Shown here: positions 1 through 64,000 of the stretch, piece after piece | Layout of the letters: each line of letters begins with the position of its first letter | Position numbering within the stretch: the stretch's first letter is position 1 | Assembly: GCF_037031225.1 (NCBI RefSeq) | Contig: NZ_JAYEZN010000001.1 | Location: 2,728,001-2,792,000, forward strand | From: Halorientalis sp. LT38 | GTDB taxonomy: Archaea > Halobacteriota > Halobacteria > Halobacteriales > Haloarculaceae | Reading direction: 5' to 3' | Length of the DNA: 64,000 bases | Notes under the pieces: model-generated | Told to the model about the DNA's origin: nothing | What the model saw: the letters and a program-made list of their open reading frames with translations, nothing else | Database searches by the model: none | Position numbers and translations under genes: made by a program

Positions 1-1058
<1,058 letters not shown>

Positions 1059-1643
1059 TCACTCGGTCAGGAACGCCGCCACCGACTCGCCGATCCCCGC
1101 CACCTGTCCCGTGAAGAAGTGATCGCCCGGGAGCGACTCGACAGCGTCCCCGCGCTCGCGTGCGCGTAGGACCACCGGTTCCCAGTCCACTGTCGAATCG
1201 TTCTCGCCGTACAGGACCTGCACGGGACAGGAGAGCCCATCGAGGGCGGCGACGGTGTCCGCCCCGCCCAGCGACGACGGCGGTGCCAGCACCGAGAGGG
1301 CGCTCGGCTCGGGGTCGCTCTCGGCCGCCGCCAGGAGCGCGACGCCGGCACCGAAACTGTAGCCGAACAGCGCCACCTCGTCGTAGTCGTCGCGCGCGGA
1401 CGCGAGCACCGTCAGCGCGTCGCGGCGTTCCCCCTCGCCCTCGTCCCAGGGGCCGTAGTCGAACCGGAGGCAGGCCACGCCGCGCTCTCCGAGCGCCTCG
1501 CCGACCGCCCGGAGCCGCGGGTCCGACCGCGTGCCGCCCATCTGCGGGTGGGGCGGGCAGGCGACGACGGCGCGGTCGGCGTCGGGGGTATCGACCGTCA
1601 CTCTGAGGTCGCGGTCGCCGGCGATGCGGCGCTGCTCGCTCAT
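1059..1643 (-). CDS. Alpha/beta hydrolase (dienelactone-hydrolase-like)
   Basis: A 194-residue single-domain alpha/beta hydrolase. The nucleophile elbow GYSFGAG lies near residues 93-99, a candidate catalytic Asp sits in YGENDSTVDW near residue 150, and the catalytic His is in GDHFF near residue 174. The early PPHPQMGGTRSDPR block resembles the oxyanion region of the small haloarchaeal/bacterial hydrolase family often annotated as dienelactone hydrolase or lysophospholipase-like. There is no signal peptide, so it should act in the cytoplasm. The substrate cannot be inferred. It is divergent from the PspA-like gene that starts 55 bp away, so the two may share an intergenic promoter region. Confidence 0.85.
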   Translation of the reverse strand: MSEQRRIAGDRDLRVTVDTPDADRAVVACPPHPQMGGTRSDPRLRAVGEALGERGVACLRFDYGPWDEGEGERRDALTVLASARDDYDEVALFGYSFGAGVALLAAAESDPEPSALSVLAPPSSLGGADTVAALDGLSCPVQVLYGENDSTVDWEPVVLRARERGDAVESLPGDHFFTGQVAGIGESVAAFLTE

Positions 1644-1698
1644 GTCACCATAGAAGGCGGTGTGAGAGATTTAAGGGCAGCGGAACCCAATGGCCCCC

Positions 1699-2523
1699 AT
1701 GGGAATCCTCTCGCGCGCCTCCTACGTCATCCGTTCGAAGGTCAACGCCGTCCTGAACCGGGCGGAAGACCCCTCCGAGACGCTCGATTACTCCTACGAG
1801 CAGATGCGAGACGAACTCCAGAACGTCAAGCAGGGCATCGCCGACCTGACGACCCAGAAGAAACGGTTAGAGATCCAGCAGCGCCGCCTCGAGGAGAACG
1901 TCGAGAAGCACAACGAGCAGGCCCGAGAGGCCGTCCGGCAGGACCGGGAGGACCTCGCGCGCCGGGCGCTGGAGAAGAAAAAACAGAAGATGAACCAGAT
2001 CGAGGACCTGGAGACCCAGATCCAGAAGCTCCAGGGCCAGCAGGACCAGCTGATCGAGAAGAAAGACGACCTCCAGAACCGGATCGAGCAGTTCCGGACG
2101 AAAAAGGAGACGATGAAGGCCCGCTACAAGGCCGCGGAGGCCTCGAAGACCGTCTCGGAGGCGATGACCGGCGCGGGCGACGAGATGGCGGACGTCGGGC
2201 GCTCGATCGAGCGCGCGGAGGAACGCACCGAGGAGATGGAGGCCCGGGCCGCGGCGATGGACGAACTCCAGGAGTCGGGCGCCTTCGAGGACGCGCTGAG
2301 CGACGAGGACCAGCTGGACCGCGAACTCGAGGAGATCCGCACCACGGGCGAGGTCGATGCCGAACTCGACACGCTCAAAGCCGAGATGGGGGAGTCAGAG
2401 ACCGACGGGGAGGCCGAGGCCGGGGACGTCGATTCGGCGGCCGACCCAGACGTCGAGACCGAGGTCGACGACGAGGAAGTGGAGGCCGAACTCGACGAGC
2501 TAAAAGAAGAGGAGCAGAACTGA
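1699..2523 (+). CDS. PspA/IM30 family coiled-coil protein
   Basis: A 274-residue, largely alpha-helical protein of the PspA/IM30 (ESCRT-III-related) family, which binds and remodels the cytoplasmic membrane under envelope stress. The N-terminal amphipathic helix MGILSRASYVIRSKVNAVLN is typical, followed by DPSETLDYSYEQM and a long Glu/Lys/Gln-rich coiled coil to about residue 180. The last 80 residues are an acidic tail rich in Glu/Asp, a haloarchaeal addition. An in-frame ATG exists three codons upstream (1690). I prefer 1699 because a TATA-like GATTTAAG centred near 1672 sits 27 nt before it, fitting a leaderless transcript, and because the family begins with MGILSR. Confidence 0.9.
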   Translation: MGILSRASYVIRSKVNAVLNRAEDPSETLDYSYEQMRDELQNVKQGIADLTTQKKRLEIQQRRLEENVEKHNEQAREAVRQDREDLARRALEKKKQKMNQIEDLETQIQKLQGQQDQLIEKKDDLQNRIEQFRTKKETMKARYKAAEASKTVSEAMTGAGDEMADVGRSIERAEERTEEMEARAAAMDELQESGAFEDALSDEDQLDRELEEIRTTGEVDAELDTLKAEMGESETDGEAEAGDVDSAADPDVETEVDDEEVEAELDELKEEEQN

Positions 2524-2550
2524 GCGGCGCCAGGTCGGGAGCGACCGAAC

Positions 2551-4473
2551 TCAGTGCAGGAAGGTCGGCTCGGTCCGCTGCTGGTCGACCTCGCGCTCCA
2601 GGTGCTCGCGGAAGGCGGCGGGGTCGACCTCGTTTCGCTCGCGCTCCTTGCGGTCGCGGACGGAGATGGTCCCCGACTCCTCCTCGTCGCCCCCGAGGAT
2701 CAGCATGTAGGGCACCAGGTCCTCGTGGGCCTGGCGGATCTTCTTCTTGACCGTCCACGAACGGTCCTCGATGGTCACGCGGTAGTCGCCCAGTTCTCGC
2801 TTGATCTCCTCGGCGTAGTCGAGGTTGTCGTCGCTGATCGGGAGGATCCGGATCTGTTCGGGCGCGAGCCACGGCGGGAACTTCCCGTTGTAATGTTCGG
2901 TGAGGACCATGAAGAAGCGCTCGTAGGAGCCGTAGAGCGCGCGGTGAATCATCACCGGCCGGTGTTCCTCGTTGTCCTCGCCGACGTAGGTGAGGTCGAA
3001 CCGCTCGGGCATGTTGAAGTCCAGCTGGACCGTCGGCCCGTCCCAGTCACGCCCGAGGGCGTCCTGGAAGGCGAAGTCGATCTTCGGGCCGTAGAAGGCC
3101 CCGTCGCCGTCCTCGACGACGTACTCCATGTCCGCCCCTTCCAGCACCGATTCGAGCTGGGATTCCGCGCGCTCCCAGATCTCGTCGCTGCCCACGGACT
3201 TGTCGGGTCGGGTGGCGAACTGGACGGTGTAGTCGAGCTGGAAGGTGTCGAGGATGTCGAGGATGATGTCGATGATGGCCTCGACCTCGTCTTCGATCTG
3301 GTCCGGGCGGACGAACAGGTGGCCGTCGTCGATGGTGAACGACCAGACCCGGGAGAGGCCGGAGAGTTCCCCTCGCTGTTCTTTGCGGTAGACCTTCCCG
3401 TCCTCGAAGTAGCGGACGGGGAGGTCGCGATAGGACCACTGGCCCTGGTCGAAGATGGTCGCGTGGCCCGGGCAGTTCATCGGCTTCAATCCATATTCCT
3501 CGTCGTTGACGTCGAGGAGGAACATGTCGTCGACGTAGTTCTCGTAGTGGCCCGACTTCTTCCACAGTTCCGTCCGGAAGACGTGCGGGGTCTCGACCTC
3601 GCGGTAGTCGTTCTGCCTGTTGAGACCGGCCACGTAGTCCGAGAGCTCGTTCAGGATCGTCTTTCCGTTCGGGTGATAGAGGGGGAGGCCCGGCCCGGTC
3701 GTCTCGTCGATGGAAAAGAGGTCCATCTCCTGGCCGATCTTGCGATGGTCCCGCTCCGCGGCCTTCCGGCGCTGTTCGAGGAACTCCGCCAGTTCGTCCT
3801 CGGAGGGGAAGGCGGTACCGTAGACCCGGGTGAGCATCTCGTTGTCCTCCTCGCCGCGCCAGTAGGCGGCGGACATCTCCAGCAGCGAGAAGCCGCCGAT
3901 CTCGCCCGTCGACTCGACGTGGGGGCCCTGACAGAGGTCGTAGAACTCGCCTTGCTGGTAGAACTGGACGGGATCCTCGCCGGCCGCCTCGTCCTCGAGG
4001 ATCTCACGCTTGAAGCGGTTGTCCTCGTAGCGCTCTTTGGCGTCCCCGCGGGGGACCATCTCTCGCTCGATCTCGAGGTCCTCCTCGATGATCGACTCGG
4101 CCTCGGCCTCGATCTCCTCGAGGTCGTCCTCGTCGATGTCGACGCCGGCGATGTCGTAGTAGAAGCCGTCGTCGGTCCAGGGGCCGATGGTGAGTTTCGC
4201 CTCCGGATACAGTCGCTGGAGGGCCTGGGCGAAGACGTGGGCCGCCGAGTGGCGCAACACGTCGAGGTACTCCGCGGCGCTCTCGGTGACGATCTCGATC
4301 TCGACGTCTCTCTCGATGGGCGCGTGCTTGTCGACGAGGTCGCCGTCGACGACGCCGGCGACCGTGTCCCGACCCAATCCCGGTCCGATTTCGAACGCGA
4401 CGTCCTCGACGCTCGACCCCTGCTCCATCTGGAGGGTCGATCCGTCGGGGAGCGTGACCGTGACCTCGCTCAT
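2551..4473 (-). CDS. thrS: Threonyl-tRNA synthetase
   Basis: Full-length 640-residue ThrRS that charges tRNA-Thr. Domain order: TGS domain (about 1-62, VTLPDGSTL), the N2 second additional/editing domain with the HxxxH motif HSAAH at residues 75-79 and the CxxxH motif in DLCQGPH at 181-185, then the class II catalytic core (motif 2 near [13 protein letters not shown], motif 3 near [16 protein letters not shown]) and a C-terminal anticodon-binding domain ([11 protein letters not shown] onward). The HxxxH/CxxxH editing domain is the bacterial-type one, unlike the D-aminoacyl deacylase-like N-terminus of many other archaea. This suggests an ancestral transfer into the haloarchaeal lineage. The gene is complete with no missing motif. 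Confidence 0.97.
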
Positions 4474-4563
4474 ACCCGTGGCAAGTCGGCACCGCGGGAT
4501 AAGTGTATTGAGAATCCGACGACAGGCGGCGACCGCCGCCGCGTACGGTCAGCGACGGACCGC

Positions 4564-5286
4564 TCAGGACTGGGCCGTCCGCTCGACCGTCTGCTCGTCG
4601 ATCCGGTTCCCGAGCTTCGCCCCCAGCCGGCGGTATGCCTGGGCGGCGTAACTGTCGGGGCTCGTGACCACGAGCGGTTCGTCGGCGGTCGCCTCGTCGT
4701 CCTTCGGGACGACGCCGAGGACGTCCTCGCCCAGTTCCTCCCCCACCGCGGAGACGTCGATGTCGTCCCGCACCTTCGTGAGGACCGCGCCGACGACCGT
4801 GCCGTCGACGTGGTCGGCCAGTTCGCCCACCTTCCTGGCGTCGGTCAGTGACACCTCGTCGGGCGTCGTCACGAGGACGATGCCGTCGGAGACGCCCGCG
4901 GGGACCAGCGTCTCGTGGGAGAGGCCGGCTCCGGTGTCGACGATGACCGCGTCGAAGGAGCGCCGCAGCGCCCGCAGCACGGGCCGGAGGTTCGAGGGGT
5001 CGGCCGCGGCGAAGGAATCGAGCGTCCCGCGACCGGCCAGCACGGAGACGCCCTTCGGCCCCGTGGCGATGGCGTCGCCCATCTCCGCCTCGCCGGCCAA
5101 TACGTCGTGGAGGTGTGGCTCGTGGTCCAGTCCGAGCAGTTCGCTCAGGTTCGTCATCCCCAGGTCTGCGTCGACGACGACCGTGTCCCGCCCCGACTCC
5201 TGGAGTGCGATGCCCACGTTGACGGTCGTCGTCGTCTTGCCCACGCCGCCCTTGCCCCCCGCCACGGTGTACACGTGCCCAGCCAT
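4564..5286 (-). CDS. minD: MinD/ParA-type P-loop ATPase
   Basis: A 240-residue SIMIBI-class ATPase. The deviant Walker A motif KGGVGKTTTT lies at residues 12-21, with the signature Lys at position 12. The Walker A' region VVDADLGMTNLSELLGL and the switch DTGAGLSHETL follow. These are the hallmarks of MinD/ParA. Haloarchaea carry several MinD paralogues, some linked to placement of archaella and chemosensory arrays rather than to division, so the precise cargo is unknown. I see no clear C-terminal amphipathic membrane-targeting helix; the end is RIDEQTVERTAQS. The frame is open 58 codons further upstream, but MAGHVYTVAGGKGG is the conserved start. Confidence 0.85.
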   Translation of the reverse strand: MAGHVYTVAGGKGGVGKTTTTVNVGIALQESGRDTVVVDADLGMTNLSELLGLDHEPHLHDVLAGEAEMGDAIATGPKGVSVLAGRGTLDSFAAADPSNLRPVLRALRRSFDAVIVDTGAGLSHETLVPAGVSDGIVLVTTPDEVSLTDARKVGELADHVDGTVVGAVLTKVRDDIDVSAVGEELGEDVLGVVPKDDEATADEPLVVTSPDSYAAQAYRRLGAKLGNRIDEQTVERTAQS

Positions 5287-5459
5287 GCCTTGTCCCCTAG
5301 CGCGTCCCGCACCTGAAATACATATCGTGGGGTGACACTGGTGTTTTAAACCGCGCCCCCGCCGAAACGGGCCGGTCGTCGGGTACGAGGCCCGTCGCCG
5401 GTCGACCGGGGCGCGAGATTCCGGAACACTAAATCCGTCGCTCGCGCGACTGAGTGGCA

Positions 5460-6977
5460 ATGACCGATCCGGTTGCGCTGGTGGGCCAGTCGCTGACGGC
5501 GGAGACGCGGGCCGAGTTCGAAGCGCGCGTCGACGACCAGGCGGCGTACCTCGAAGACGTGATCGAACGGGGCGACCTCGACAACGAGGACTTCGCCCTC
5601 GGCCTGGAACTGGAGGTGTACGCCGTCGACGACGACGGCGCGCTCGCCCGACTCCCGGAGGCCGTCTTCGAGGCCTGTAACGCCGAACTGGGGCTGCACA
5701 ACGCCGAAGTGAACACCGACCCCGATCCCTTCACCGCCGAGGGGATCGCGGCCCAGGCCCGCTCGCTCGAAGAACGCTGGGACCGGGCCCGCGCGGCGGC
5801 CCGCGAGCACGGCCTCGACCTCGTGCTCGACGCGATGTGGACGACGCCCCCCGCCACGGAGGGGAGCTACGACTACCTCGCCGACACCGACCGACGCGAC
5901 GGGACCGACCTCCCGTCGAACATGCGCCCGGTCCCGCGGTACTGGGCCATCGACCGCCACTGCCTGGACCTGGCCGACGGCTCGGTGCCCTTCGACGTCC
6001 CCGGCGCCGACCTGTCCTTCCCGACCATCCTCTTCGAGTCGCTGGCGACCTCGATTCAGCCCCACGTCCAGATCCCCGAGACCGAGCAGTTCCCCCGCTA
6101 CCACGACCTCGCGACCCGGACGATGGGCCCGGTGCTGGCCCTGGCCGTCAACTCCCCCTTCCTCCCCGGCGACCTGTACGACGACGTCGACCCCGAACGC
6201 GTGCTCGCGGAGACCCACCACGAACTCCGGATCGCGGCCTTCGAGCAGTCGGTCAACCACACCGATCCGCCGAAGGTCAGGGTACCCGACGACCTCGACG
6301 ACCCGACGGCCGTCGTGGACCACGTCGTCGACGATCCGCTCCTGGCCCCGTTCCTCGAGGAGTGGGTCGAGGACACCGACGACGGCTTCGCCGGCGAGTT
6401 CTGGGAGTTCGACCACAAACGCGGCACCTTCTGGCGCTGGCTTCGCGGCGTCATCGGCGGCGAACCCGTCGACGGCGCGGGCGACCGCCAGTCGATCCGC
6501 ATCGAGTACCGTCCGATCCCCACCCAGCCCTCGATCCGGGACGTCGTCGGCTTCCAGTGTCTCGTCGGCGGCCTCCTGCGCGGCCTCGTCGCGGCCGACC
6601 ACCCGCTGGGAACGCTCGACTGGGCCGACGCCGAACGGTGTTTCTACTCCGCCGCGGCGAACGGCCTCGACGCCGAGTTCGCCTGGATCACCGCCGACGG
6701 CGAGCGGACGAGCGACCCCGAGACGGTGTTCGCGGAGGTCTTCGAGTACGCCCGCCGCGGCCTCGCCGAGCAGGGCGTCGACGACGCCACCGCGGACCGG
6801 TACCTCGACCCCCTCGAAGCCCGGTGGGAGGCGCGAACGACCCCGAGTCAGTGGAAGATCGACCGGGCGCGCGCGGAACTGGCGGAGGGTGCGGATCTGG
6901 AAGCGGCCCTCCGGACCGTGCAGGAGGAGTACGTCCGGCTGTCACGGGAACGCGACACGTTCGCCGACTGGCTCTGA
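5460..6977 (+). CDS. GCS2-type glutamate-cysteine-ligase-like protein
   Basis: A protein of about 505 residues resembling the GCS2 family (carboxylate-amine ligases, glutamate-cysteine ligase fold). Conserved features are the early GLELEVYAVDDDGAL strand (compare GVEEE in GCS2), the HNAEVNTDP segment, the R-rich SNMRPVPRYWAIDRH block and IRIEYRPIPTQPSIRD near the middle. Haloarchaea use gamma-glutamylcysteine as their main thiol, but the classical haloarchaeal GshA is shorter (about 360 residues), so this longer paralogue may use another amino acid pair. ATG at 5460 is chosen; an in-frame GTG lies two codons earlier at 5454. It runs toward dgcA, 10 bp downstream. The family call is moderate and the substrate unknown. 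Confidence 0.65.
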   Translation: MTDPVALVGQSLTAETRAEFEARVDDQAAYLEDVIERGDLDNEDFALGLELEVYAVDDDGALARLPEAVFEACNAELGLHNAEVNTDPDPFTAEGIAAQARSLEERWDRARAAAREHGLDLVLDAMWTTPPATEGSYDYLADTDRRDGTDLPSNMRPVPRYWAIDRHCLDLADGSVPFDVPGADLSFPTILFESLATSIQPHVQIPETEQFPRYHDLATRTMGPVLALAVNSPFLPGDLYDDVDPERVLAETHHELRIAAFEQSVNHTDPPKVRVPDDLDDPTAVVDHVVDDPLLAPFLEEWVEDTDDGFAGEFWEFDHKRGTFWRWLRGVIGGEPVDGAGDRQSIRIEYRPIPTQPSIRDVVGFQCLVGGLLRGLVAADHPLGTLDWADAERCFYSAAANGLDAEFAWITADGERTSDPETVFAEVFEYARRGLAEQGVDDATADRYLDPLEARWEARTTPSQWKIDRARAELAEGADLEAALRTVQEEYVRLSRERDTFADWL

Positions 6978-6987
6978 GCAGCTCGGA

Positions 6988-8031
6988 TTACTTCTCCCGC
7001 GCGCCCGTGCCTGGCCGATCGACGCCGGAGAGATCGATCGACCCGCCGGGCATCGGGATCCCTTCGAAGGGATCGTCGGCGAGCAACAGCGACCCGTCCA
7101 GATCGGCATAGTCGACGAGCGGCGTGAGTTGGGCCGCCGCCGCGATCGAGGCGTTCGTCTCGGTCATGCAGCCGAGCATGACGTCCAGCCCGCACGCGCG
7201 GGCGGCGTGACACATTCGGAGGACGGGCCACACGCCGCCGCATTTCGAGAGTTTGGGTACCACGATAGCGGCGGCGTCGGCGACCCGGGGCACGTCCGCC
7301 GGGGTGATACAGCTCTCGTCGGCCGCGACTGGCAACGGCCCCGCGTCGAAGACGCGGGCTAACCCGTCCAGATCGTCCGCGGGAACCGGCTGTTCGACGA
7401 ACTCGACGCCCTCGTCGGCCAGGAACCCCGCCATCTCGACGGCCCGATCGGCGTCCCAGGCGCCGTTGGCGTCAACCCGGATCGTCGTGTCTGGGACGCG
7501 TTCTCGTACTCTCCGGACGATCTCGCGGTCCCGATCGGTCCCGAGTTTGAGCTTCAGGATCGGATAGGTCTCGGCCGCGCGCGCCGCGCGCTCGGCCATC
7601 CGCTCGGTGTCGTCGATGCCGACGGTGAACGACGAGCGAATGCTTCGTCCCGGATCGAGTCCGAGGTCCCGGTAGAGGGGGTCGTCCGCCCGCTTCGCGG
7701 CCAGGTCCGCCAGCGCGACGCTGACTGCCGCCCGGGCGGCCGGGTGTTCGGCGGGGCCGCCGGCGGTCTCGGAAAGTCGATGGGCGATTCGCTGGCGGTT
7801 CCGGGGATCGACGTCTTCGACCGCGGCCAGCAGGTCCGGGAGGACGCGCTCGACGGTCTCGCACGTCTCGCCGTAGTACTCGCTCGGGGCCGCGCCGCCG
7901 ATCCCCACCCGGCCGTCCGTTCCGTCGACGCGGACGACCAGATTTTCGGAGACGGTGCTTGTCCCGCGGGAGATGCCGAAGGGTTCCGCGAGCGCGAGGT
8001 CGTACCAGTCGAACTCTGTGGTACGTGGCAT
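6988..8031 (-). CDS. dgcA: N-acetyl-D-glutamate racemase, enolase superfamily (DgcA)
   Basis: A 347-residue enolase-superfamily enzyme of the muconate-lactonizing/dipeptide-epimerase subgroup. Signatures: the capping domain at the N-terminus (GGAAPSEYYGET), the second catalytic Lys in LKLKLG (about residue 165), metal ligands in RVDANGAWD and EQPV, and ADESC, then the opposite-face Lys in VPKLSKCGG. Such enzymes interconvert alpha-carbon stereochemistry. The neighbour 8 bp upstream on the same strand is a DgcN homologue. In the D-glutamate catabolic pathway described for marine bacteria and Halobacteria, DgcN acetylates D-Glu and DgcA racemises N-acetyl-D-Glu to N-acetyl-L-Glu. Without the neighbour it would be called an Ala-Glu dipeptide epimerase. 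Confidence 0.8.
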   Translation of the reverse strand: MPRTTEFDWYDLALAEPFGISRGTSTVSENLVVRVDGTDGRVGIGGAAPSEYYGETCETVERVLPDLLAAVEDVDPRNRQRIAHRLSETAGGPAEHPAARAAVSVALADLAAKRADDPLYRDLGLDPGRSIRSSFTVGIDDTERMAERAARAAETYPILKLKLGTDRDREIVRRVRERVPDTTIRVDANGAWDADRAVEMAGFLADEGVEFVEQPVPADDLDGLARVFDAGPLPVAADESCITPADVPRVADAAAIVVPKLSKCGGVWPVLRMCHAARACGLDVMLGCMTETNASIAAAAQLTPLVDYADLDGSLLLADDPFEGIPMPGGSIDLSGVDRPGTGAREK

Positions 8032-8039
8032 GGCGGGAG

Positions 8040-9080
8040 TCAGACGAGCGCGTCGAGCAGTTCAGCTGCGTCGAACCGGACGGGGTCGGTGGCCGGCGCG
8101 TCGATGGCCGTCGCGTACTCGATGATCGCGCGGTTGGCCTCGCCCTCGTCCAGGTCGGCCGTGTTCAGCGCACCGGCGGCGACGGTCGTCTCCGCCACTG
8201 GCGCGGCCAGGTCCTCGTAGAGCGAGACGACCTCGGGGACCGGTGGGATCGCGAAGGGCTCGTAGCCGTGGATCGCCTCGCGGCCGGCCTCGTGACAGAG
8301 AACCAGCGCGTCGGGCATCGCCCCGTGGAGGATGCCGCAGGTCACCGCCGAGTAGGCGGGGTGGGTGATCGACCCCTGACCTTCGACGACGAGCAGGTCG
8401 TGGTCGGCGCCGCGCTCGCGGACCATCCGCTCGACCGCGCCGGCAGTGAAGTCGCTCGCGGTGCGGTCGACGACGATTCCCCAGTCCTCGATCAGGACGC
8501 CGGTCTGGCCGGTCGGGACCAGCGCCGCGTCGATCCCGCGCTCGCGGGCCGCCGCGACGAGCTCGGCGCTGGTGGTCATCTTCCCCGTCGAGCAGTCCGT
8601 CCCCACAGTGAGGACGACGTCGGCGTCGACCTCGCGGGCGCGTCCCTCGGCGACGGTGAGGTCGTCGGGCGGTCGCCGGAGGTCCCGGAGTTCGACCCCG
8701 TGTTCGTCGGCGAGGGCGGCGAACTCGTCGTCCTCGGCGAGGAAATAGTGCAGGCCAGCGAGTACGTCGCAGCCGCGCTCGATGGCGCCGCGGACGTCCG
8801 GCCGCCAGCGCTCGTCGAAGTCGCCGCCGATGGGGGCGATGCCGATCACCAGCGCGTCGACCCGCTCGGGAACGTCCTCGATCCCGGCGACGATCGGCGC
8901 GTCCTGCACGTCCGGGAGGTGATCGCGGACGCGCTCGCCCGCGTGCTCCCTGTCGAGGACGGCGCACACCTCGTACTCGGCGTAGCGGAGCACGCCGACG
9001 GCGGTCTTCGCGCGGTCGGGGAACCCCTCGTGGGCGAGGAGGGCCACGTTCATGCGAGAGGGGTCGGTCGGTGCGGACAT
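8040..9080 (-). CDS. dgcN: D-glutamate N-acetyltransferase, DUF1611 family (DgcN)
   Basis: About 346 residues of the DUF1611 family, a P-loop-like C-terminal domain (VGTDCSTGKMTTS, near residue 165) behind a Rossmann-like N-terminal domain (MNVALLAHEGFPDRAKT). The family includes DgcN, which uses acetyl-CoA to form N-acetyl-D-glutamate. The 8-bp spacing to the DgcA homologue strongly supports that role here. Start choice: ATG at 9080 lies about 24 nt from the TATA-like CATAAAAATC (minus strand, 9107-9098), which fits a leaderless transcript. ATGs at 9092, 9086 and 9053 are also in frame, and homology alone would favour 9053. The upstream promoter is shared with the divergent gene at 9130. Confidence 0.8.
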   Translation of the reverse strand: MSAPTDPSRMNVALLAHEGFPDRAKTAVGVLRYAEYEVCAVLDREHAGERVRDHLPDVQDAPIVAGIEDVPERVDALVIGIAPIGGDFDERWRPDVRGAIERGCDVLAGLHYFLAEDDEFAALADEHGVELRDLRRPPDDLTVAEGRAREVDADVVLTVGTDCSTGKMTTSAELVAAARERGIDAALVPTGQTGVLIEDWGIVVDRTASDFTAGAVERMVRERGADHDLLVVEGQGSITHPAYSAVTCGILHGAMPDALVLCHEAGREAIHGYEPFAIPPVPEVVSLYEDLAAPVAETTVAAGALNTADLDEGEANRAIIEYATAIDAPATDPVRFDAAELLDALV

Positions 9081-9097
9081 AAACATTGACACCTAAG

Positions 9098-9107
9098 GAT
9101 TTTTATG
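9098..9107. promoter_or_regulatory. Shared TATA-like box of two divergent genes
   Basis: GATTTTTATG on the plus strand reads CATAAAAATC on the minus strand. It is about 24 nt from the dgcN ATG (9080, minus) and about 27 nt from the ATG of the secreted SecD-like gene (9130, plus). The whole intergenic gap is 49 bp, so one AT-rich element probably serves both genes. A GGAGG at 9123-9127 precedes the plus-strand ATG by only 2 nt, too close to be a normal ribosome-binding site. Confidence 0.5.
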
Positions 9108-9129
9108 TCGATCTACCGTCACGGAGGAT

Positions 9130-10437
9130 ATGCGTCGTTTCGCGATAGCACTCCTCGTGGGGGGTGTGCTGGCACTGACGATGGTCGCCGCGCCGGCGGC
9201 AGGAGCACAGACAGAGACGCAGGGGAACGAGACGGTCCTGGGGATCGGCGTCGACGCCTGGACTGTCTCCGGAGTCACGGTCGATGGAGCCGATAACGAA
9301 TCGGTCGAGCGGGCGCGGCAGGCACTGGCCGCGAACCTGAGCGTCCCGGCCGAGAACGTCCGACTGCAACCCGAGAACGAAACGGCCGAGGTGTACGGGG
9401 CGAACCTCACCCTCGCAGGGATCGGGGCCGGGTTCGAGGCGGCCGGGTTCTCGCCCGATACGGTCCGGCGAGGCGTGACGGAGGCGACGCGTAACGAGAT
9501 CGTCGGCGTCCTGCGCAACCGACTCGGGGCCCGGGGGCTGAACGCCACCGCCGAGACGGTCACCGTCGACGGCAGCCAGCACGTCGTCGTCACGGGGGCG
9601 AGTCCCCGGACGGTGACGGAGATCGTCCGGAACCGCGGCACGGTCTCGGCGGTCGCGCACTTCCCGGTAGAGATGGGCTCCACGACGGTCTACCGCCAGC
9701 GGACGATCCTGACCCAGGACGACTTCGTCGGCGTCGGGCCGGGTGCGGCGAGCCGTCCCTACACCGACCGGCCCAGCGTCGAGGTCCACCTCGATCCCCG
9801 GGCCGCCCGTGAGGCCGCCGTCTTCCTCAAGGAGGCCGGGTTCACTGAAGAAGGTGTCACGGGCTGTCCCGACGACGCGGCCGAGAATCCCGACGAAGCC
9901 GAGGGCTACTGCCTGTACAGCGTCGTCAACGGCGAGGTCGTCACCGCGACGTCGCTGGGCGGGGACCTGGCCTGGTCGATCGACTTCGAGAACTACGAGG
10001 AAGACCCGTCGGTCCTGCTCTACACGGACACCGCAGAGCAGGCCACGCAGCTCTCGATGACGCTCCGGACCGGCGCCTTCCCCGTGCCGCTGTCGGTCAC
10101 CGAGGTCCCGGAATCGGTCGCCCGGGCCGCGCTGGCGAGCGAGGACGACCCCCTCGACGACGAGGTCGACGTGGGCTCTGACCCGATCAACGTGACGACC
10201 ACCGCGGCGCCGCCGGAGACGACGACGGAACCGGAGCCGGAGACGACCGAACCACCGACCGAGGCGCCGCCGACCGAGGAATCGAGCCCCGAGACGGCTG
10301 CAGCGACGACCGACGACTCTGACGGACCCGTCACCGTCACCGACAGCGGGGCGCTCGGCCCCGGCTTCACGCCGCTCACCGCCCTGCTCGCGGTCGCCCT
10401 GGCCAGCGTCGCACTGCTTTCGCGACGCGTCAGATAG
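9130..10437 (+). CDS. Secreted SecD-like protein with PGF-CTERM anchor
   Basis: A 435-residue exported protein. Residues 1-27 form a Sec-type signal peptide (MRRFAIALLVGGVLALTMVA then AGA). The folded part (about 30-345) resembles the extracytoplasmic domains of SecD: a region like the P1 subdomain (EATRNEIVGVLRNRLGARGL, SQHVVVTGASPRTV) and the end block GEVVTATSLGGD ... MTLRTGAFPVPLSVTE, which matches the SecD pattern before its first transmembrane bundle. The SecD membrane bundle itself is absent. A Pro/Thr/Glu-rich linker (about 355-405) is followed by a C-terminal PGF motif, a hydrophobic helix and RRVR, i.e. a PGF-CTERM signal for archaeosortase A. The last 8 bp overlap the convergent Vms1-like gene. 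Confidence 0.7.
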   Translation: MRRFAIALLVGGVLALTMVAAPAAGAQTETQGNETVLGIGVDAWTVSGVTVDGADNESVERARQALAANLSVPAENVRLQPENETAEVYGANLTLAGIGAGFEAAGFSPDTVRRGVTEATRNEIVGVLRNRLGARGLNATAETVTVDGSQHVVVTGASPRTVTEIVRNRGTVSAVAHFPVEMGSTTVYRQRTILTQDDFVGVGPGAASRPYTDRPSVEVHLDPRAAREAAVFLKEAGFTEEGVTGCPDDAAENPDEAEGYCLYSVVNGEVVTATSLGGDLAWSIDFENYEEDPSVLLYTDTAEQATQLSMTLRTGAFPVPLSVTEVPESVARAALASEDDPLDDEVDVGSDPINVTTTAAPPETTTEPEPETTEPPTEAPPTEESSPETAAATTDDSDGPVTVTDSGALGPGFTPLTALLAVALASVALLSRRVR

Positions 10438-11317
10438 CGCGCAGCCGGACCGTCCAGAAATCGCGGAAGGCGTCCTCGAGGGCGGGCTCGGGGTTGCCGG
10501 TCGCGTCGACGGTGGCGGTCACGTCCGCCACCTCGGAGAACTCGCCCAGCACCGTCCGCTCGCCGACGACGTACAGCGGATCGGTCGTCCGTTCTGCGAG
10601 GGCCTCCAGACAGCGGTCGACGTGGGAGTCGATCTGTTCGTCGCGGAGGCGTTCGAACCGTGACTGCGAGAAGCCGCCCTTGGAGTGTTGACTCTTCAGC
10701 TCCGAGTCGAAGCCGTGGAAGGCCGTCCGTTCCGCACCCAGGTACTCCCCCATCGCGAACAGGTCCGACCGGACGAGCGCGAGGGTGAACTCCCCGCGGG
10801 GGCGAAACCACGACCGGTCGAACGCGAACCCGTCGGCCCAGTCGACGAACGGCTCCGGGGACACCGGGACGGAGAGGGCGGCGCTGACGAGGCCGGCGTC
10901 GTCGGTCACCGCCAGACACGGGGCGGCGTCGGTGACGAGCGGCGAGCGATCGCCGAACGCCTCCCGCACTTCTGCAGGTGGCTCGTCGTCGACGTAGGCG
11001 GTGAGTGCCCCCTCGGGATCCGTCGCGACCGATTCCAGTCGGTCGAGGACGGCGTCGAGGCGCTCGCCGTTGAGGCGCTCGCGGCGGCGGTAGTCGACGT
11101 GCTGGCTGTCGCTCTCGAGGCGTTCGACGGTGCCCTCGAGGTCGGCGATCCGGTCGTCGAGGCGGTTGGCCCGCTGCTGGGCCTCCTGCCGGGCGCTGAC
11201 GGCCTCGGCGCGGCGCTCCTGTTCGGCTTCGAGTTGCCGTTCGAGGTGGCGCTTTGCCTCTTCGAGTTCCTCGATCCGGTCCTTGAGCGCGGCCCGCCCC
11301 AGCAGCTCGTCGAGCAT
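10430..11317 (-). CDS. Vms1/Ankzf1-type peptidyl-tRNA hydrolase (VLRF1 domain)
   Basis: A 295-residue cytosolic protein. Residues 1-75 are a heptad-rich coiled coil (LKDRIEELEEAKRHLERQL). The C-terminal two thirds contain a release-factor-like VLRF1 domain whose signature SQHSKGGFSQSRFERLRDEQ lies near residues 213-232; the Gly-Gly-x-x-Gln loop is the presumed hydrolytic loop. In eukaryotes Vms1/ANKZF1 frees nascent chains from stalled 60S subunits during ribosome quality control, and archaeal homologues are inferred to do the same. ATG 11317 is preferred over the preceding GTG (11320). The stop overlaps the end of the secreted SecD-like gene by 8 bp (convergent). Confidence 0.8.
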   Translation of the reverse strand: MLDELLGRAALKDRIEELEEAKRHLERQLEAEQERRAEAVSARQEAQQRANRLDDRIADLEGTVERLESDSQHVDYRRRERLNGERLDAVLDRLESVATDPEGALTAYVDDEPPAEVREAFGDRSPLVTDAAPCLAVTDDAGLVSAALSVPVSPEPFVDWADGFAFDRSWFRPRGEFTLALVRSDLFAMGEYLGAERTAFHGFDSELKSQHSKGGFSQSRFERLRDEQIDSHVDRCLEALAERTTDPLYVVGERTVLGEFSEVADVTATVDATGNPEPALEDAFRDFWTVRLRAI

Positions 11318-11342
11318 CACCGGATGGGGTAGTCGGGGCGGC

Positions 11343-11738
11343 TTAAATTGCGGGGCCGCCGGGTTCGGGCCCCTCGTCCGGGTCGTCGACGGCTGTCGTC
11401 CTGTCGCTCGAAAGCGCCAGGAGCTGCTGGGCCCGGTCGGCCTTCGCGAGCAGGACCTCCGTGAGCGCCGGCGGATTGTCGATCCGCGTGTCTTCGAGCA
11501 CCGACCGCGGCACCGCGAGCGTGTCCTCGGGCACGCCCTCGGCCCCGGTCACCGGGAAGTGTCGTTCGTCGACTTTCATGACCAGCGGTCGATCGAGCCG
11601 CTCTACCCCCTCGCCGGTGGCGTAGAGCTGCTCGTTGACTCGCTCGTGTTGTTCGCGACTGATGGCTGCGGTGTCACTCTCGCCCGGCGTCACGTAGAGC
11701 CGGCCGAGGTAGTACCCGCTCGAGAACCGCTCGAACAT
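11343..11738 (-). CDS. Conserved haloarchaeal protein (DUF5802-like)
   Basis: A 131-residue acidic cytosolic protein beginning MFERFSSGYYLGRLYV, an opening I associate with a small haloarchaeal family of unknown function. The middle (VMKVDERHFPV) looks like a beta-strand-rich core; the C-terminus is a disordered Asp/Glu/Pro tail. There are no catalytic motifs, membrane segments or cysteines. An ATG eight codons upstream (11762, MWYVSPYS) is also open; I prefer 11738 on homology. It lies 25 bp from the Vms1-like gene on the same strand and could be co-transcribed with it. Confidence 0.7.
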   Translation of the reverse strand: MFERFSSGYYLGRLYVTPGESDTAAISREQHERVNEQLYATGEGVERLDRPLVMKVDERHFPVTGAEGVPEDTLAVPRSVLEDTRIDNPPALTEVLLAKADRAQQLLALSSDRTTAVDDPDEGPEPGGPAI

Positions 11739-12011
11739 GCTATACGGTGACACGTACCACATCGCAGTAGATAAGCCTTGGCCGGAGCGTTTATGTCGCC
11801 GTGCTTTCATCGGATTGCGGCCCGGACGTCGGTGATCGGAGCTTCGACCGTCGAGACCGGGGCCGGGAACGGTTCGGCGAGGGGCTCGGCCGTCCGGGCG
11901 TGGAGCGGGTCGCGTGAACGCTCTTGGACTATCTGGGGCCGTGAGCGAGGGTCGGTGAACGGTGAGAACGGATCTCCCTTTTTTTGTACCACACTGGCAT
12001 ACCGACTGACA

Positions 12012-12983
12012 ATGAGAGCCCGTGGATCCCTGCTGGCCGCCCTGGTCGTCACCGTCGCCCTCGCGCTCGTCGCCGTGCCGGTACTCGGCGCCGTCGGCGC
12101 ACCCGCACCGGCGACCGACGCGGCCCCGGCACAGACCACCGACGAGAACGAGACCGACCGAAACGGGACGGAGGGCCTGGGTGCCCGAATCGGCGCGTTC
12201 ATGCAGGCCAACAGCGCCGACACGGAATCCGCCGTCGAGGAAGGCATGTGGCAAGCCCGGTACAACGCGACCGGCGAGGCCGAGCGCGCGGATCTGGTCT
12301 CGGCTCGCGTGGACCGCCTCGACCGGCGCGGTGACCGACTCCGCGACCGGATGGCCGCCCTCCAGGCGCGCTACGAGAGCGGCGAGATCCCGCGCGTGGC
12401 CTACGTGGCCCAGGCGAGCCGGCTCGCAGAGGAACTGAACGCCCTCGACGAATCGGTCAACCGGACCGAAGACCGCGCCCGCGCCGTGGGCGTGAACACC
12501 TCGCGTCTGGACGCGATTCGCGACCGGGCGCGAGAGATGCGAGGGCAGGAGGTCGCGGCCGTCGCGCGGAATCTCTCCGTCGTGCGACCGGGGAACGCCG
12601 GCCCGCCGGGAGATGTCGGTCCGCCAGGTGACGCCGAGGACCGACCCGACGGCCCCGACGTGACCGGGCCGCCTCGGAACGTGACCGACGGGTCCGACCG
12701 CGGACCACCCGGCGACCGCGGCCGCGACGGCGACCTGCCGATCGGTGACGATTCCGACGCGAACGTGACGGACGGAAACGGCTCTTCTCCGCTGGATTCG
12801 GGCCTCGACGAGGGTGACCGCCTCGGCGGCGCCGATTCCGACGGCAACGACCGGATCGACGACTCGGACGGTCGGGACAGCACCGACGACTCGGACCTGA
12901 CTGACGGGACAGACGTCCTCGACGGCGCCGACTCGGACGGGACCGACGGATCCGGCGACGACGGGCTCCTCGGGGGCCAGTGA
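12012..12983 (+). CDS. Secreted helical protein with collagen-like and Asp-rich tail
   Basis: A 323-residue exported protein of a haloarchaeal family with no known function. A signal peptide covers about residues 1-33 (LLAALVVTVALALVAVPVLG). Residues 50-195 form a helical, coiled-coil-like domain (VSARVDRLDRRGDRLRDRM). Then comes a short GPPGDVGPPGD collagen-like stretch, and about 100 residues of Asp/Ser/Gly repeats such as DSDGNDRIDDSDG, which resemble calcium-binding thrombospondin-3-type loops. There is no PGF-CTERM or transmembrane anchor, so it is probably released or bound through ions. ATG 12012 is 27-30 nt after a CTTTTTTTG tract, consistent with a leaderless start. Confidence 0.7.
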   Translation: MRARGSLLAALVVTVALALVAVPVLGAVGAPAPATDAAPAQTTDENETDRNGTEGLGARIGAFMQANSADTESAVEEGMWQARYNATGEAERADLVSARVDRLDRRGDRLRDRMAALQARYESGEIPRVAYVAQASRLAEELNALDESVNRTEDRARAVGVNTSRLDAIRDRAREMRGQEVAAVARNLSVVRPGNAGPPGDVGPPGDAEDRPDGPDVTGPPRNVTDGSDRGPPGDRGRDGDLPIGDDSDANVTDGNGSSPLDSGLDEGDRLGGADSDGNDRIDDSDGRDSTDDSDLTDGTDVLDGADSDGTDGSGDDGLLGGQ

Positions 12984-13068
12984 CCCGGTCGGCCCGGGGA
13001 GGGACTCGCCGCGAACGGCCGGCCCGACCCAGATAGCCTTTTCACTGGTCATCACTTACGTTCGGTAA

Positions 13069-13722
13069 ATGGATTCGGCCGAGCTACTCGATCTCCTGGG
13101 AAACGAGAACCGCAGGCGGATCCTTCGGCTGCTCGCCCGAAAGCCCTGTTACGTGACCGAGATCAGCGAGTACCTCGGTGTGAGTCCCAAGGCCGTCATC
13201 GACCACCTCCGCAAACTGGAGACGGCCGGCCTGGTCGAGAGCCGGACCGACGACCAGCGGCGGAAATATTACTTCATCTCCCAGAACCTGCGGCTGGAAG
13301 TCAGCGTCTCGCCCTACGGCTTCGGTGCCAAGAGCGCCTATCCCGCGAGCCAGAGCCTCGACGTCACCGCCAGCTGTCGGTACCTGAAGATCGACGTCGG
13401 CTCCCGCGAACCCGGTGACGTCTCCGACATCGCGGCCGAACTCGCACGGCTGGATCAGCTGGAAAACGAGCTGTCGATGGCCCAGCGGTGGGTCCAGGGC
13501 CGCCTCGCCACGGTCATGGAGCGACTCGGCGACGAACTCGGCGTGGAGGACACGCGACTGTACGCCGACGTGCTGGGGGCGCTGGCGGACGGCCCGGCGT
13601 CGACGGACGCGGTGGAGGACGCGGTCGACGCGCCGAACCCCGTGGTCCGCGAGGCGCTCTCAGAACTCAGCGAGCACGGCGTCGTGGCGCAGTCGGACGA
13701 CGAGTGGCGGATCCGCGATTAG
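13069..13722 (+). CDS. ArsR-like winged-helix transcriptional regulator
   Basis: A 217-residue cytosolic protein. Residues 1-70 form an ArsR-type winged helix (LLGNENRRRILRLLARKPCYVTEISEYLGVSPKAVIDHL) with a beta wing at ESRTDDQRRKYYFIS. Residues 75-145 hold an uncharacterised middle part and a helix likely used in dimerisation. A second short helical segment near the C-terminus (STDAVEDAVDAPNPVVREALSELSEHGVV) looks like a second helix-turn-helix. The ATG lies about 28 nt after GCCTTTTCAC, so the transcript is probably leaderless. TTAC/GTAA half-sites directly precede the ATG and could bind the protein itself. Its stop codon interlocks with that of the convergent membrane protein (shared TTAG, 13719-13722). 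Confidence 0.85.
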   Translation: MDSAELLDLLGNENRRRILRLLARKPCYVTEISEYLGVSPKAVIDHLRKLETAGLVESRTDDQRRKYYFISQNLRLEVSVSPYGFGAKSAYPASQSLDVTASCRYLKIDVGSREPGDVSDIAAELARLDQLENELSMAQRWVQGRLATVMERLGDELGVEDTRLYADVLGALADGPASTDAVEDAVDAPNPVVREALSELSEHGVVAQSDDEWRIRD

Positions 13723-14303
13723 GGGCCGCCCGTCGACGCGAGGTCACGGGTCAACCCGTCGCGGAGGTCCCGGCCGAAGTAGTGACCCAGCAGACTGGCG
13801 AGCGCGCCGACGCCGACTCCGACGGCGACGAGGGGGACGCCCGCACCCAGCACCGAAATCGCGAGGTTGCCGAGCACCCAGCTGAGCCCCGCGGCCAGCC
13901 CACCCGACAGCGTCACCTCGGCGTAGCGCCGGTGCTCGCTCCCGAGACCGGCGGCGAAGGCGACCGCCGAGATCCCGACGAGTCCGCCGACCGATCCGAG
14001 GGGGAGCGTCGCCCCTGCGACGACCATCCCGACGGCTGTGAGGACGAACAGGAGCAGGAACGCCCGGACCGAGAACAGTCCCTCGAAGGGCGTGGTCAGT
14101 CGAGACGCCGCCGCACTGAAGGGTGCACGGAGCACCGCACCGAGGCGGCCACTGATTCCGCGGTTTCCGGACTCCTCCGTGGTCCCGTGGGCGGTCCCGG
14201 CGTCGACCGCCGGTTCGTCCGCGAGCCCGAGCGACGACTCGACGGGCGGCTCCTCCTCAGGCGCCCGGGCGGATCGAGACCGTTGCTCGGAACGTTCGGC
14301 CAT
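13719..14303 (-). CDS. Conserved multi-pass membrane protein
   Basis: A 194-residue protein. The first 75 residues are polar and acidic (cytosolic tail). They are followed by about four transmembrane helices: AFLLLFVLTAVGMVVAGA, LVGISAVAFAAGLG, GLAAGLSWVLGNLAISVLG and VPLVAVGVGVGALASLLGHYFG. A basic/acidic end follows (RDLRDGLTRDL). I do not recognise a catalytic motif; small haloarchaeal membrane proteins of this shape are common. It is convergent with the winged-helix regulator, sharing four bases. Confidence 0.7.
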   Translation of the reverse strand: MAERSEQRSRSARAPEEEPPVESSLGLADEPAVDAGTAHGTTEESGNRGISGRLGAVLRAPFSAAASRLTTPFEGLFSVRAFLLLFVLTAVGMVVAGATLPLGSVGGLVGISAVAFAAGLGSEHRRYAEVTLSGGLAAGLSWVLGNLAISVLGAGVPLVAVGVGVGALASLLGHYFGRDLRDGLTRDLASTGGP

Positions 14304-14395
14304 GCTGAATGGTCCGCCTCGGGCGACGTGAGTCTTTTCCCCCGCGGGGCGGTGAAAAAGGTGGTTTCAAGTCCGGCCACGCGGTAGCCCGGGGT

Positions 14396-15643
14396 ATGAA
14401 CCCAGGCGACCGGGTCCGCGTCGAGCGCGCGGACCAGCGCTACGAGGGCGTCCTTCTGCCCTCGACGACGGACGACAACCTCGTCGTCAAACTCGACAGC
14501 GGCTACAACGTCGGCGTCGACCGGGCCGAGGCCGCCGTCGAAGTGCTCGAGGCCGACACCTACGACGTCGCCGGCGCACAGGACGCCGCGGGCGAGTCCG
14601 AGATCGCGTTCGACGACGACCTGCCGACCATCTCGCTGATCTCGACCGGCGGCACCATCGCCTCGACGGTCGACTACCGGACGGGCGCCGTCACCGCCCA
14701 ATTCGACGCCGAGGACGTGCTGCGGGCGGTGCCGGACCTGGCCGGCCGGGCGAACTACCGCGGCCGCGTCGTCGCGAACATCCTGAGCGAGAACATGACG
14801 CCCGACGTCTGGCAGGAGCTGGCCCAGGCCGTCCACGAGGAGATCGAGGCCGGCGCGGACGGCGTCGTCGTCATGCACGGCACCGACACGATGCAGTTCA
14901 CCGCGTCGGCGCTCGCCTTCATGCTCGAGACGCCCGTCCCGATCGTCTTCACCGGGAGCCAGCGCTCCGCGGACCGCCCCTCCTCGGACAACGTCATGAA
15001 CGCCGTCTGCGCCGTCGAGGCCGCCAAGGCCGACTGCGCGGAGGTGCTGGTCTGCATGCACGCCGACGAGGCGGACGAGCGCTGCGCCCTCCACCGCGGC
15101 ACCCGCGTCCGGAAGAACCACACCTCCCGCCGCGACGCGTTCGAGACCGTCGGCGCGAAACCCCTCGGCGAGGTGGACTATGAACGTGAAGACGTCACCT
15201 TCCACCGGGAGCACGCCCAGCGCGGCGAGACCGACCTCGCCCTGCACGACGACCTGGCGACCGACGTGGGCCTCGTGAAGTTCACGCCCGGCACCGATCC
15301 CGCGATGCTCGACGCCGCGGCCGACGGCGCCGAGGGGGTCGTGATCGAGGGGACCGGCCTGGGCCACGTCAACACCGACTGGATCGAGACGGTCGAAGCA
15401 CTGACCGAGGCCGGGACGACGGTCGTGATGACCAGCCAGTGTCTGGAAGGGCGGGTCTGCGACCGGGTGTACGACACCGGCCGGGACCTGCTCGACGCCG
15501 GCGTGGTCGAGGGCGAGGACCTCCTGCCCGGGACGGCCAAAGTCAAACTCATGTGGGTGCTCGCGAACCGGGACGACCCGGCCGCGGCGATGCAAACGCC
15601 CCTGGCCGGCGAGATCCAGGCCCAGTCCCGGCCCTGGACCTGA
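14396..15643 (+). CDS. gatD: Glu-tRNA(Gln) amidotransferase subunit D
   Basis: A 415-residue GatD, the asparaginase-like subunit of the archaeal GatDE complex that turns Glu-tRNA(Gln) into Gln-tRNA(Gln). An N-terminal beta-barrel linker (about 1-75) precedes the asparaginase-type domain. The two Thr-containing catalytic motifs are STGGTIAS (residues 83-90) and MHGTDTM (160-166); a conserved Lys lies in VEAAKAD. It releases ammonia from glutamine, which is channelled to GatE (not in this window). The frame is open upstream to 14309, but MNPGDRVRV at 14396 is the family start. A GNAT gene begins 1 bp after its stop and is probably co-transcribed. Confidence 0.96.
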   Translation: MNPGDRVRVERADQRYEGVLLPSTTDDNLVVKLDSGYNVGVDRAEAAVEVLEADTYDVAGAQDAAGESEIAFDDDLPTISLISTGGTIASTVDYRTGAVTAQFDAEDVLRAVPDLAGRANYRGRVVANILSENMTPDVWQELAQAVHEEIEAGADGVVVMHGTDTMQFTASALAFMLETPVPIVFTGSQRSADRPSSDNVMNAVCAVEAAKADCAEVLVCMHADEADERCALHRGTRVRKNHTSRRDAFETVGAKPLGEVDYEREDVTFHREHAQRGETDLALHDDLATDVGLVKFTPGTDPAMLDAAADGAEGVVIEGTGLGHVNTDWIETVEALTEAGTTVVMTSQCLEGRVCDRVYDTGRDLLDAGVVEGEDLLPGTAKVKLMWVLANRDDPAAAMQTPLAGEIQAQSRPWT

Positions 15644-15644
15644 C

Positions 15645-16580
15645 ATGGGCGACGAGGGGGCCGACCTCGCGGTCCGCCAGGCCGGGCCCGACGACCACGA
15701 GGCCGTCGCCGAATTTACCGAGGACTCCTGGCCGGACCGCGAGGTCAGCGACTACCTCCCCCGCGTGTTCCCCGAGTGGGTCGAGAGCGACGGTCCCGAC
15801 CAGCGCACCTTCGTCGCGACCGTCGACGGCACCCCCGCAGGCGTCTGTCAGGGCGTCCTGCTCTCCGACCACGAGGCCTGGGCGCAGGGGATGCGCGTCG
15901 CACCCGACGCCCGCGGCCTGGGGCTGGCCCACCGGCTCACCGACGCGGTCTTCGACTGGGCGGCCGACCGCGGGGCGACCGTCTGTCGCAACCTCGTCTT
16001 CTCCTGGAACGTCCAGGGGCTGGGAACCTCCAGAGGGGTCGGTTTCGAGCCGGTCACCGAATTCCGGTGGGTGCATCCGGAACCGGACGCGGACGCCGAC
16101 GCTGGGGCCGAAGCGGAGCCCGATCACGTCGTCGCCGACGACCGCCCGGACGCGGCCTGGAGTTACTGGCAGCGCAGCGACGCGAACCGGGCGCTCCGGG
16201 GACTCACGCTCGCGCCAGACGAGTCCTGGGCCGTCCGGGAGCTGACCCGCGACGTGCTCCGCCGGGCCGCCGACGAGACGCGAGTCTTCGCCGTCAGCAC
16301 CGACGAGGGAACGCGGGCGATGGCCTACCGGGCCCGCGACTACGACTCGGCCGAAAGCGGCGAGCGGATCGCCGAGTACGGGGTCGCCGCGTGGGCCAAC
16401 CACCCGGCCGCACGGTCGCTGTTCGCCGCCATCGCGCGGGACGCCGCGGCGGTGGACGCAGACCGGACGCGCGTGCTGATCCCCGAGACGGCCCGGGCCG
16501 TCAGCGACGCGGCGGCCGTCGGGGTCGAGATCGGCGAGGAACCCGACTTCGTGCTGGAAGCCGACCTGACCGGGCGGTGA
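15645..16580 (+). CDS. GNAT family N-acetyltransferase
   Basis: A 311-residue protein. The N-terminal half is a GNAT domain: MRVAPDARGLGLAHRLTDAV contains the acetyl-CoA pyrophosphate-binding R/Q-x-x-G-x-G/A loop (motif A, near residue 90) and NVQGLGTSRGVGFEP is motif B. The C-terminal half (after an Asp/Ala linker near 145-165) may be a degenerate second GNAT-like domain. The substrate is unknown. It follows gatD with a single-base gap (TGACATG), so translation is likely coupled, though a functional link to tRNA amidation is only an inference. Confidence 0.8.
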   Translation: MGDEGADLAVRQAGPDDHEAVAEFTEDSWPDREVSDYLPRVFPEWVESDGPDQRTFVATVDGTPAGVCQGVLLSDHEAWAQGMRVAPDARGLGLAHRLTDAVFDWAADRGATVCRNLVFSWNVQGLGTSRGVGFEPVTEFRWVHPEPDADADAGAEAEPDHVVADDRPDAAWSYWQRSDANRALRGLTLAPDESWAVRELTRDVLRRAADETRVFAVSTDEGTRAMAYRARDYDSAESGERIAEYGVAAWANHPAARSLFAAIARDAAAVDADRTRVLIPETARAVSDAAAVGVEIGEEPDFVLEADLTGR

Positions 16581-16599
16581 GGGGGCCACGGCCCGAGGA

Positions 16600-16628
16600 C
16601 TTTAGGCCGATGCACACATACGTGTGCA
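16600..16628 (+). promoter_or_regulatory. vapBC promoter and palindromic operator
   Basis: A TATA-like CTTTAGG (16600-16606) lies 24-30 nt before the vapB ATG at 16630. Between them is a perfect inverted repeat: TGCACAC (16611-16617), spacer ATAC, GTGTGCA (16622-16628), ending one base before the ATG. A VapB or VapBC complex bound here would cover the transcription start. Autoregulation is known for vapBC loci generally and is inferred here. Confidence 0.65.
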
Positions 16629-16629
16629 C

Positions 16630-16866
16630 ATGGGGACTGAGTACAAGAACGTCCGCCTGACGGAGGAGGCCTACGAGAAGCTCCGCAGTCGGAAACGCGA
16701 GGAGGAGTCCTTCTCGGACGTAGTCGCTCGGCTCGCCGGCGAACGATCGCTGCTCGAACTCAGAGGGATGCTCGACGAGGACGAGGCCGACGACGTCGAA
16801 GCGGCGCTCGATGACAGTTACGGTGACTACGCCGACGACCTCGCCGCCGACTGGGACGATCGATGA
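16630..16866 (+). CDS. vapB: VapB-type antitoxin (UPF0330 family)
   Basis: A 78-residue protein beginning MGTEYKNVRLTEEAYEKL, the typical opening of archaeal VapB/UPF0330 antitoxins: a short beta strand with a ribbon-helix-helix-like DNA-binding part, then a C-terminal acidic tail (DDVEAALDDSYGDYADDLA) that would wrap the toxin. ATG 16630 is chosen over the in-frame GTG at 16624, which lies inside the operator palindrome. It overlaps vapC by 4 bp (ATGA), the usual coupled arrangement. Confidence 0.9.
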   Translation: MGTEYKNVRLTEEAYEKLRSRKREEESFSDVVARLAGERSLLELRGMLDEDEADDVEAALDDSYGDYADDLAADWDDR

Positions 16867-17258
16867 TCCTCGACACGTCGGTGGTACTCGATCTGATGCG
16901 GGACGATCGAGACGCCGTCGAGCGCGTCCGCGAACTCGAAACCGACGGGATCGCGCAGCGACTCTCGGCGATGACGCTGTACGAACTCCACTGGGGACTG
17001 GGGTACACCGATCGGTCGGCCGAGGAGCGGGCCGAGATCGAGGCCGTCGTCGAGTCCAGAACGCTGTACGACGTGACCCCCGAGATACTCCGGAAGGCCG
17101 GGCGGATCGGCGGCGGACTCCGGAGTGAGGGACTGCCGCTGGACGACCCGGGCGACGAGATCATCGGTGCGACGGGTGTCGTCCACGACGAACCCGTCTT
17201 GACCGCCAATCCGACCGACTTCCGCCGGATCGACGGGCTCTCCGTCGACACGTATTGA
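16863..17258 (+). CDS. vapC: VapC-type PIN-domain ribonuclease toxin
   Basis: A 131-residue PIN-domain protein. Acidic metal-binding positions are visible: Asp4 in MILDTSVVLDLM, Glu in MTLYELHWGL (about residue 41), and Asp residues in DDPGDEIIGATG (about residues 94-99) and the later NPTDF. PIN toxins cleave RNA (often tRNA or rRNA) with Mg2+ or Mn2+ and are held inactive by VapB. The 4-bp overlap with vapB and the upstream palindrome make this a complete, probably functional toxin-antitoxin unit. Confidence 0.9.
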   Translation: MILDTSVVLDLMRDDRDAVERVRELETDGIAQRLSAMTLYELHWGLGYTDRSAEERAEIEAVVESRTLYDVTPEILRKAGRIGGGLRSEGLPLDDPGDEIIGATGVVHDEPVLTANPTDFRRIDGLSVDTY

Positions 17259-17279
17259 ACCGCACCGCGCGACGTCCGA

Positions 17280-17759
17280 TCACTCGCCCGCGACGGTTGC
17301 GGACCGGGCGCGTTCCAGATAGAGAAGCACCCCCGCTAGCCCCCCGTATCCGATCGCGGCGACGAGTGGGACGGGGGCGAACGGGTCTCCGAGGAACGTG
17401 ACGACACCGAGGCCGTAGCCGACTCCGAGCAGCAGGCCGGTGACCGTCCGCGTCGCGTTCCGTCCGCGTCGGTCCCCGAAGGTGACGAGCGCCCACTGGA
17501 CCAGCGCGGGAGCGGGAAACGCCAGGATGGCAAGGGCGTGCCACGGCCGCCAGAGGCCCCAAAGCGCCGCCGCCATCCCGAGGACGATCCCCGGATAGAT
17601 TCCTGAACAGCGGGCACAGAGGCGGACGGTTCGGCCCCGAATCGAGAGAGTGTGACACCGGTGGTACTCGTCCGGAAGGTGGTGCGAGAGGAAAAACGGG
17701 GCCGTGCGACGGAGTCCGGCGCGGATCTCGGCCGGCACGGAACTCTCGTCGTGGGCCAT
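17280..17759 (-). CDS. DUF2085 family membrane protein
   Basis: A 159-residue membrane protein. The DUF2085 signature is present: HRCHTLSIRGRTVRLCARCSGIYPG, with paired Cys residues (CARC) and His/Cys before the first membrane helix. Three or four transmembrane helices follow (VLGMAAALWGLW, LAILAFPAPALVQWALV, TVTGLLLGVGYGLGVVTF, VPLVAAIGYGGLAGVLLYL). The conserved Cys/His hint at metal or redox binding; the function is unknown. It lies 9 bp upstream of the TM2 protein gene on the same strand and may be co-transcribed with it. Confidence 0.8.
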   Translation of the reverse strand: MAHDESSVPAEIRAGLRRTAPFFLSHHLPDEYHRCHTLSIRGRTVRLCARCSGIYPGIVLGMAAALWGLWRPWHALAILAFPAPALVQWALVTFGDRRGRNATRTVTGLLLGVGYGLGVVTFLGDPFAPVPLVAAIGYGGLAGVLLYLERARSATVAGE

Positions 17760-17768
17760 GCTCCTCGG

Positions 17769-18104
17769 TCACTCCTCGTCGACGTAGATGCGCTGGAACT
17801 CTTCGTCGGTCTTGCTCAGGTAGATGATCCCCTCGATCAGTCCGACGACGCCGGGGATGGCCGTCCAGAAGAAACAGAGGTAGAGGATCCCCATCTTGTT
17901 GTCGCCCAGGTAGAACTTGTGGACGCCGAAGATGCCGAGCAAGATGGCGAGGACGCCGGCGGTGACCCGGTCCTTCGAGCTATCGCTGACGGCCGGTTTC
18001 TGTCGGACGCCGCACTCGGGGCAGATCTCGGCTTCCTTCTTGATGATCTCGCCGCAGGACGAACAGTACTGCTCGGTCTCGTCCGGCTTCCGATCGGCAC
18101 TCAT
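17769..18104 (-). CDS. Zinc-ribbon and TM2-domain membrane protein
   Basis: A 111-residue protein. An N-terminal zinc ribbon has two CxxC pairs (YCSSCGE and ICPECGV, about residues 14-35). It is followed by a TM2 domain of two transmembrane helices (TAGVLAILLGIFGVHKFYLGD and ILYLCFFWTAIPGVVGLIEGIIYL) with the hallmark G-x-H-K-F-Y-L-G turn. The role of TM2 proteins in prokaryotes is unknown. Confidence 0.85.
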   Translation of the reverse strand: MSADRKPDETEQYCSSCGEIIKKEAEICPECGVRQKPAVSDSSKDRVTAGVLAILLGIFGVHKFYLGDNKMGILYLCFFWTAIPGVVGLIEGIIYLSKTDEEFQRIYVDEE

Positions 18105-18157
18105 GTCCGAAGAGGGGGTTGGCGCGGTGATAATACCTGTGAAAATTATCTGACTCG

Positions 18158-18436
18158 TTACCCGCCGCTGACCGGGGGAAAGAGCGCGAGTTCGTCGCCC
18201 GCTTCCAGTTCGGTCTCGCGGCCCTCGGCGGAGACGAACGGGTTGTCCCCGTTGCGGAGGACGCGGATGTGATCGCGGAGCTCGCCGTCGTCGTCCAGGA
18301 CTTCCTCGGCGAGTTCCGGGTGTGCCTCGAGCAGGGCGTCGAGGGCCTCGCCGAAGGTCGCCCCGGGTTCGACGTCCACTTCGACGTAGGACTGCCCGAC
18401 GGTCTCCTTGAGGTTGGCGAAGAGCTGCCACTCCAT
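18158..18436 (-). CDS. samp1: Ubiquitin-like small archaeal modifier protein SAMP1 (MoaD family)
   Basis: A 92-residue beta-grasp protein ending in Gly-Gly (FPPVSGG). It matches the haloarchaeal SAMP1 pattern: MEWQLFANL start, GEALDALLEAHPEL, DDDGELRDHIRVLRNGDNP and ELALFPPVSGG. SAMP1 is adenylated by the E1-like UbaA and conjugated to lysines of target proteins; it also acts as a MoaD-like sulfur carrier for molybdopterin synthesis. The intact diglycine C-terminus is essential for both. No ubaA or moaE is visible in this window. Confidence 0.93.
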   Translation of the reverse strand: MEWQLFANLKETVGQSYVEVDVEPGATFGEALDALLEAHPELAEEVLDDDGELRDHIRVLRNGDNPFVSAEGRETELEAGDELALFPPVSGG

Positions 18437-18475
18437 ACCGTGGGTCCGGAGCGCCTCGACAAAGAGCGTTCGGTG

Positions 18476-19657
18476 TCAGTCGTCGCTCTCGGACGAGGCC
18501 GCCCGGGCCGCCGCCGGGTCGGCGACCGCCGCGGCGACCTCGAGTTTCCGGAGCAGTTCGGGCCTGGCGACGGCGTAGACGGCGTCGCCGGCCGCGAGGA
18601 CGTGGCCCCGGCCGGGGATGGCCTCGATGCCGCCGTCGGCCAGCCGCACGGCCATCACGGCGACGTCGAGCGAGCCGACGGGCTGGCCGACGAGCGGACT
18701 CGTCGCGTCGAGTTCGACGACGCTCATCGTCTCCTCGGCGCCGCGCAGCAGCGAGGCGAACTCGCGGTCGAGGCGGGCCTCCGTGGGCAATGTTACGAGC
18801 CGGTACTCGGTGTCTGCGTCGAGCACCTCGGTGTCGGCCGCGTCGACAGCCAGCGTCACCGCGTCGCCCGCGACGCCCCTGACTTCGGCGGTCGTCACGC
18901 GCTCGACCGGATCCCGTCGCCACACCTGGACCACGTCGCCGGCGCTGGCGGCGAAAGCCGGGTCGGCCCGAATCACGACGGCTGCGGTTTCGGGCGGGAG
19001 CGTCGGGCCGATGCCGGCCACCCGTGCACCGAGGGCGAGGAACTCGACGCTGCCGTCGGCTGCGACGTCGACGTCGACGTGACCGACGCCGTAGTCGCTC
19101 TTGAGTCGCGTACGCAGGCGGTCTTCGAGGTCGGCCACCGTCAGTCGCCGGGGGAAGAGGAAGGTCCGGCCGGCCAGTTGCGCCTTCGTCTCGTCTGGGA
19201 CGGGATCGTAGCCCACGATGTCGTCGATCTCCTCGGGGAGTTCGACGGCGATCACGCGCCCGACGGCCTCGACCACCCGGCTGACCTCCCCCTCCACGCT
19301 CCTGCTCCCGGTGGCGGCGAAGAGGTCGTTGCCCAACCGGTCACCGACGTCGACGCCCCCCGCGGCCGTGAAGCCGGCGAGGAGGAAGGCGGCGACGTTG
19401 AACACCGCCGTCTCGGGGGAGAGCGGGGCCGTCCCACCGGCGAGTACCTGCCCCAGAATCGCGGTCGTGTTGAAGGAGACGGCGACGCCGGCGAGACCGA
19501 CGAGCACCGGGAGCCCGCGCTGGACGCGCTCGCGGGTGTACCAGCGGTACAGGAGCGCCACGGCCGCGGAGAGGCCGCCCGAGAGGACGGCCAGGCCGAG
19601 CAGTTGCGCCGCTGCGACGGTCGGCCGGTCGAGCACCGCGGCGAACTGGAGCGTCAC
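18476..19657 (-). CDS. Membrane protein with TrkA-C-like domain (second of a pair)
   Basis: A 393-residue protein. Three or four N-terminal transmembrane helices (AAQLLGLAVLSGGLSAAVALL, GLPVLVGLAGVAVSFNT, VFNVAAFLLAGFTAAGGV) are followed by a soluble part ending in an RCK-C/TrkA-C-like module (SLLRGAEETMSVVELDATSPLVGQPVGSLDVAVMAV...GHVLAAGDAVYAVARPELLRKLE). Haloarchaeal homologues are annotated as potassium transporter TrkA-related. The start is GTG at 19657, overlapping the upstream gene by 4 bp (GTGA), so the two are translationally coupled. With the K+ channel and the HPP-USP gene nearby, a regulatory role in ion transport is likely but unproven. Confidence 0.75.
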   Translation of the reverse strand: MTLQFAAVLDRPTVAAAQLLGLAVLSGGLSAAVALLYRWYTRERVQRGLPVLVGLAGVAVSFNTTAILGQVLAGGTAPLSPETAVFNVAAFLLAGFTAAGGVDVGDRLGNDLFAATGSRSVEGEVSRVVEAVGRVIAVELPEEIDDIVGYDPVPDETKAQLAGRTFLFPRRLTVADLEDRLRTRLKSDYGVGHVDVDVAADGSVEFLALGARVAGIGPTLPPETAAVVIRADPAFAASAGDVVQVWRRDPVERVTTAEVRGVAGDAVTLAVDAADTEVLDADTEYRLVTLPTEARLDREFASLLRGAEETMSVVELDATSPLVGQPVGSLDVAVMAVRLADGGIEAIPGRGHVLAAGDAVYAVARPELLRKLEVAAAVADPAAARAASSESDD

Positions 19658-20916
19658 GCGACCACCTCCGCGAACGCGTCGAGTTGCCTGGGCTCGCCGA
19701 CCGCGAACAGTTCGTCACCGGCCGCGATACCGAGCGTCCCGGGCGGCGTCACCAGCCAGCCGGTCGGCTTCCGCACCGCCAGCACCGCCACGCCGTGCGT
19801 GTCCCGGACGGTGGCCGTTCCGAGGGTCACGCCGTCGAGTTCGCTCTCTGCCCCGACCGTGAACCGGCGGAACCGGATGCCGCTACGCCGGAGCAGTGAG
19901 ACCAGTTCGTACTCCAGGCGCGTGCCGCGGGCCTCCACGACGACCCGCGCCCGGTCGGCCCGGACGAGGGGTTCGGCGTCCGTCCGGCTGACCGCCGCGG
20001 TGAGCCGGCCCTCGCCGCCGCCGGTCGTCGGCGCCCTGACAGCCCGCGCCGGTGCGTCGTCGTCTTCGACCGCGTCGGCGCCGGCTTCGGCCTCTGCCCC
20101 CTCGATTTCGGCCGCAGTCGGCGATGTCAGTCGGCGGTCGGCGGCTGGGTCGTCGGATTTGGCGCTCACGACGGTGCCGCCGACCTGCGCGTCGTTCGTG
20201 ACGAGCGTCACCTCGTCCCCGCGCGCGAGGCCGGTGGGGATCAGCGCGTCGACGGAGACGGCGCGTTTGCCGGCGGGGATCCGCTTCGAGAGCCCGGAAA
20301 AGGGCGGTGCGGCGGCGACCGAGGCGCGACCGCGTTCGTCGATGCTCACCGTGACGTCCCCGAGGTCGAACTCCGTGCGCAGGCGCTCTGCGACGCGGTC
20401 CTCGAGTTCGGAGACCCGCAGATCCGCCGGGAGCGTGTACTCGGCCTCCCCGATCTCGGACCGGAGGTCGTCGGGCAGCGGCGGGTACCCCTCCACGTCG
20501 GAGACGTCGCCGACGACGGTGATCCGGACCTGGTCGCGGCCGCCGACGAACTCGACGACGTCCCGGGGGAGCGTGCGTTCGCGGAGTTTCGAGAAGGAGA
20601 GCCGACGCGGGAAGTTCGCGCCGAGTTGGTCGCCCTTCGCGTGGGCGTACAGGGACAGGGCCGTGACGACGAGAATCGCCGTCACGAGGATGGGCGCGTT
20701 GGCCGACTGGGTGACCGTCGGGTCGGCCAGCGCGAGCAGGCCACCGCTGACGCCGGCGAGCGCGACTGCGAGCACCACCACACCGAAGCCGGGGATGGTG
20801 ACGCCGGTGAAGTACTTGAACCCGAAGCCCAGCGTCCAGGCGACCAGCGCGGGGATGATCCCGGTGAGGAAGCCGAGATAGACCCCCAGCAACACCTCGA
20901 CCGGGAGTGAAGCCAT
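19654..20916 (-). CDS. Membrane protein with TrkA-C-like domain (first of a pair)
   Basis: A 420-residue relative of the next gene. Three transmembrane helices (VEVLLGVYLGFLTGIIPALVAWTL, TIPGFGVVVLAVALAGVSGGL, NAPILVTAILVVTALSLYAHA) precede a cytosolic part. The C-terminus (LLRRSGIRFRRFTVGAESELDGVTLG ... GTLGIAAGDELFAVGEPRQLDAF) has the TrkA-C/RCK-C pattern. An Ala/Glu/Asp-rich linker lies near residues 270-300. The two proteins probably form a heteromer. It is divergent from the K+ channel gene at 21018, with a 101-bp shared intergenic region. Confidence 0.75.
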   Translation of the reverse strand: MASLPVEVLLGVYLGFLTGIIPALVAWTLGFGFKYFTGVTIPGFGVVVLAVALAGVSGGLLALADPTVTQSANAPILVTAILVVTALSLYAHAKGDQLGANFPRRLSFSKLRERTLPRDVVEFVGGRDQVRITVVGDVSDVEGYPPLPDDLRSEIGEAEYTLPADLRVSELEDRVAERLRTEFDLGDVTVSIDERGRASVAAAPPFSGLSKRIPAGKRAVSVDALIPTGLARGDEVTLVTNDAQVGGTVVSAKSDDPAADRRLTSPTAAEIEGAEAEAGADAVEDDDAPARAVRAPTTGGGEGRLTAAVSRTDAEPLVRADRARVVVEARGTRLEYELVSLLRRSGIRFRRFTVGAESELDGVTLGTATVRDTHGVAVLAVRKPTGWLVTPPGTLGIAAGDELFAVGEPRQLDAFAEVVA

Positions 20917-21017
20917 GGGGTTCGCTGGGAACGCCTCGTACTAACCAGTACCGACGACTTCCGGCGCGAAGGGGCCGGTCCGGCGGTTTTATCCCGGGCC
21001 ACGCCGGATGGGGGGAC

Positions 21018-22184
21018 ATGTCGTCCCGAGGCGTGTTGCTGCGAACGCGAGTCGCCGTCGTGCTCGTGGCGCTCGTCGCCCTGCTCTCCTTCACGACGGG
21101 TGTCGTCAACATCGGGATGACCCAGATAGCGGGCCCGCTCGGGCCGTTCATCCCCGATGACGTGGAGCAGGCGGCCGGGTTCACCGGCGCGCTGACCGGC
21201 TTCCTCATGCTCGGGAGCGCCTTCGGGCTCCGGCGCGGGTTGCGCGTCGCGTGGTACTCGACGGTCGTCCTCCTGCCGGTCACCGCCGCACAGGGGCTGG
21301 CCCAGTCGAACGTCCTCTCGTCGCCGCTGATCGTCCTCTCGCTGCTCTCGCTCCCGACCGTCCTCATCAACTATCGGCGGTTCGACCGACCCCTCGCCCT
21401 CTCGACGACGCAGCTTGCCGCTGGGGCGGCACTGGTCGGGACGATGGTCTACGGGACCGCCGGGACCTACCGCCTCAGGGGGGAGTTCGCGAACGTCGAG
21501 ACGGTCCTCGACGCGGTCTACTACACCATCGTCACCGCGAGCACCGTCGGGTACGGGGACGCGATCCCCGAGAGCCAGCAGGCCCGTCTGTTCTCCATCT
21601 CCGTGCTGGTGCTCGGCGTCGCCAGTTTCACGCTCGCACTCGGGTCACTGCTCGGCCCGGCCATCGAGGCGCGGTTCGCCCAGGCACTCGGAACCATGAC
21701 CGACCGACAACTCGAACTGCTCGAGGACCACGTCATCGTCCTCGGCTACGGCGACCTGACGGAACCGATCATCGAGGAACTCTCCGGGACGACGCCCTTC
21801 GTCGTCATCACGCCGGACCAGGACGCGGCGGCTCACCTCAACGCGCGGGACATCGCGGTCCTGTCCGCCGATCCCAGCGACGAGGAGCCCCTCCACCGCG
21901 CGAGCATCGAGGACGCTCGCGCCGTGGTCGCGGCCACGGAGAACGACGCCAACGACGCGCTGGCCATCCTGACCGCCAAGTCGCTCAACGCAGACCTTCG
22001 GGTGGTCGCGGCCGCGACCGACCGCGAGAACGTCGAGAAACTCAGGCGGGCGGGCGCTGACTCGGTCATCAGCCCGGCGGTCATCGGCGGCCACCTGCTC
22101 GTCGAGTCGGCCCTCGGCGACGAGGACGTCGAGACGCTCGCAGACAGGATCCTGGCGAACGACGGATCGGGCGACGAGGCCTGA
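21018..22184 (+). CDS. Potassium channel with RCK (TrkA-N) domain
   Basis: A 388-residue ion channel. Four transmembrane segments form an N-terminal extension, then a classic pore module: outer helix, pore loop with the K+ selectivity filter TVGYGD (in TASTVGYGDAIPES, about residues 175-188) and inner helix. The C-terminal cytosolic RCK/TrkA-N domain starts LEDHVIVLGYGDLTEPIIEEL, with an NAD-binding-like G-x-G-x-x pattern, and continues to VISPAVIGGHLLVESALG. The two additional N-terminal helices distinguish it from simple two-helix MthK channels. ATG 21018 lies 27 nt after GGTTTTATCC, a leaderless promoter. Its stop abuts that of the convergent HPP-USP gene. Confidence 0.9.
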   Translation: MSSRGVLLRTRVAVVLVALVALLSFTTGVVNIGMTQIAGPLGPFIPDDVEQAAGFTGALTGFLMLGSAFGLRRGLRVAWYSTVVLLPVTAAQGLAQSNVLSSPLIVLSLLSLPTVLINYRRFDRPLALSTTQLAAGAALVGTMVYGTAGTYRLRGEFANVETVLDAVYYTIVTASTVGYGDAIPESQQARLFSISVLVLGVASFTLALGSLLGPAIEARFAQALGTMTDRQLELLEDHVIVLGYGDLTEPIIEELSGTTPFVVITPDQDAAAHLNARDIAVLSADPSDEEPLHRASIEDARAVVAATENDANDALAILTAKSLNADLRVVAAATDRENVEKLRRAGADSVISPAVIGGHLLVESALGDEDVETLADRILANDGSGDEA

Positions 22185-23759
22185 TCACCGGTTCCGGTCG
22201 ACGATGGCGACGTCGCAGTCGAGATCCCGGATGCGCTCGAAGGTCGGCGGTGAGATCAGGCGGGAGGCCCGGCTCCGGTCCGTGCTCGCGCCGAGGAAGA
22301 TCAGGTCGTAGCTGTTCGCGCCGTCTCGGAGGAAGGTCTCGATCGACGCCCGCGAGACGCGCGTCTCAAGCGGGCCGTCGAACGGCTCGACCAGGTTCGA
22401 GAGCATGTTCTCCGCCCGACGGCGGTTCCCGCCCTCCTGCATGCAGTGCGCGACGCCGACGTGCCCGGTCCGCCCGGTCAACCGGAGCGCGAAGTCGATC
22501 ATCGCGTGGGCCACGTCGCTGGCTCGCCGGACCGGCACGAGCACCCGGCGCCAGCCGACTCGCCCGTCGACGGAGCGATGGACCAGCACGTCGACGTCAC
22601 CACTGAACAGCTGTCGGACGAACGGCGAGAGGCTCCCGTGGTGCTGTTCGTACGGCGTCGCGATCAGGTCGCAGTTGGTCTCCTGGGCGGTCGTGAGCAC
22701 CGTCTTCGACGGGCGCCCGGTGGCGACCGCCACGACCGACTCGCACGGGACGCCCACCTCCGTCTCGATGCGCGCAGCCTGTGCTTCCAGCCGGTTCGCA
22801 GCCGTCGAGGCGGCGCGACGCTCGGTCAGATCCTCGAGCGCCTCGTCGTCGAGGTCCGCGTCGTCGGGCTCGGGTGCCGACCCGGCGTCGGTCCCCGCCG
22901 CGTCGCCGGGGCGCCCGCCGTCGGTCCGGGCGCTCCGGGTTTCCGAGAGGAGTTCCCGCTCGGCCGCGGCCAGTCGCTCGTCGTCGACCACGTCGAGCAG
23001 GACGACCTTTCCGGCCTCGTGGGCGGCGGCGAGGGCGGCGGCCAGCATGGCGGTCGCCTCGGCCGTGTCGGTGCGCATCGGCACGAGGACGTGGTCGTCG
23101 CCGTTGGTCGACTGGTAGAGATAGCGAGCCCGCTCTTCGTAGACCGTCTCGCGCCAGAGGAGGAAGACGGTCGCCACCAGCGCCGACGACACGAGGACGC
23201 TGCCGACGTACGCGAGCCGCGGCGTGACCGTCACCGACAGCCCCGCGAGCACCTCGAGCGTGATCGAGTTCGCCTGGCTCACGTCGATGACGTGGATGAG
23301 CAGGGCGCTGGAGAAGGCCGAGGCCTCCTCCACGTCGAGGAGCCAGGTCACGACTCCGGTAAGAAAGATCGACAGCGCCGCGGCGCCGGGATCGACGGCC
23401 GTCTCCCCGGGTGCGGCCCAGAGCGCGGTGGCGATCAGGTAGGCGATCCAGCCACACAACGCCCCGACGGTCAGGCCGCCGACGAACCGCGTCGGCGAGG
23501 CGTACTCGCTCTCGGGGTTGGAGAAGAGCGTGAACGTGCCAGACGCCAGCGGCGGAAACAGCAGGAACGGGAGCACGGAGACCGCGTTCGAGAGCCAGGT
23601 GACCATCGCGATCAGCAGGGGGACGAACACGATCACCGAGAGGTGGATCAGGTTGCGCGTGTTCTCGAGCCAGCGCCGGATCGCCCGCAGTTCGCGGCGC
23701 TCGAGGCGCCGAACGCGGGCCCGGACCGCGGCGAGTCGTCGACGCAACCGATCGCGCAT
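22185..23759 (-). CDS. HPP-family membrane protein fused to universal stress domains
   Basis: A 524-residue fusion. Residues 1-225 are an HPP-type membrane domain with about five helices (LIHLSVIVFVPLLIAMVTWL, LPFLLFPPLASGTFTLFSNPES, FVGGLTVGALCGWIAYLI). The SPTRFVGGLTVG and PPLASGTF blocks fit HPP proteins, which in plants and cyanobacteria transport nitrite. The C-terminal half holds two UspA-like segments (VLVPMRTDTAEATAML... and VGWRRVLVPVRRASDVAHAM...), separated by an acidic linker. Only part of the ATP-binding pattern is seen (ATGRPSKTV). The substrate is unknown. Its stop is immediately adjacent to that of the K+ channel. Confidence 0.8.
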   Translation of the reverse strand: MRDRLRRRLAAVRARVRRLERRELRAIRRWLENTRNLIHLSVIVFVPLLIAMVTWLSNAVSVLPFLLFPPLASGTFTLFSNPESEYASPTRFVGGLTVGALCGWIAYLIATALWAAPGETAVDPGAAALSIFLTGVVTWLLDVEEASAFSSALLIHVIDVSQANSITLEVLAGLSVTVTPRLAYVGSVLVSSALVATVFLLWRETVYEERARYLYQSTNGDDHVLVPMRTDTAEATAMLAAALAAAHEAGKVVLLDVVDDERLAAAERELLSETRSARTDGGRPGDAAGTDAGSAPEPDDADLDDEALEDLTERRAASTAANRLEAQAARIETEVGVPCESVVAVATGRPSKTVLTTAQETNCDLIATPYEQHHGSLSPFVRQLFSGDVDVLVHRSVDGRVGWRRVLVPVRRASDVAHAMIDFALRLTGRTGHVGVAHCMQEGGNRRRAENMLSNLVEPFDGPLETRVSRASIETFLRDGANSYDLIFLGASTDRSRASRLISPPTFERIRDLDCDVAIVDRNR

Positions 23760-23801
23760 GGCGGTCGTTGGCGAGCGGGGGACTAAAACTGCGCGGCGGT
23801 C

Positions 23802-24527
23802 TCAAACTGTGGTCGCCGCCGACAGCGAGATCTCGATCGCCCGCTCGACGTTGTTCTGTGCCTTCTCGGGGAGTTCCTCGGCCTCGGTCTCGCCCTTCTG
23901 GGTCCCCTCGACGAGGTTGCCGTCGACCGTACAGATCGCGCCGGCGGCCATCCCCTTGCGACGGGCCAGCGAGAAGATCGCCGCGGCCTCCATCTCGACG
24001 GCCAGTAGGCCGGCTTCCTCCCAGTCGCGTACGTAGGCGTCAGTTTCGGCGTAGAACGCGTCATCCGTCGCGATCGGGCCAACGTGGACGTCTTCTCCCC
24101 GCTTCTCCGCGGCGTCGACCAGTGCCGAGAGGACGTCGTAGTCCGGCACGGCCGGGACGGTGTCGCCCTCGTACCGCCCGGTCGTCCCCTCGTCTTTGGC
24201 TGCGCCCGTCGCGACGACCATGTCCCCGATCTCGATGCCGGACTGGAGCGCGCCGGTCGTGCCGACCCGGATCAGGGTCTCGACGCCCACGGCTTCGAGT
24301 TCCTCGACGGCGATGGCGGCCGACGGACAGCCGATCCCGGTCGAGCAGACGGTGAGCTCGCGGCCCTCGTAGGTGGCGTTGACGACCTTGTACTCACGGT
24401 TCTGTGCCACCGTCGTCGCCTCGTCACAGGCGTCGGCGATCCGGTCGACGCGGCCGGGGTCGCCCGGCAACAGCGCGACGTCGGCCAGCGCACCGTCCTC
24501 GACGAGCAGGTGTGGTTGTTTCGCCAT
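23802..24527 (-). CDS. Nucleoside phosphorylase (purine/uridine phosphorylase family)
   Basis: A 241-residue PNP/UDP-family enzyme that splits nucleosides with phosphate into base and ribose-1-phosphate. Signatures: LLPGDPGRVDRIA (phosphate-binding Gly/Arg), VCSTGIGCPSAAIAVEEL, IRVGTTGAL and the GLLAVEMEAAAIFSLA block carrying the ribose-binding Met-Glu. The specificity (uridine, inosine or other) cannot be settled by eye. ATG 24527 (MAKQPHLL) is preferred over the in-frame GTG at 24533. DeoC at 26503 is another nucleoside catabolic enzyme in the neighbourhood, though not adjacent. Confidence 0.9.
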   Translation of the reverse strand: MAKQPHLLVEDGALADVALLPGDPGRVDRIADACDEATTVAQNREYKVVNATYEGRELTVCSTGIGCPSAAIAVEELEAVGVETLIRVGTTGALQSGIEIGDMVVATGAAKDEGTTGRYEGDTVPAVPDYDVLSALVDAAEKRGEDVHVGPIATDDAFYAETDAYVRDWEEAGLLAVEMEAAAIFSLARRKGMAAGAICTVDGNLVEGTQKGETEAEELPEKAQNNVERAIEISLSAATTV

Positions 24528-24583
24528 ACCCACTCTTCAGGCAGGCGGTACAAAACCGTCGGGTGTTCGGCCGGCGTCGCCAC

Positions 24584-25309
24584 TCAGGAACGCGAGTCGT
24601 CCCGGCCGAAGACCCGTCCCAGCGGGCCGACGAACTGCGAAATCGAGAGATCGGTCGACTCGAAGTACTTCTTCGTGCGGTAGGCGCCCCGCGCGGGGAA
24701 GCCGATGAGGAAGAACACGACCGCGGTCAGAAAGACCGGGACCGGCGACACTGGCAGCAGCGCCTGCTGGATGATCCCCTCCACGAGCAGGAGGCCGAGC
24801 AGGAAGACGCCGGCGAGGATCGAATGCCGGCCGAGGCTCCCGATGAAGGCCCAGCGCGGGCTCTCGCTCTCCAGGGGTTCCACGTCGTCTTCGGTGCTCT
24901 CGGATCCGGTATCGACCGCAGGGTCGGTATCGTCGGCCGCCGCGACCGGTTCGTTGCCACCGGTCACGGGCGCGTCCGGCGCTGGATCGCGGCGGGCGTT
25001 CGGATCCCCCGCTCTCGCCGGTTCCGGACCGCTCTCGGCCGCAATCTCCGGTTCGTCGGGTTCCGTTCCAGCGGGCTCGCGCCACCAGACGCGGCCCACG
25101 CCGACGTCCTTCGAGTCGAGTTCCCCCCGGTCCACGAGGTCCTCGAGGCGGTTCAGCGTCGCGCGCTTCCCGATCGGGAGTTCCTCGGCGACCTCGGAGG
25201 TCGTCAGGACGGGGTCCGCCGTCGCCTCGAAGACGCCCAGAATGTTCTCGTCACGGGCCTTCTGGGCGGGTGCCCGCGGATACTCCTCGGAACCGGAGTC
25301 TGAGGGCAT
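24584..25309 (-). CDS. Membrane-anchored HTH protein
   Basis: A 241-residue protein. Residues 20-85 are a winged helix (ENILGVFEATADPVLTTSEVAEELPIGKRATLNRLEDLVDRGEL, wing at GRVWWREP). A long acidic Pro/Ala/Asp/Glu linker follows (about 90-155). Two transmembrane helices near the C-terminus (LAGVFLLGLLLVEGIIQQALLP and VPVFLTAVVFFLIGFPARGAY) precede a polar tail. It therefore looks like a DNA-binding domain tethered to the membrane. The start at 25309 lies about 27 nt from an ATTAAT box; further ATGs at 25330 and 25336 are in frame. Confidence 0.7.
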   Translation of the reverse strand: MPSDSGSEEYPRAPAQKARDENILGVFEATADPVLTTSEVAEELPIGKRATLNRLEDLVDRGELDSKDVGVGRVWWREPAGTEPDEPEIAAESGPEPARAGDPNARRDPAPDAPVTGGNEPVAAADDTDPAVDTGSESTEDDVEPLESESPRWAFIGSLGRHSILAGVFLLGLLLVEGIIQQALLPVSPVPVFLTAVVFFLIGFPARGAYRTKKYFESTDLSISQFVGPLGRVFGRDDSRS

Positions 25310-25418
25310 GGGAATCCATATTTCGCCCATGCGCATTAATCTTGGGGGACCTAGACGACGGCTGTAAGCCCTCGCAATCCGAACTTCGCGCTTACGAAAT
25401 AAGGTTCCAGAGCAGTAA

Positions 25419-25428
25419 CCTTTATACT
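25419..25428. promoter_or_regulatory. TATA box without an assigned gene
   Basis: CCTTTATACT is one of the best TATA-like boxes in the window. Read on the plus strand it predicts a start near 25450, exactly at an ATG of a 31-codon frame. Read on the minus strand (TATAAAGG) it could give the membrane-anchored HTH gene a leader of about 90 nt. The surrounding 289 bp (25310-25598) hold no other recognisable gene. Confidence 0.45.
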
Positions 25429-25448
25429 CTCGGCCGGACATGGGTAGG

Positions 25449-25544
25449 ATGAGGGCGCGGGGGAAGTGGAGCTCGCCACTCCGACCGATCACCACGCGTC
25501 CGCGACCCGCACGGACGGACCAAAACCCAACACCACGGGGTTGA
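25449..25544 (+). CDS. Possible leaderless small ORF (31 aa) or start of an sRNA
   Basis: An ATG sits about 25 nt from the TATA box at 25419-25428 and opens a 31-residue frame rich in Arg, Pro and Thr (MRARGKWSSPLRPITTRPRP...). The peptide is strongly basic, unlike the acidic haloarchaeal proteome, so it may be a leader peptide or simply the 5' part of a non-coding transcript. I do not recognise it. The evidence is promoter position only. Confidence 0.25.
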   Translation: MRARGKWSSPLRPITTRPRPARTDQNPTPRG

Positions 25545-25598
25545 CCGGTACCGACCCTCACTCTCGTTCCCTTTCGATACCCGACTCGCGAGCGCCGC

Positions 25599-26423
25599 TC
25601 ACGCCGCTCCCAGGGCTGCGAACAGCAACACGTTGTGCGTCCCGGGCCCGAGTCCGACGGCGGCGACGAGCCCGAGCGCCGCGTTGCCCTGGACCGGGTC
25701 CTCCTCCAGGAAATCCGCGAACAGCACCAGGACGCCGGCGGCGATCAGGAGCTTCACGAGCACGAACAGCCAGCCGCTACCGAGCAGGGGTTCGGTCGGC
25801 AGTGAGGCGGCGAAGTCCATGATCGCCTCGGGAAGTGGGCTTCGCTCCCCGCTTCCCAGCAGGTCGACGCCGACCGCGGTGGACACGCCGTCGAGAACGT
25901 GCCCGAACACGACGACCGCACCGAGAGCCCCCGTTCGGGCGGTCACGGTCGGTCGCAGGTGTCGGACTGCGCCGTACGTCCCAGCAGTGAGCGGAACCGA
26001 CGCGACGAGCGCCGCGAGCGGGAGCACCGGGGCGAACGTCCCCCGGGTGGTCGCCGTGGCGACGACGTTCGCGGCACCGACGAGCGTCACGACGCCGCCG
26101 ACGACGGCGAGGGGACGCGGAACCCGGCGGTCGAGTGAGAGCAGCCCCACCCAGACCGCCCCGGCCAGCAGGAAGGTCGTCACGTACACTGCGGGTGCGC
26201 CCAGGAGCGGGGCGATGGCCGGCGGCGCGGCCCCGAGCTGGTAGACGACGTGCAGGGCTGCGCCCGCGGTCATCCACGGGGTGAACGCGAGGACGAGTCG
26301 CTGCGTGACAGGTGGTCGACGACTGTACAACGCGGCGCCGACGGCGAGGCCGGCGACGACCAGCACGAGCAGATACGGCGTCGCGGGGACGGCCAGCCCC
26401 TCAGGCAACACCTGGCGAAACAT
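25599..26423 (-). CDS. DUF63 family membrane protein
   Basis: A 274-residue integral membrane protein with about seven or eight helices. It has the features of archaeal DUF63 proteins: [25 protein letters not shown] in the second/third helix and [17 protein letters not shown] in the middle, with conserved His and Asp within the membrane. Function is unknown; conserved polar residues inside helices suggest an enzyme or transporter. ATG 26423 ([13 protein letters not shown]) is chosen although the frame is open to 26552. It is divergent from deoC. Confidence 0.8.
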
Positions 26424-26502
26424 GTCGGAGGGGGTCGGCCGGCCGCCGAAAGCCTTCCGGTCGGCCACGTCCCTTTTTCCCCGTCCGCTGCTATCGAGGC
26501 CC

Positions 26503-27168
26503 ATGGACGTACCCGGGCGGATCGACCACACGGTACTGGGGCCGGCGACCACCGGCGACGAGGTACTGGGGGTCGTGGACGAGGCCGTCGAACACGGGAT
26601 GAACGCCTGCGTCCCGCCGTGTTACGTCGATCTGGTCGCGGACTACGCGCCCGAGACGACGCTCGCGACGGTGATCGGGTTTCCCCAGGGGCAGCACGCG
26701 ACGGAGACGAAGGTCAGTGAGGCCGAGCGGGCCTGGACCGACGGCGCCGACGAACTCGATCTGGTGGCCAACGTCGGGCGCCTGAAATCGGGCGAGGAAG
26801 ACACCTACGAGGACGAAATCGGCGAAGTCGTCGCCGCTACCCCGATGCCCGTGAAGGTCATCCTCGAGACGTCGCTGCTCAGCGACGAGGAGACACGCCG
26901 GGCGGCCGAACTCGCGGTCGCCGCCGACGCCGACATGCTCAAGACCGCGACCGGGTTCGCCGAGGGCGGCGCCACGGTGGCCGACGTCGAACTGCTGAGC
27001 GAGTACCTGCCGGTGAAGGCCAGCGGCGGGATCGGCTCCTGGGAGGCGGCGAAAGCGATGTTCGACGCCGGGGCCGAACGCATCGGCGCGAGCAGCGGGG
27101 TCGCCATCGTCGAGGAGTGGGCGGCGGCGGGGCAGCCATCGACCGGAGCCGGATCGGACGGGGCGTGA
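26503..27168 (+). CDS. deoC: Deoxyribose-phosphate aldolase
   Basis: A 221-residue DERA-family TIM barrel that splits 2-deoxyribose-5-phosphate into acetaldehyde and glyceraldehyde-3-phosphate. Visible signatures: IDHTVLGP near the start, [32 protein letters not shown] (catalytic Asp region), [11 protein letters not shown] and the Schiff-base Lys in MLKTATGF (about residue 148), then [13 protein letters not shown], the phosphate-binding loop. A short acidic tail follows. It completes the catabolism of deoxynucleosides begun by nucleoside phosphorylase. The start follows a CCCTTTTTCC tract 30 nt upstream. Confidence 0.95.
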
Positions 27169-27216
27169 CGGATCCGTCGCGTTTTTGCTCGGCGAGCCCC
27201 GAGGACGGAGTAGCGA

Positions 27217-28476
27217 ATGGCCCGCTATCACATCGAGACGTACGGGTGTACCTCCAACAGGGGTGAGACCCAGCAGATCGAGCAGGCGCTGCGCGAGGGG
27301 GGCCACCACCCCGTCGACGGCCCCGAAGCGGCCGACGTGGCGATCCTCAACACCTGCACGGTCCTCGAGAAGACGGAGCAGAACATGCTCCGGCGGGCCA
27401 GAGAACTCGACGCGGAGACGCCCGGCGACCTGGTGGTGACCGGTTGCATGGCGCTCGCCCAGGGCGACCTCTTCCGCGACGAGGAGTTCGACGCGGAGAT
27501 CCTCCACTGGGACGAGGTGCCCGAACACGTCCGCAACGGCGAGTGCCCGACCGTCACCGACGGCGTCGAACCGGTGCTCGACGGCGTGACCGGCATCCTC
27601 CCCATCGCGCGGGGCTGCATGAGCGACTGCTCGTACTGCATCACCAAGCAGGCCACCGGTCGCATCGACAGCCCGTCGGTCGACGAGAACGTCGAGAAGG
27701 CCCGGGCGCTCGTCCACGCGGGCGCGAAGGAGATACGTATCACCGGCCAGGACACCGGCGTCTACGGCTGGGACAGCAATCAGGGCGAGAGCCTCCTCCC
27801 CGAGCTACTGGACCGCATCTGCGATATCGAGGGCGACTTCCGGGTTCGGGTGGGGATGGCCAACCCGAAGGGCGTCCACGGCGCCCGCGAGGACCTCGCC
27901 CGGGTGTTCGCCGAGAACGACGAACTGTACAACTTCCTGCACGCGCCCGTCCAGTCGGGCAGCGACGACGTGCTCGCCGACATGCGCCGCCAGCACGCGG
28001 TGTCGGAGTACGTCGAGGTCGTCGAGACCTTCGACGAGCACCTCGATTACTGGACGCTCTCGACGGACTTCATCGCGGGTTTCCCGACCGAAACCGACCG
28101 CGACCACGAGCAGAGCCTCGCGCTCATGCGCGAGACGCGCCCCGAGAAGATCAACGTCACGCGCTTCTCGAAGCGCCCCGGCACCGACGCCGCCGACATG
28201 AAGGGGCTGGGCGGCCAGACGAAGAAGGACCGCTCGAAGGAACTCTCCGAACTGAAGATGGACCTCGTGGGCGGGGCTCACGAGGAGATGGTCGGCACCG
28301 ATCGCAGGGTCCTGCTCGTCGAGGACGGGACCGGCGAGTCGCTCGTGGGCTACGACGAGGCTCACCGCCAGGTCGTGATCGCCGACGCGGAGGAGCGGGG
28401 GCTCGCGGTCGGCGAGTTCGTCGACGTCGAGATCACGAGCCACAACACGGTGTACGCCTTCGGCGAACCGATCTGA
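27217..28476 (+). CDS. tRNA N6-threonylcarbamoyladenosine methylthiotransferase (archaeal MtaB)
   Basis: A 419-residue radical-SAM methylthiotransferase of the MiaB/MtaB family, archaeal e-MtaB branch (CDKAL1-like), which makes ms2t6A37 in tRNA. The N-terminal UPF0004 domain provides three Cys (YGCTSNRGE, NTCTVLEKTE, VTGCMALAQG) for the auxiliary cluster. The radical-SAM CxxxCxxC is ARGCMSDCSYCITKQATG (about residues 128-145). The C-terminal TRAM domain (VGTDRRVLLVEDG ... GEFVDVEITSHNTVYAFG) binds tRNA. Nothing essential is missing. Its stop is 3 bp from that of the convergent CDF transporter. Confidence 0.92.
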   Translation: MARYHIETYGCTSNRGETQQIEQALREGGHHPVDGPEAADVAILNTCTVLEKTEQNMLRRARELDAETPGDLVVTGCMALAQGDLFRDEEFDAEILHWDEVPEHVRNGECPTVTDGVEPVLDGVTGILPIARGCMSDCSYCITKQATGRIDSPSVDENVEKARALVHAGAKEIRITGQDTGVYGWDSNQGESLLPELLDRICDIEGDFRVRVGMANPKGVHGAREDLARVFAENDELYNFLHAPVQSGSDDVLADMRRQHAVSEYVEVVETFDEHLDYWTLSTDFIAGFPTETDRDHEQSLALMRETRPEKINVTRFSKRPGTDAADMKGLGGQTKKDRSKELSELKMDLVGGAHEEMVGTDRRVLLVEDGTGESLVGYDEAHRQVVIADAEERGLAVGEFVDVEITSHNTVYAFGEPI

Positions 28477-28479
28477 GTC

Positions 28480-29418
28480 TCAGGGGTCGCGGTCGGGGTC
28501 CCGGTTCGGGCCGCCGACCAGGCGGTCGACCTCCTCGTCGGGTTTCCACTCGCCGGCCTCCTTCGGGTCGACGTGGACGAACGCGTCGTCGACCTCCGGG
28601 AGGCGCTCGATCGACTGGATCACGGCGCTCTCGATGTCGTGGGCCTCCGTCAGGGTGCGGTCGCCTTCCACCTCGACGTGGAGCGAGACGTCGATCTCCG
28701 GGCCGACGTAGTGGGCGATGACGTCGTGGGCGCCCTCCACGTCGGGGTGGGAGAGCGCCCGGCGGACGATCTCGGCCCGGAGATCCTCGGGCGGGGCCGC
28801 CCCGACGAGGTAGTCGAGGTTGTCCCGGACGACCTCGACGCCGGTGTAGAGGATGCCGACGCCGACGACGGCGGCCGCGATGGGGTCGAGCAGCGGGAAC
28901 CCGAGGACGGCGCCGATGACGCCCCCCATCGCCGCCAGCGCGGTGAGGATGTCGTTGCGATTGTCCAGCGCCGTCGCCACGACGGCGGGCGAGCGGTGGT
29001 CCGTTCCCACCGCCAGACAGTAGCGATAGAGCAGGTACTTTGCGACGGCGGCGAACGCGAGCACGCCCACGGCCGCGGGGTTGTGGGTCACCGCGACGGA
29101 GTCCGCGAGGACGCTCGAGATCGCCTGCCAGATGACGGCTGCGCCGGCGGCGAAGATGCCCAGCGCGACGAAGAGGCTCACGAACGGCTCGATGCGCTCG
29201 TGGCCGTGGGGGTGCTCGAAGTCGGGGGGCCGGGTGGTGAGGTAGAGGCCGGCGACGATCACCACGCTGTAGACCGTGTCGGCGAGGCTGTTGACGGCCT
29301 CCGAGCCGACGGCGAGGCTCCCGGTGACGTACCAGATCGCCCCCTTGGCCAGGACCAGGACCAGGTTGACCCCGAGCACCACGAGGCCGACCCGCCTGAG
29401 CGCCGTCGAGCGTGTCAT
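28480..29418 (-). CDS. Cation diffusion facilitator (CDF) transporter
   Basis: A 312-residue CDF exporter of divalent metals. Six transmembrane helices are seen; metal sites of the CDF type occur as S-x-x-D/N pairs in helices 2 and 5 (EAVNSLADTVYSVV and VATALDNRNDILTALAAMGG). The histidine-rich loop HPHGHERIEPFVSLF is the typical cytosolic entry. The C-terminal ferredoxin-like domain (DVEGAHDVIAHYVGPEIDVSLHVEVEG) binds metal in dimers. HPHGHER and the DNRND motif make Zn2+/Fe2+/Mn2+ export plausible; the metal cannot be decided. ATG 29418 is preferred. Confidence 0.9.
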   Translation of the reverse strand: MTRSTALRRVGLVVLGVNLVLVLAKGAIWYVTGSLAVGSEAVNSLADTVYSVVIVAGLYLTTRPPDFEHPHGHERIEPFVSLFVALGIFAAGAAVIWQAISSVLADSVAVTHNPAAVGVLAFAAVAKYLLYRYCLAVGTDHRSPAVVATALDNRNDILTALAAMGGVIGAVLGFPLLDPIAAAVVGVGILYTGVEVVRDNLDYLVGAAPPEDLRAEIVRRALSHPDVEGAHDVIAHYVGPEIDVSLHVEVEGDRTLTEAHDIESAVIQSIERLPEVDDAFVHVDPKEAGEWKPDEEVDRLVGGPNRDPDRDP

Positions 29419-29463
29419 CGCAGGCGCTTGGACGCGGGGGGTCAAAAGTCCCCCTTCGACGGC

Positions 29464-30006
29464 CTACGACAGGTCGACCGCTTGGTCCGGCCCGTGGACC
29501 GTCGCCCCCTCCTGTTCGGCGAAGCCCTCGTGGAGGCGCTCGTAGGTGTCCTCGACGGCCTCGACGATCACCTTCGTCTCCGAGATCACCGGCATGAAGT
29601 TGGTGTCGCCCTCCCACCGCGGGACGACGTGGGTGTGGAGGTGGTCGTCGATCGACCCCCCGGCCGCGCCGCCACCGAGGTTGAGACCGGCGTTGTACCC
29701 CTCCGGATGCAGGGCCGTCTCCATCGCCTCGATGGTCCGCTGTTTGAGGCGCGCGTGATCGGCGAGTACCGGTTCGTCGAGGTCGCGGTAGTCGCCGGTG
29801 TGCTGGTGGGGGATCACCATCGCGTGCCCGGGGTTGTACGGGTAGTTGTTCAGCAGGACGAACGCGTGCTCGCTCCGGGCGACGACCTTGTTCGCCCGAT
29901 CGTCGTCGGCGTCGGCGAACGCGCAGAACACGCAGCCGTCGACGTCCTCGTTCTTGTCCGGCCGCTCGACCCAGTCGATCCGCCAGGGCGCGAACACCTG
30001 CTCCAT
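29464..30006 (-). CDS. HIT family nucleotide hydrolase/transferase
   Basis: A 180-residue histidine-triad protein with the active-site motif HLHTHVVPR (about residues 122-130). The N-terminal WRIDWVERPDKNEDVDGCVFCAF contains a Cys pair (CVFC) that would bind zinc. NYPYNPGHAMVIPHQH is the conserved nucleotide-binding region of AP4A-phosphorylase-like HIT proteins. Its reaction is hydrolysis or phosphorolysis of a dinucleoside polyphosphate or AMP conjugate. Its promoter is probably GGTTAAGCC, centred 27 nt before the ATG. Confidence 0.92.
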   Translation of the reverse strand: MEQVFAPWRIDWVERPDKNEDVDGCVFCAFADADDDRANKVVARSEHAFVLLNNYPYNPGHAMVIPHQHTGDYRDLDEPVLADHARLKQRTIEAMETALHPEGYNAGLNLGGGAAGGSIDDHLHTHVVPRWEGDTNFMPVISETKVIVEAVEDTYERLHEGFAEQEGATVHGPDQAVDLS

Positions 30007-30056
30007 GCCCGTGCTGGGACCGCGCCCGGCTTAACCGCCACGGCACACCGCGATTC

Positions 30057-30115
30057 GATGGCGAGCCATCTTCACGTATTTATATCCATCGGCCGTTCTA
30101 TCGGGGTAGCCCCGA
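30057..30115. promoter_or_regulatory. Palindrome, strong TATA box and hairpin upstream of no annotated gene
   Basis: A 14-bp palindrome (GATGGC-GA-GCCATC, 30057-30070) is followed by TATTTATAT (30077-30085) and a hairpin TCGGGG-TAG-CCCCGA (30101-30115) at the expected start site. The box reads as TATA on both strands; on the minus strand it could add a longer leader to the HIT gene. Confidence 0.4.
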
Positions 30116-30230
30116 ACGGAACTGTGAACGGGCTCCGTAAACGATCTGGGACGCTCTCGGCCCGTCATAGCGAAAACCACCGGACGGCGACCGGAAATCG
30201 CGTGAACGAACCGGAACGGATTGGAGTTTT
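30108..30230 (+). ncRNA. Candidate small RNA or long leader
   Basis: A transcript from the TATA box at 30077-30085 would begin near 30108. It would cover about 120 nt without a convincing frame and meet a T5 tract (30226-30230) that could terminate it. Short inverted repeats occur (ACGGA/TCCGT at 30116-30120 and 30134-30138). Alternatively it is the leader of the zinc-ribbon gene at 30262, which has its own TATA-like GTTTTTATG. Only position and structure support this. Confidence 0.25.
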
Positions 30231-30261
30231 TATGCTCCCGACCGGGGTAGGACCGGACGCG

Positions 30262-30462
30262 ATGTCAGTACGCGATGATACGTCCGACGGGATGACAGAG
30301 GAGTGCGAGGAATGTCGGCGAGAGACGCCCCACGAGGTGTCCGTGGAGATTCTCACGGAGAGCGCCACGCCGGAGAACGCCGAGTACTCGCGCGAGCCCT
30401 ACCGTGTCAGCGAGTGTCGGGTGTGTGGTGCGCGCACCGTCCTGCGGATGAACAACGCCTAG
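30262..30462 (+). CDS. Small zinc-ribbon protein
   Basis: A 66-residue protein with two CxxC knuckles: CEECRRETPH (about residues 15-18) and CRVCGART (about 54-57). This is the pattern of a small haloarchaeal zinc beta-ribbon family (I believe DUF7835). The role is unknown; such proteins often bind nucleic acid or partner proteins. The TATA-like TTTTTATG at 30226-30232 predicts a start 6-8 nt before the ATG. A downstream ATG (30292) would still keep both Cys pairs. It is convergent with map. Confidence 0.75.
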   Translation: MSVRDDTSDGMTEECEECRRETPHEVSVEILTESATPENAEYSREPYRVSECRVCGARTVLRMNNA

Positions 30463-30468
30463 CTGACA

Positions 30469-31362
30469 TCACAGCCGCGTCGTGACCTCGCAGCCGTCCT
30501 CGGTGACGATGAGCGTGTGTTCTTTCTGACTGACCAGCTGGCCGTCCTCCTCCTTGAGTACGGGGTAGCCGTGGAGCACGTCCTGCTGTTTGAGCCGCCG
30601 GAGCGCCATCTCCGGCCGGCGCACGTCGAGCCAGCGCGTGGCGAAGGGTAACGTCTTGAACTCCTCGGTGATCTGGTTCAGCGCGTCCCGGGCGGCGCGG
30701 TTGCGGACCGACCCCTCCGATTCGAGCGCGAAGATCTCCTCCTCGCTGCCCTCCCGCACCTTGCCGCCGCCGTCGGTCGCGAACGGTTCGATGGCGACGA
30801 CGTCGCCGGCCTCGAGTTCGACGCCCTGTGCGACCTCCCGGTTCGGGATGTTCGGCGGCGTGTGCTGCTTCCAGTGGCCAAGTCCGTGGCCGGTGAGGTT
30901 CACGACCGGGTTGAACCCGTAACCGTCGATCGTCTCCTCGATGACGGCACCGATCTCGCCCGTGTCGACGCCGGCTTCCACCACGTCGAGTGCGGCGTCG
31001 AGGGCTGCCTCGGAGGCCTCCGCTAGCTCGGGGTTACCCGAGAGGTCGACGGTGACGGCGGTGTCGGCGAGCCAGCCGTCGACGTGAACCCCGATGTCGA
31101 GGTTGACCATCTCCTCGCCGAAGGTCGCCGAATCGTCGACGCTCGGCGTGGCGTGGGCGGCCTCCTCGTCGATGCTGATGTTCACGGGGAAGGCCGGCTC
31201 GCCGCCGAGTTCGCGGATCCGCTCCTCGGCCCACTCGGCCAGTTCCAGGTGACTCGCGCCGACTTCCACCCGGTCTGCGGCCTCGTTTCGCACCTGCGCG
31301 AGGATCTCGCCCGCTTCCCGGTGTTTCTCGTACTGCTCGCCGTCCAGGTCCACGTCGGTCAT
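30469..31362 (-). CDS. map: Methionine aminopeptidase, type II
   Basis: A 297-residue archaeal type II MetAP that removes initiator Met from nascent proteins. The pita-bread fold metal ligands are in VNLDIGVHVDGWLADTAVTV (two Asp), LTGHGLGHW (His), AIEPFATDG (Glu) and the final TLIVTEDGCEVTTRL segment (Glu). The substrate His is in EEAAHATPS. The roughly 60-residue helical insert typical of type II lies near EEIFALESEGSVRNRAARD. ATG 31362 is preferred; the frame is open upstream. The 294 bp to the next gene on the right contain only promoter-like CTTATCCC repeats. Confidence 0.95.
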   Translation of the reverse strand: MTDVDLDGEQYEKHREAGEILAQVRNEAADRVEVGASHLELAEWAEERIRELGGEPAFPVNISIDEEAAHATPSVDDSATFGEEMVNLDIGVHVDGWLADTAVTVDLSGNPELAEASEAALDAALDVVEAGVDTGEIGAVIEETIDGYGFNPVVNLTGHGLGHWKQHTPPNIPNREVAQGVELEAGDVVAIEPFATDGGGKVREGSEEEIFALESEGSVRNRAARDALNQITEEFKTLPFATRWLDVRRPEMALRRLKQQDVLHGYPVLKEEDGQLVSQKEHTLIVTEDGCEVTTRL

Positions 31363-31656
31363 ACCCGCCCGTTCGACGAACGCCGGCAAAGGAGTTGCGC
31401 TCCGGCAGGTCACGCGGCGCCGTCCGCCCGTCTCGACCGAACCGGTCCGACAGCCGAGACGACGCCGGAGCACCCGGTCGCTTACGGGTAGCCAAATTGA
31501 TCGCCACTGGTCGGTGAGGGTCAGCCGACCCGCAAGTGAAAGATGCCGATCTGCAACCGATCGGCCGTCAGAGACCGCTTATCCCACACAGTCGGTCGCT
31601 ACGTTCTCGAAACGGTCTGGGCCCCTTATCCCGGGCCTTGAGGAACCGGACACCGG

Positions 31657-33459
31657 ATGAGAGACAAGCATCTGGCGGCAGTGACAGCGATACTTCTGGT
31701 CGTGGCCGCGGCCGGAATTGCCCTGACAGCAGGTGGGCAACAGGGTGCGCCACAGGCCACGGCCGCGGACACGACGGACGAGACGACGGACGCCACGGGT
31801 GTGACTCTTCACGGAGTCACCGTCGAACGACTCCGGCTTCAGGACACGAACGTCACGAACGCGACCGTCAACCGGCTGACGGTGGCCGAAGTGACGAGCG
31901 AGAACCGGACCATCACCAACGGGACCTTCGTCGACGTCGAGATCCAGTCGCTCCAACTGGAAGGCGTGACGGCCGACGACCTCACCAGCCAGGGGATGGC
32001 CCCGGAGGAGATGCCGGGCGCAGCGAACGAGACCATGCCCGCTGGCGAGGCAAACATGACGGAGACGCCGATGGGCGAGGCGACTGCGACCGAGACGCCG
32101 ATGGGCGAAGAAACCGCGACGGAGACGCCGATGGGCGAAGAGACCGCGACCCCGACGGTCGCGGATGAGGGGACCGAACCCCTGCTGGCCCAGGAGAACG
32201 AAACGGAGACGCCCGGCGGCGAGACCACGCCGGCTGCCGGAGCCCAGAACGAGACGAACGAGACAGAGGAGGTCGAGAGCGTCAGGATCGCGATGCTCTC
32301 GGTCCAGCAGCTCGAAGTCGACTCCCTGAGCTACGAGGAGTCGGCGGCCGCCGGCGAGCAAGCGGGCGAGGCCGGGACGCCCGGTGAGGCGACGCCCGGC
32401 GAGGCGACCACGACGGAGACGCCGGGCGAAGCGACGCCGGGTGAGGCGACGCCCGAAGCGGAGACGCCCGGAGCGGAGACGCCTGGCGCACCGGGGACGC
32501 CCACCGAAGCCGTTTCACCGATGATGGCTCAGGCGAACGAGACGACGCCGGGTGACGGCGAGATGACGCCGGATGATGGTGAGATGACGCCCGACGAAGG
32601 CGAGACCACCACCGACGACGGCGAGATGACGCCGGATGACGGTGAGATGACTCCCGACGACGGCGAGATGACGCCAGGTGCGGGCGGCGGACAGGCCGGT
32701 GAAGGCCAGACCGTCGTCGTGCCGATGGTGAACGTCACCCACCTCAGCGTCGGCGAGATGGTCGTGACGACGAGCATGGGGGCGAACGAGACCGGCAACG
32801 CGACCGGTGCGGCGACGCCCGGTGGCGCCGGACAGCCGAACACGACCCAGGCCGGACCGCCCGGCGGTCAGGGGAACGCGCAGGCAGGCGGCCCCGCGAC
32901 CGCCGCACAGCCGACCGCCGTCCAGGTCGACAACGCCACGGCGGACCGCGCCACGGCTCGACTGACGACCGAGTACGGCCAGTTCCACCTGGCGAACGTC
33001 TCGGTCCCCGACGAGATCCAGGCCGGCGAGAACTTCACGGCGACGCTCACGCTGGTCAACGCCGACGACCAGCGCGGCGTCGAGTACATCGGCTACCAGG
33101 TCGGGACGACCGCGATGACGCGCCAGCTGGTCGTCCTCGAACCGGGTGAACGCCAGGAGGTCACGATCAACGTCTCCACCGAGGACCTCACGGCCGGAAC
33201 CTACACCCAGCAAATCGAGAGCCAGCGGACGACCGTCACCCTGCCGCTGACCGTGCAGAACGGCGAGGACAACGCCACCGCAATGGCCACGCCGAACGAG
33301 ACGACGACGCCGGGCGAGACGGAGACGCCCGAGGAGGAGACGCCGGGCGGAGAGACGCCGACCGACGAGACGCCCGAAGAGGAGACGCCAGGCGGAGAGA
33401 CGGCGACCGAAGCGACGCCTGGTGCCGGTGGTGTGACGACGACTGACGGCGGGCTGTAG
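31657..33459 (+). CDS. Secreted Thr/Glu/Pro repeat protein with CARDB-like domain
   Basis: A 600-residue exported protein. A signal peptide spans about 1-38. Residues 45-110 form a repetitive beta-solenoid-like segment (VTLHGVTVERLRLQ...). Then come low-complexity tandem repeats: three 10-residue ETPMGEETAT units, a run of TPGEA-type units, and six 7-residue MTPDDGE units. A globular CARDB-like beta-sandwich domain (about 430-530; FHLANVSVPDEIQAGENFTATLTL) precedes another TPEEE/TPGGE tail. Many N-x-S/T sequons suggest N-glycosylation. There is no PGF-CTERM or transmembrane anchor. The TATA-like CCCCTTATCCC lies about 27-35 nt upstream. Function unknown; a cell-surface or matrix protein is likely. 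Confidence 0.7.
   Translation: MRDKHLAAVTAILLVVAAAGIALTAGGQQGAPQATAADTTDETTDATGVTLHGVTVERLRLQDTNVTNATVNRLTVAEVTSENRTITNGTFVDVEIQSLQLEGVTADDLTSQGMAPEEMPGAANETMPAGEANMTETPMGEATATETPMGEETATETPMGEETATPTVADEGTEPLLAQENETETPGGETTPAAGAQNETNETEEVESVRIAMLSVQQLEVDSLSYEESAAAGEQAGEAGTPGEATPGEATTTETPGEATPGEATPEAETPGAETPGAPGTPTEAVSPMMAQANETTPGDGEMTPDDGEMTPDEGETTTDDGEMTPDDGEMTPDDGEMTPGAGGGQAGEGQTVVVPMVNVTHLSVGEMVVTTSMGANETGNATGAATPGGAGQPNTTQAGPPGGQGNAQAGGPATAAQPTAVQVDNATADRATARLTTEYGQFHLANVSVPDEIQAGENFTATLTLVNADDQRGVEYIGYQVGTTAMTRQLVVLEPGERQEVTINVSTEDLTAGTYTQQIESQRTTVTLPLTVQNGEDNATAMATPNETTTPGETETPEEETPGGETPTDETPEEETPGGETATEATPGAGGVTTTDGGL
32062..32151 (+). repeat. Tandem 30-bp coding repeat (3 copies)
   Basis: Three consecutive 30-bp units encode ETPMGEATAT, ETPMGEETAT and ETPMGEETAT inside the secreted repeat protein. 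The units differ at few positions, mostly at third bases, so copy number can change by slippage or recombination. Confidence 0.9.
32542..32667 (+). repeat. Tandem 21-bp coding repeat (6 copies)
   Basis: Six in-frame 21-bp units encode a 7-residue motif of the type M/T-T-P/T-D-D-G-E in the same secreted protein (TTPGDGE, MTPDDGE, MTPDEGE, TTTDDGE, MTPDDGE, MTPDDGE), followed by a degenerate seventh unit. Confidence 0.9.
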
Positions 33460-33593
33460 GACGGCCCCATCGCCGCGGGCCGCTCTCGGGGACGGTCAGC
33501 GACGAGCCTGACACTGAATAATCACCACGGTCGTTGTCGATAGTTTCCCAGGAAGCGGTAGGCCTTTTAGCCCGACGTGTGAACTTCCGAGAT

Positions 33594-34856
<1,263 letters not shown>

Positions 34857-34972
34857 CTCCCCGGCCGCCGTTTTCTGTTTCGTCTCGCTCCGTCCAGCCG
34901 CGCCACCTGGTCCACCCAGCGGGGGCGACGGGGGACGGAAAACTCTTCTCCGATGGCGACGCAGGTGCGGAT

Positions 34973-35497
34973 ATGTACGCGGTCGTCGGGTGCAGCGACT
35001 GCGACGCGCTCCGCGTCGTCGAGGGCCGCCCCGAACGCTCCGAGTGTCCCCGCTGTGGCGCCAGCCGCAAGTTCGAGACCCTCAAGCAGTTCGTCACCAC
35101 CGAGGACCCGGACCACGCCCGCGAGGTCCGGGCGGCCCTGCTGGCGAAACGCCAGGGCCGGGAAGACGCCTTCGACGACCTGGACTCGTTCGCGGAGATG
35201 GACCGCTACCTGGACGAGGCCGGCGTCGACGACGACGAGTATCTCGAAGCGTCCGGGCTGGACCCCGACGCGGTCGCGGCGGCCGGCGATCGCGCCGGCG
35301 AGGGGAGCGGCGGCGGTCAAAGTCGCAAGGAGACGGTCCTGGCGGCGCTCCGGGACCGGGACGAACCGACGGAGGAGGCGGTCCTCGCCTACGCGACCGA
35401 CCGCGGCGTGCCGGCCGAGTACGTCCGGGACGCGCTCGCGAAACTCGTCCGCCGGGGCGAGGTGACCGAACGGGACGGGACCTACCGCCTGCTCTGA
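34973..35497 (+). CDS. Zinc-ribbon and winged-helix protein (DUF5817-like)
   Basis: A 174-residue protein. The N-terminal zinc ribbon carries two Cys pairs (VVGCSDCDALR and SECPRCGASRKF, about residues 7-32). An acidic helical middle follows (AREVRAALLAKRQGREDAFDDLDSF). The C-terminus (about 118-174) is a winged helix (KETVLAALRDRDEPTEEAVLAYATDRGVPAEYVRDALAKLVRRGEV). The domain pair suggests DNA or RNA binding, possibly a chromatin- or transcription-associated protein. Widely conserved in haloarchaea but uncharacterised. Confidence 0.75.
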   Translation: MYAVVGCSDCDALRVVEGRPERSECPRCGASRKFETLKQFVTTEDPDHAREVRAALLAKRQGREDAFDDLDSFAEMDRYLDEAGVDDDEYLEASGLDPDAVAAAGDRAGEGSGGGQSRKETVLAALRDRDEPTEEAVLAYATDRGVPAEYVRDALAKLVRRGEVTERDGTYRLL

Positions 35498-35572
35498 CCG
35501 GTTTCTGACAGCGGCGTAAGTTGTCCGAATCACGACTGCGGAATTTAACATGCGAGACGGTGACATACCTGT

Positions 35573-35983
35573 ATGGCAGCGGAGCGACCGGAACGCGCGG
35601 ACCTGTTCTTCCTCGCGGCGGGGACCGGGATCGTCCTCGGGGCGATCGTGGTCGTGATCGCCGGGAGCGCCGGCCAGCCGTCGGTGGGGGGTCTCGGGCT
35701 CAACCGGATCGGCCAGTTCCTCTTCGCGGCCGGCTTCGGATTCGGGGCGCTCTACCACCGCGTGCTCGGGCACGGGCTTCAGGTCGCGGGCTTTTCGCTT
35801 CTGGCCGCCGGGTGGGCGTTGCTCTTCGCGGACTGGCTGCTCGTCCCGCTCCTGGGCCGGGGGCTGTTCACGCTGATCATCGCGGTGCTGGCGCTGGGCG
35901 GGGCGCTCGTCGTGCTCGGTATCATCGGGGACGCAGAGCGACTCCGGGAGGCGGTGCCGCCGGGGGTCCGCCCGGGGGACTAG
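35573..35983 (+). CDS. Small multi-pass membrane protein
   Basis: A 136-residue protein with four transmembrane helices (DLFFLAAGTGIVLGAIVVVIAG, RIGQFLFAAGFGFGALYHRVL, LQVAGFSLLAAGWALLFADWLLVPLL, LFTLIIAVLALGGALVVLGIIG). No motif is recognised. The ATG lies about 27 nt after GAATTTAAC, a leaderless promoter. It is convergent with hmgA, 19 bp away. Confidence 0.6.
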   Translation: MAAERPERADLFFLAAGTGIVLGAIVVVIAGSAGQPSVGGLGLNRIGQFLFAAGFGFGALYHRVLGHGLQVAGFSLLAAGWALLFADWLLVPLLGRGLFTLIIAVLALGGALVVLGIIGDAERLREAVPPGVRPGD

Positions 35984-36002
35984 ACGGCTTCCAACCGGCT
36001 CC

Positions 36003-37214
36003 TCACCGACCCAGTTCCGCGTGGGCGCTGGAGAGGTGCCGGGAGGCCAGCGCCGCCAGCAGGGAGAGTTCGCCCGCTAGCGCCGCCGTCGCGATCACTT
36101 CCGCGAGCGCGTCGGCGTTGCTGCCGGCGGGGTCGCCGCCGCCGCCGACGCCGACCACGTCGAGGGCCTCGGCCTGCGTGGGCAGGCCCGTCCCGCCACC
36201 GACGGTACCGACTTCGAGGGAGGCGATCGTGACGCTGGCGTAGAGCCCCTCCTCGCGCTCTTCGACTGTGGTGATGGCGTTCGAACCCTCGACGACCTGG
36301 GCGATGTCCTGGCCCAGCGCGAGGAACGCGGCGGCGATGACGTTCGCGGCGTGGGCGTTGAACCCCAGGCTCCCCGCTTTCGCGCTCCCGACGAGGTTCT
36401 TGCGGGTGTTGGCCTCCGCGATGGCGTCGGCGGTCGTGTCGAGGCGCTCCTCGACGAGGTCGTGGGGGAGGAGCACGTCGGCGGCGACGGTGCGGCCCCG
36501 GCCCTCGATGGCGTTGATCGCCGCGGGCTTCTTGTCCGTACAGAGGTTGCCCGAGAGCGCGACGAGGGAGGCAGGCGTCTCGCTTTCGACGACGCCGCAG
36601 GCCTCCTCCGTGGCGATGGTGGCCATGTTCATTCCCATCGCGTCCTTCGTGTCGTAGACGAACCGGAGGAAGACCGAGTCGCCGACGACGTAGGGGGTCA
36701 CGTCGGTGAGCTCGCCGTGGCTGGTGGTCGACTCGGCGGCCTCGGCCAGCTGGTCCGTGTTCTCGCGGACCCAGGCGGCCACGGTCGCGGCTTCGCCGAC
36801 GTCTTCGACCGTGAACACGGGCGCGCGGGTCATCCCGTTCTTGAGGACGCGCGCGGTCGCGCCGCCGGCCGATCGGATGGCCGAGCAGCCGCGGTTGACG
36901 CTCGCGAGCAGCGCCCCCTCGGTCGTCGCCATCGGAAGGTAGCGCTCGCCGTCGACGCTCCCGCCGTCGATCTCCACGGGGCCGACGACGCCCATCGGGA
37001 CCTGCGCCCCGCCGATCATGTTCTCGATATTGGGGTCGGCGTTTTCGGCCTCGAACGCGTACGATCCGACTGTCTCGAGGTCGGTGTCTGTCTCGCTCTC
37101 GACGAAGGCCCGGCGGGCCGCGGCGGCCGTCTCCGGGTCGGCGTGGGCCTCCAGTTCGTGGAGTCGGAGCTCGCCGTCGCGGACGCGTGCGGCGAGCTCT
37201 GACGGGTCGGTCAT
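36003..37214 (-). CDS. hmgA: HMG-CoA reductase
   Basis: A 403-residue class I HMG-CoA reductase that makes mevalonate, the precursor of archaeal isoprenoid lipids. Signatures: ENMIGGAQVPMGVVGPV (substrate loop, 64-80), catalytic Glu99 in TTEGALLASVNRG, the Lys in NLCTDKKPAAINAIEGRG, the Asp in FLALGQDIAQVVEGSN, the NADP-binding GTVGGGTGLPTQAEAL, and the C-terminal catalytic His in SRHLSSAHAELGR. The protein lacks the membrane anchor of eukaryotic enzymes and is soluble. It is the target of statins used for haloarchaeal selection. Complete gene. Confidence 0.97.
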   Translation of the reverse strand: MTDPSELAARVRDGELRLHELEAHADPETAAAARRAFVESETDTDLETVGSYAFEAENADPNIENMIGGAQVPMGVVGPVEIDGGSVDGERYLPMATTEGALLASVNRGCSAIRSAGGATARVLKNGMTRAPVFTVEDVGEAATVAAWVRENTDQLAEAAESTTSHGELTDVTPYVVGDSVFLRFVYDTKDAMGMNMATIATEEACGVVESETPASLVALSGNLCTDKKPAAINAIEGRGRTVAADVLLPHDLVEERLDTTADAIAEANTRKNLVGSAKAGSLGFNAHAANVIAAAFLALGQDIAQVVEGSNAITTVEEREEGLYASVTIASLEVGTVGGGTGLPTQAEALDVVGVGGGGDPAGSNADALAEVIATAALAGELSLLAALASRHLSSAHAELGR

Positions 37215-37249
37215 ACCGGACGGGTCGACCGGTGTTCCCCTAAGCGTTT

Positions 37250-38977
37250 CTACACCCGCCTGAGGTCGACCTCGCCGGCGGGGACCCGGTAGCTGAACAG
37301 CTCTTCCTTCGGAGCGGCCCCCGAGTTCACCGACTTGTCGACCGCGTGGACCGTGAACTCGCAGGCGTCGCGGGTGACCTCGGCGACGGCGTACCCCCAG
37401 TGGCCGCTGTCGAGCGCCTCGACCTGCGCGCTGCGGGAGACGATGGCGTCGGTGAGGTAGCGCTCGACCCGGGCCGAATCGACGCCGTCGAGGCGTTCGC
37501 GGAGGTTCGGACTGGTGACCGCGGGCGTCATGAGTTCGACGCCGACCCGCGAGTCGGGCGACGCGGCGTCGCCTCGGGCCACGTACCCGGCGAGCGAGGA
37601 GTGGAGGTCGCCGCTGAACACGAGGAGGTTCTCCGGGCCGTCGCGGAGTCGGTCCAGCAGGTACCGCCGCTCCGTCGCGAACCCGTCCCAGGCGTCGGCG
37701 TTGAACACGGTCGCGTAGTCGGTGTCGACCCGGAAGTCCGTGAGAAGGACCTCGTTGGCCCAGGCGGACCAGGTGGCGTCGCCGTCCCGCATCTGCTTCA
37801 GGAACCACCGGCGTTGCGTCTCGCCAAGCATCGTCTGGTCGATGTCCGCCTCGGCCACGGACCCCGAGTCGTCCGAACCGAACTCGATCCCCAGTTTGTC
37901 GCCGGCCTCCGGGCTCGTCCGGTAGAGGCGTTCGTCTGTCACCACCAGATCCAGCAGGTCGCCGAACTCGAACGTTCGGTAGAGCCGCAACCGCTGCTGG
38001 AGGTCCGCCGCGTTCGGATCGTAGCCCACCCGGACGGGCATGTACTCCCACCAGGCCCTGATGCCGGCCGCGAACAGTCGTCGCATGGCGTCGGGGTCGC
38101 CCTTGCAGGGGTGGGTCTTCGCACCGGCGCGGGGGCGGTCTTCCTCGTAGTCCCAGTAGCGGTTGTCGACGATCTCGTGGTCGTCCCAGGTCGGCACGAG
38201 CGCGTGGCGTTCGAGCGCGGCCTGGAGGAACCGGTCGCCCCGATAGGTCCGATAGAGGTGCCGGAAGTCGGCCAGATCGACCGCGACTGATTCGCCGCTC
38301 GGGAGCCGAACGTACCGGTCGAAGTACTCGTAGAAGGCCTGGGACTCGGTGAAGCCGCCGTACTCGTAGACGAAATCGCCCAGGTGGAGGACGAAGTCCA
38401 GGTCCTCCCGGGCGAGGTGCGCGAACGCGCCGTAGTAGCCGTTCCGGTAGTCCTGGCAGTTCACGATCCCGAACCTGACGCGCTCGGGGCTGCTCCCCGG
38501 TGCCGGCAGGGTCCGGAACTCGCCGGTCTCGCTGGCCACGTCGTCGTAGACGAACCGGTAGTAGTACCGCTCGTCGGGCGACAGTCGCCCGTCGAGATCG
38601 ATCTTCGCGGTGTAGTCGTGGGCTGCGAGATCGTCGGTCCCGACGGCGAAAGTCCGCCGGTCGCGCTCGAAGTCCTCGTCGGTCGCGACGACGAGTTCCA
38701 GCGGCGCGTTCGGATCGAAGGCGTCCGGGTTCACCCGCGTCCAGACCACCGCCCCGGTCGGCGTCGGATCGCCGCTTGCGACGGACTGGGGAAACACGCC
38801 GTCGGTGTCTCGGTCGCCCCAGTAGCGACTGGCGCCACCCGAGAGCGGTTCGACCGACCGCGGTTCGGGTATCGCGTCCGTCCCCAGCAGGTCCGCCGTC
38901 CCGAGCGCGAAGGGCGCCCCGGCGATGCCCCTGAGCGCCGCCCGCCGTCCATCGTCCACCCTCCGCTCTTCAGTCAC
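37250..38977 (-). CDS. phoD: Alkaline phosphatase D (PhoD-like phosphodiesterase)
   Basis: A 575-residue PhoD-family metallophosphoesterase. The N-terminus has a twin-arginine-like stretch (GRRAALRGIAGAPFALG, residues 10-26), consistent with Tat export, common for haloarchaeal secreted enzymes. The fibronectin-like N-domain (SVASGDPTPTGAVVWTRVNP) leads into the catalytic domain: FGIVNCQDY, FVLHLGDFVYEYG, PTWDDHEIVDNRYW and LLVFSGDLHSSLAG hold the Ca/Fe ligands. It would release phosphate from diesters or phospholipids outside the cell. Complete gene. Confidence 0.93.
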   Translation of the reverse strand: MTEERRVDDGRRAALRGIAGAPFALGTADLLGTDAIPEPRSVEPLSGGASRYWGDRDTDGVFPQSVASGDPTPTGAVVWTRVNPDAFDPNAPLELVVATDEDFERDRRTFAVGTDDLAAHDYTAKIDLDGRLSPDERYYYRFVYDDVASETGEFRTLPAPGSSPERVRFGIVNCQDYRNGYYGAFAHLAREDLDFVLHLGDFVYEYGGFTESQAFYEYFDRYVRLPSGESVAVDLADFRHLYRTYRGDRFLQAALERHALVPTWDDHEIVDNRYWDYEEDRPRAGAKTHPCKGDPDAMRRLFAAGIRAWWEYMPVRVGYDPNAADLQQRLRLYRTFEFGDLLDLVVTDERLYRTSPEAGDKLGIEFGSDDSGSVAEADIDQTMLGETQRRWFLKQMRDGDATWSAWANEVLLTDFRVDTDYATVFNADAWDGFATERRYLLDRLRDGPENLLVFSGDLHSSLAGYVARGDAASPDSRVGVELMTPAVTSPNLRERLDGVDSARVERYLTDAIVSRSAQVEALDSGHWGYAVAEVTRDACEFTVHAVDKSVNSGAAPKEELFSYRVPAGEVDLRRV

Positions 38978-39059
38978 CGTCGACCCCCACCCGTTCGTAC
39001 ATCGGAAACCTCAGACGATTATTGTAAAACAGATTGGCTAAACGTAACGGTTCGTATGC

Positions 39060-39080
39060 CCGGTCGTTAATAACGGCCGG
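39060..39080. promoter_or_regulatory. 21-bp near-perfect palindrome upstream of phoD
   Basis: CCGGTCGTTA (39060-39069) and TAACGGCCGG (39071-39080) form a palindrome with one mismatch around a single central base. It lies 83 nt upstream of phoD in the 306-bp phoD-nadA intergenic region. It may be an operator; no downstream T-run suggests a terminator. Confidence 0.45.
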
Positions 39081-39208
39081 GGATGTGACCGGAGAGAGAT
39101 ACGTTTCGTGCCGGTCGGCAGACGCGTCGCGGTCGCTCCCACGCATCACGTTCCGGGGGCAGCGACGGGGACAGCGGCAATATATGCACGAAAATCCACC
39201 GGTGCCGT

Positions 39209-39235
39209 ATATTGAAGGCAAAATCTTTTCAATAT
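39209..39235 (+). promoter_or_regulatory. nadA operator/promoter inverted repeat
   Basis: A perfect 8-bp inverted repeat, ATATTGAA (39209-39216) and TTCAATAT (39228-39235), spaced by 11 nt. The right arm overlaps the likely TATA region, placing a transcript start near 39258, about 26 nt before the nadA ATG. Half-site centres are 19 bp apart, nearly two helix turns, as expected for a dimeric regulator. Confidence 0.6.
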
Positions 39236-39283
39236 CATCTACCGTAGGTCGTGCAACACCAAAGGGTGGTATACGTGCCGGAA

Positions 39284-40405
39284 ATGGAAACAGCGCGGTT
39301 CGAGACCGACCTGAGTCTCTTCAAATACGACGACCTGGAACAGCTCCCGCCGGCCTATCGCGACCTCGACGAAGTCGCGCGCACCGAGCGCATCGAGGCC
39401 GCACTGGCCGAGCTGGGCGACGACGTGGTCATCCTGGGCCACAACTACCAGCGCCGGGAGATCGTCGAACACGCCGACTTCGTCGGCGACTCCTACCAGC
39501 TCTCGAAGGAGGCCGCCGCGGCCGACGCCGACTACGTGATCTTCGGCGGCGTGACGTTCATGGCCGAGTCCGCCGACATCATCACCGACGACGATCAGTC
39601 CGTGATCCTCCCGAGCATGGAGGCGTCCTGCCCGATGGCCGGGATGGCGGAAGCGCTGCAGGTCGACGCCGCGTGGGCGGAACTCACCGCCGCGACCGAC
39701 GACGACATCGTGCCGATCACCTACATGAACAGCTACGCCGACCTGAAGGCCTTCTGCGCCGAGCAGGGCGGGCTGGTCTGTACCTCCTCGAACGCCCACC
39801 GGGCCTTCGAGTACGCCTTCGAGAGGGGCGAGAAGGTCCTCTTCCTCCCGGACAAGCACCTCGGGGAGAACACGGCTCACAGGTTGGGACTGGAGGACGA
39901 GATCGTCGAGTGGGACCCCTGGGATCCCGAGAGCAAAGACGCGAGCGCCGCGGTCGAGAACGACGTGATCCTCTGGGACGGCTACTGCCAGGTCCACGAG
40001 CGATTCCGCGAGAGTCACGTCGAGGACCTGCGCGAGGAACGCCCGGACGCCAACGTCGTCGTCCACCCGGAGTGCCGTCGGGAGGTCGTCGAGGCCGCCG
40101 ACGTGGTCGGGTCCACCGCGACCATCTGCGAGACGGTCGCCGAGGCCGACCCCGGCGAGGCCTGGGCCATCGGCACGGAGATCCACCTCGCGAACCACCT
40201 CGACCGCTGGCACCCGGAGGTGGAGGTCCTGCCGCTCTGCGGCGACGCCTGCATGGACTGCAACGCCATGCGCCAGATCGACCCCAACTACCTGACCTGG
40301 GTGCTCGAGGAACTCGTCGAGGGCCGCGAACGCAACGTGATCGAGGTCGCGCCCGCGGAGAAGGAACTGGCACAGGTCGCACTCGACCGGATGCTGGAGA
40401 TCTGA
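39284..40405 (+). CDS. nadA: Quinolinate synthase A
   Basis: A 373-residue NadA, the [4Fe-4S] enzyme that condenses iminoaspartate with dihydroxyacetone phosphate to quinolinate. The cluster Cys ligands fit MEASCPMAGMAE, VHPECRREV and CGDACMDCNAMRQ (the last has several Cys). ILGHNYQRREI and YMNSYADLKAF are the substrate-binding segments, and SSNAHRAFEYAF is also diagnostic. ATG 39284 is chosen; GTG 39251 is in frame. First gene of nadABC: nadB starts 4 bp after the stop. An inverted repeat upstream suggests regulation. Confidence 0.95.
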   Translation: METARFETDLSLFKYDDLEQLPPAYRDLDEVARTERIEAALAELGDDVVILGHNYQRREIVEHADFVGDSYQLSKEAAAADADYVIFGGVTFMAESADIITDDDQSVILPSMEASCPMAGMAEALQVDAAWAELTAATDDDIVPITYMNSYADLKAFCAEQGGLVCTSSNAHRAFEYAFERGEKVLFLPDKHLGENTAHRLGLEDEIVEWDPWDPESKDASAAVENDVILWDGYCQVHERFRESHVEDLREERPDANVVVHPECRREVVEAADVVGSTATICETVAEADPGEAWAIGTEIHLANHLDRWHPEVEVLPLCGDACMDCNAMRQIDPNYLTWVLEELVEGRERNVIEVAPAEKELAQVALDRMLEI

Positions 40406-40409
40406 TCCG

Positions 40410-41933
40410 ATGTCCGCACACACCGAATCCGACGTGCTCGTGATCGGCTCCGGGATCGCCGGCCTCGCTGCCGCGCTGGCCGCGGCCCGCGAGGGCGCCG
40501 ACGTGACCGTCGCGACGAAGGCCACCCGCCCGGAGGGGTCGGCCTCCTGGTGGGCCCAGGGGGGCATCGCCGTCGCGCGCGACGACCCCGAGCAGTTCAA
40601 GCGCGACGTCCTCGCGGCCTCGGACGGCACGGCCGACCCGGACGCCGTCGACGTGCTCGTCGAGAACGCGAACGACGCCGTCGAGGACGTCCTGCTGGAG
40701 ACCCTCGACGTCGCGTTCGACGAGGCCCAGGGCGACTTCGACTTCGGGCGCGAGGCCGCCCACTCGGCGGACCGCATCCTCCACGTCGACGCCTCGACGG
40801 GGAAACACGTCCACGTCCCGTTCCTGAACTACCTCGACGACCACGACGGGGTCCGGATCAGAGACGACACCGCCGCGCTCGAACTGATCCGCCACGAGGG
40901 CCGGGCCCACGGGGCCGTCCTCGAATCGGACGGCGAATTCGCCCCCCACTTCGCGGGGTCGGTCGTGCTCGCGACCGGCGGCATCGGGGACCTCTATCCC
41001 AGGTCGACCAACCCCGCTGGCTCGACCGGGGACGGCATCGCCATGGCGGCCCTGGCGGGCGCGGAGGTCACGGACATGGAGTACGTCCAGTTCCACCCCA
41101 CGGTGTGCGTTGCCAACGACAGTCCCTTCCTCGTCAGCGAGGCCGTCCGCGGCGAGGGTGCAGTGCTCCGCAACGGCGAGGGCGAGCGGTTCATGCCCGA
41201 CTACCACGAGGACGCCGAACTCGCCCCCCGGGATGTCGTCGCCCGCGCGGTCCAGACCGAACGCGACGCGACGGGCGAGGTCCTGCTGGACGTGCGTCCC
41301 CTCGACTTCGCCGGCGCGTTCCCCGATCTCGTCGAGAAGTGCGAAGATCACGGCGTCGACTGGGAAACCGGGATCCCGGTCGTCCCGGCCGAGCACTTCT
41401 GCTGCGGCGGGATCGACGTCGACGACCGCGGGCGGACGAGTCTCGACCGGCTCTACGCCGTCGGCGAGTGCTCCCGCACGGGCGTCCACGGCGCGAACCG
41501 GCTGGCTTCGACCTCGCTGCTCGAGGGGCTGGTCTGGGGGCTGCGGGCCGGCGCCGACGCGGCCGGGACGGACGCCGAAGTCGTCGAGGCGCCGGAGCTC
41601 CTCGAACGGGACCCCGAACTCCCCGACCGGTTCGCCGCCGAGAAGTTCCGCCGGCTCCGGCGCGTCATGGACGAGTACGTCGGCCTGGAACGCGATCCCG
41701 AGGACCTCGGCAGGGCGATGGCCGTCCTCCGGCGACTCAAGGGCGAGGTGGACGCCTACACGCGGACGCGGACCTCGCGCTCGCTGTACGAACTCCGGTC
41801 GGCGAGCGTGACGGCCCTGCTGATCGCGCGACAGGCCGCCGCAAACGACGAGTCGGTCGGCTGTCATCACCTCGCGGAGAGTCCGAGCACCGACGCTGAA
41901 TCCGACGCGCCCGAACCCCGGGCCGACGACTGA
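40410..41933 (+). CDS. nadB: L-aspartate oxidase
   Basis: A 507-residue flavoprotein that oxidises aspartate to iminoaspartate, the substrate of NadA. FAD-binding motif VLVIGSGIAGLAAALAAAREG lies at about 10-30; SASWWAQGGIAVARDD is the succinate dehydrogenase/NadB signature. GAVLATGG-type segments (VVLATGGIGDLY), the catalytic Arg/His region (MEYVQFHPTVC, EAVRGEGAVL) and HGANRLASTSLLEGLVWG are present. The C-terminal helical domain is intact. Its stop overlaps the start of nadC by one base (TGATG). Confidence 0.95.
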   Translation: MSAHTESDVLVIGSGIAGLAAALAAAREGADVTVATKATRPEGSASWWAQGGIAVARDDPEQFKRDVLAASDGTADPDAVDVLVENANDAVEDVLLETLDVAFDEAQGDFDFGREAAHSADRILHVDASTGKHVHVPFLNYLDDHDGVRIRDDTAALELIRHEGRAHGAVLESDGEFAPHFAGSVVLATGGIGDLYPRSTNPAGSTGDGIAMAALAGAEVTDMEYVQFHPTVCVANDSPFLVSEAVRGEGAVLRNGEGERFMPDYHEDAELAPRDVVARAVQTERDATGEVLLDVRPLDFAGAFPDLVEKCEDHGVDWETGIPVVPAEHFCCGGIDVDDRGRTSLDRLYAVGECSRTGVHGANRLASTSLLEGLVWGLRAGADAAGTDAEVVEAPELLERDPELPDRFAAEKFRRLRRVMDEYVGLERDPEDLGRAMAVLRRLKGEVDAYTRTRTSRSLYELRSASVTALLIARQAAANDESVGCHHLAESPSTDAESDAPEPRADD

Positions 41934-42802
41934 TGCTCGCCGACTCGAAGATCGAGGGCTGGCTCCGCGAGGACCTGGGGCACCACGACGTGACGAACGA
42001 GGTTCCCGGGGAGACGACGGGGCGACTCGTCGCCAAAGAGTCGGGCGTCGTCGCGGGGCTGGACGCCGCCGCGGCGGTCTTCGACTACCTCGGGGTGAGC
42101 GTCGAGCGCCCCGCGGAACCGGGCGACCGCGTCGAGGCCGGCGAGGCTGTCCTGCGCGTTGCGGGCCCGGCCCGGGACGTGCTGCGCGGAGAGCGGGTCG
42201 CAGTCAACCTCGCCGGGCACGCCTCCGGCGTCGCGACGAAGACCCGGCGAGCGGTCGCGGCCGCGCGAGAGGCCGAGCGTAGTGAGGCCTCGGACGGTGC
42301 GAACGGCGAAGCCGTGAGCCGCGAGGTCGACGAGGACGTGACCGTCGCCGCGACGCGGAAGACGACCCCCGGGCTCCGCGGGATCGAGAAGCGCGCGGTC
42401 GTCGCGGGCGGGGGCGACACCCACCGGCTCGATCTCTCGCACATGGTGATGGTCAAGGACAACCACGTCGCCGAGATGGGCCTCGAGGGGGCCGTCGAGC
42501 ACTTCCGCGATCGGGCATCCTTCGCCACGAAGATCGAGGTCGAGGTCGAGCGACCGGCCGAGGCGCCGCGGGCCGCCGACGCGGGCGCCGATATCGTCCT
42601 GCTCGACAACATGACGCCCGCGGAGACTCGGGAGGCCGTCGACCTGCTACGTGAGCGGGACCCCGCTGTTCTGGCGGAGGCCTCGGGCGGCATCACCGTC
42701 GAAGACGTCCCCGAATACGCGGGGACCGGCGTGGACGTGATCTCGATGGGCTCTTTGACCCACTCGGCGGCGTCGCTTGACTACTCCTTCCGGACGGACT
42801 AA
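41933..42802 (+). CDS. nadC: Nicotinate-nucleotide pyrophosphorylase (carboxylating), with an insertion
   Basis: A 289-residue quinolinate phosphoribosyltransferase that makes nicotinate mononucleotide, the third de novo NAD step. Typical blocks: REDLGHHDVTNE, ERVAVNLAGHASGVAT, VAATRKTTPGLRGIEKRAVVAGGG, RLDLSHMVMVKDNH and VLLDNMTP. Between RRAVAAAREA and DVTVAATRKT lies an extra segment of about 20 residues (ERSEASDGANGEAVSRE, about 112-135). It is coded by DNA with a GAGGCC/GGCCTC hairpin and GAGCG-type words, probably a repeat that inserted in frame. The end interlocks with the convergent GNAT gene (CTAA, 42799-42802). Confidence 0.93.
   Translation: MLADSKIEGWLREDLGHHDVTNEVPGETTGRLVAKESGVVAGLDAAAAVFDYLGVSVERPAEPGDRVEAGEAVLRVAGPARDVLRGERVAVNLAGHASGVATKTRRAVAAAREAERSEASDGANGEAVSREVDEDVTVAATRKTTPGLRGIEKRAVVAGGGDTHRLDLSHMVMVKDNHVAEMGLEGAVEHFRDRASFATKIEVEVERPAEAPRAADAGADIVLLDNMTPAETREAVDLLRERDPAVLAEASGGITVEDVPEYAGTGVDVISMGSLTHSAASLDYSFRTD
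42266..42336 (+). repeat. In-frame repeat-like insert within nadC
   Basis: This segment codes for residues absent from ordinary NadC proteins, between a helix and the conserved ATRKT strand. It has a 6-bp inverted repeat (42269-42274 with 42286-42291) and words such as GCGAACGGCGAAGCCGTGAG that resemble short dispersed haloarchaeal repeats. Boundaries are estimated from the protein. Confidence 0.5.
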
Positions 42803-43533
42803 TCGAGATCGACGGCGAGCATGATCTCGTCGACGGGGTCGCCGTCGATCTCGAAGTGGCCGTCGCGGACGGCCTCGATGCGCCAGCCGTTCTCCTGGAG
42901 GAAGGAGACGGCGAGGTCGTTGGTCTCGGGGACGGAGTTGTAGACCCGGCGGCAGCCGTTGGCGCGGGCCCACTCCATCCCGCGCTGGAGGAGGTGGCTG
43001 CCGATGCTGTAGCGCCGGTACTCGACGAGGACGCCGACGGTGAGTTCGGCGGTGTGGGAGAGCTTGGCGAGGCGCGGGATCTCGACCTGGCACCAGCCGA
43101 CGACCTCGTCCTCGACGGTCGCGACGAAGAACACGCGCGTCTCGCCGGCGTTGTTCCGCAGGAGGGCGTCCTCGTACTCGAGCTGTTCGGCGACGCTCTC
43201 GGCGACCAGGTGGACCTGGCGGTCGGCGACCGCCCGGACCACGCCCAAAAGTCCCGTCGCGTCGGCCTGACAGGCCGGTCGGATCTCGTAGGCCAGCCCA
43301 GCCGTCTCGTGTTCCTCGGTCTCGCCGCAGTCGAGTCGCACTCGGAGGTTCCCGTCTTCGGTCTCTTCGAGGTATCCGTCGCGTTTCAGCATCGAGACGT
43401 GGTGTCTGAACGCCTCCGGGTCGATGGCGACGTGGTCGGCCGCTTCGCTCGGCTGGACCGACCCGTGCCGCTCGACGTAGCGATAGATCCCCATCCGGTC
43501 GTCGTCGAAATCGAAGGACTCGAAGGGGCTCAT
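42799..43533 (-). CDS. HTH-GNAT fusion acetyltransferase
   Basis: A 244-residue protein. Residues 10-70 form a winged-helix-like domain (MGIYRYVERHGSVQPSEAADHVAIDPEAFRHHVSMLKRDGYLEE). Residues 88-240 are a GNAT domain with motif A ELTVGVLVEYRRYSIGSHLLQRGMEWA (acetyl-CoA loop R-R-Y-S-I-G) and motif B NDLAVSFLQENGW. A DNA-binding domain fused to an acetyltransferase suggests either a regulator using acetyl-CoA as signal or a chromatin/protein acetylase. ATG 43533 (MSPFESFDF) is preferred. Stop interlocked with nadC. Confidence 0.8.
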   Translation of the reverse strand: MSPFESFDFDDDRMGIYRYVERHGSVQPSEAADHVAIDPEAFRHHVSMLKRDGYLEETEDGNLRVRLDCGETEEHETAGLAYEIRPACQADATGLLGVVRAVADRQVHLVAESVAEQLEYEDALLRNNAGETRVFFVATVEDEVVGWCQVEIPRLAKLSHTAELTVGVLVEYRRYSIGSHLLQRGMEWARANGCRRVYNSVPETNDLAVSFLQENGWRIEAVRDGHFEIDGDPVDEIMLAVDLD

Positions 43534-43670
43534 TCCCGGATACCTTCGGTCCCGGGACCTATACAACTTTTGACCGTCTGACACGAGTCGCCACCGAACG
43601 GCCCCCATCCCCAATCACCTCGCAGCCGCGTTCAACAGGCTGGGCGTGGTACGCCCCCCAGGGAACACCG

Positions 43671-43859
43671 ATGGACAACAGACTGCTCACCGGCGCGGTG
43701 CTACTGGTCGTCGGGGTGGGACTGGTCGGGGTGGAACTGCTCCAACTGATTCGAACCGTGCCGACGCTGACGCTCCCCCTCGGCGTCGTCGCCATCGCCG
43801 TCGGCACACTGCTCGTCGGGACGTCCGGGACGGTCACCCGGGGTCGCCAGTCGGCGTAG
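43671..43859 (+). CDS. Small two-helix membrane protein
   Basis: A 62-residue protein with two hydrophobic helices (LLTGAVLLVVGVGLVGVELLQLI and LTLPLGVVAIAVGTLLVGTSG) and a basic end. No family is recognised. High hydrophobicity and in-frame position support it as a real small membrane protein, but not its function. Confidence 0.5.
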   Translation: MDNRLLTGAVLLVVGVGLVGVELLQLIRTVPTLTLPLGVVAIAVGTLLVGTSGTVTRGRQSA

Positions 43860-43906
43860 CGCGGGCTTTCCGGTCGGTTAAGTGACCGGGCCGCCTCCGA
43901 CCGGAC

Positions 43907-44302
43907 GTGACGACGGAACCGTCCCGGCGCACCGTCGAACTGGTTCGCGTCGGCGTCGCCGGCACGACCGTCGCGACGCTGGTAGCGGTGAGTCTGACGG
44001 CGTTCGGCGTCGCCCTCCCGGGCGCGGTGGCCGGCGTCGCCGTCGGCACCGGCGTGGCGCTCGTCCTCCCGGCGCTGCTCGCCCCGGAGCGATACGCCGC
44101 CGATAGTTCCGGGTCCGTCTTCGGATTCCGCCCCCTCCCGGCCGGGTTCGCGCTGGCGGGGAGCGGCCCCCTCGTCTTCGTCGGGCTGTTCGTCTCCGGA
44201 TCGCTGGCGCTCGCCGTCTCGATGGGACTGCTCGGCGCGATCGCCGGCTACCGACTCTTCGCCGCGGCGATCCCCGAAGATCTCTCGACCGCGACCGAGT
44301 GA
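43907..44302 (+). CDS. Conserved membrane protein with GTG start
   Basis: A 131-residue protein with about four membrane helices (ELVRVGVAGTTVATLVAVSLTAFGV, AVAGVAVGTGVALVLPALL, GFALAGSGPLVFVGLFVSG, LALAVSMGLLGAIAGYRLFAAAI). The start is GTG at 43907; no closer ATG is available. Function unknown. It is convergent with gpmI. Confidence 0.55.
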   Translation: MTTEPSRRTVELVRVGVAGTTVATLVAVSLTAFGVALPGAVAGVAVGTGVALVLPALLAPERYAADSSGSVFGFRPLPAGFALAGSGPLVFVGLFVSGSLALAVSMGLLGAIAGYRLFAAAIPEDLSTATE

Positions 44303-44320
44303 TCCGCCGTCCCCGATGCC

Positions 44321-45838
44321 TCACTCGAGGAGCGATTCGCCCGTCATCGCGGCCGGTTTCTCGACGCCCAGCAGTTCGAGCATCGTCGGCGCGACGTCTG
44401 CGAGCGTGCCGCCCTCCCGCGCGACTCGCCCCCCGTCGGTCCCCTCGGGATCGAGATACGCGAACGGGACCGGGTTGAGCGTGTGCGCGGTGTGGGGGTT
44501 CTCGGGGGTGCCCATGTCGTCTGCGTTGCCGTGGTCGGCGGTGACGAGCGCGTGCGCGCCGGCCTCGCCGAGCGCGTCCACGAGCCGCCCGACCTGCTCG
44601 TCGACGGCCTCGACGGCCGCGACGGCCGCGTCGAAGTCGCCCGTGTGGCCTACCATGTCCGGGTTCGCGTAGTTGAGGACCAGCACGTCCGGGTCGTCGG
44701 CACGAATGGCGTCGATGGCCGTGTCGGTCACCTCGGCGGCGCTCATCTCCGGCTGCTGGTCGTAGGTCGCCACGTCGGGGCTCGGCACGATCTCGCGGCG
44801 CTCGCCGGGGAACTCCACCTCGCGGCCGCCGTTGAGGAAGTAGGTGACGTGGGCGTACTTCTCGGTCTCGGCGATCCGCAACTGGGTGTGGTCGGTGTTT
44901 GCGAGCACCTCGCCCAGCACGTCTTCGGGCTGGTTCGGGGGGTAGGCGACGGGGAGGTCGAAGGTCTCGTCGTACTCGGTCATCGTCACCAGCCGCGTCG
45001 CCGGCGGGTCCGTATCGAACTCCCATTCGGGGCGGATGTCGGCCAGCATTCGCGTGAGCTGGCGGGCCCGGTCCGAGCGGAAGTTGAAGAAGACGATCGC
45101 GTCACCATCGGAAAGGGCCAGCCCGCCATCGACCAGCGTCGGCTCGACGAACTCGTCCGTGGTGTCCCGGTCGTACGAGTCCGTGACGGCGTCGACCGCA
45201 GTGGGGGCGGCGTACTCGGCCTCCCGGTTCACGATGGCGTCGTAGGCGCGTCTCGTCCGGTCCCAGTTCTCGTCGCGGTCCATCGCGTAGTAGCGGCCGC
45301 TGACGGTGGCGACGTGGCCGGTACCCCGTTCCTCGGCGTGGGCCGCGAGCGACTGGAGGTAATCCTCGCCCCCCGTAGGGGAGGTGTCGCGCCCGTCGGT
45401 GAAGGCGTGGGTGACGGTTTCGGCGTCACGCTCGGCGGCGACGTCGATCAGTGCGTGGAGGTGCGACTGGGCCGAGTGGACGCCGCCGTCGCTGACCAGC
45501 CCCATGAAGTGGACCGTGCCCTCGTGGTCCTCGGCGTAATCGAACGCCGATTTCAGGGCCTCGTTGTCGCCGAACTCGCCGGCCACGATGTCGTCGGTGA
45601 TCCGGGTCGTCTCCTGTTTCACGACCCGGCCGGCGCCGATGTTGAGGTGTCCGACCTCGCTGTTGCCCATCTGTCCGTCGGGGAGGCCGACGCGGCGACC
45701 GTGCGTCTCCAGGGTCGTCGCGGCCCCCTGTTCGCGAAAGCGGTCGACGTTCGGGGTGTCCGCGGCGCGGACGGCGTCCCGGGCCGACTCGTCGGGGTTC
45801 AGCCCCCAGCCGTCGAGGATGACCAGACCCACCTGCAT
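44321..45838 (-). CDS. gpmI: 2,3-bisphosphoglycerate-independent phosphoglycerate mutase
   Basis: A 505-residue iPGM that interconverts 3- and 2-phosphoglycerate. Alkaline phosphatase-superfamily metal sites: LVILDGWGLNP at the start, the nucleophilic Ser in GQMGNSEVGHLNIG (about residues 59-66), then TADHGNADDM and NPHTAHTLNPVPF with conserved Asp/His. HAFTDGRDTSP and SGRYYAMDRD mark the mutase cap domain. Enzyme works in the lower Entner-Doudoroff/glycolytic trunk with Pyk. ATG 45838 (MQVGLVILDGWG) is preferred; the frame is open upstream. Confidence 0.96.
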   Translation of the reverse strand: MQVGLVILDGWGLNPDESARDAVRAADTPNVDRFREQGAATTLETHGRRVGLPDGQMGNSEVGHLNIGAGRVVKQETTRITDDIVAGEFGDNEALKSAFDYAEDHEGTVHFMGLVSDGGVHSAQSHLHALIDVAAERDAETVTHAFTDGRDTSPTGGEDYLQSLAAHAEERGTGHVATVSGRYYAMDRDENWDRTRRAYDAIVNREAEYAAPTAVDAVTDSYDRDTTDEFVEPTLVDGGLALSDGDAIVFFNFRSDRARQLTRMLADIRPEWEFDTDPPATRLVTMTEYDETFDLPVAYPPNQPEDVLGEVLANTDHTQLRIAETEKYAHVTYFLNGGREVEFPGERREIVPSPDVATYDQQPEMSAAEVTDTAIDAIRADDPDVLVLNYANPDMVGHTGDFDAAVAAVEAVDEQVGRLVDALGEAGAHALVTADHGNADDMGTPENPHTAHTLNPVPFAYLDPEGTDGGRVAREGGTLADVAPTMLELLGVEKPAAMTGESLLE

Positions 45839-46025
45839 ACGCGGTGGGTCGCCGCCGGAATGTAAAACGCCGTCGGATGCGCGGGCGGCCGGCGGGACGG
45901 TCGGGCCCGGGTCGGGGTTCACTCCGGGTGCAGGGCGCCGAAATATGGGCGCGGACGCGTCGGCGACCGCGGCAGTTGCCTCGGGGACCACCGACGTTAT
46001 GTAAGAGGGCGGCCCAGGCTAACGC

Positions 46026-46421
46026 ATGGAGACGACTATCGTGGACGAAGCGTTCGCCGACAAGTTGGTGACGACCGCGCGCACGGCGGCGGGCGATAGC
46101 CTCCGCTCTCTGACCTACTTCACCCGGTCGAACTTCGAGCAGCTATACCTCCGCGAGGACCTCGAACGCGACGCCGACCTCGACAGCTTCATCGGCCACG
46201 AGTGGCGCGGCTTCAAGAACACCACCGACGCCTACCGCGGGACCGAACTGGGCGAGTACCGCTACACCATCCGCGTCTTCGAGAACGGCTTCCTCCTCCG
46301 GGTGACGAGCGACCGCGACGGCGTGTTCGTCACCACCGACGGCGCGACCATCCGGGACTTCAACTCCTACGTCACCGCCATCAAGGAAGTGCTGGACGAG
46401 AAGACCGGCCGCGACGACTGA
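46026..46421 (+). CDS. Conserved haloarchaeal protein of unknown function
   Basis: A 131-residue soluble protein. It begins METTIVDEAFADKLVTTARTAAGDSLRSLTYFTRSNFEQLYLREDL, a helical N-terminus with aromatic residues, and continues with a beta-rich C-terminus (YRYTIRVFENGFLLRVTSDRDGVFVTTD). I recognise it as a conserved haloarchaeal family (I believe DUF7522) without known function. No catalytic motif, signal or membrane segment. Confidence 0.7.
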   Translation: METTIVDEAFADKLVTTARTAAGDSLRSLTYFTRSNFEQLYLREDLERDADLDSFIGHEWRGFKNTTDAYRGTELGEYRYTIRVFENGFLLRVTSDRDGVFVTTDGATIRDFNSYVTAIKEVLDEKTGRDD

Positions 46422-46454
46422 CGACCGCCGGACGGCGGTGTTGCCTCCCCGACA

Positions 46455-46503
46455 CGGACTTTTATTGTCCGAGCTATCGAACGACGGCGGACATGGTCCG
46501 CCG
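46455..46503 (+). promoter_or_regulatory. Promoter framed by inverted repeats
   Basis: CGGAC (46455-46459) and GTCCG (46467-46471) flank the TATA-like CTTTTATTG exactly. A second perfect repeat, CGGCGGAC (46485-46492), ATG, GTCCGCCG (46496-46503), covers the predicted start site. It precedes the membrane protein gene at 46578, giving it a leader of about 90 nt, or a leaderless start at the ATG 46493 in another frame. Confidence 0.5.
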
Positions 46504-46577
46504 CCAGCGGCGCCCGCTCCCCGCCTCCCCGCCCGCGCCCGGAGATCCGTCGGCGGCACGTCCGTCTCGGAAACGCC

Positions 46578-47156
46578 ATGGCCGACGGTGACGCGACGGA
46601 GACGGGGTCGCGAACGGAGAAGATCGAGATCAACAGGACGGCGTACGAGGCCTACAGGGACACCGCCGACGTCCAGATCGAGGGCGTCAGGCGTCTCGAA
46701 GGGAAGGCCCTCGAAACGGTCAAGGTCGTGTTGCTCGTCACGCTGGGGATCGTCTCGGCCTGGAACGTCTTCGACCAGTTGACGATCGACCTGTACGTCG
46801 TCGCCGCCGTGCTCAGTTTCCTCTACTCGCTGTGGTGCTGTATCGGGGTATACACGCCCTCGATCCACCCCCTCGGCCTGAGCGCGGACGCCATCGGCGA
46901 GATCCAGCGCGAGACCGATCTGGAGCACCACTACGCCGAACTCGTGGACACCTACCAGGAGGTCGTCGAGAAAAACCGCGAGAAGATGCAGGGGCGCACG
47001 GCCGAGTTTCGGCGGGGCCTGTGGGCCGCCTTCGCCGGAATCGCCCTGTTCGCCGCGTCGATCGGCCGACTGGTCACCGCGGAATCGTCGATAGAGCCCG
47101 ACCTCGGGGTGGTCCTCCTCGTCCTCGCGCTAGCGTACTTCGGATATCGGCAGTAA
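46578..47156 (+). CDS. Membrane protein with two helix pairs around a coiled region
   Basis: A 192-residue protein. A polar N-terminus (TEKIEINRTAYEAYRDTADVQIEGV) leads into a membrane hairpin (VKVVLLVTLGIVSAWNVF and LYVVAAVLSFLYSLWCCIGVY). A helical cytosolic part follows (SADAIGEIQRETDLEHHYAELVDTYQEVVEKNREKMQ) and then a second hairpin (GLWAAFAGIALFAASIG and LGVVLLVLALAYFGY). The layout recalls SLATT-like two-helix effectors of defence or signalling systems, but no partner gene is adjacent, so this is only a shape similarity. Strong structured promoter region upstream. Confidence 0.6.
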   Translation: MADGDATETGSRTEKIEINRTAYEAYRDTADVQIEGVRRLEGKALETVKVVLLVTLGIVSAWNVFDQLTIDLYVVAAVLSFLYSLWCCIGVYTPSIHPLGLSADAIGEIQRETDLEHHYAELVDTYQEVVEKNREKMQGRTAEFRRGLWAAFAGIALFAASIGRLVTAESSIEPDLGVVLLVLALAYFGYRQ

Positions 47157-47219
47157 CTGGAGACCGATGGCTCGCAGTCTGCAACAACCACGAATAGCCT
47201 CCGCGGGGTATGGTGACCT

Positions 47220-47519
47220 ATGTCTCCGGACGACCAGCACGAGATCTACGAGACGGAGAAGGGGTACCTCCAGAAGTCCCCGTACCCCACGGAGGGAGGG
47301 TATCCCGAGGAGCCGGGATATCCTACGGAGGACGGGTGGCCGGACACGGCCCGCGTCGTCGGCGACGCGGACTGGACGCAGTTGTCCTTCGCCGACGGCG
47401 AGGAAGTCGATCTCGACGTCGGCATCGACGAGTTCGTCGCCGAACTCGTCGCAGAATCCGACGACGACGAGATCCGACTGGCGATCGACGCCGACCTCGT
47501 CACCGCGTACGAGGAGTGA
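47220..47519 (+). CDS. Unknown protein with Tyr/Trp-Pro repeats
   Basis: A 99-residue acidic soluble protein that I do not recognise. Residues 15-42 contain repeated aromatic-Pro units (YPTEGGYPEEPGYPTEDGWP). The remainder (about 45-99) may be a small alpha/beta fold (WTQLSFADGEEVDLDVGIDEFVAELV). No signal peptide, cysteine or membrane helix. It sits between the hairpin membrane protein and nurA, with gaps of 63 and 105 bp. Confidence 0.55.
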   Translation: MSPDDQHEIYETEKGYLQKSPYPTEGGYPEEPGYPTEDGWPDTARVVGDADWTQLSFADGEEVDLDVGIDEFVAELVAESDDDEIRLAIDADLVTAYEE

Positions 47520-47624
47520 CCGGCGCGGTTCGGCCACTGGTCACGCCCGGTCCCCGCGACGGCACTGGACCGCCCGACCGACGGTCCCCGACACTTTTGC
47601 TCCCCCCTTGCGTTTGCCCGGCCA

Positions 47625-48875
47625 ATGACCCTCGACCCGGTGCACTTCGACGGCATCGCGCAGCTCGCCGGCCGCATCGAGAGCGGCGTCGACGCCAGCG
47701 ACCACCGGGACGTGGCCGGCACCGTCTGGGAGGAGTTCCTCGACCCCCTCTACTACGAGGGAACGCCCGTCATCGAACCCCTCGGCGACCAGCGGTGCCG
47801 GCTCGTCGATTGCGAGGACGCCGCGCTGATGGAGTCGCCCTTCCCCACCCAGCACGGCCTCGACTCGGGGACGATCAACCCCACCACGTTCAAGAACGGC
47901 CTGGTCATCGACGTGGCCCAGGCGGCGATGGCCGCCGTCCCCTCCGATCTGGACCTGCACCGTGGCCGCACCATCGTCAGTACCGTCCACGCGAACGACG
48001 GGACAGTCGACGTCACCGAGGACGACTGGAGTCTGTTCGACCAGGGATACGGCCGCGGCCGCATCCTCCAGGCCCCCCGCGTCGACCGCTTCGAGCAGAC
48101 CGTCGTCCACGCCCTCGCGCTCTACCTCGCCGAGAGCACGCACGCGAAACTCAACGCCGACGTCGTCTCCGACCTCCTGATCCTCGACGGGCCGATCTAC
48201 CCCACCGGCCTGCTGAAGTGGACGAACCAGGACCCGACGCTGGCCGAACTGCTGGTCGAGGACGAACGTCCCCGTGACGTCGTCCAGCACTACGTCGACC
48301 TCGTCGAGCGCTTCGTCGAACGCGACGTTCCACTCGTCGGGTTCGTCAAGAACACGGCCTCCAAAGCGATCACCCGCACCGTCCGCCGGAAATCGGCGGC
48401 CCCCTGGGTCAACGACGCGGCCTTCTTCGAGCAGATCCTCCGGCGGACCGACGACGACGGCGAGACCGAGACGGACGCCCTGACCTTCACCAACTGGTTC
48501 GTCTCCCGGGCCGGCGCGGACTGTCCCCTCTCCGTTGAGAGCGAACTCGATCTCGACCTGACGAAGGAACTCGACCCGCGGGAGTACGAGGTGACCTTCT
48601 TCGTTCTCTACGACCCGCGCGAGGAACTCGTCTACCGGGTCGAGGCCCCCTACGCGTTCACGAAGGACCCCGACCTGCGCGAGGAGCTGACCATGCAGAT
48701 GGTCACGGACGTGGCCGGACGGACCGGGCCGCCGCTGGCCGTCGAGAAGGCAGACGAACTCGCGCGGATCAGCGTACAGGAGAAGGCCGCACTCCAGCGG
48801 CAACTCGAGGAAACGTTCGACAGCGACCGCCAGCGGGCGTACAACGACGTGCGCTGGGACGGCGTGGAGTTCTAG
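47625..48875 (+). CDS. nurA: NurA-type 5'-3' nuclease
   Basis: A 416-residue NurA homologue. NurA is a Mn-dependent nuclease that works with HerA and Mre11-Rad50 to resect DNA ends. The N-terminal metal region is near NGLVIDVAQAAMAAVPSD (Asp about residue 96). LILDGPIYPTGL and VPLVGFVKNTASKAI (NurA-type second motif) and a C-terminal AYAFTKDPDLREELTMQ segment follow. The herA homologue starts 482 bp downstream on the same strand, but one short minus-strand gene lies between. The stop overlaps that gene's stop by four bases (CTAG). Confidence 0.85.
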   Translation: MTLDPVHFDGIAQLAGRIESGVDASDHRDVAGTVWEEFLDPLYYEGTPVIEPLGDQRCRLVDCEDAALMESPFPTQHGLDSGTINPTTFKNGLVIDVAQAAMAAVPSDLDLHRGRTIVSTVHANDGTVDVTEDDWSLFDQGYGRGRILQAPRVDRFEQTVVHALALYLAESTHAKLNADVVSDLLILDGPIYPTGLLKWTNQDPTLAELLVEDERPRDVVQHYVDLVERFVERDVPLVGFVKNTASKAITRTVRRKSAAPWVNDAAFFEQILRRTDDDGETETDALTFTNWFVSRAGADCPLSVESELDLDLTKELDPREYEVTFFVLYDPREELVYRVEAPYAFTKDPDLREELTMQMVTDVAGRTGPPLAVEKADELARISVQEKAALQRQLEETFDSDRQRAYNDVRWDGVEF

Positions 48876-49213
48876 TGCGCCTCGGCCTCGGCCCTCGTCA
48901 CCTCGATCTCGACGTCGGTGCCGTCGACCCCGACGCGGGCGAACTGGGTGCGCACGTGCTCCTTCGCGGCCCGGATGGCGCGCTCGCGGGTCTCGAAGCC
49001 GTGGGGCATGGGGGTCTCGAAGGCGACGTTGAGATCGCGGCCGCCGATGGTGGTCTCCTGGCCGCCGCTCTCGACTTCGTAGAAGGCGTCGCAGACCCAG
49101 ACGTACGGCGCGTCCTCGTCGGGCGCGCCCTTGAACGACGGCGAGCGCTCGCCGCGCTCGTACAGCGTGCCGGTGAGGTCGGTCCCGCCGGCTGACCCTC
49201 GAATGAGTAACAT
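48872..49213 (-). CDS. Small conserved haloarchaeal protein between nurA and herA
   Basis: A 113-residue soluble acidic protein. Its opening MLLIRGSAGGTDLTGTLYERGERSPSFKGAPDEDAPYVWVCDAFYEV is conserved in haloarchaea (I believe DUF7113). A helical C-terminus follows (RERAIRAAKEHVRTQFARVGVDGTDVEI). No known motif. Start 49213 is chosen from the conserved MLLIRGS; the frame continues to a GTG at 49264. It is antisense to the nurA-herA direction and its stop interlocks with nurA. Confidence 0.65.
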   Translation of the reverse strand: MLLIRGSAGGTDLTGTLYERGERSPSFKGAPDEDAPYVWVCDAFYEVESGGQETTIGGRDLNVAFETPMPHGFETRERAIRAAKEHVRTQFARVGVDGTDVEIEVTRAEAEAH

Positions 49214-49356
49214 ACCCACAGGTACGCGGCCAGCGCGGAAAAAGGCCGCGTCGGTGTCGGTCACTCCATCGAACCTCCGGTCGCCGGTGGTGTGGGCTCC
49301 GCGACCGGTCGCGTCACGGGGAAACGTGTTTGACCCACGGGGGCGATGGGGCTGGT

Positions 49357-51255
49357 ATGTCAGATCTGGGCGATTTCACCGACTTCGACGGAAGCGCGGA
49401 CGAGGGGTCCGCCGACGGGGACACCGGCGGGACGCCGGGAGCGGAGGCCGACGCCGAATCGGGAGCCGACGAGCCGGCGGCCGACGAGACGGCCCAGGCT
49501 GCGGCGACCGGGGATGAACCGGCGACCGACGACGAGGAGTCGCCGGCCTTCGAGACCGTGGACGTCTCGCCCGCCGGCTCGGACCGGGGGATGGGCGTGC
49601 TCTCGGCCTCAGAGGGCCTGACCATCAGCGAGGACCCCGACGACACGCGGCTCCGGGCCTACGTCACCGTCGAGAACCGCGCGAGCGTCCGGATCGGGAA
49701 GTATTTGCTCGTACCCTATCCGGACGGCGAACGTCTCTTCTGCCGGATCACCGCGCTGGAGTACGCCCAGGAGTTTCGCACCGACGACGCGACGGAGATC
49801 CACGCCCGGCGCGCGATGCGCTCGCGGGGGATCGACGAGCAGGACTTCAAGTTCATGGCGACGCTGGAACCCGTCGCTGTACTCTTCGAACAGGACGGGG
49901 AACTGAAACGCCGGATGACCGACCGGGTGCCAAAACCGGAGACGGTCGTCCGCGCCGCCACGGACAAATCGGAGATCAAGACCGGCCTGAAGATCCCCGA
50001 GGACGGGGTCTTCCTGGGCCACCTGGCCGTCGGTGGCGAGCGCGTCGAGACCGCGGCGGAGCCGCCGACCATCGACTACCGGCTCAAGGACGACTACGAG
50101 GCCGGCGACCCGCTGGTCTTCCGGCACACCCTGATCGCCGGCGGGACCGGGTCGGGGAAGACCCACGGTTCGAAGAACGTCCTGCGCCAGTACCTCGACG
50201 ACGACCGGACGTACCCCGTCGGCGACGGCGCCGACCGCGAGGTCCAGACCGCCGTCGTGCAGTTCGACCCGCAAGACGAGTACGCCCAGATGCACGACGA
50301 CAACCCCGAACTGGATCAGGACGACCGCCGCCGGCTCGAACGCGAGGGGGTCGCATTCGGCGGGCACGACGACACCGTCGCCTTCGTCCCGAAGGTCGGC
50401 GGGGCGACCTACGCCGCCGACCACCACCGCGCCGAGCAGGTCGAGTTCACCATCCCCTTCTCGATGGTCCGGGGCAACCCCTGGCTGGTCTCCGGCGGCG
50501 GCCTCAACGACAACCAGTACTCCGCGCTGCGATACCTCCTGAGCCGTTTCTTCGACAATCACGGCTCCGCGGGGACCTACGAGCAGTTCGTCTCCTTCCT
50601 CGACGACCCGGCGCTGAAGGAGGAACTCGACGAGAGCGGCCGGGTCCACGAGGCGACCTTCGACGCCGTCCGCCGACGAGTAAGAGGGTTCGGCGACGTG
50701 TTCGACCAGGACGCGCGCCCGATCACCGACCTCGTGAGCGACTTCGTCCGCCCCGGCGGGCTGACGGTGGTCCCGACCTACCACGTCAACGACCGCCGGG
50801 CGACCGAGACCGTGGTGCTCGCGCTGTCGAGCCTGCTGGTCGACGAGAAGCTCTCGAACGACCCGCGCTACGACCGGATCAAGGAGACGCCCCTCGTCGT
50901 CGGGATGGACGAGGCCCACAACTTCCTCACCGACGCCGACAGCGTCCAGGCGCGGAAGGTCATCGGAAAGTTCACCGAGGCCGCCAAACAGGGCCGCAAG
51001 GAACGGCTGGGCCTCTTTCTCATCACGCAGGACCCCCAGGACATCGCCGAACCGGTCTTCAAACAGATCAACACGACCATCGTCCTCAACCTCGGCGACG
51101 AGGACGCCATCAAGGCGGTCAACATCCCCTCGAACCTCGAAGCGAAGGTGCCCTACATGGAGAAGGGCCAGATGGTCGTCTACTCGCCGGACAACTCCGA
51201 GTCGGTCGAGCTGATCGGTCTCCCGGTCTGCGTGACCAAACACGGCCGGGACTGA
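49357..51255 (+). CDS. herA: HerA-type hexameric DNA translocase (DUF87)
   Basis: A 632-residue FtsK/HerA-family ATPase. The first 90 residues are an acidic Ala/Asp/Glu tail. A HAS-type barrel follows (VENRASVRIGKYLLVPYPD). Walker A GGTGSGKTHGSKN is near residues 261-273; Walker B DEAHNFLTDAD near 517; EVQTAVVQFDPQDEY is another family block, and the ITQDPQDIAEPVFKQINTTIVLNL region carries the sensor/arginine part. HerA with NurA forms a DNA end-processing machine. Complete gene; start by the conserved ATG after a TTG that is also open. Confidence 0.9.
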   Translation: MSDLGDFTDFDGSADEGSADGDTGGTPGAEADAESGADEPAADETAQAAATGDEPATDDEESPAFETVDVSPAGSDRGMGVLSASEGLTISEDPDDTRLRAYVTVENRASVRIGKYLLVPYPDGERLFCRITALEYAQEFRTDDATEIHARRAMRSRGIDEQDFKFMATLEPVAVLFEQDGELKRRMTDRVPKPETVVRAATDKSEIKTGLKIPEDGVFLGHLAVGGERVETAAEPPTIDYRLKDDYEAGDPLVFRHTLIAGGTGSGKTHGSKNVLRQYLDDDRTYPVGDGADREVQTAVVQFDPQDEYAQMHDDNPELDQDDRRRLEREGVAFGGHDDTVAFVPKVGGATYAADHHRAEQVEFTIPFSMVRGNPWLVSGGGLNDNQYSALRYLLSRFFDNHGSAGTYEQFVSFLDDPALKEELDESGRVHEATFDAVRRRVRGFGDVFDQDARPITDLVSDFVRPGGLTVVPTYHVNDRRATETVVLALSSLLVDEKLSNDPRYDRIKETPLVVGMDEAHNFLTDADSVQARKVIGKFTEAAKQGRKERLGLFLITQDPQDIAEPVFKQINTTIVLNLGDEDAIKAVNIPSNLEAKVPYMEKGQMVVYSPDNSESVELIGLPVCVTKHGRD

Positions 51256-51318
51256 GTCGGTCCGCCGTCGCCGCTCCTCGGCGCGAACTTTCAAATCCCA
51301 TGAGTGAGTATTGGTACC

Positions 51319-51747
51319 ATGGGAAAGCGTATCCTGGTACCGGTCGACGGTTCGGAGCAGTCCCGTGAGGCCTGTGACTTCGCCATGCGTGAGTACCCGG
51401 ACGGCGAGTTCGTCCTGTTGCACGTGATCAACCCGACGGAGGCGGGCTACAGCGCGGGCGCGACGCTTCCGAGCTTTTCGGAGGAGTGGTTCGAGCGGGC
51501 AAAGGCCGACGCCGAGTCGCTGCTCGAAGAACTCGCGGATCGCGACTCGGCGTCGGAGTCGCGGATCTCGTCGGAGACGGTCGTCGGCAAACCCTCCCGG
51601 GCCATCGTCGAGTACGCCGCGGAGAACGACGTGGACCTGATCGTGATGGGGAGCCACGGTCGCTCGGGCGTCACGCGCATCCTGCTGGGCAGCGTGGCCG
51701 AGAACGTCGTCCGGAACGCCACGGTGCCGGTGACCGTCGCGCGGTGA
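51319..51747 (+). CDS. Universal stress protein (UspA family)
   Basis: A 142-residue single USP domain: ILVPVDGSEQSREACDFAM at the start, and the ATP-binding loop MGSHGRSGVTRILLGSVAENVVRNATVPV (G-x2-G-x9-G-S) near residues 106-134. ATP-binding USPs usually form dimers and respond to stress. It follows herA by 63 bp. An in-frame GTG at 51304 is possible, but ATG 51319 begins at the conserved GKRILVPVDGS. Confidence 0.93.
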   Translation: MGKRILVPVDGSEQSREACDFAMREYPDGEFVLLHVINPTEAGYSAGATLPSFSEEWFERAKADAESLLEELADRDSASESRISSETVVGKPSRAIVEYAAENDVDLIVMGSHGRSGVTRILLGSVAENVVRNATVPVTVAR

Positions 51748-51800
51748 CTGTCGCGGGGGGAAGGGTGGCGACCATCGTGCGGTGTGGAGTTATCGTACCG

Positions 51801-51968
51801 CACGCGAGCGAGCCGAAGGCTCGCGAGCGCGCGGAACGCCGGCGAGCGACTACGCGCGGCGGAGCCGCGCACTGGAGCGAGCGGCGATTTTTGTACTAAA
51901 TTTTTGCCCGACCCTTCGAGCGGCCGGCGACTTTCGCCGCCCGCTCGTCGGGAGGTGGAAAAATTTAG
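51801..51968. repeat. Hairpin repeats and nested 73-bp palindrome between convergent genes
   Basis: The 217-bp gap between uspA and the KaiC-type gene holds ordered inverted repeats. Two 7-bp stems with 3-nt loops: GCGAGCC/GGCTCGC (51808-51824) and GCGCGGC/GCCGCGC (51854-51870). Then a 73-bp imperfect palindrome, 51896-51968: outer arms CTAAATTTTT and AAAAATTTAG, inner arms CGAGCGG/CCGCTCG and CGGCGA/TCGCCG around loop CTT. The right outer arm contains the stop codon of the KaiC-type gene. It may end transcription from both sides or be a small mobile-element remnant. Confidence 0.7.
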
Positions 51969-53215
51969 AAGATGTTCGCCTGCTGGTAGACCGAGATGCC
52001 GTCGCCGGTGATCTCGTAGGGTTTGGTCTCCCGGGAGTGGTTGGCGTTCCGGATCTTCTGGATCTCGACGGCCATCCGTGTCTCGCGGGTCTCCTGGCGG
52101 ACGTACCGGAGGTGGACGACGGCGTCGGTGAGGTACTCGATGATGCCGTGCCGGGAGGCGTAGGTGCTCGACTCGCTGGCCTCGGAGGTGAGCATCGTCG
52201 TCACGCCGGCTTTCTTCAGCGAGCGGGTGAAGTCGAACACCTGCGTCCGCCGCCTGGCCTGGTTGTCGTACATCATCTCGAGCAGCGACACGGAGTCGAG
52301 CACGAGGCGATCGGCGCCGAAGTCCCTGATTAGCTCCGGGAGTTCCGCCTGGATGTTCTGGAGGCTGTTTGCCATCTCCACCGGATCCAGGTCGACGATG
52401 GCGAGTTCGTCCTCCTCCTCGTAGCGCTCGAAGTCCCAGTCGCGCTCGTCTGCGGTGGCCATGATCGCGTCGTGGCTCTGTTCGAGCGTGATGAAGACCG
52501 CCTTCTCGGTGTCCTCCTGCTGCAGCCCGTGGTGGAGGAACTGCAGGCCGAAGGTGGTCTTGCCGGTCCCGGCCGAGCCGATGGTGACGATGAGGTGACG
52601 GCGCGGGATGCCGCCCTGGATCATGTCGTCGAGGCCCTCGATGCCCAGATCCAGCCGGGGGATCTCGGACTCGAAGTCCTCGTCGTCGAACTCGTCGCCG
52701 CCACCGCTGCCGCCCGCCGACCCGAACGCGGACGCGAAGTCGTCGTCGAAGAGCTCGCCGCCCTCGCCGCCGTCGCCCCCGTCGCTGTCACCGCCGAACG
52801 GACTGCCCTCGTCCCCGCCGGCGTCGAAGGGGCTCTCATCGTCTCCCCCGGCGTCGAACGGACTGCCTTCGTCTCCGTCGGCGTCGAAGGGACTGCTCCC
52901 GTCGCCGCCGAAGGGATCGTCGTCCTCCGCGTCGCCCTCGCCGAAGCCGCTGGCCGCGTCGCCCTCGCCGAACACTCCGTCCTCGGCGTCGAACGCCCCG
53001 TCGCCGTTCGCGTCGTCGGACTCGTCGCCGACGGCGTCGGATCTTGCGGAGTCGGTGTCCGCTGCATCGTCGGCGTCAGCGGTCTCGTCGTCGGTGACTG
53101 CCTCCTCGGCAGCGTCGTCCCCGTCGGTAGCGTCGTTCTCGTCGGTAGTTTCGTCAGCGTCGGCAGCGTCGTCGCCCGCGGTGGCGCTCTCGAACCAGTC
53201 GTCGTCCTCACTCAT
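51965..53215 (-). CDS. KaiC-like RecA-superfamily ATPase with long acidic N-terminus
   Basis: A 416-residue protein. Residues 1-185 are extremely acidic low complexity with SPFDAGGDE-type repeats. The KaiC-type domain (about 186-416) starts IPRLDLGIEGLDDMIQGGIPRRHLIVTIGSAGTGKTTFGLQF (Walker A about 213-221). Walker B is LVLDSVSLLEM, and MLTSEASESS and KIRNANHSRETKPYEITGDGISVY are further family blocks. Haloarchaeal KaiC-like proteins include archaellum regulators and circadian-like proteins; the single domain here argues against a true KaiC clock. TATA near 53265-53273 gives a leader of about 30 nt. Confidence 0.85.
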   Translation of the reverse strand: MSEDDDWFESATAGDDAADADETTDENDATDGDDAAEEAVTDDETADADDAADTDSARSDAVGDESDDANGDGAFDAEDGVFGEGDAASGFGEGDAEDDDPFGGDGSSPFDADGDEGSPFDAGGDDESPFDAGGDEGSPFGGDSDGGDGGEGGELFDDDFASAFGSAGGSGGGDEFDDEDFESEIPRLDLGIEGLDDMIQGGIPRRHLIVTIGSAGTGKTTFGLQFLHHGLQQEDTEKAVFITLEQSHDAIMATADERDWDFERYEEEDELAIVDLDPVEMANSLQNIQAELPELIRDFGADRLVLDSVSLLEMMYDNQARRRTQVFDFTRSLKKAGVTTMLTSEASESSTYASRHGIIEYLTDAVVHLRYVRQETRETRMAVEIQKIRNANHSRETKPYEITGDGISVYQQANIF

Positions 53216-53333
53216 CGGGGACCCTCGTTGACGACCGGGTGATCATACCGGTCTCTCGGTTCGCTGATTGATTAAAGTTGTCCGGTGTTCACGTCCCGAT
53301 ACGGTCGGCCCCGGGCGGTCGCGTCCCGCCCGG

Positions 53334-53363
53334 TTTATGGTGGCCCGGGGTCAACCCCCGGGC
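53334..53363 (+). promoter_or_regulatory. nadK promoter with palindrome
   Basis: TATA-like TTTATGG (53334-53340) is followed at once by a perfect 8-bp inverted repeat, GCCCGGGG (53343-53350), loop TCAAC, CCCCGGGC (53356-53363), which ends 2 bases before the nadK ATG (53366). The expected start site falls at its right edge. Confidence 0.55.
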
Positions 53364-53365
53364 AG

Positions 53366-54196
53366 ATGAACGTCGGGATCGTCGCCCAGCGGGAGAACCC
53401 GCGCGCCGCCGCGCTGGCCAGCGACGTCCGCACGCACCTCGAGGGGAGCGGCGTCGGGACCGTCGTCGACGAGACCACCGCCGAGACCCTCGACGCCGAC
53501 GTCGACGGCGTCGCCGTCGCGGCGATGGACGACTGCGACCTCGTGATCAGCATCGGCGGCGACGGGACCTTCCTCTTCGCCGCCCGCGGTGCGGGGACGA
53601 CCCCGATACTCGGCGTCAACCTCGGCGAGGTCGGCTTTCTGAACGCAGTCTCGCCCGAAGACGCCGTCGAGACGGTCGCCGACGTCGTCGCGGAGTTCCG
53701 CGCGGACGGAGCGCCGACGCTCCGGTCGATGGACCGGATTCGGGTCCGCGGCGACGGCCTGACGATCCCACCCGCGATCAACGAGATCGCCGTCCTGGGT
53801 CCCCAGCGGGGCCACGGCCAGGGAGTCGATCTCACCGTCGCGGTCGACGGGGCGACCTACACCGCGGGCCACGCCGACGGGGTCCTCATCGCGACGCCGA
53901 CCGGGAGCACCGCCTACAACCTCAGCGAGGGCGGTCCGGTCGTCCACCCGGACGTGGGGGGACTGATCGTCACGGAGATGGCGGGCGATCCGGGGATGCC
54001 GCCGCTCGTGGTCGGGGCGGACAGCGAGGTCACGGTGACCGTGAGCGGGAGCGACCGGGCGGTCGTCGTCGGGGACGGGCGGACGAGCGAGACGGTTGCA
54101 CCGCCGGCGACGGTGACGCTCTCACCGGCCGACGAACCGGTCCGCGTCGCGGGGCCGCCGCTGGACTTCTTCGCGGGCCTCGAGAAACTGGACTGA
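53366..54196 (+). CDS. nadK: NAD kinase
   Basis: A 276-residue NAD(H) kinase that makes NADP(H). The kinase signature LVISIGGDGTFLFAAR lies near residues 60-75. NLGEVGFLNAV, the substrate-binding NEIAVLGPQ, and DGVLIATPTGSTAYNLSEGGPVVHP are family blocks. The protein starts MNVGIVAQRENPRA; ATG 53366 is chosen over upstream frames on this conserved start. It is the NADP-forming partner of the nadABC pathway coded 12 kb away. The gene is convergent with the small membrane protein, 2 bp apart. Confidence 0.95.
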   Translation: MNVGIVAQRENPRAAALASDVRTHLEGSGVGTVVDETTAETLDADVDGVAVAAMDDCDLVISIGGDGTFLFAARGAGTTPILGVNLGEVGFLNAVSPEDAVETVADVVAEFRADGAPTLRSMDRIRVRGDGLTIPPAINEIAVLGPQRGHGQGVDLTVAVDGATYTAGHADGVLIATPTGSTAYNLSEGGPVVHPDVGGLIVTEMAGDPGMPPLVVGADSEVTVTVSGSDRAVVVGDGRTSETVAPPATVTLSPADEPVRVAGPPLDFFAGLEKLD

Positions 54197-54198
54197 AC

Positions 54199-54459
54199 TT
54201 ACTTGCGCGCGCTGACGTACACCATCGGGGCCAGCACCAGCAGCGCGATGCCGAGGAACTTCCAGTGGGGCTCCTCGAGCATGCTCTGGGGCGTCAGCAT
54301 GAAGATGAGGCCGAAACTCAAAAACTGGACGGCGTAAACACGTAGGGACCGCAGCGGCAGGGCCCCGACGAGGGACAGGACGAAGACCAGCAAAAGCGCC
54401 TGCCCGACGTTGTACTGGAGCAGGAAGTTGTCGATCACCTGGAGCGGTAGCGCGAGCAT
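54199..54459 (-). CDS. Small conserved membrane protein
   Basis: An 86-residue protein with three hydrophobic stretches (ALLLVFVLSLVGALPLRSL, VYAVQFLSFGLIFML, FLGIALLVLAPMVYV) and a basic end. It begins MLALPLQVIDNFLLQYNVGQ, a conserved opening in a haloarchaeal family I cannot name with certainty. No functional motif is visible. It is 2 bp from nadK (convergent) and 41 bp from the next gene on its strand. Confidence 0.65.
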   Translation of the reverse strand: MLALPLQVIDNFLLQYNVGQALLLVFVLSLVGALPLRSLRVYAVQFLSFGLIFMLTPQSMLEEPHWKFLGIALLVLAPMVYVSARK

Positions 54460-54500
54460 CCTTGACTGACACTGACCCTGAAGCGGCCTAAAAACTTCCG

Positions 54501-54728
54501 TTACTCGGCCGGACCCGTCAGATCGAGCGGGCGCACCCAGACGTACCAGATGGCGATCATGACGCCGAAGTAGCCGACGACCCACACCAGACTGCCGAGC
54601 GTGGGGTAGCCGGCCCGGCCGAGCCCGTAGTTCGCGAGTCCGGGGAGGACGACGCCGGCGCTCAGCGCCAGCGCGATCTTGGTTCGGTCCGAGAGGCCCG
54701 TCGCGGCGTCTGTCTCGTGGCCGCTCAT
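54501..54728 (-). CDS. Small two-helix membrane protein
   Basis: A 75-residue protein with a polar N-terminus and two membrane helices (IALALSAGVVLPGLANYGLG and GSLVWVVGYFGVMIAIWYVWV). Likely co-transcribed with the 86-residue membrane protein downstream. No family recognised; haloarchaeal homologues are likely. Confidence 0.55.
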   Translation of the reverse strand: MSGHETDAATGLSDRTKIALALSAGVVLPGLANYGLGRAGYPTLGSLVWVVGYFGVMIAIWYVWVRPLDLTGPAE

Positions 54729-54828
54729 AGGGGACCCGTGGGCGTCGACCGGCGTGAAAGGTTCGATCCCGGACTCCCGGTGTCAACTCGCGGGCAAGAT
54801 ATAACCCGTGGCTCTCCGAACTGGGGCT

Positions 54829-55401
54829 ATGGCCCAGGATCGGGCGACGGTGCTCGTGGTCGACGACGAGACGGAGGTCGCCGACGTGTACGCGCTGAAA
54901 CTCGAACGCGAGTACGACGTCCGCACCGCCTACGGAGGCCGCGAGGCCCTCGAAACGGTCGACGAGGACGTCGACATCGTCCTGCTCGATCGCCGGATGC
55001 CCGAAGTCTCGGGCGACGAGGTCCTCGAGACGATCCGCGACCGGGGACTCGACTGTCGCGTCGTCATGATCACGGCGGTCGACCCCGACTTCGACATCAT
55101 CGCGATGCCCTTCGACGACTACCTCTGTAAACCGGTCCAGAGCGACGACCTGCTCGAGGCGATCGAGCAACAGCTCGCCGCCAGCGACCTCGACGAGCGC
55201 CTCACCGAGTTCTACGAGGTCACGGCCAAACTGGCCCTGCTCGAAGCCGAGAAGACCCCGCGGGAGCTCGACGGGCACGAGGAGGTCGCCGCGCTCCGGG
55301 AGCGCGCCGCCGAACTGGAGGCCGAGATGGACGCATCGCTCGAGGACTTCGCCGACTTCGAGATGGCCTTTCGCGAGATCGGTCGACAGCCCGGTCGGTG
55401 A
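54829..55401 (+). CDS. HalX-type response regulator
   Basis: A 190-residue two-part protein. Residues 1-125 are a receiver domain: acidic residues in VVDDETEV, the phosphoacceptor Asp in VLLDRRMPEVSGDE (about residue 53), the conserved Thr in MITAV and the Lys in LCKPV. Residues 126-190 are the haloarchaeal HalX helical output domain (LDERLTEFYEVTAKLALLEAEKT ... REIGRQ), with no DNA-binding domain. Such regulators are haloarchaeal specialities whose output is unknown. No histidine kinase is adjacent. The ATG is preceded by GATATAACC about 30 nt upstream. Confidence 0.88.
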   Translation: MAQDRATVLVVDDETEVADVYALKLEREYDVRTAYGGREALETVDEDVDIVLLDRRMPEVSGDEVLETIRDRGLDCRVVMITAVDPDFDIIAMPFDDYLCKPVQSDDLLEAIEQQLAASDLDERLTEFYEVTAKLALLEAEKTPRELDGHEEVAALRERAAELEAEMDASLEDFADFEMAFREIGRQPGR

Positions 55402-55410
55402 TCGTCGGTC

Positions 55411-55556
55411 ACAGAAGAAGCCGGGATGCCGCCTGAGGAACGGCATCGCGGCAAGCTGGCACGTGGTGCTTGCGGGACGGCTGGTAAGGGGACGTGGGCG
55501 CGTCCCCCGCCGGTGAGAATCGGAAGCGATGAACCACCCACCCACCGGCGAGACAT
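55411..55556 (+). ncRNA. Candidate structured RNA with four stem-loops
   Basis: Four stem-loops are packed in 130 nt with no credible frame. Stem 1: GATGCCG/CGGCATC (55425-55447), extended by GCCG/CGGC. Stem 2: GCAAGC/GCTTGC (55451-55473). Stem 3: GGGGACG/CGTCCCC (55488-55507). Stem 4: GCCGGTG/CACCGGC (55509-55549) with inner ATCG/CGAT, followed three bases later by ACA (55553-55555), as in box H/ACA guide RNAs. A palindromic TTAAATTTAA (55576-55585) could end the transcript. A mobile-element end RNA (TnpB-type) is an alternative, but no transposase gene is next to it. Confidence 0.5.
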
Positions 55557-55626
55557 TATATCAAGCGATACTGGATTAAATTTAACCCGGTGATACTCGG
55601 TGGTTTAAATGGTGGTTGGTTTCGAC

Positions 55627-56034
55627 TCAGGCCTCGACGTCGCGCCGGCAGACGAGGACGGACCGGTCTGCGTCGAGCAGGACGCTCTGGGTGACGCTCC
55701 CGAACAGGACCTTCCCCGTGGGGGAGCGCTTGCGCCCGCCGATGCAGATCAGGTCCGCGTCCATCTCGGCGGCGGCTTCGAGGATGGCGTCGGCCGGTTC
55801 GCCGGATTGCTCGTCGAGGGTCACCTCGTAGCCGGCGTCCTCGAGGCGCGACTCGACGCGCCGGGCCGACTGCAACTGTGTGATCGACGCGCCCGACGGG
55901 TTCTCGGTGAAGGAGTGCAGGACCGTCACCGCGACCTCGTCGGGCCCGCCCGGCAGGTCCTCGATGGCTCGTGCCTGCCGCAGTGCGCGGTCGGCGTCGG
56001 TGTCGATCGGCATCAGTATCTCGTACATACCCAT
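55627..56034 (-). CDS. Universal stress protein (UspA family)
   Basis: A 135-residue USP domain starting MGMYEILMPIDTDADRALRQA. The C-terminal loop GGRKRSPTGKVLFGSVTQSVLLDADRSVLV is the USP nucleotide-binding pattern with the G-x-x-G lost in part (GGRKRSPTGK), so ATP binding is uncertain. The palindromic TGTTAAATAACA at 56052-56063 is centred 24 nt before ATG 56034, a likely leaderless TATA box, supporting this start over ATG 56028. Confidence 0.88.
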   Translation of the reverse strand: MGMYEILMPIDTDADRALRQARAIEDLPGGPDEVAVTVLHSFTENPSGASITQLQSARRVESRLEDAGYEVTLDEQSGEPADAILEAAAEMDADLICIGGRKRSPTGKVLFGSVTQSVLLDADRSVLVCRRDVEA

Positions 56035-56166
56035 TCAGTCGAACAGCAGCCTGTTAAATAACAGTGCCAAGTATCAGTAATTGAGAATAGGTGGGGGCGT
56101 TCACTATCAGCGTTCGAACGCGGTCCGGGTGGCAGTTACCGAATGCAACCGGGTAGCGAAACGTAA

Positions 56167-56174
56167 CTATAAAT
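56167..56174 (+). promoter_or_regulatory. TATA box of the HxlR gene
   Basis: CTATAAAT is centred 27 nt before the ATG at 56198, an ideal leaderless haloarchaeal promoter. Flanking AGTTAC (56134-56139) and GTAACT (56163-56168) form an inverted repeat whose right arm touches the box, and CGTTCGAACG (56111-56120) is a further palindrome. Either could be a self-binding site for the HxlR protein. Confidence 0.55.
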
Positions 56175-56197
56175 CCGTGGCCGTCCTGTGGGGACGT

Positions 56198-56563
56198 ATG
56201 GACGACGAACCGGTGGAGATCTGGTGTGCCGGCGAACAGTGGTGTGCCGTGACGGCGACGGCCGCGTTGATCGGCAAGAAGTGGCATCCGGTGATCGTCG
56301 ACCGGCTGTTACAGGAGGGCGCCCGGGGATTCAACGCCCTGCAGGACGCGGTCGACGGGGTGTCGAGCAAGGTGCTCTCGGACAGTCTGGACGACCTCGA
56401 GGACCGCGGGATCGTCACGCGAACCGTCGTCAGCGAGAAACCGTTTCGCGTCGAGTACGCGCTGACCGAGCGCGGCACCGATCTGGCGCCGGTCATCGAC
56501 GCGATGCGCGAGTGGGGTCGGGATCACCTCGTCCCCGCGCCGGACGAGGGCTCTCCGGCCTGA
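56198..56563 (+). CDS. HxlR-family winged-helix regulator
   Basis: A 121-residue HxlR-type MarR-like regulator. An early CAGEQWCAVTATAALIGKKWHPVIVDRLLQ block is the family hallmark; the two Cys (WC-AGEQWC) could sense redox or bind a metal. The recognition region is FNALQDAVDGVSSKVLSDSLDDLEDRGIV, with the wing at KPFRVEYALTERG. HxlR proteins bind DNA as dimers and often respond to aldehydes or redox stress. It is leaderless with palindromes upstream. Its stop adjoins that of the convergent gene. Confidence 0.9.
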   Translation: MDDEPVEIWCAGEQWCAVTATAALIGKKWHPVIVDRLLQEGARGFNALQDAVDGVSSKVLSDSLDDLEDRGIVTRTVVSEKPFRVEYALTERGTDLAPVIDAMREWGRDHLVPAPDEGSPA

Positions 56564-57082
56564 CTACTCCTCGGCTTCCGGGGCGACGAGTCGGCCCCGG
56601 CCGTCCGCCTCGACCGCCTCGGCGACGGTCGGCTCCGTCTCCAGGGCGTCGAGTCGGTCCAGCACGGTACAGACGTCCTCGCCGTCCGTGCAGGGCGCGA
56701 CGTAGGCCAGGTCCCCGTCGCGGTACTCGGCGAGGGTGACCCGCGGCAGGACGAGCGCGACGTAGTTCTCGTCGGTCACCGTCGAGGAGACCCGTCGCGT
56801 CTCGAAGAAGGAGTCGACGGAGCGATCGGTCTCCGCCGCCCAGTCGCGGAACGCTTCGACCCTGTTCAACACGTCCCGTCCCGCGTCGGTGCGGGCGGCG
56901 GCCGTCGACAGGCTGACCTGCCGCCCCCAGACGTCGAGGGAGAACTCGTCGACGTGCCCGCTCTCGACGAGTTCCTCGAGTCGTTCGATCACCGCCTCCT
57001 GCTGGCCCGGCCCGCCACGGGGCGTGAGCGATCGAACGTGGAGATCGACGGTCACCCGCTCCTGCTGTGTCTCTGTGGTCAT
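56564..57082 (-). CDS. Conserved haloarchaeal HTH-linked protein of unknown function
   Basis: A 172-residue soluble acidic protein. It begins MTTETQQERVTVDLHVRSLTPRGGPGQQEAVIERLEELVESGHVDEFSLDVWG, a pattern common in a haloarchaeal family with no experimentally known role. The middle is helical (VLNRVEAFRDWAAETDRSVDSFFE); the C-terminus has CTDGEDVCTVLDRL, a possible disulfide or metal site. TATA-like TGTATTGATT (minus strand, near 57107) lies 25 nt upstream. It is convergent with the HxlR gene without gap. Confidence 0.6.
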   Translation of the reverse strand: MTTETQQERVTVDLHVRSLTPRGGPGQQEAVIERLEELVESGHVDEFSLDVWGRQVSLSTAAARTDAGRDVLNRVEAFRDWAAETDRSVDSFFETRRVSSTVTDENYVALVLPRVTLAEYRDGDLAYVAPCTDGEDVCTVLDRLDALETEPTVAEAVEADGRGRLVAPEAEE

Positions 57083-57443
57083 CGTAATCGGGTGTGCATA
57101 CCAATCAATACACTGAATGATAAAGATTTGGTGCGCTAGACAAAACCGCCTGACAGGAACGGTATGATCCGGTGTAATCGCCGGCTAATCACCGGCGGGA
57201 AACGGCCTCCGAGCGGTCGGTCTCGCGCCCCGAGCGGGAACCCGCGAACGCCGCTTCAGTTCGCAGTATCGCCCGCTGAAACGATCGCACGCCGTCGTCC
57301 GCCGCCCTCCGTCATCCCCGTCGGCGTGTCGGGAGCTCCGACCGCCGCGGTGCCGGGGACCCCGCCGGTTCGTGGGGTTCTATGTGGTATGGTAACTCTT
57401 AACACCTTGGCGGGCGACAGTTCAGACGGAGGGGGAAATCACG
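57083..57443. other. Long intergenic region, mostly featureless
   Basis: This 361-bp gap holds the TATA-like box of the minus-strand gene near 57107, a hairpin CGCCGG/CCGGCG (57179-57197, loop CTAATCA), and CTTAAC (57398-57403) with GGAGG (57428-57432) in front of the small gene at 57444. No frame here looks coding. Confidence 0.6.
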
Positions 57444-57614
57444 ATGGCCAGAACACCCGTCGACGACGCCGACACCGAACCCGACGCGGCCGGCGAGCGC
57501 GCCGGATCGCTCGTGGCGCTCGAGGCGGCGGACGGCGTGCTCATCTACGACCGACACGAGCACCGCGCCTGGCTCCAGTCGGACGGGGCCGTGTCCGTGA
57601 CGGACCTGCGGTAG
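57444..57614 (+). CDS. Small conserved haloarchaeal protein (DUF7331-like)
   Basis: A 56-residue acidic protein ending LVALEAADGVLIYDRHEHRAWLQSDGAVSVTDLR. The LIYDR...AWLQSD core is a pattern I associate with a family of very short haloarchaeal proteins (I believe DUF7331). GGAGG lies about 12 nt before the ATG, somewhat far for a ribosome-binding site. It is 88 bp upstream of kdgK on the same strand. Confidence 0.55.
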   Translation: MARTPVDDADTEPDAAGERAGSLVALEAADGVLIYDRHEHRAWLQSDGAVSVTDLR

Positions 57615-57702
57615 CGGCCGGAGGGGGCGACCGATCGCGGCCGAGCAGCCGCGGCACTCTTCGTCTCGCACCTTTTTGCTCGCGGACGACGACGTGAGGG
57701 GT

Positions 57703-58656
57703 ATGCCAGCACTCGCGACCTTCGGGGAGACCATGTTGCGTCTGTCCCCGCCGGGGGACGAGCCAGTCGAGACCGCGCGGACCTTCGAGGTCCACGCCGC
57801 CGGCGCGGAGAGCAACGTCGCCGTCGCGGCCCAGCGCCTCGGCGTCGAGTCGACGTGGCTCTCGAAACTCCCGGACACGCCGCCGGGCCGGCGCGTCCTC
57901 GGTGCCATCCGCCGCCACGGCGTCGATCCAGCCGTGGTCCTGACCGACGAGGGCCGACAGGGGACCTACTATCTGGAGCGGGCCGATCCCCCGCGCGGGC
58001 AGTCCGTCGTCTACGACCGCGAGGGAGCGGCCGTCCGGACCGCGACCGCCGCCGAACTCCCGACCGACCGGATCGAGCGCGCCGACGCCTTCCTGACCAC
58101 GGGGATCACGCCCGCGCTCTCGGAGACGCTGGCGACGACCACCGCCGACCTGCTGGAACTGGCCCGCGAGGCGGACGCGACCACCGTCTTCGACCTGAAC
58201 TACCGCTCGAAACTCTGGTCGCCCGGCCGGGCCCGCGAGACGGTGACCGATCTCCTCGAACTCGTCGACGTATTCGTCGTCGCCGACCGCGACGCCGAGA
58301 CGGTCCTCGGTCTGTCCGGATCGCCCGAAGACACCGCGGAGCGACTGGCCGCCGAGTACGGCTTCGAGACGACCGTCGTGACCCGCGGCGAGGAGGGCGC
58401 GGTCGCCGTCCACGACGGCGAAACCTACGACCAGCCGGCGATTCCGGCCGGGGACGCCCACCCCATCGGCACCGGCGACGCCTTCGTCGGCGGTTTTCTC
58501 GCCCGTCGCCTCCAGGGCGGTTCCGTCCCCGACGCGCTGGCGGACGGCGCGGCGACGGCCGCGCTGAAACGCACCGTTCCCGGTGACGCCGCCGTCGTCA
58601 CCCCCGAGGCCGTCGCGCGCGTCCGCGCCGGCGACGCCGAAGCCATCGACCGCTGA
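57703..58656 (+). CDS. kdgK: 2-keto-3-deoxygluconate kinase (PfkB family)
   Basis: A 317-residue ribokinase-family kinase. It phosphorylates 2-keto-3-deoxygluconate at the 6 position in the semi-phosphorylative Entner-Doudoroff route used by haloarchaea. Signatures: FGETMLRLSPPGDEPV at the start, AAGAESNVAVAAQRLG (substrate loop), FDLNYRSKLW typical of KDG kinases, and the PfkB ATP motif GTGDAFVGGFLA with catalytic Asp (about residue 264). CCTTTTTGC 27 nt upstream fits a leaderless start. Neighbours gapN, pyk, glk and glpK support the assignment. Confidence 0.9.
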   Translation: MPALATFGETMLRLSPPGDEPVETARTFEVHAAGAESNVAVAAQRLGVESTWLSKLPDTPPGRRVLGAIRRHGVDPAVVLTDEGRQGTYYLERADPPRGQSVVYDREGAAVRTATAAELPTDRIERADAFLTTGITPALSETLATTTADLLELAREADATTVFDLNYRSKLWSPGRARETVTDLLELVDVFVVADRDAETVLGLSGSPEDTAERLAAEYGFETTVVTRGEEGAVAVHDGETYDQPAIPAGDAHPIGTGDAFVGGFLARRLQGGSVPDALADGAATAALKRTVPGDAAVVTPEAVARVRAGDAEAIDR

Positions 58657-58746
58657 GCCGGTAACCAGGTGGTCCGCGACCCAGACTAATCGGAAATTAA
58701 TTCAATTCTGAGTAACTAATTTACGCACCGGTCGGCTAGGGACGGT

Positions 58747-60174
58747 ATGGCGACCACACGATATCATCCGACGGACTTCCTCTTCGACGACCTCGACGAC
58801 TCGAGCGGCGGGACCCTGGAGGTACGGGACCTCGCGGAGGGCGGCACGTTCGCACGCGTCGACACGGCGGGCCCGGCGGAGGCGCGCGCGGCGGTCGCGG
58901 CCGCACAGAACGCGGAGCGGGCGATGCGCGAGACGACGCTGGTCGAACGCGCGGGCTGGTTCGAGACGATCGCGGACGAACTCGAGGCCCGCCGCGAGGA
59001 ACTGGCGGACGTGATCGTCCGGGAGGCGGGCAAGCCGATCGCGAGCGCCAGGAACGAGGTCGCCGCGGCCGTCGAGCGGTTCCGTCGCGCCGTCGAGGTA
59101 GTTCACGGACTGCAGGGCGAATATCTCGAAGGGACGACCGCGGGCCACGAGGGCTGGGAGGCCATCGTCAAGCCCCAGCCGGTCGGGACGGTGCTCTGCC
59201 TGACGCCCTACAACTACCCGCTCGCGACGACGGCGCTCCAGGTCGCCCCGGCGCTGGCGGCGGGCAACAGCGTCGTCCTGAAACCGGCGACGAAGACGCC
59301 GGTGAGCGCGGCGATCCTGGCCGACTGCGTCGACGCCGTCGATCTGCCTGAGGGGGCGTTCAGCTACGTCCCCGGCGAGGCCAGCGAGATCGGCGACGTG
59401 CTCGCCGGCGACGACCGCCTCGACGCCATCGCCATGACCGGTTCGTCGGGCGCGGGCAAACGCGTCAGCGACGAGAGCGGGATGGTGACGCTGCACATGG
59501 AACTGGGCGGTAACGCCCCGGCGCTGGTCTTCCCCGACGCCGACCTCGACGACGCCGTCGGCCAGTGCGCGAAGGGCTCCTTCAAGTACGCCGGCCAGCG
59601 GTGCTCGGCCGTCTCGCGCGTGCTCGCCCACGAGTCGGTCCACGACGAGGTCGTGACCCGCCTCGACGACGCGATGGACGCGTGGACCGCCGGCGACCTC
59701 TTCGACGAGGACACGGCGCTTGGCCCCCTCATCGACGAGGATCAGGCCCTCCGCGTCGAGGAACTGGTCGCCGACGCCGTCGACGCGGGCGCGGAACTAG
59801 TTCGGGGTGGCGAGCGCGACGGCCAGTTCCACGAGCCGACCCTGCTCGCGAACGTGCCCCGCGAGGCCAGACTCGTCGAGGAAGAGCAGTTCGGCCCCGT
59901 CGCGGTCGTGGTCCCCTTCGCCGACGAGCGGGAGGCGCTCGAACTGGCGAACGCGGGCGATCTGGGCCTCGACGCGTCGGTGTTCACCGCCGACCACGAC
60001 CGGGCGATGCGACTCGCCGACCGCATCGAGGCCGGCGCCGTCCGGATCAACGGCGCGCCCTCCCACGGCCTCGGCGACATGCCCTTCGGCGGGGTCAAGG
60101 ACTCGGGTATCGGCCGCGAGGGCATCGGCTACACGGTCGACGCCTTCACCACGACCAAGACCGTCGTGCTCTGA
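58747..60174 (+). CDS. gapN: Aldehyde dehydrogenase, likely non-phosphorylating GAPDH
   Basis: A 475-residue aldehyde dehydrogenase. Rossmann motif GSSGAGKRVSD; catalytic Glu in LHMELGGNAPALVF (about residue 251) and Cys in YAGQRCSAVSRV (about 285). The QRCSAV context, KYAGQ, matches GapN more than generic ALDH. GapN oxidises glyceraldehyde-3-phosphate directly to 3-phosphoglycerate with NADP. Alternative: another sugar-aldehyde dehydrogenase. TAATTTA (58717-58723) is centred 27 nt before the ATG, in an AT-rich stretch with the palindrome AATTAATT (58695-58702). Confidence 0.8.
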   Translation: MATTRYHPTDFLFDDLDDSSGGTLEVRDLAEGGTFARVDTAGPAEARAAVAAAQNAERAMRETTLVERAGWFETIADELEARREELADVIVREAGKPIASARNEVAAAVERFRRAVEVVHGLQGEYLEGTTAGHEGWEAIVKPQPVGTVLCLTPYNYPLATTALQVAPALAAGNSVVLKPATKTPVSAAILADCVDAVDLPEGAFSYVPGEASEIGDVLAGDDRLDAIAMTGSSGAGKRVSDESGMVTLHMELGGNAPALVFPDADLDDAVGQCAKGSFKYAGQRCSAVSRVLAHESVHDEVVTRLDDAMDAWTAGDLFDEDTALGPLIDEDQALRVEELVADAVDAGAELVRGGERDGQFHEPTLLANVPREARLVEEEQFGPVAVVVPFADEREALELANAGDLGLDASVFTADHDRAMRLADRIEAGAVRINGAPSHGLGDMPFGGVKDSGIGREGIGYTVDAFTTTKTVVL

Positions 60175-60288
60175 GCGGCCACCCGGCACAGGACCTATGC
60201 GAGTGCGCCGAGAACGTTGACGGAACGTCGTCGTCGGCCGATCGCGACCACCGTCACTGTCGCCGGCGACTCAGTGGAGTGTCACCCC

Positions 60289-62037
60289 ATGCGCAACGCC
60301 AAAATCGTCTGCACGATCGGGCCCGCCTCGGACTCGCGCGAGCGACTCCGCGAGCTGATCGAGGCGGGCATGGCCGTGGCGCGCCTCAACGCGAGCCACG
60401 GCACCCCCGAGGATCGAGCCGCGGTGATCGACCGCGTGCGGGAGGTGAGCGACGGCGTCGGCGCCCCGGTCCCGATCATGTACGACCTCGCGGGCCCGGA
60501 GATTCGCACCGCTCCCCTCGACGAACCCATCCGCGTCGAGACCGGGTCGACCGTCCGGTTCGTCACCGGCGAAACCGCCACGCCCGAGGAGATCGGACTC
60601 TCGGTCTCGATCGACGCCGCCGAGCCGGGCGACCGCGTCCTGCTCGACGACGGCCGCATCCAGACCATCGTGGAGGAGAGTGACGACGAGGCCGTAACCG
60701 CTCGCGTCGAGGACGGCGGCGACCTCACCGGCAACAAGGGCGTCAACGTGCCCGGCGTCGATCTCGGACTCCCCGTGGTCACCGAGCAGGATCGCCGCGA
60801 CATCGAGGTGGCGGTCGAACGGAACGCGGAGTTCGTCGCGGCCAGTTTCGTCCGGAACGGCGCCGACGTCTACGAGGTGACCGAAGCCATCGACGACGCG
60901 GGCGGCGACATCCCCGTGGTCGCCAAGATCGAACGGGCCGACGCGGTGGCGAACCTCGACTCGATCGTCGAGGAGGCCGCTGGCGTGATGGTCGCCCGCG
61001 GCGACCTCGGCGTGGAGTGCCCGATGGAGGAGGTCCCCCTGATCCAGAAGCGGGTGATCCGCCGCTGTCACCGCGCGGGCGTCCCGGTGATCACCGCGAC
61101 GGAGATGCTCGACTCGATGGTCCACGAGCGCCGCCCGACCCGCGCGGAGGCCTCGGACGTGGCAAACGCCGTCCTCGACGGCACCGACGCCGTGATGCTG
61201 TCCGGCGAGACGGCCATCGGTGACCACCCAGCCACCGTGGTCGAGACGATGGCCCGCATCGTCCGGGACGTCGAGGAGAGCACCGAGTACGCCGAGTCAC
61301 GTGAACAGCGGGTTCCACCCGCGGGCGACAGCCGGACCGACGCGCTGGCCCGGTCCGCGCGCTTCCTCGCGCGTGACGTGGGGGCCAGCGCCATCGTCGC
61401 AGCGACGGAATCGGGCTACACTGCGCGGAAAGTCGCCAAGTACCGCCCGGACGTGCCCATCGTCGCGGCGACGCCCAGCGAGCGGGTCCGCCGCCAGCTC
61501 GCGCTGACCTGGGGCATCCGCCCGGAGTACGCCAGGTACGCCGCAGCCGGCGCCGACGCGGTCGTCCAGACCGCGGTCCGGGCGGCCGTCGACGCGGGCG
61601 TCGTCGCGCCCGGCGAGACCGTCGTCGTCCTCGCGGGGATGATGACCGAACTCGACGGACTGGACACCGCCAACACGCTCAAGGTCCACGTCGCCGCCGA
61701 GACGCTCACGACCGGCCGCCCGGTCGTCGACGGCATCGCCTCCGGGACGGTGTTCCACGTCGCCGACGGCGGCGACCTCACTGGCATCCCCGAGGGCGCG
61801 ATCCTCGCGGTCCCCGCGGACTTCGACGGCGAGTTCGACGGCGACCTCTCCCGGATCGGCGGCATCGTCACCGCCCACGAAGGGGTGACCGGCTACGCGG
61901 CCATCGTCGCGCGCGAACTGGGCGTCCCGACCATCGCGGACGCCGACCTCGGGGACGTGGCCGGCGGCTCGGTCGTCACGCTCGACGGCGAGCGCGGCGT
62001 CGTGTACGCCGACGCCATCGCGGCGCGGCGGAACTGA
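60289..62037 (+). CDS. pyk: Pyruvate kinase with C-terminal PEP-utilising-like domain
   Basis: A 582-residue pyruvate kinase that makes pyruvate and ATP from PEP. Core: IVCTIGPASDSRERL, AVARLNASHG, YDLAGPEIRT, and the active site PVVAKIERADAV (catalytic Lys) and VMVARGDLGVECP. A C-terminal extension of about 110 residues carries the PEP-utilising mobile domain pattern (GIVTAHEGVTGYAAIVARELGVP). The position that holds the phosphohistidine in that domain (T-S-H) reads T-G-Y here, so it cannot be phosphorylated in the usual way. Such extensions occur in some bacterial enzymes. Start ATG 60289. Confidence 0.93.
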   Translation: MRNAKIVCTIGPASDSRERLRELIEAGMAVARLNASHGTPEDRAAVIDRVREVSDGVGAPVPIMYDLAGPEIRTAPLDEPIRVETGSTVRFVTGETATPEEIGLSVSIDAAEPGDRVLLDDGRIQTIVEESDDEAVTARVEDGGDLTGNKGVNVPGVDLGLPVVTEQDRRDIEVAVERNAEFVAASFVRNGADVYEVTEAIDDAGGDIPVVAKIERADAVANLDSIVEEAAGVMVARGDLGVECPMEEVPLIQKRVIRRCHRAGVPVITATEMLDSMVHERRPTRAEASDVANAVLDGTDAVMLSGETAIGDHPATVVETMARIVRDVEESTEYAESREQRVPPAGDSRTDALARSARFLARDVGASAIVAATESGYTARKVAKYRPDVPIVAATPSERVRRQLALTWGIRPEYARYAAAGADAVVQTAVRAAVDAGVVAPGETVVVLAGMMTELDGLDTANTLKVHVAAETLTTGRPVVDGIASGTVFHVADGGDLTGIPEGAILAVPADFDGEFDGDLSRIGGIVTAHEGVTGYAAIVARELGVPTIADADLGDVAGGSVVTLDGERGVVYADAIAARRN

Positions 62038-62139
62038 CCAGTTACTTGCAGCTCGGTTCCGGAATACACCAGGCATAGCCCCGCACCGGCCGCGAGCGGA
62101 CGGACTTAAGGACGCGCCGGGCGTCGATGCACGCAGAGA

Positions 62140-63105
62140 ATGTACGCGGGAGTCGACCTCGGGGCGACGAACCTCCGTGCCGTCGTGACCGACGTCGAGG
62201 GCCGGGTCCTCGGCCGGGATCGGCGGGGAACGCCACAGAACGAGGGCGGCATCGCGGTCACCGAGGCCGTCCTCGACTCGCTCCGGGCGGCCTGCCAGGC
62301 GGCGGGGACGACGACCACCCGGATCAACGCCGTCGGCATCGGCTCGATCGGCCCGCTCGACACCGCCGCCGGCGCCGTCGAGAACCCGGTAAACGTCGAC
62401 GGCGCCGACCGCATCCCGCTGGTCGGCCCCGTGCAGAACCTCGTCGACAGCGACGCGGTCTACCTCCACAACGACGCCAACGCGGGCGTGCTCGCCGAGC
62501 GGTTCTACGCCGACCGCGCCCCAGACGACATGGTCTACCTGACGATCTCCTCGGGCATCGGCGCCGGCGTCTGCGTCGACGGCAACCTCCTCTCGGGCTG
62601 GGACGGCAACGCCGGCGAGATCGGGCACGTCGCGCTCGACTCGAACGGCCCCGTGACCTGCGGCTGCGGCGGGACCGGCCACTGGGAGGCCTTCTGCTCC
62701 GGCGAGAACCTCCCCGAGTACGCCCGCGTCCTCCACGAGCGCGAGGACGTGGCGACCGACCTCCCGCTCGACGACCCGGAGTTAGACGCCCCAGACGTGT
62801 TCGACGCGGCCGGCGCAGACCCGCTGGCCGACCTGGTGCTCGATCGGATGGCCCACTGGAACAGCCACGGGATCGCGACGATCGTCCACGCATATGCCCC
62901 CATCACCATCTCCGTCGGGGGTGCCGTGGCGCTCAACAACCCCGAACTCGTCCTCGATCCCGTCCGCGAGCGATTGCCCGACCTGGTCGTCTCGAACGTC
63001 CCCGAGATCCGGTTGACCGAGTACGGTGACGAGATCGTGGTGAAAGGGGCAGTTGCGAGTGCGATGACTGGTGGCACCGGTGACCGGGGGCGAATCCGCA
63101 GGTAA
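62140..63105 (+). CDS. glk: ROK-family glucokinase
   Basis: A 321-residue ROK sugar kinase. ATP loop MYAGVDLGATNLRAVVTD at the start; sugar-binding NDANAGVLAERF and SSGIGAGVCVDGNLLSGWDGNAGEIGHVALD, with catalytic Asp in HNDANAG (about residue 110). The zinc-binding ROK motif reads CGCGGTGHWEAFCSGE, with one Cys replaced by His as in other haloarchaeal enzymes. It most likely phosphorylates glucose to glucose-6-phosphate. The next gene, glpK, is convergent with a single-base gap. Confidence 0.9.
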   Translation: MYAGVDLGATNLRAVVTDVEGRVLGRDRRGTPQNEGGIAVTEAVLDSLRAACQAAGTTTTRINAVGIGSIGPLDTAAGAVENPVNVDGADRIPLVGPVQNLVDSDAVYLHNDANAGVLAERFYADRAPDDMVYLTISSGIGAGVCVDGNLLSGWDGNAGEIGHVALDSNGPVTCGCGGTGHWEAFCSGENLPEYARVLHEREDVATDLPLDDPELDAPDVFDAAGADPLADLVLDRMAHWNSHGIATIVHAYAPITISVGGAVALNNPELVLDPVRERLPDLVVSNVPEIRLTEYGDEIVVKGAVASAMTGGTGDRGRIRR

Positions 63106-63106
63106 C

Positions 63107-64000
63107 TCAGTCTACGCCGTCGCGCGCCCACCCCTTCGCGCACTCGACGGCGTCCAGCCAGCGGTCGTGGCGGGCGTCCGCGCGGTCCGGGTCCATCTCC
63201 GGTTCGAAGGCGGCGTCGACGTGCCAGTTGGCGCGCAGTTCCTCGAGGGAGTCCCAGTAGCCGACGGCGAGGCCGGCCGCGTACGCCGCGCCCAGCGCCG
63301 TGGTCTCGTCGACTTCCGGCCGGACGATGTCGGTCCCGACGATGTCGGCCTGCAGCTGACAGAGGAAGTTGTTCTTGACCGCGCCGCCGTCGACTTTCAG
63401 ACTCCCGATCTCGACGCCGGCGTCGGCCTCCATGGCCTCGGCCACGTCGCGGGTCTGGTAGGCGATGGCCTCTAGCGTCGCGCGGACGATGTGCTCGCGG
63501 CGGGTGCCCCGGGTCATCCCCACGATGGTCCCGCGGGCGCGCCCGTCCCAGTGGGGCGCGCCGAGGCCGGTGAACGCCGGGACGACGTAGACGCCGTCGG
63601 TGCCGTCGACCGACCGCGCGAGTTCAGCGGTCTCGGTGGGGTCCTCGATCAGGTCGACGTCTTCGAGCCACTCGATGGCCGCGCCGGTGACGAAGATCGA
63701 GCCCTCCAGCGCGTAGCGGACCGGTTCGCCCGAGCGCTGGAAGCCGACCGTCGTCAGCAGGCCGTGGTCGCTCTCGACGGCCTCGGTGCCGGTGTTCAGC
63801 AGGAAGAACGAACCGGTGCCGTAGGTGTTCTTCGCGTCGCCGGCGTCGAAGCAGGTCTGGCCGAACAGCGCGGCCTGCTGGTCGCCGAGCGCGCCGGCGA
63901 CGGGCACCTCGGCGCCGAGGAAGCCGTCGGGGTCGGTGGTCCCGTACAGCGCCTCGTCCGAGGACGGTCGGACCTCTGGCAGCACGGCCTCGGGGACCGA
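63107..64000 (-). CDS. glpK: Glycerol kinase, C-terminal part (5' end outside window)
   Basis: About 297 C-terminal residues of a FGGY-family kinase; the N-terminus lies beyond the right edge. Present: GDQQAALFGQTCFDAGDAKNTYGTGSFFLLNTG (ATP-binding), ALEGSIFVTGAAIEWL, TGLGAPHWDGRARGTIVGMTRG (diagnostic GlpK), KVDGGAVKNNFLCQLQADI and TALGAAYAAGLAVG. Glycerol kinase phosphorylates glycerol for use as a carbon source and is a main entry route in haloarchaea. Its end is 1 bp from glk (convergent). Confidence 0.96.
   Translation of the reverse strand, partial: SVPEAVLPEVRPSSDEALYGTTDPDGFLGAEVPVAGALGDQQAALFGQTCFDAGDAKNTYGTGSFFLLNTGTEAVESDHGLLTTVGFQRSGEPVRYALEGSIFVTGAAIEWLEDVDLIEDPTETAELARSVDGTDGVYVVPAFTGLGAPHWDGRARGTIVGMTRGTRREHIVRATLEAIAYQTRDVAEAMEADAGVEIGSLKVDGGAVKNNFLCQLQADIVGTDIVRPEVDETTALGAAYAAGLAVGYWDSLEELRANWHVDAAFEPEMDPDRADARHDRWLDAVECAKGWARDGVD

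Follow-up and report, generated by a model that had tools for sequence, protein, structure and literature searches.

Our analysis of a stretch of 64,000 nucleotides (the window) characterizes a structured, non-coding element in the 225-bp gap between the stop codons of a HalX response regulator gene (55401, plus strand) and a universal stress protein gene, uspA (55627, minus strand). We consider it likely that this element of the genus Halorientalis is a stand-alone gene for a small non-coding RNA, encoded on the minus strand, equipped with its own promoter and acting by base-pairing in trans. We propose the following model for its function. An archaeal promoter would drive the synthesis of an RNA of ~140 nt that ends at its 3' hairpin (~165–170 nt if the upstream TTTAAA is the TATA box). 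Three hairpins, SL1, SL2 and SL3, would stabilize the RNA and would expose the nearly invariant SL1 loop and a 27-nt invariant linker for pairing with mRNAs in trans. Through such pairing, a small regulon would come under its control, in the manner of sRNA132 and other intergenic sRNAs of haloarchaea. The features of the locus are collected in Table 1.

Table 1. Features of the RNA and its surroundings, in window coordinates
Feature	Position	Strand	Evidence or remark
Small non-coding RNA, conserved part of ~137 nt	55413..55549	-	Eight Halorientalis homologues at 110–174 bits (covariance model) and covariation
Promoter-like block, TTAAA-N3-CC-N8-CCGGG-N2-AAATTT	55578..55608	-	0 mismatches in 7 genomes
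SL1, 5' hairpin GCCGGUGGG...CUCACCGGC, loop nearly invariant	55509..55549	-	Mean identity 0.94; 100% of cells paired in the outer helix
SL2, hairpin GGGGGACG/CGUCCCC	55487..55508	-	Compensatory change between species, A-U to G-C
Linker with the invariant 27-mer GCCGUCCCGCAAGCACCACGUGCCAGC	55453..55486	-	Same in all sequences
SL3, 3' hairpin	55420..55452	-	Five of the six two-sided pairs; individual folds
Pyrimidine-rich tail UUCUUCU, possible terminator	55413..55419	-	Sequence only; weakly conserved
HalX response regulator, convergent neighbour, outside the RNA	54829..55401	+	Pfam PF00072 and PF08663
Universal stress protein (uspA), upstream neighbour, outside the RNA	55627..56034	-	Pfam PF00582
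HxlR-type regulator, next after uspA	56198..56563	+	

The RNA is restricted to the genus Halorientalis and was previously uncatalogued. When 58 related genomes were searched at the nucleotide level, it was recovered in six of seven congeners, at 84–94% identity, and in no other genus. An exact search with an 18-mer from the linker found Halorientalis regularis, H. persicus, H. salina, H. marina, H. pallida and Halorientalis sp. LUM.68; the remaining matches, in bacteria such as Streptomyces and Rhizobium, are presumably due to chance. Together with the source genome and one further genome (G003), these six make up the eight homologues, which score 110–174 bits against a covariance model; seven of the eight had also served to build it. 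The model found no convincing homologue elsewhere, whether in the family (138 further genomes) or in a sample of the rest of the order (392 genomes in all), and plasmid collections, phage collections and viral contigs held no match to the RNA. Searches of Rfam at gathering and relaxed thresholds gave nothing above noise, the top hit being PyrR204 (E = 5.4), and a full-text literature search for Halorientalis and sRNA found no paper. The initial annotation had envisaged a functional structured RNA, perhaps an unclassified haloarchaeal one, and this idea is borne out by the eight Halorientalis genomes, their compensatory changes and the lack of an Rfam match.

Weak covariance matches outside the genus (E between 0.001 and 0.1) appear, where inspected, to stem from coding sequence, from GC-rich hairpins or from a multi-copy element. 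One (L030, genome G154) apparently lies inside coding sequence, another (L053) resembles just a GC-rich hairpin pair, and two (L052 and L054) are copies of a multi-copy element of another family. That element, a structured non-coding sequence of ~180 nt with strong hairpins (L052, 1440–1630; L054, 1353–1482, minus strand), occurs in 26 of 79 genomes of another haloarchaeal family in at most 10 copies each, several of them at contig ends, and is probably a MITE or an insertion-sequence end. The Halorientalis RNA is single-copy in its own genome, occurs once per genome among the homologues and, where its neighbours were inspected, keeps to one locus. Single copy and fixed locus exclude a MITE or the end of an insertion sequence, an origin against which the initial annotation had advised checking.

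The same annotation had singled out four perfect stems between the two genes. All four are present, with lengths of 6–8 bp (8 bp at 55508/55550, 7 bp at 55488/55507, 7 bp at 55425/55447 and 6 bp at 55451/55473). Four stems of this kind within 149 nt are found in 0.7% of dinucleotide shuffles of the sequence, with P = 0.001 for summed stem length. Since the same stem count is reached by 22 of 426 tiles of the GC-rich window, the stems by themselves are weak evidence. Three of the four, in SL1, SL2 and SL3, are kept among the relatives; the fourth, GCAAGC/GCTTGC, is disrupted in H. salina and H. marina and lies outside the conserved fold.

Sequence and structure are conserved across the eight homologues. 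The RNA is much better conserved than its flanks: mean identity is 0.94 in SL1, 0.92 in the linker, 0.85 in SL2 and 0.75 in SL3, compared with 0.5–0.6 in the flanks (0.58 at the 3' end of uspA and 0.52 on the HalX side). Pairing holds in 96.6% of cells of the refitted alignment. Changes on both sides are seen at six pairs, against 1.2±0.9 in shuffles and at most two with slid partners; five belong to SL3 and one to SL2, and the covariation comes mostly from SL3 of two divergent species. The SL2 pair is A-U in four species, G-C in three and G-U in one, and variation in the SL1 outer helix is confined to G-C/G-U. Compensatory changes, which the initial annotation had suggested looking for in related genomes, were thus found. 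Individual folds retain SL3 in H. salina and H. marina despite its re-made sequence. A hairpin that is re-made yet preserved, followed by a pyrimidine tail, behaves as would a terminator or 3' stabilizer; the tail itself is possibly a terminator, and at best a weak one. Single-base indels between species interrupt any reading frame within the RNA, which argues against a conserved one.

How might the RNA act? Given the class of sRNAs to which it would belong, it probably base-pairs in trans through the SL1 loop and the linker. Within the linker, a tiny GCAC-CAC-GUGC hairpin may form; its invariance means that covariation says nothing about its pairing. Searches with sequences complementary to the SL1 loop (GGAAGCGATGAAC) and to the linker (GTGGTGCTTGCGGGACGG) gave scattered matches in the eight genomes, with no convincing conserved match at a start site among those inspected, which fall inside coding regions. 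Linker complement matches were fewer than those of a reversed control, and predicted duplexes with the start regions of neighbouring genes were no better than shuffled ones. A one-mismatch linker match in one genome (G001) was rejected as lying within a UspA-like coding gene. The length of the invariant stretches makes protein binding a serious rival: at 23–27 nt they exceed a typical pairing seed, and in a scaffold or decoy RNA that binds or sequesters a protein, the SL1 loop and linker would be the protein contacts, a reading with which the outcome of the complement search also agrees. However, invariance would also suit pairing with several mRNAs, and the RNA has neither a known protein-binding motif nor an Rfam family. 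We regard protein binding as conceivable but rather unlikely.

The stand-alone sRNA that we favour is probably encoded on the minus strand, opposite to the strand first proposed. Folding energy cannot settle the strand, because the two are about equal in the RNAalifold structure conservation index (0.92 for minus and 0.94 for plus); the folding z-scores of the 137-nt element are -3.0 and -2.8, respectively. The assignment is based instead on the promoter-like block, the orientation of the neighbouring genes and the 3' hairpin. At the level of sequence, the fixed spacing of the block and the convergence of the downstream genes would fit a monocistronic gene with a putative promoter of its own. 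Spacing within the block is identical in seven genomes, and in H. pallida one extra A is found in the AT run. Identity falls to 0.41 in the 24 nt immediately upstream of SL1 and rises to 0.74 in the block 24–60 nt upstream. Block, short variable spacer and RNA together look like the arrangement expected of a promoter-driven RNA. Either of two AT boxes could be the TATA box, the near one (TTAAATTTAA) predicting a start ~5 nt before SL1, at ~55554, and the far one (TTTAAA) a start ~30 nt before it, at ~55580. An AT palindrome, TTAAATTTAA (55576–55585), had been noted in the initial annotation as a 3' feature; the palindrome is real, but most of it falls inside the AT-rich promoter-like block, ahead of where the RNA would begin.

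What is the nature of this block? Near-matches across the genus are mostly upstream of protein genes, several of which have long structured leaders, and the block is therefore probably of a core-promoter type, not the site of a dedicated regulator. The combination of TATA and CCGGG may represent the core-promoter style of the genus, as opposed to a private operator of the RNA. Three of the loci (L088, 1501–1780; L090, 1501–1780; L085, 1501–1761) contain protein genes with signal-like N-termini and strongly folded 5' leaders of ~230 nt, preceded by a block, ATAAA-N3-CC-N8-CCGGG-N-AAA, similar to that of the RNA; the genes at L085 and L088 lie downstream of ribosomal protein genes. In H. regularis, GGGAACGAGAGACGGCCCGCAGGTAGTGGGGCCTG is common to two paralogous leaders. 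A similar short 5' leader and the same promoter arrangement, TTTAAA...CGGG, recur in a set of orthologues (MSTQEQQFELDDYFPTTAWL...) from three Halorientalis genomes (L087, L089 and L091, about 1500–1640).

Comparison of the locus between species separates the RNA from its neighbours. In all genomes examined, the gene downstream runs convergently to the RNA; it encodes HalX in the majority and an RND-type transporter in H. salina. In H. marina, the locus lacks UspA but still has the RNA and its upstream block. In the latter species, tandem HalX response regulators lie beside the RNA (L007, 1693–2238 and 2362–2910), 50% and 75% identical to that of the source genome. Because the downstream gene is convergent and exchangeable and the RNA persists without UspA, we conclude that it is not a leader, a riboswitch or a part of the HalX mRNA; the genomes examined have no co-directional gene directly downstream that a riboswitch or 5' leader would serve. 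A ninth congener (G006), in which the HalX and UspA stops are 7 bp apart, has neither RNA nor promoter block, which indicates that the two were gained or lost as one unit. The locus thus offers an example of an RNA gene gained or lost as a cassette inside one genus, and the ninth congener a natural relative without the RNA for comparison.

These observations also bear on two readings in which the RNA belongs to an adjacent transcript. It could be a processed uspA 3' UTR, a 3'UTR-derived sRNA as opposed to an independent gene, as it begins ~75 nt past the uspA stop codon on the same strand. We find this improbable: the promoter-like block sits between uspA and the RNA, H. marina has the RNA without uspA at the locus, and the ninth congener has uspA without the RNA. 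A structured 3' UTR on the plus strand, or an antisense control element of HalX, would be in keeping with the near-equal folding of the plus strand and with convergent transcripts that could overlap. We judge it very improbable, as H. salina carries the same RNA next to a different downstream gene, identity drops on the HalX side and the promoter-like block is at the opposite side.

Two further proposals concern what the RNA does. Its 5' end bears an invariant G-rich run, GGUGGGUGGGUGG, and it is just conceivable, although we would give the idea little credence, that a two-tier G-quadruplex competes with SL1 and, in the molar-potassium cytoplasm of a haloarchaeon, makes the RNA a potassium or osmotic switch that would in turn expose or conceal the invariant linker; the evidence for this is the invariance of the G run. 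A resemblance of GUGCCAGC to the 530 loop of 16S rRNA is presumably due to chance. The initial annotation's suggestion of a box H/ACA pseudouridylation guide is extremely unlikely and can be set aside: archaeal guides of this kind are hairpin RNAs of similar size, and an ACA does follow near the last plus-strand stem, but these letters are found in the source genome only, the relatives lacking them, they lie on the wrong strand, Rfam yields no H/ACA match above threshold, and no K-turn was noticed by eye.

Few haloarchaeal sRNAs have been characterized in detail, and those in the literature that we found are from Haloferax. With the RNA described here, another genus gains its own candidate sRNA, with a testable structure, a promoter-like block and an invariant putative pairing segment. 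Two archaeal sRNAs provide points of comparison. sRNA154 of Methanosarcina mazei, linked to nitrogen starvation with nif and glnA targets, has two loops, and these exposed loops are proposed to pair with mRNAs (PMC5867862). Both RNAs are structured and conserved within a genus, but the Halorientalis RNA consists of three hairpins and a linker in place of two loops and shows no nitrogen link. sRNA132 of Haloferax volcanii is an intergenic, genus-restricted RNA with one conserved locus and its own BRE/TATA elements, which is expressed under low phosphate and controls a phosphate regulon (PMC6560208). The Halorientalis RNA differs from it in genus and neighbours. In features read from sequence, the two are alike: both are short, intergenic, genus-restricted and conserved in locus and secondary structure, the Halorientalis RNA, like sRNA132, probably shares no operon with its neighbours, and the basal promoter elements of sRNA132 have a putative counterpart here in the promoter-like block.
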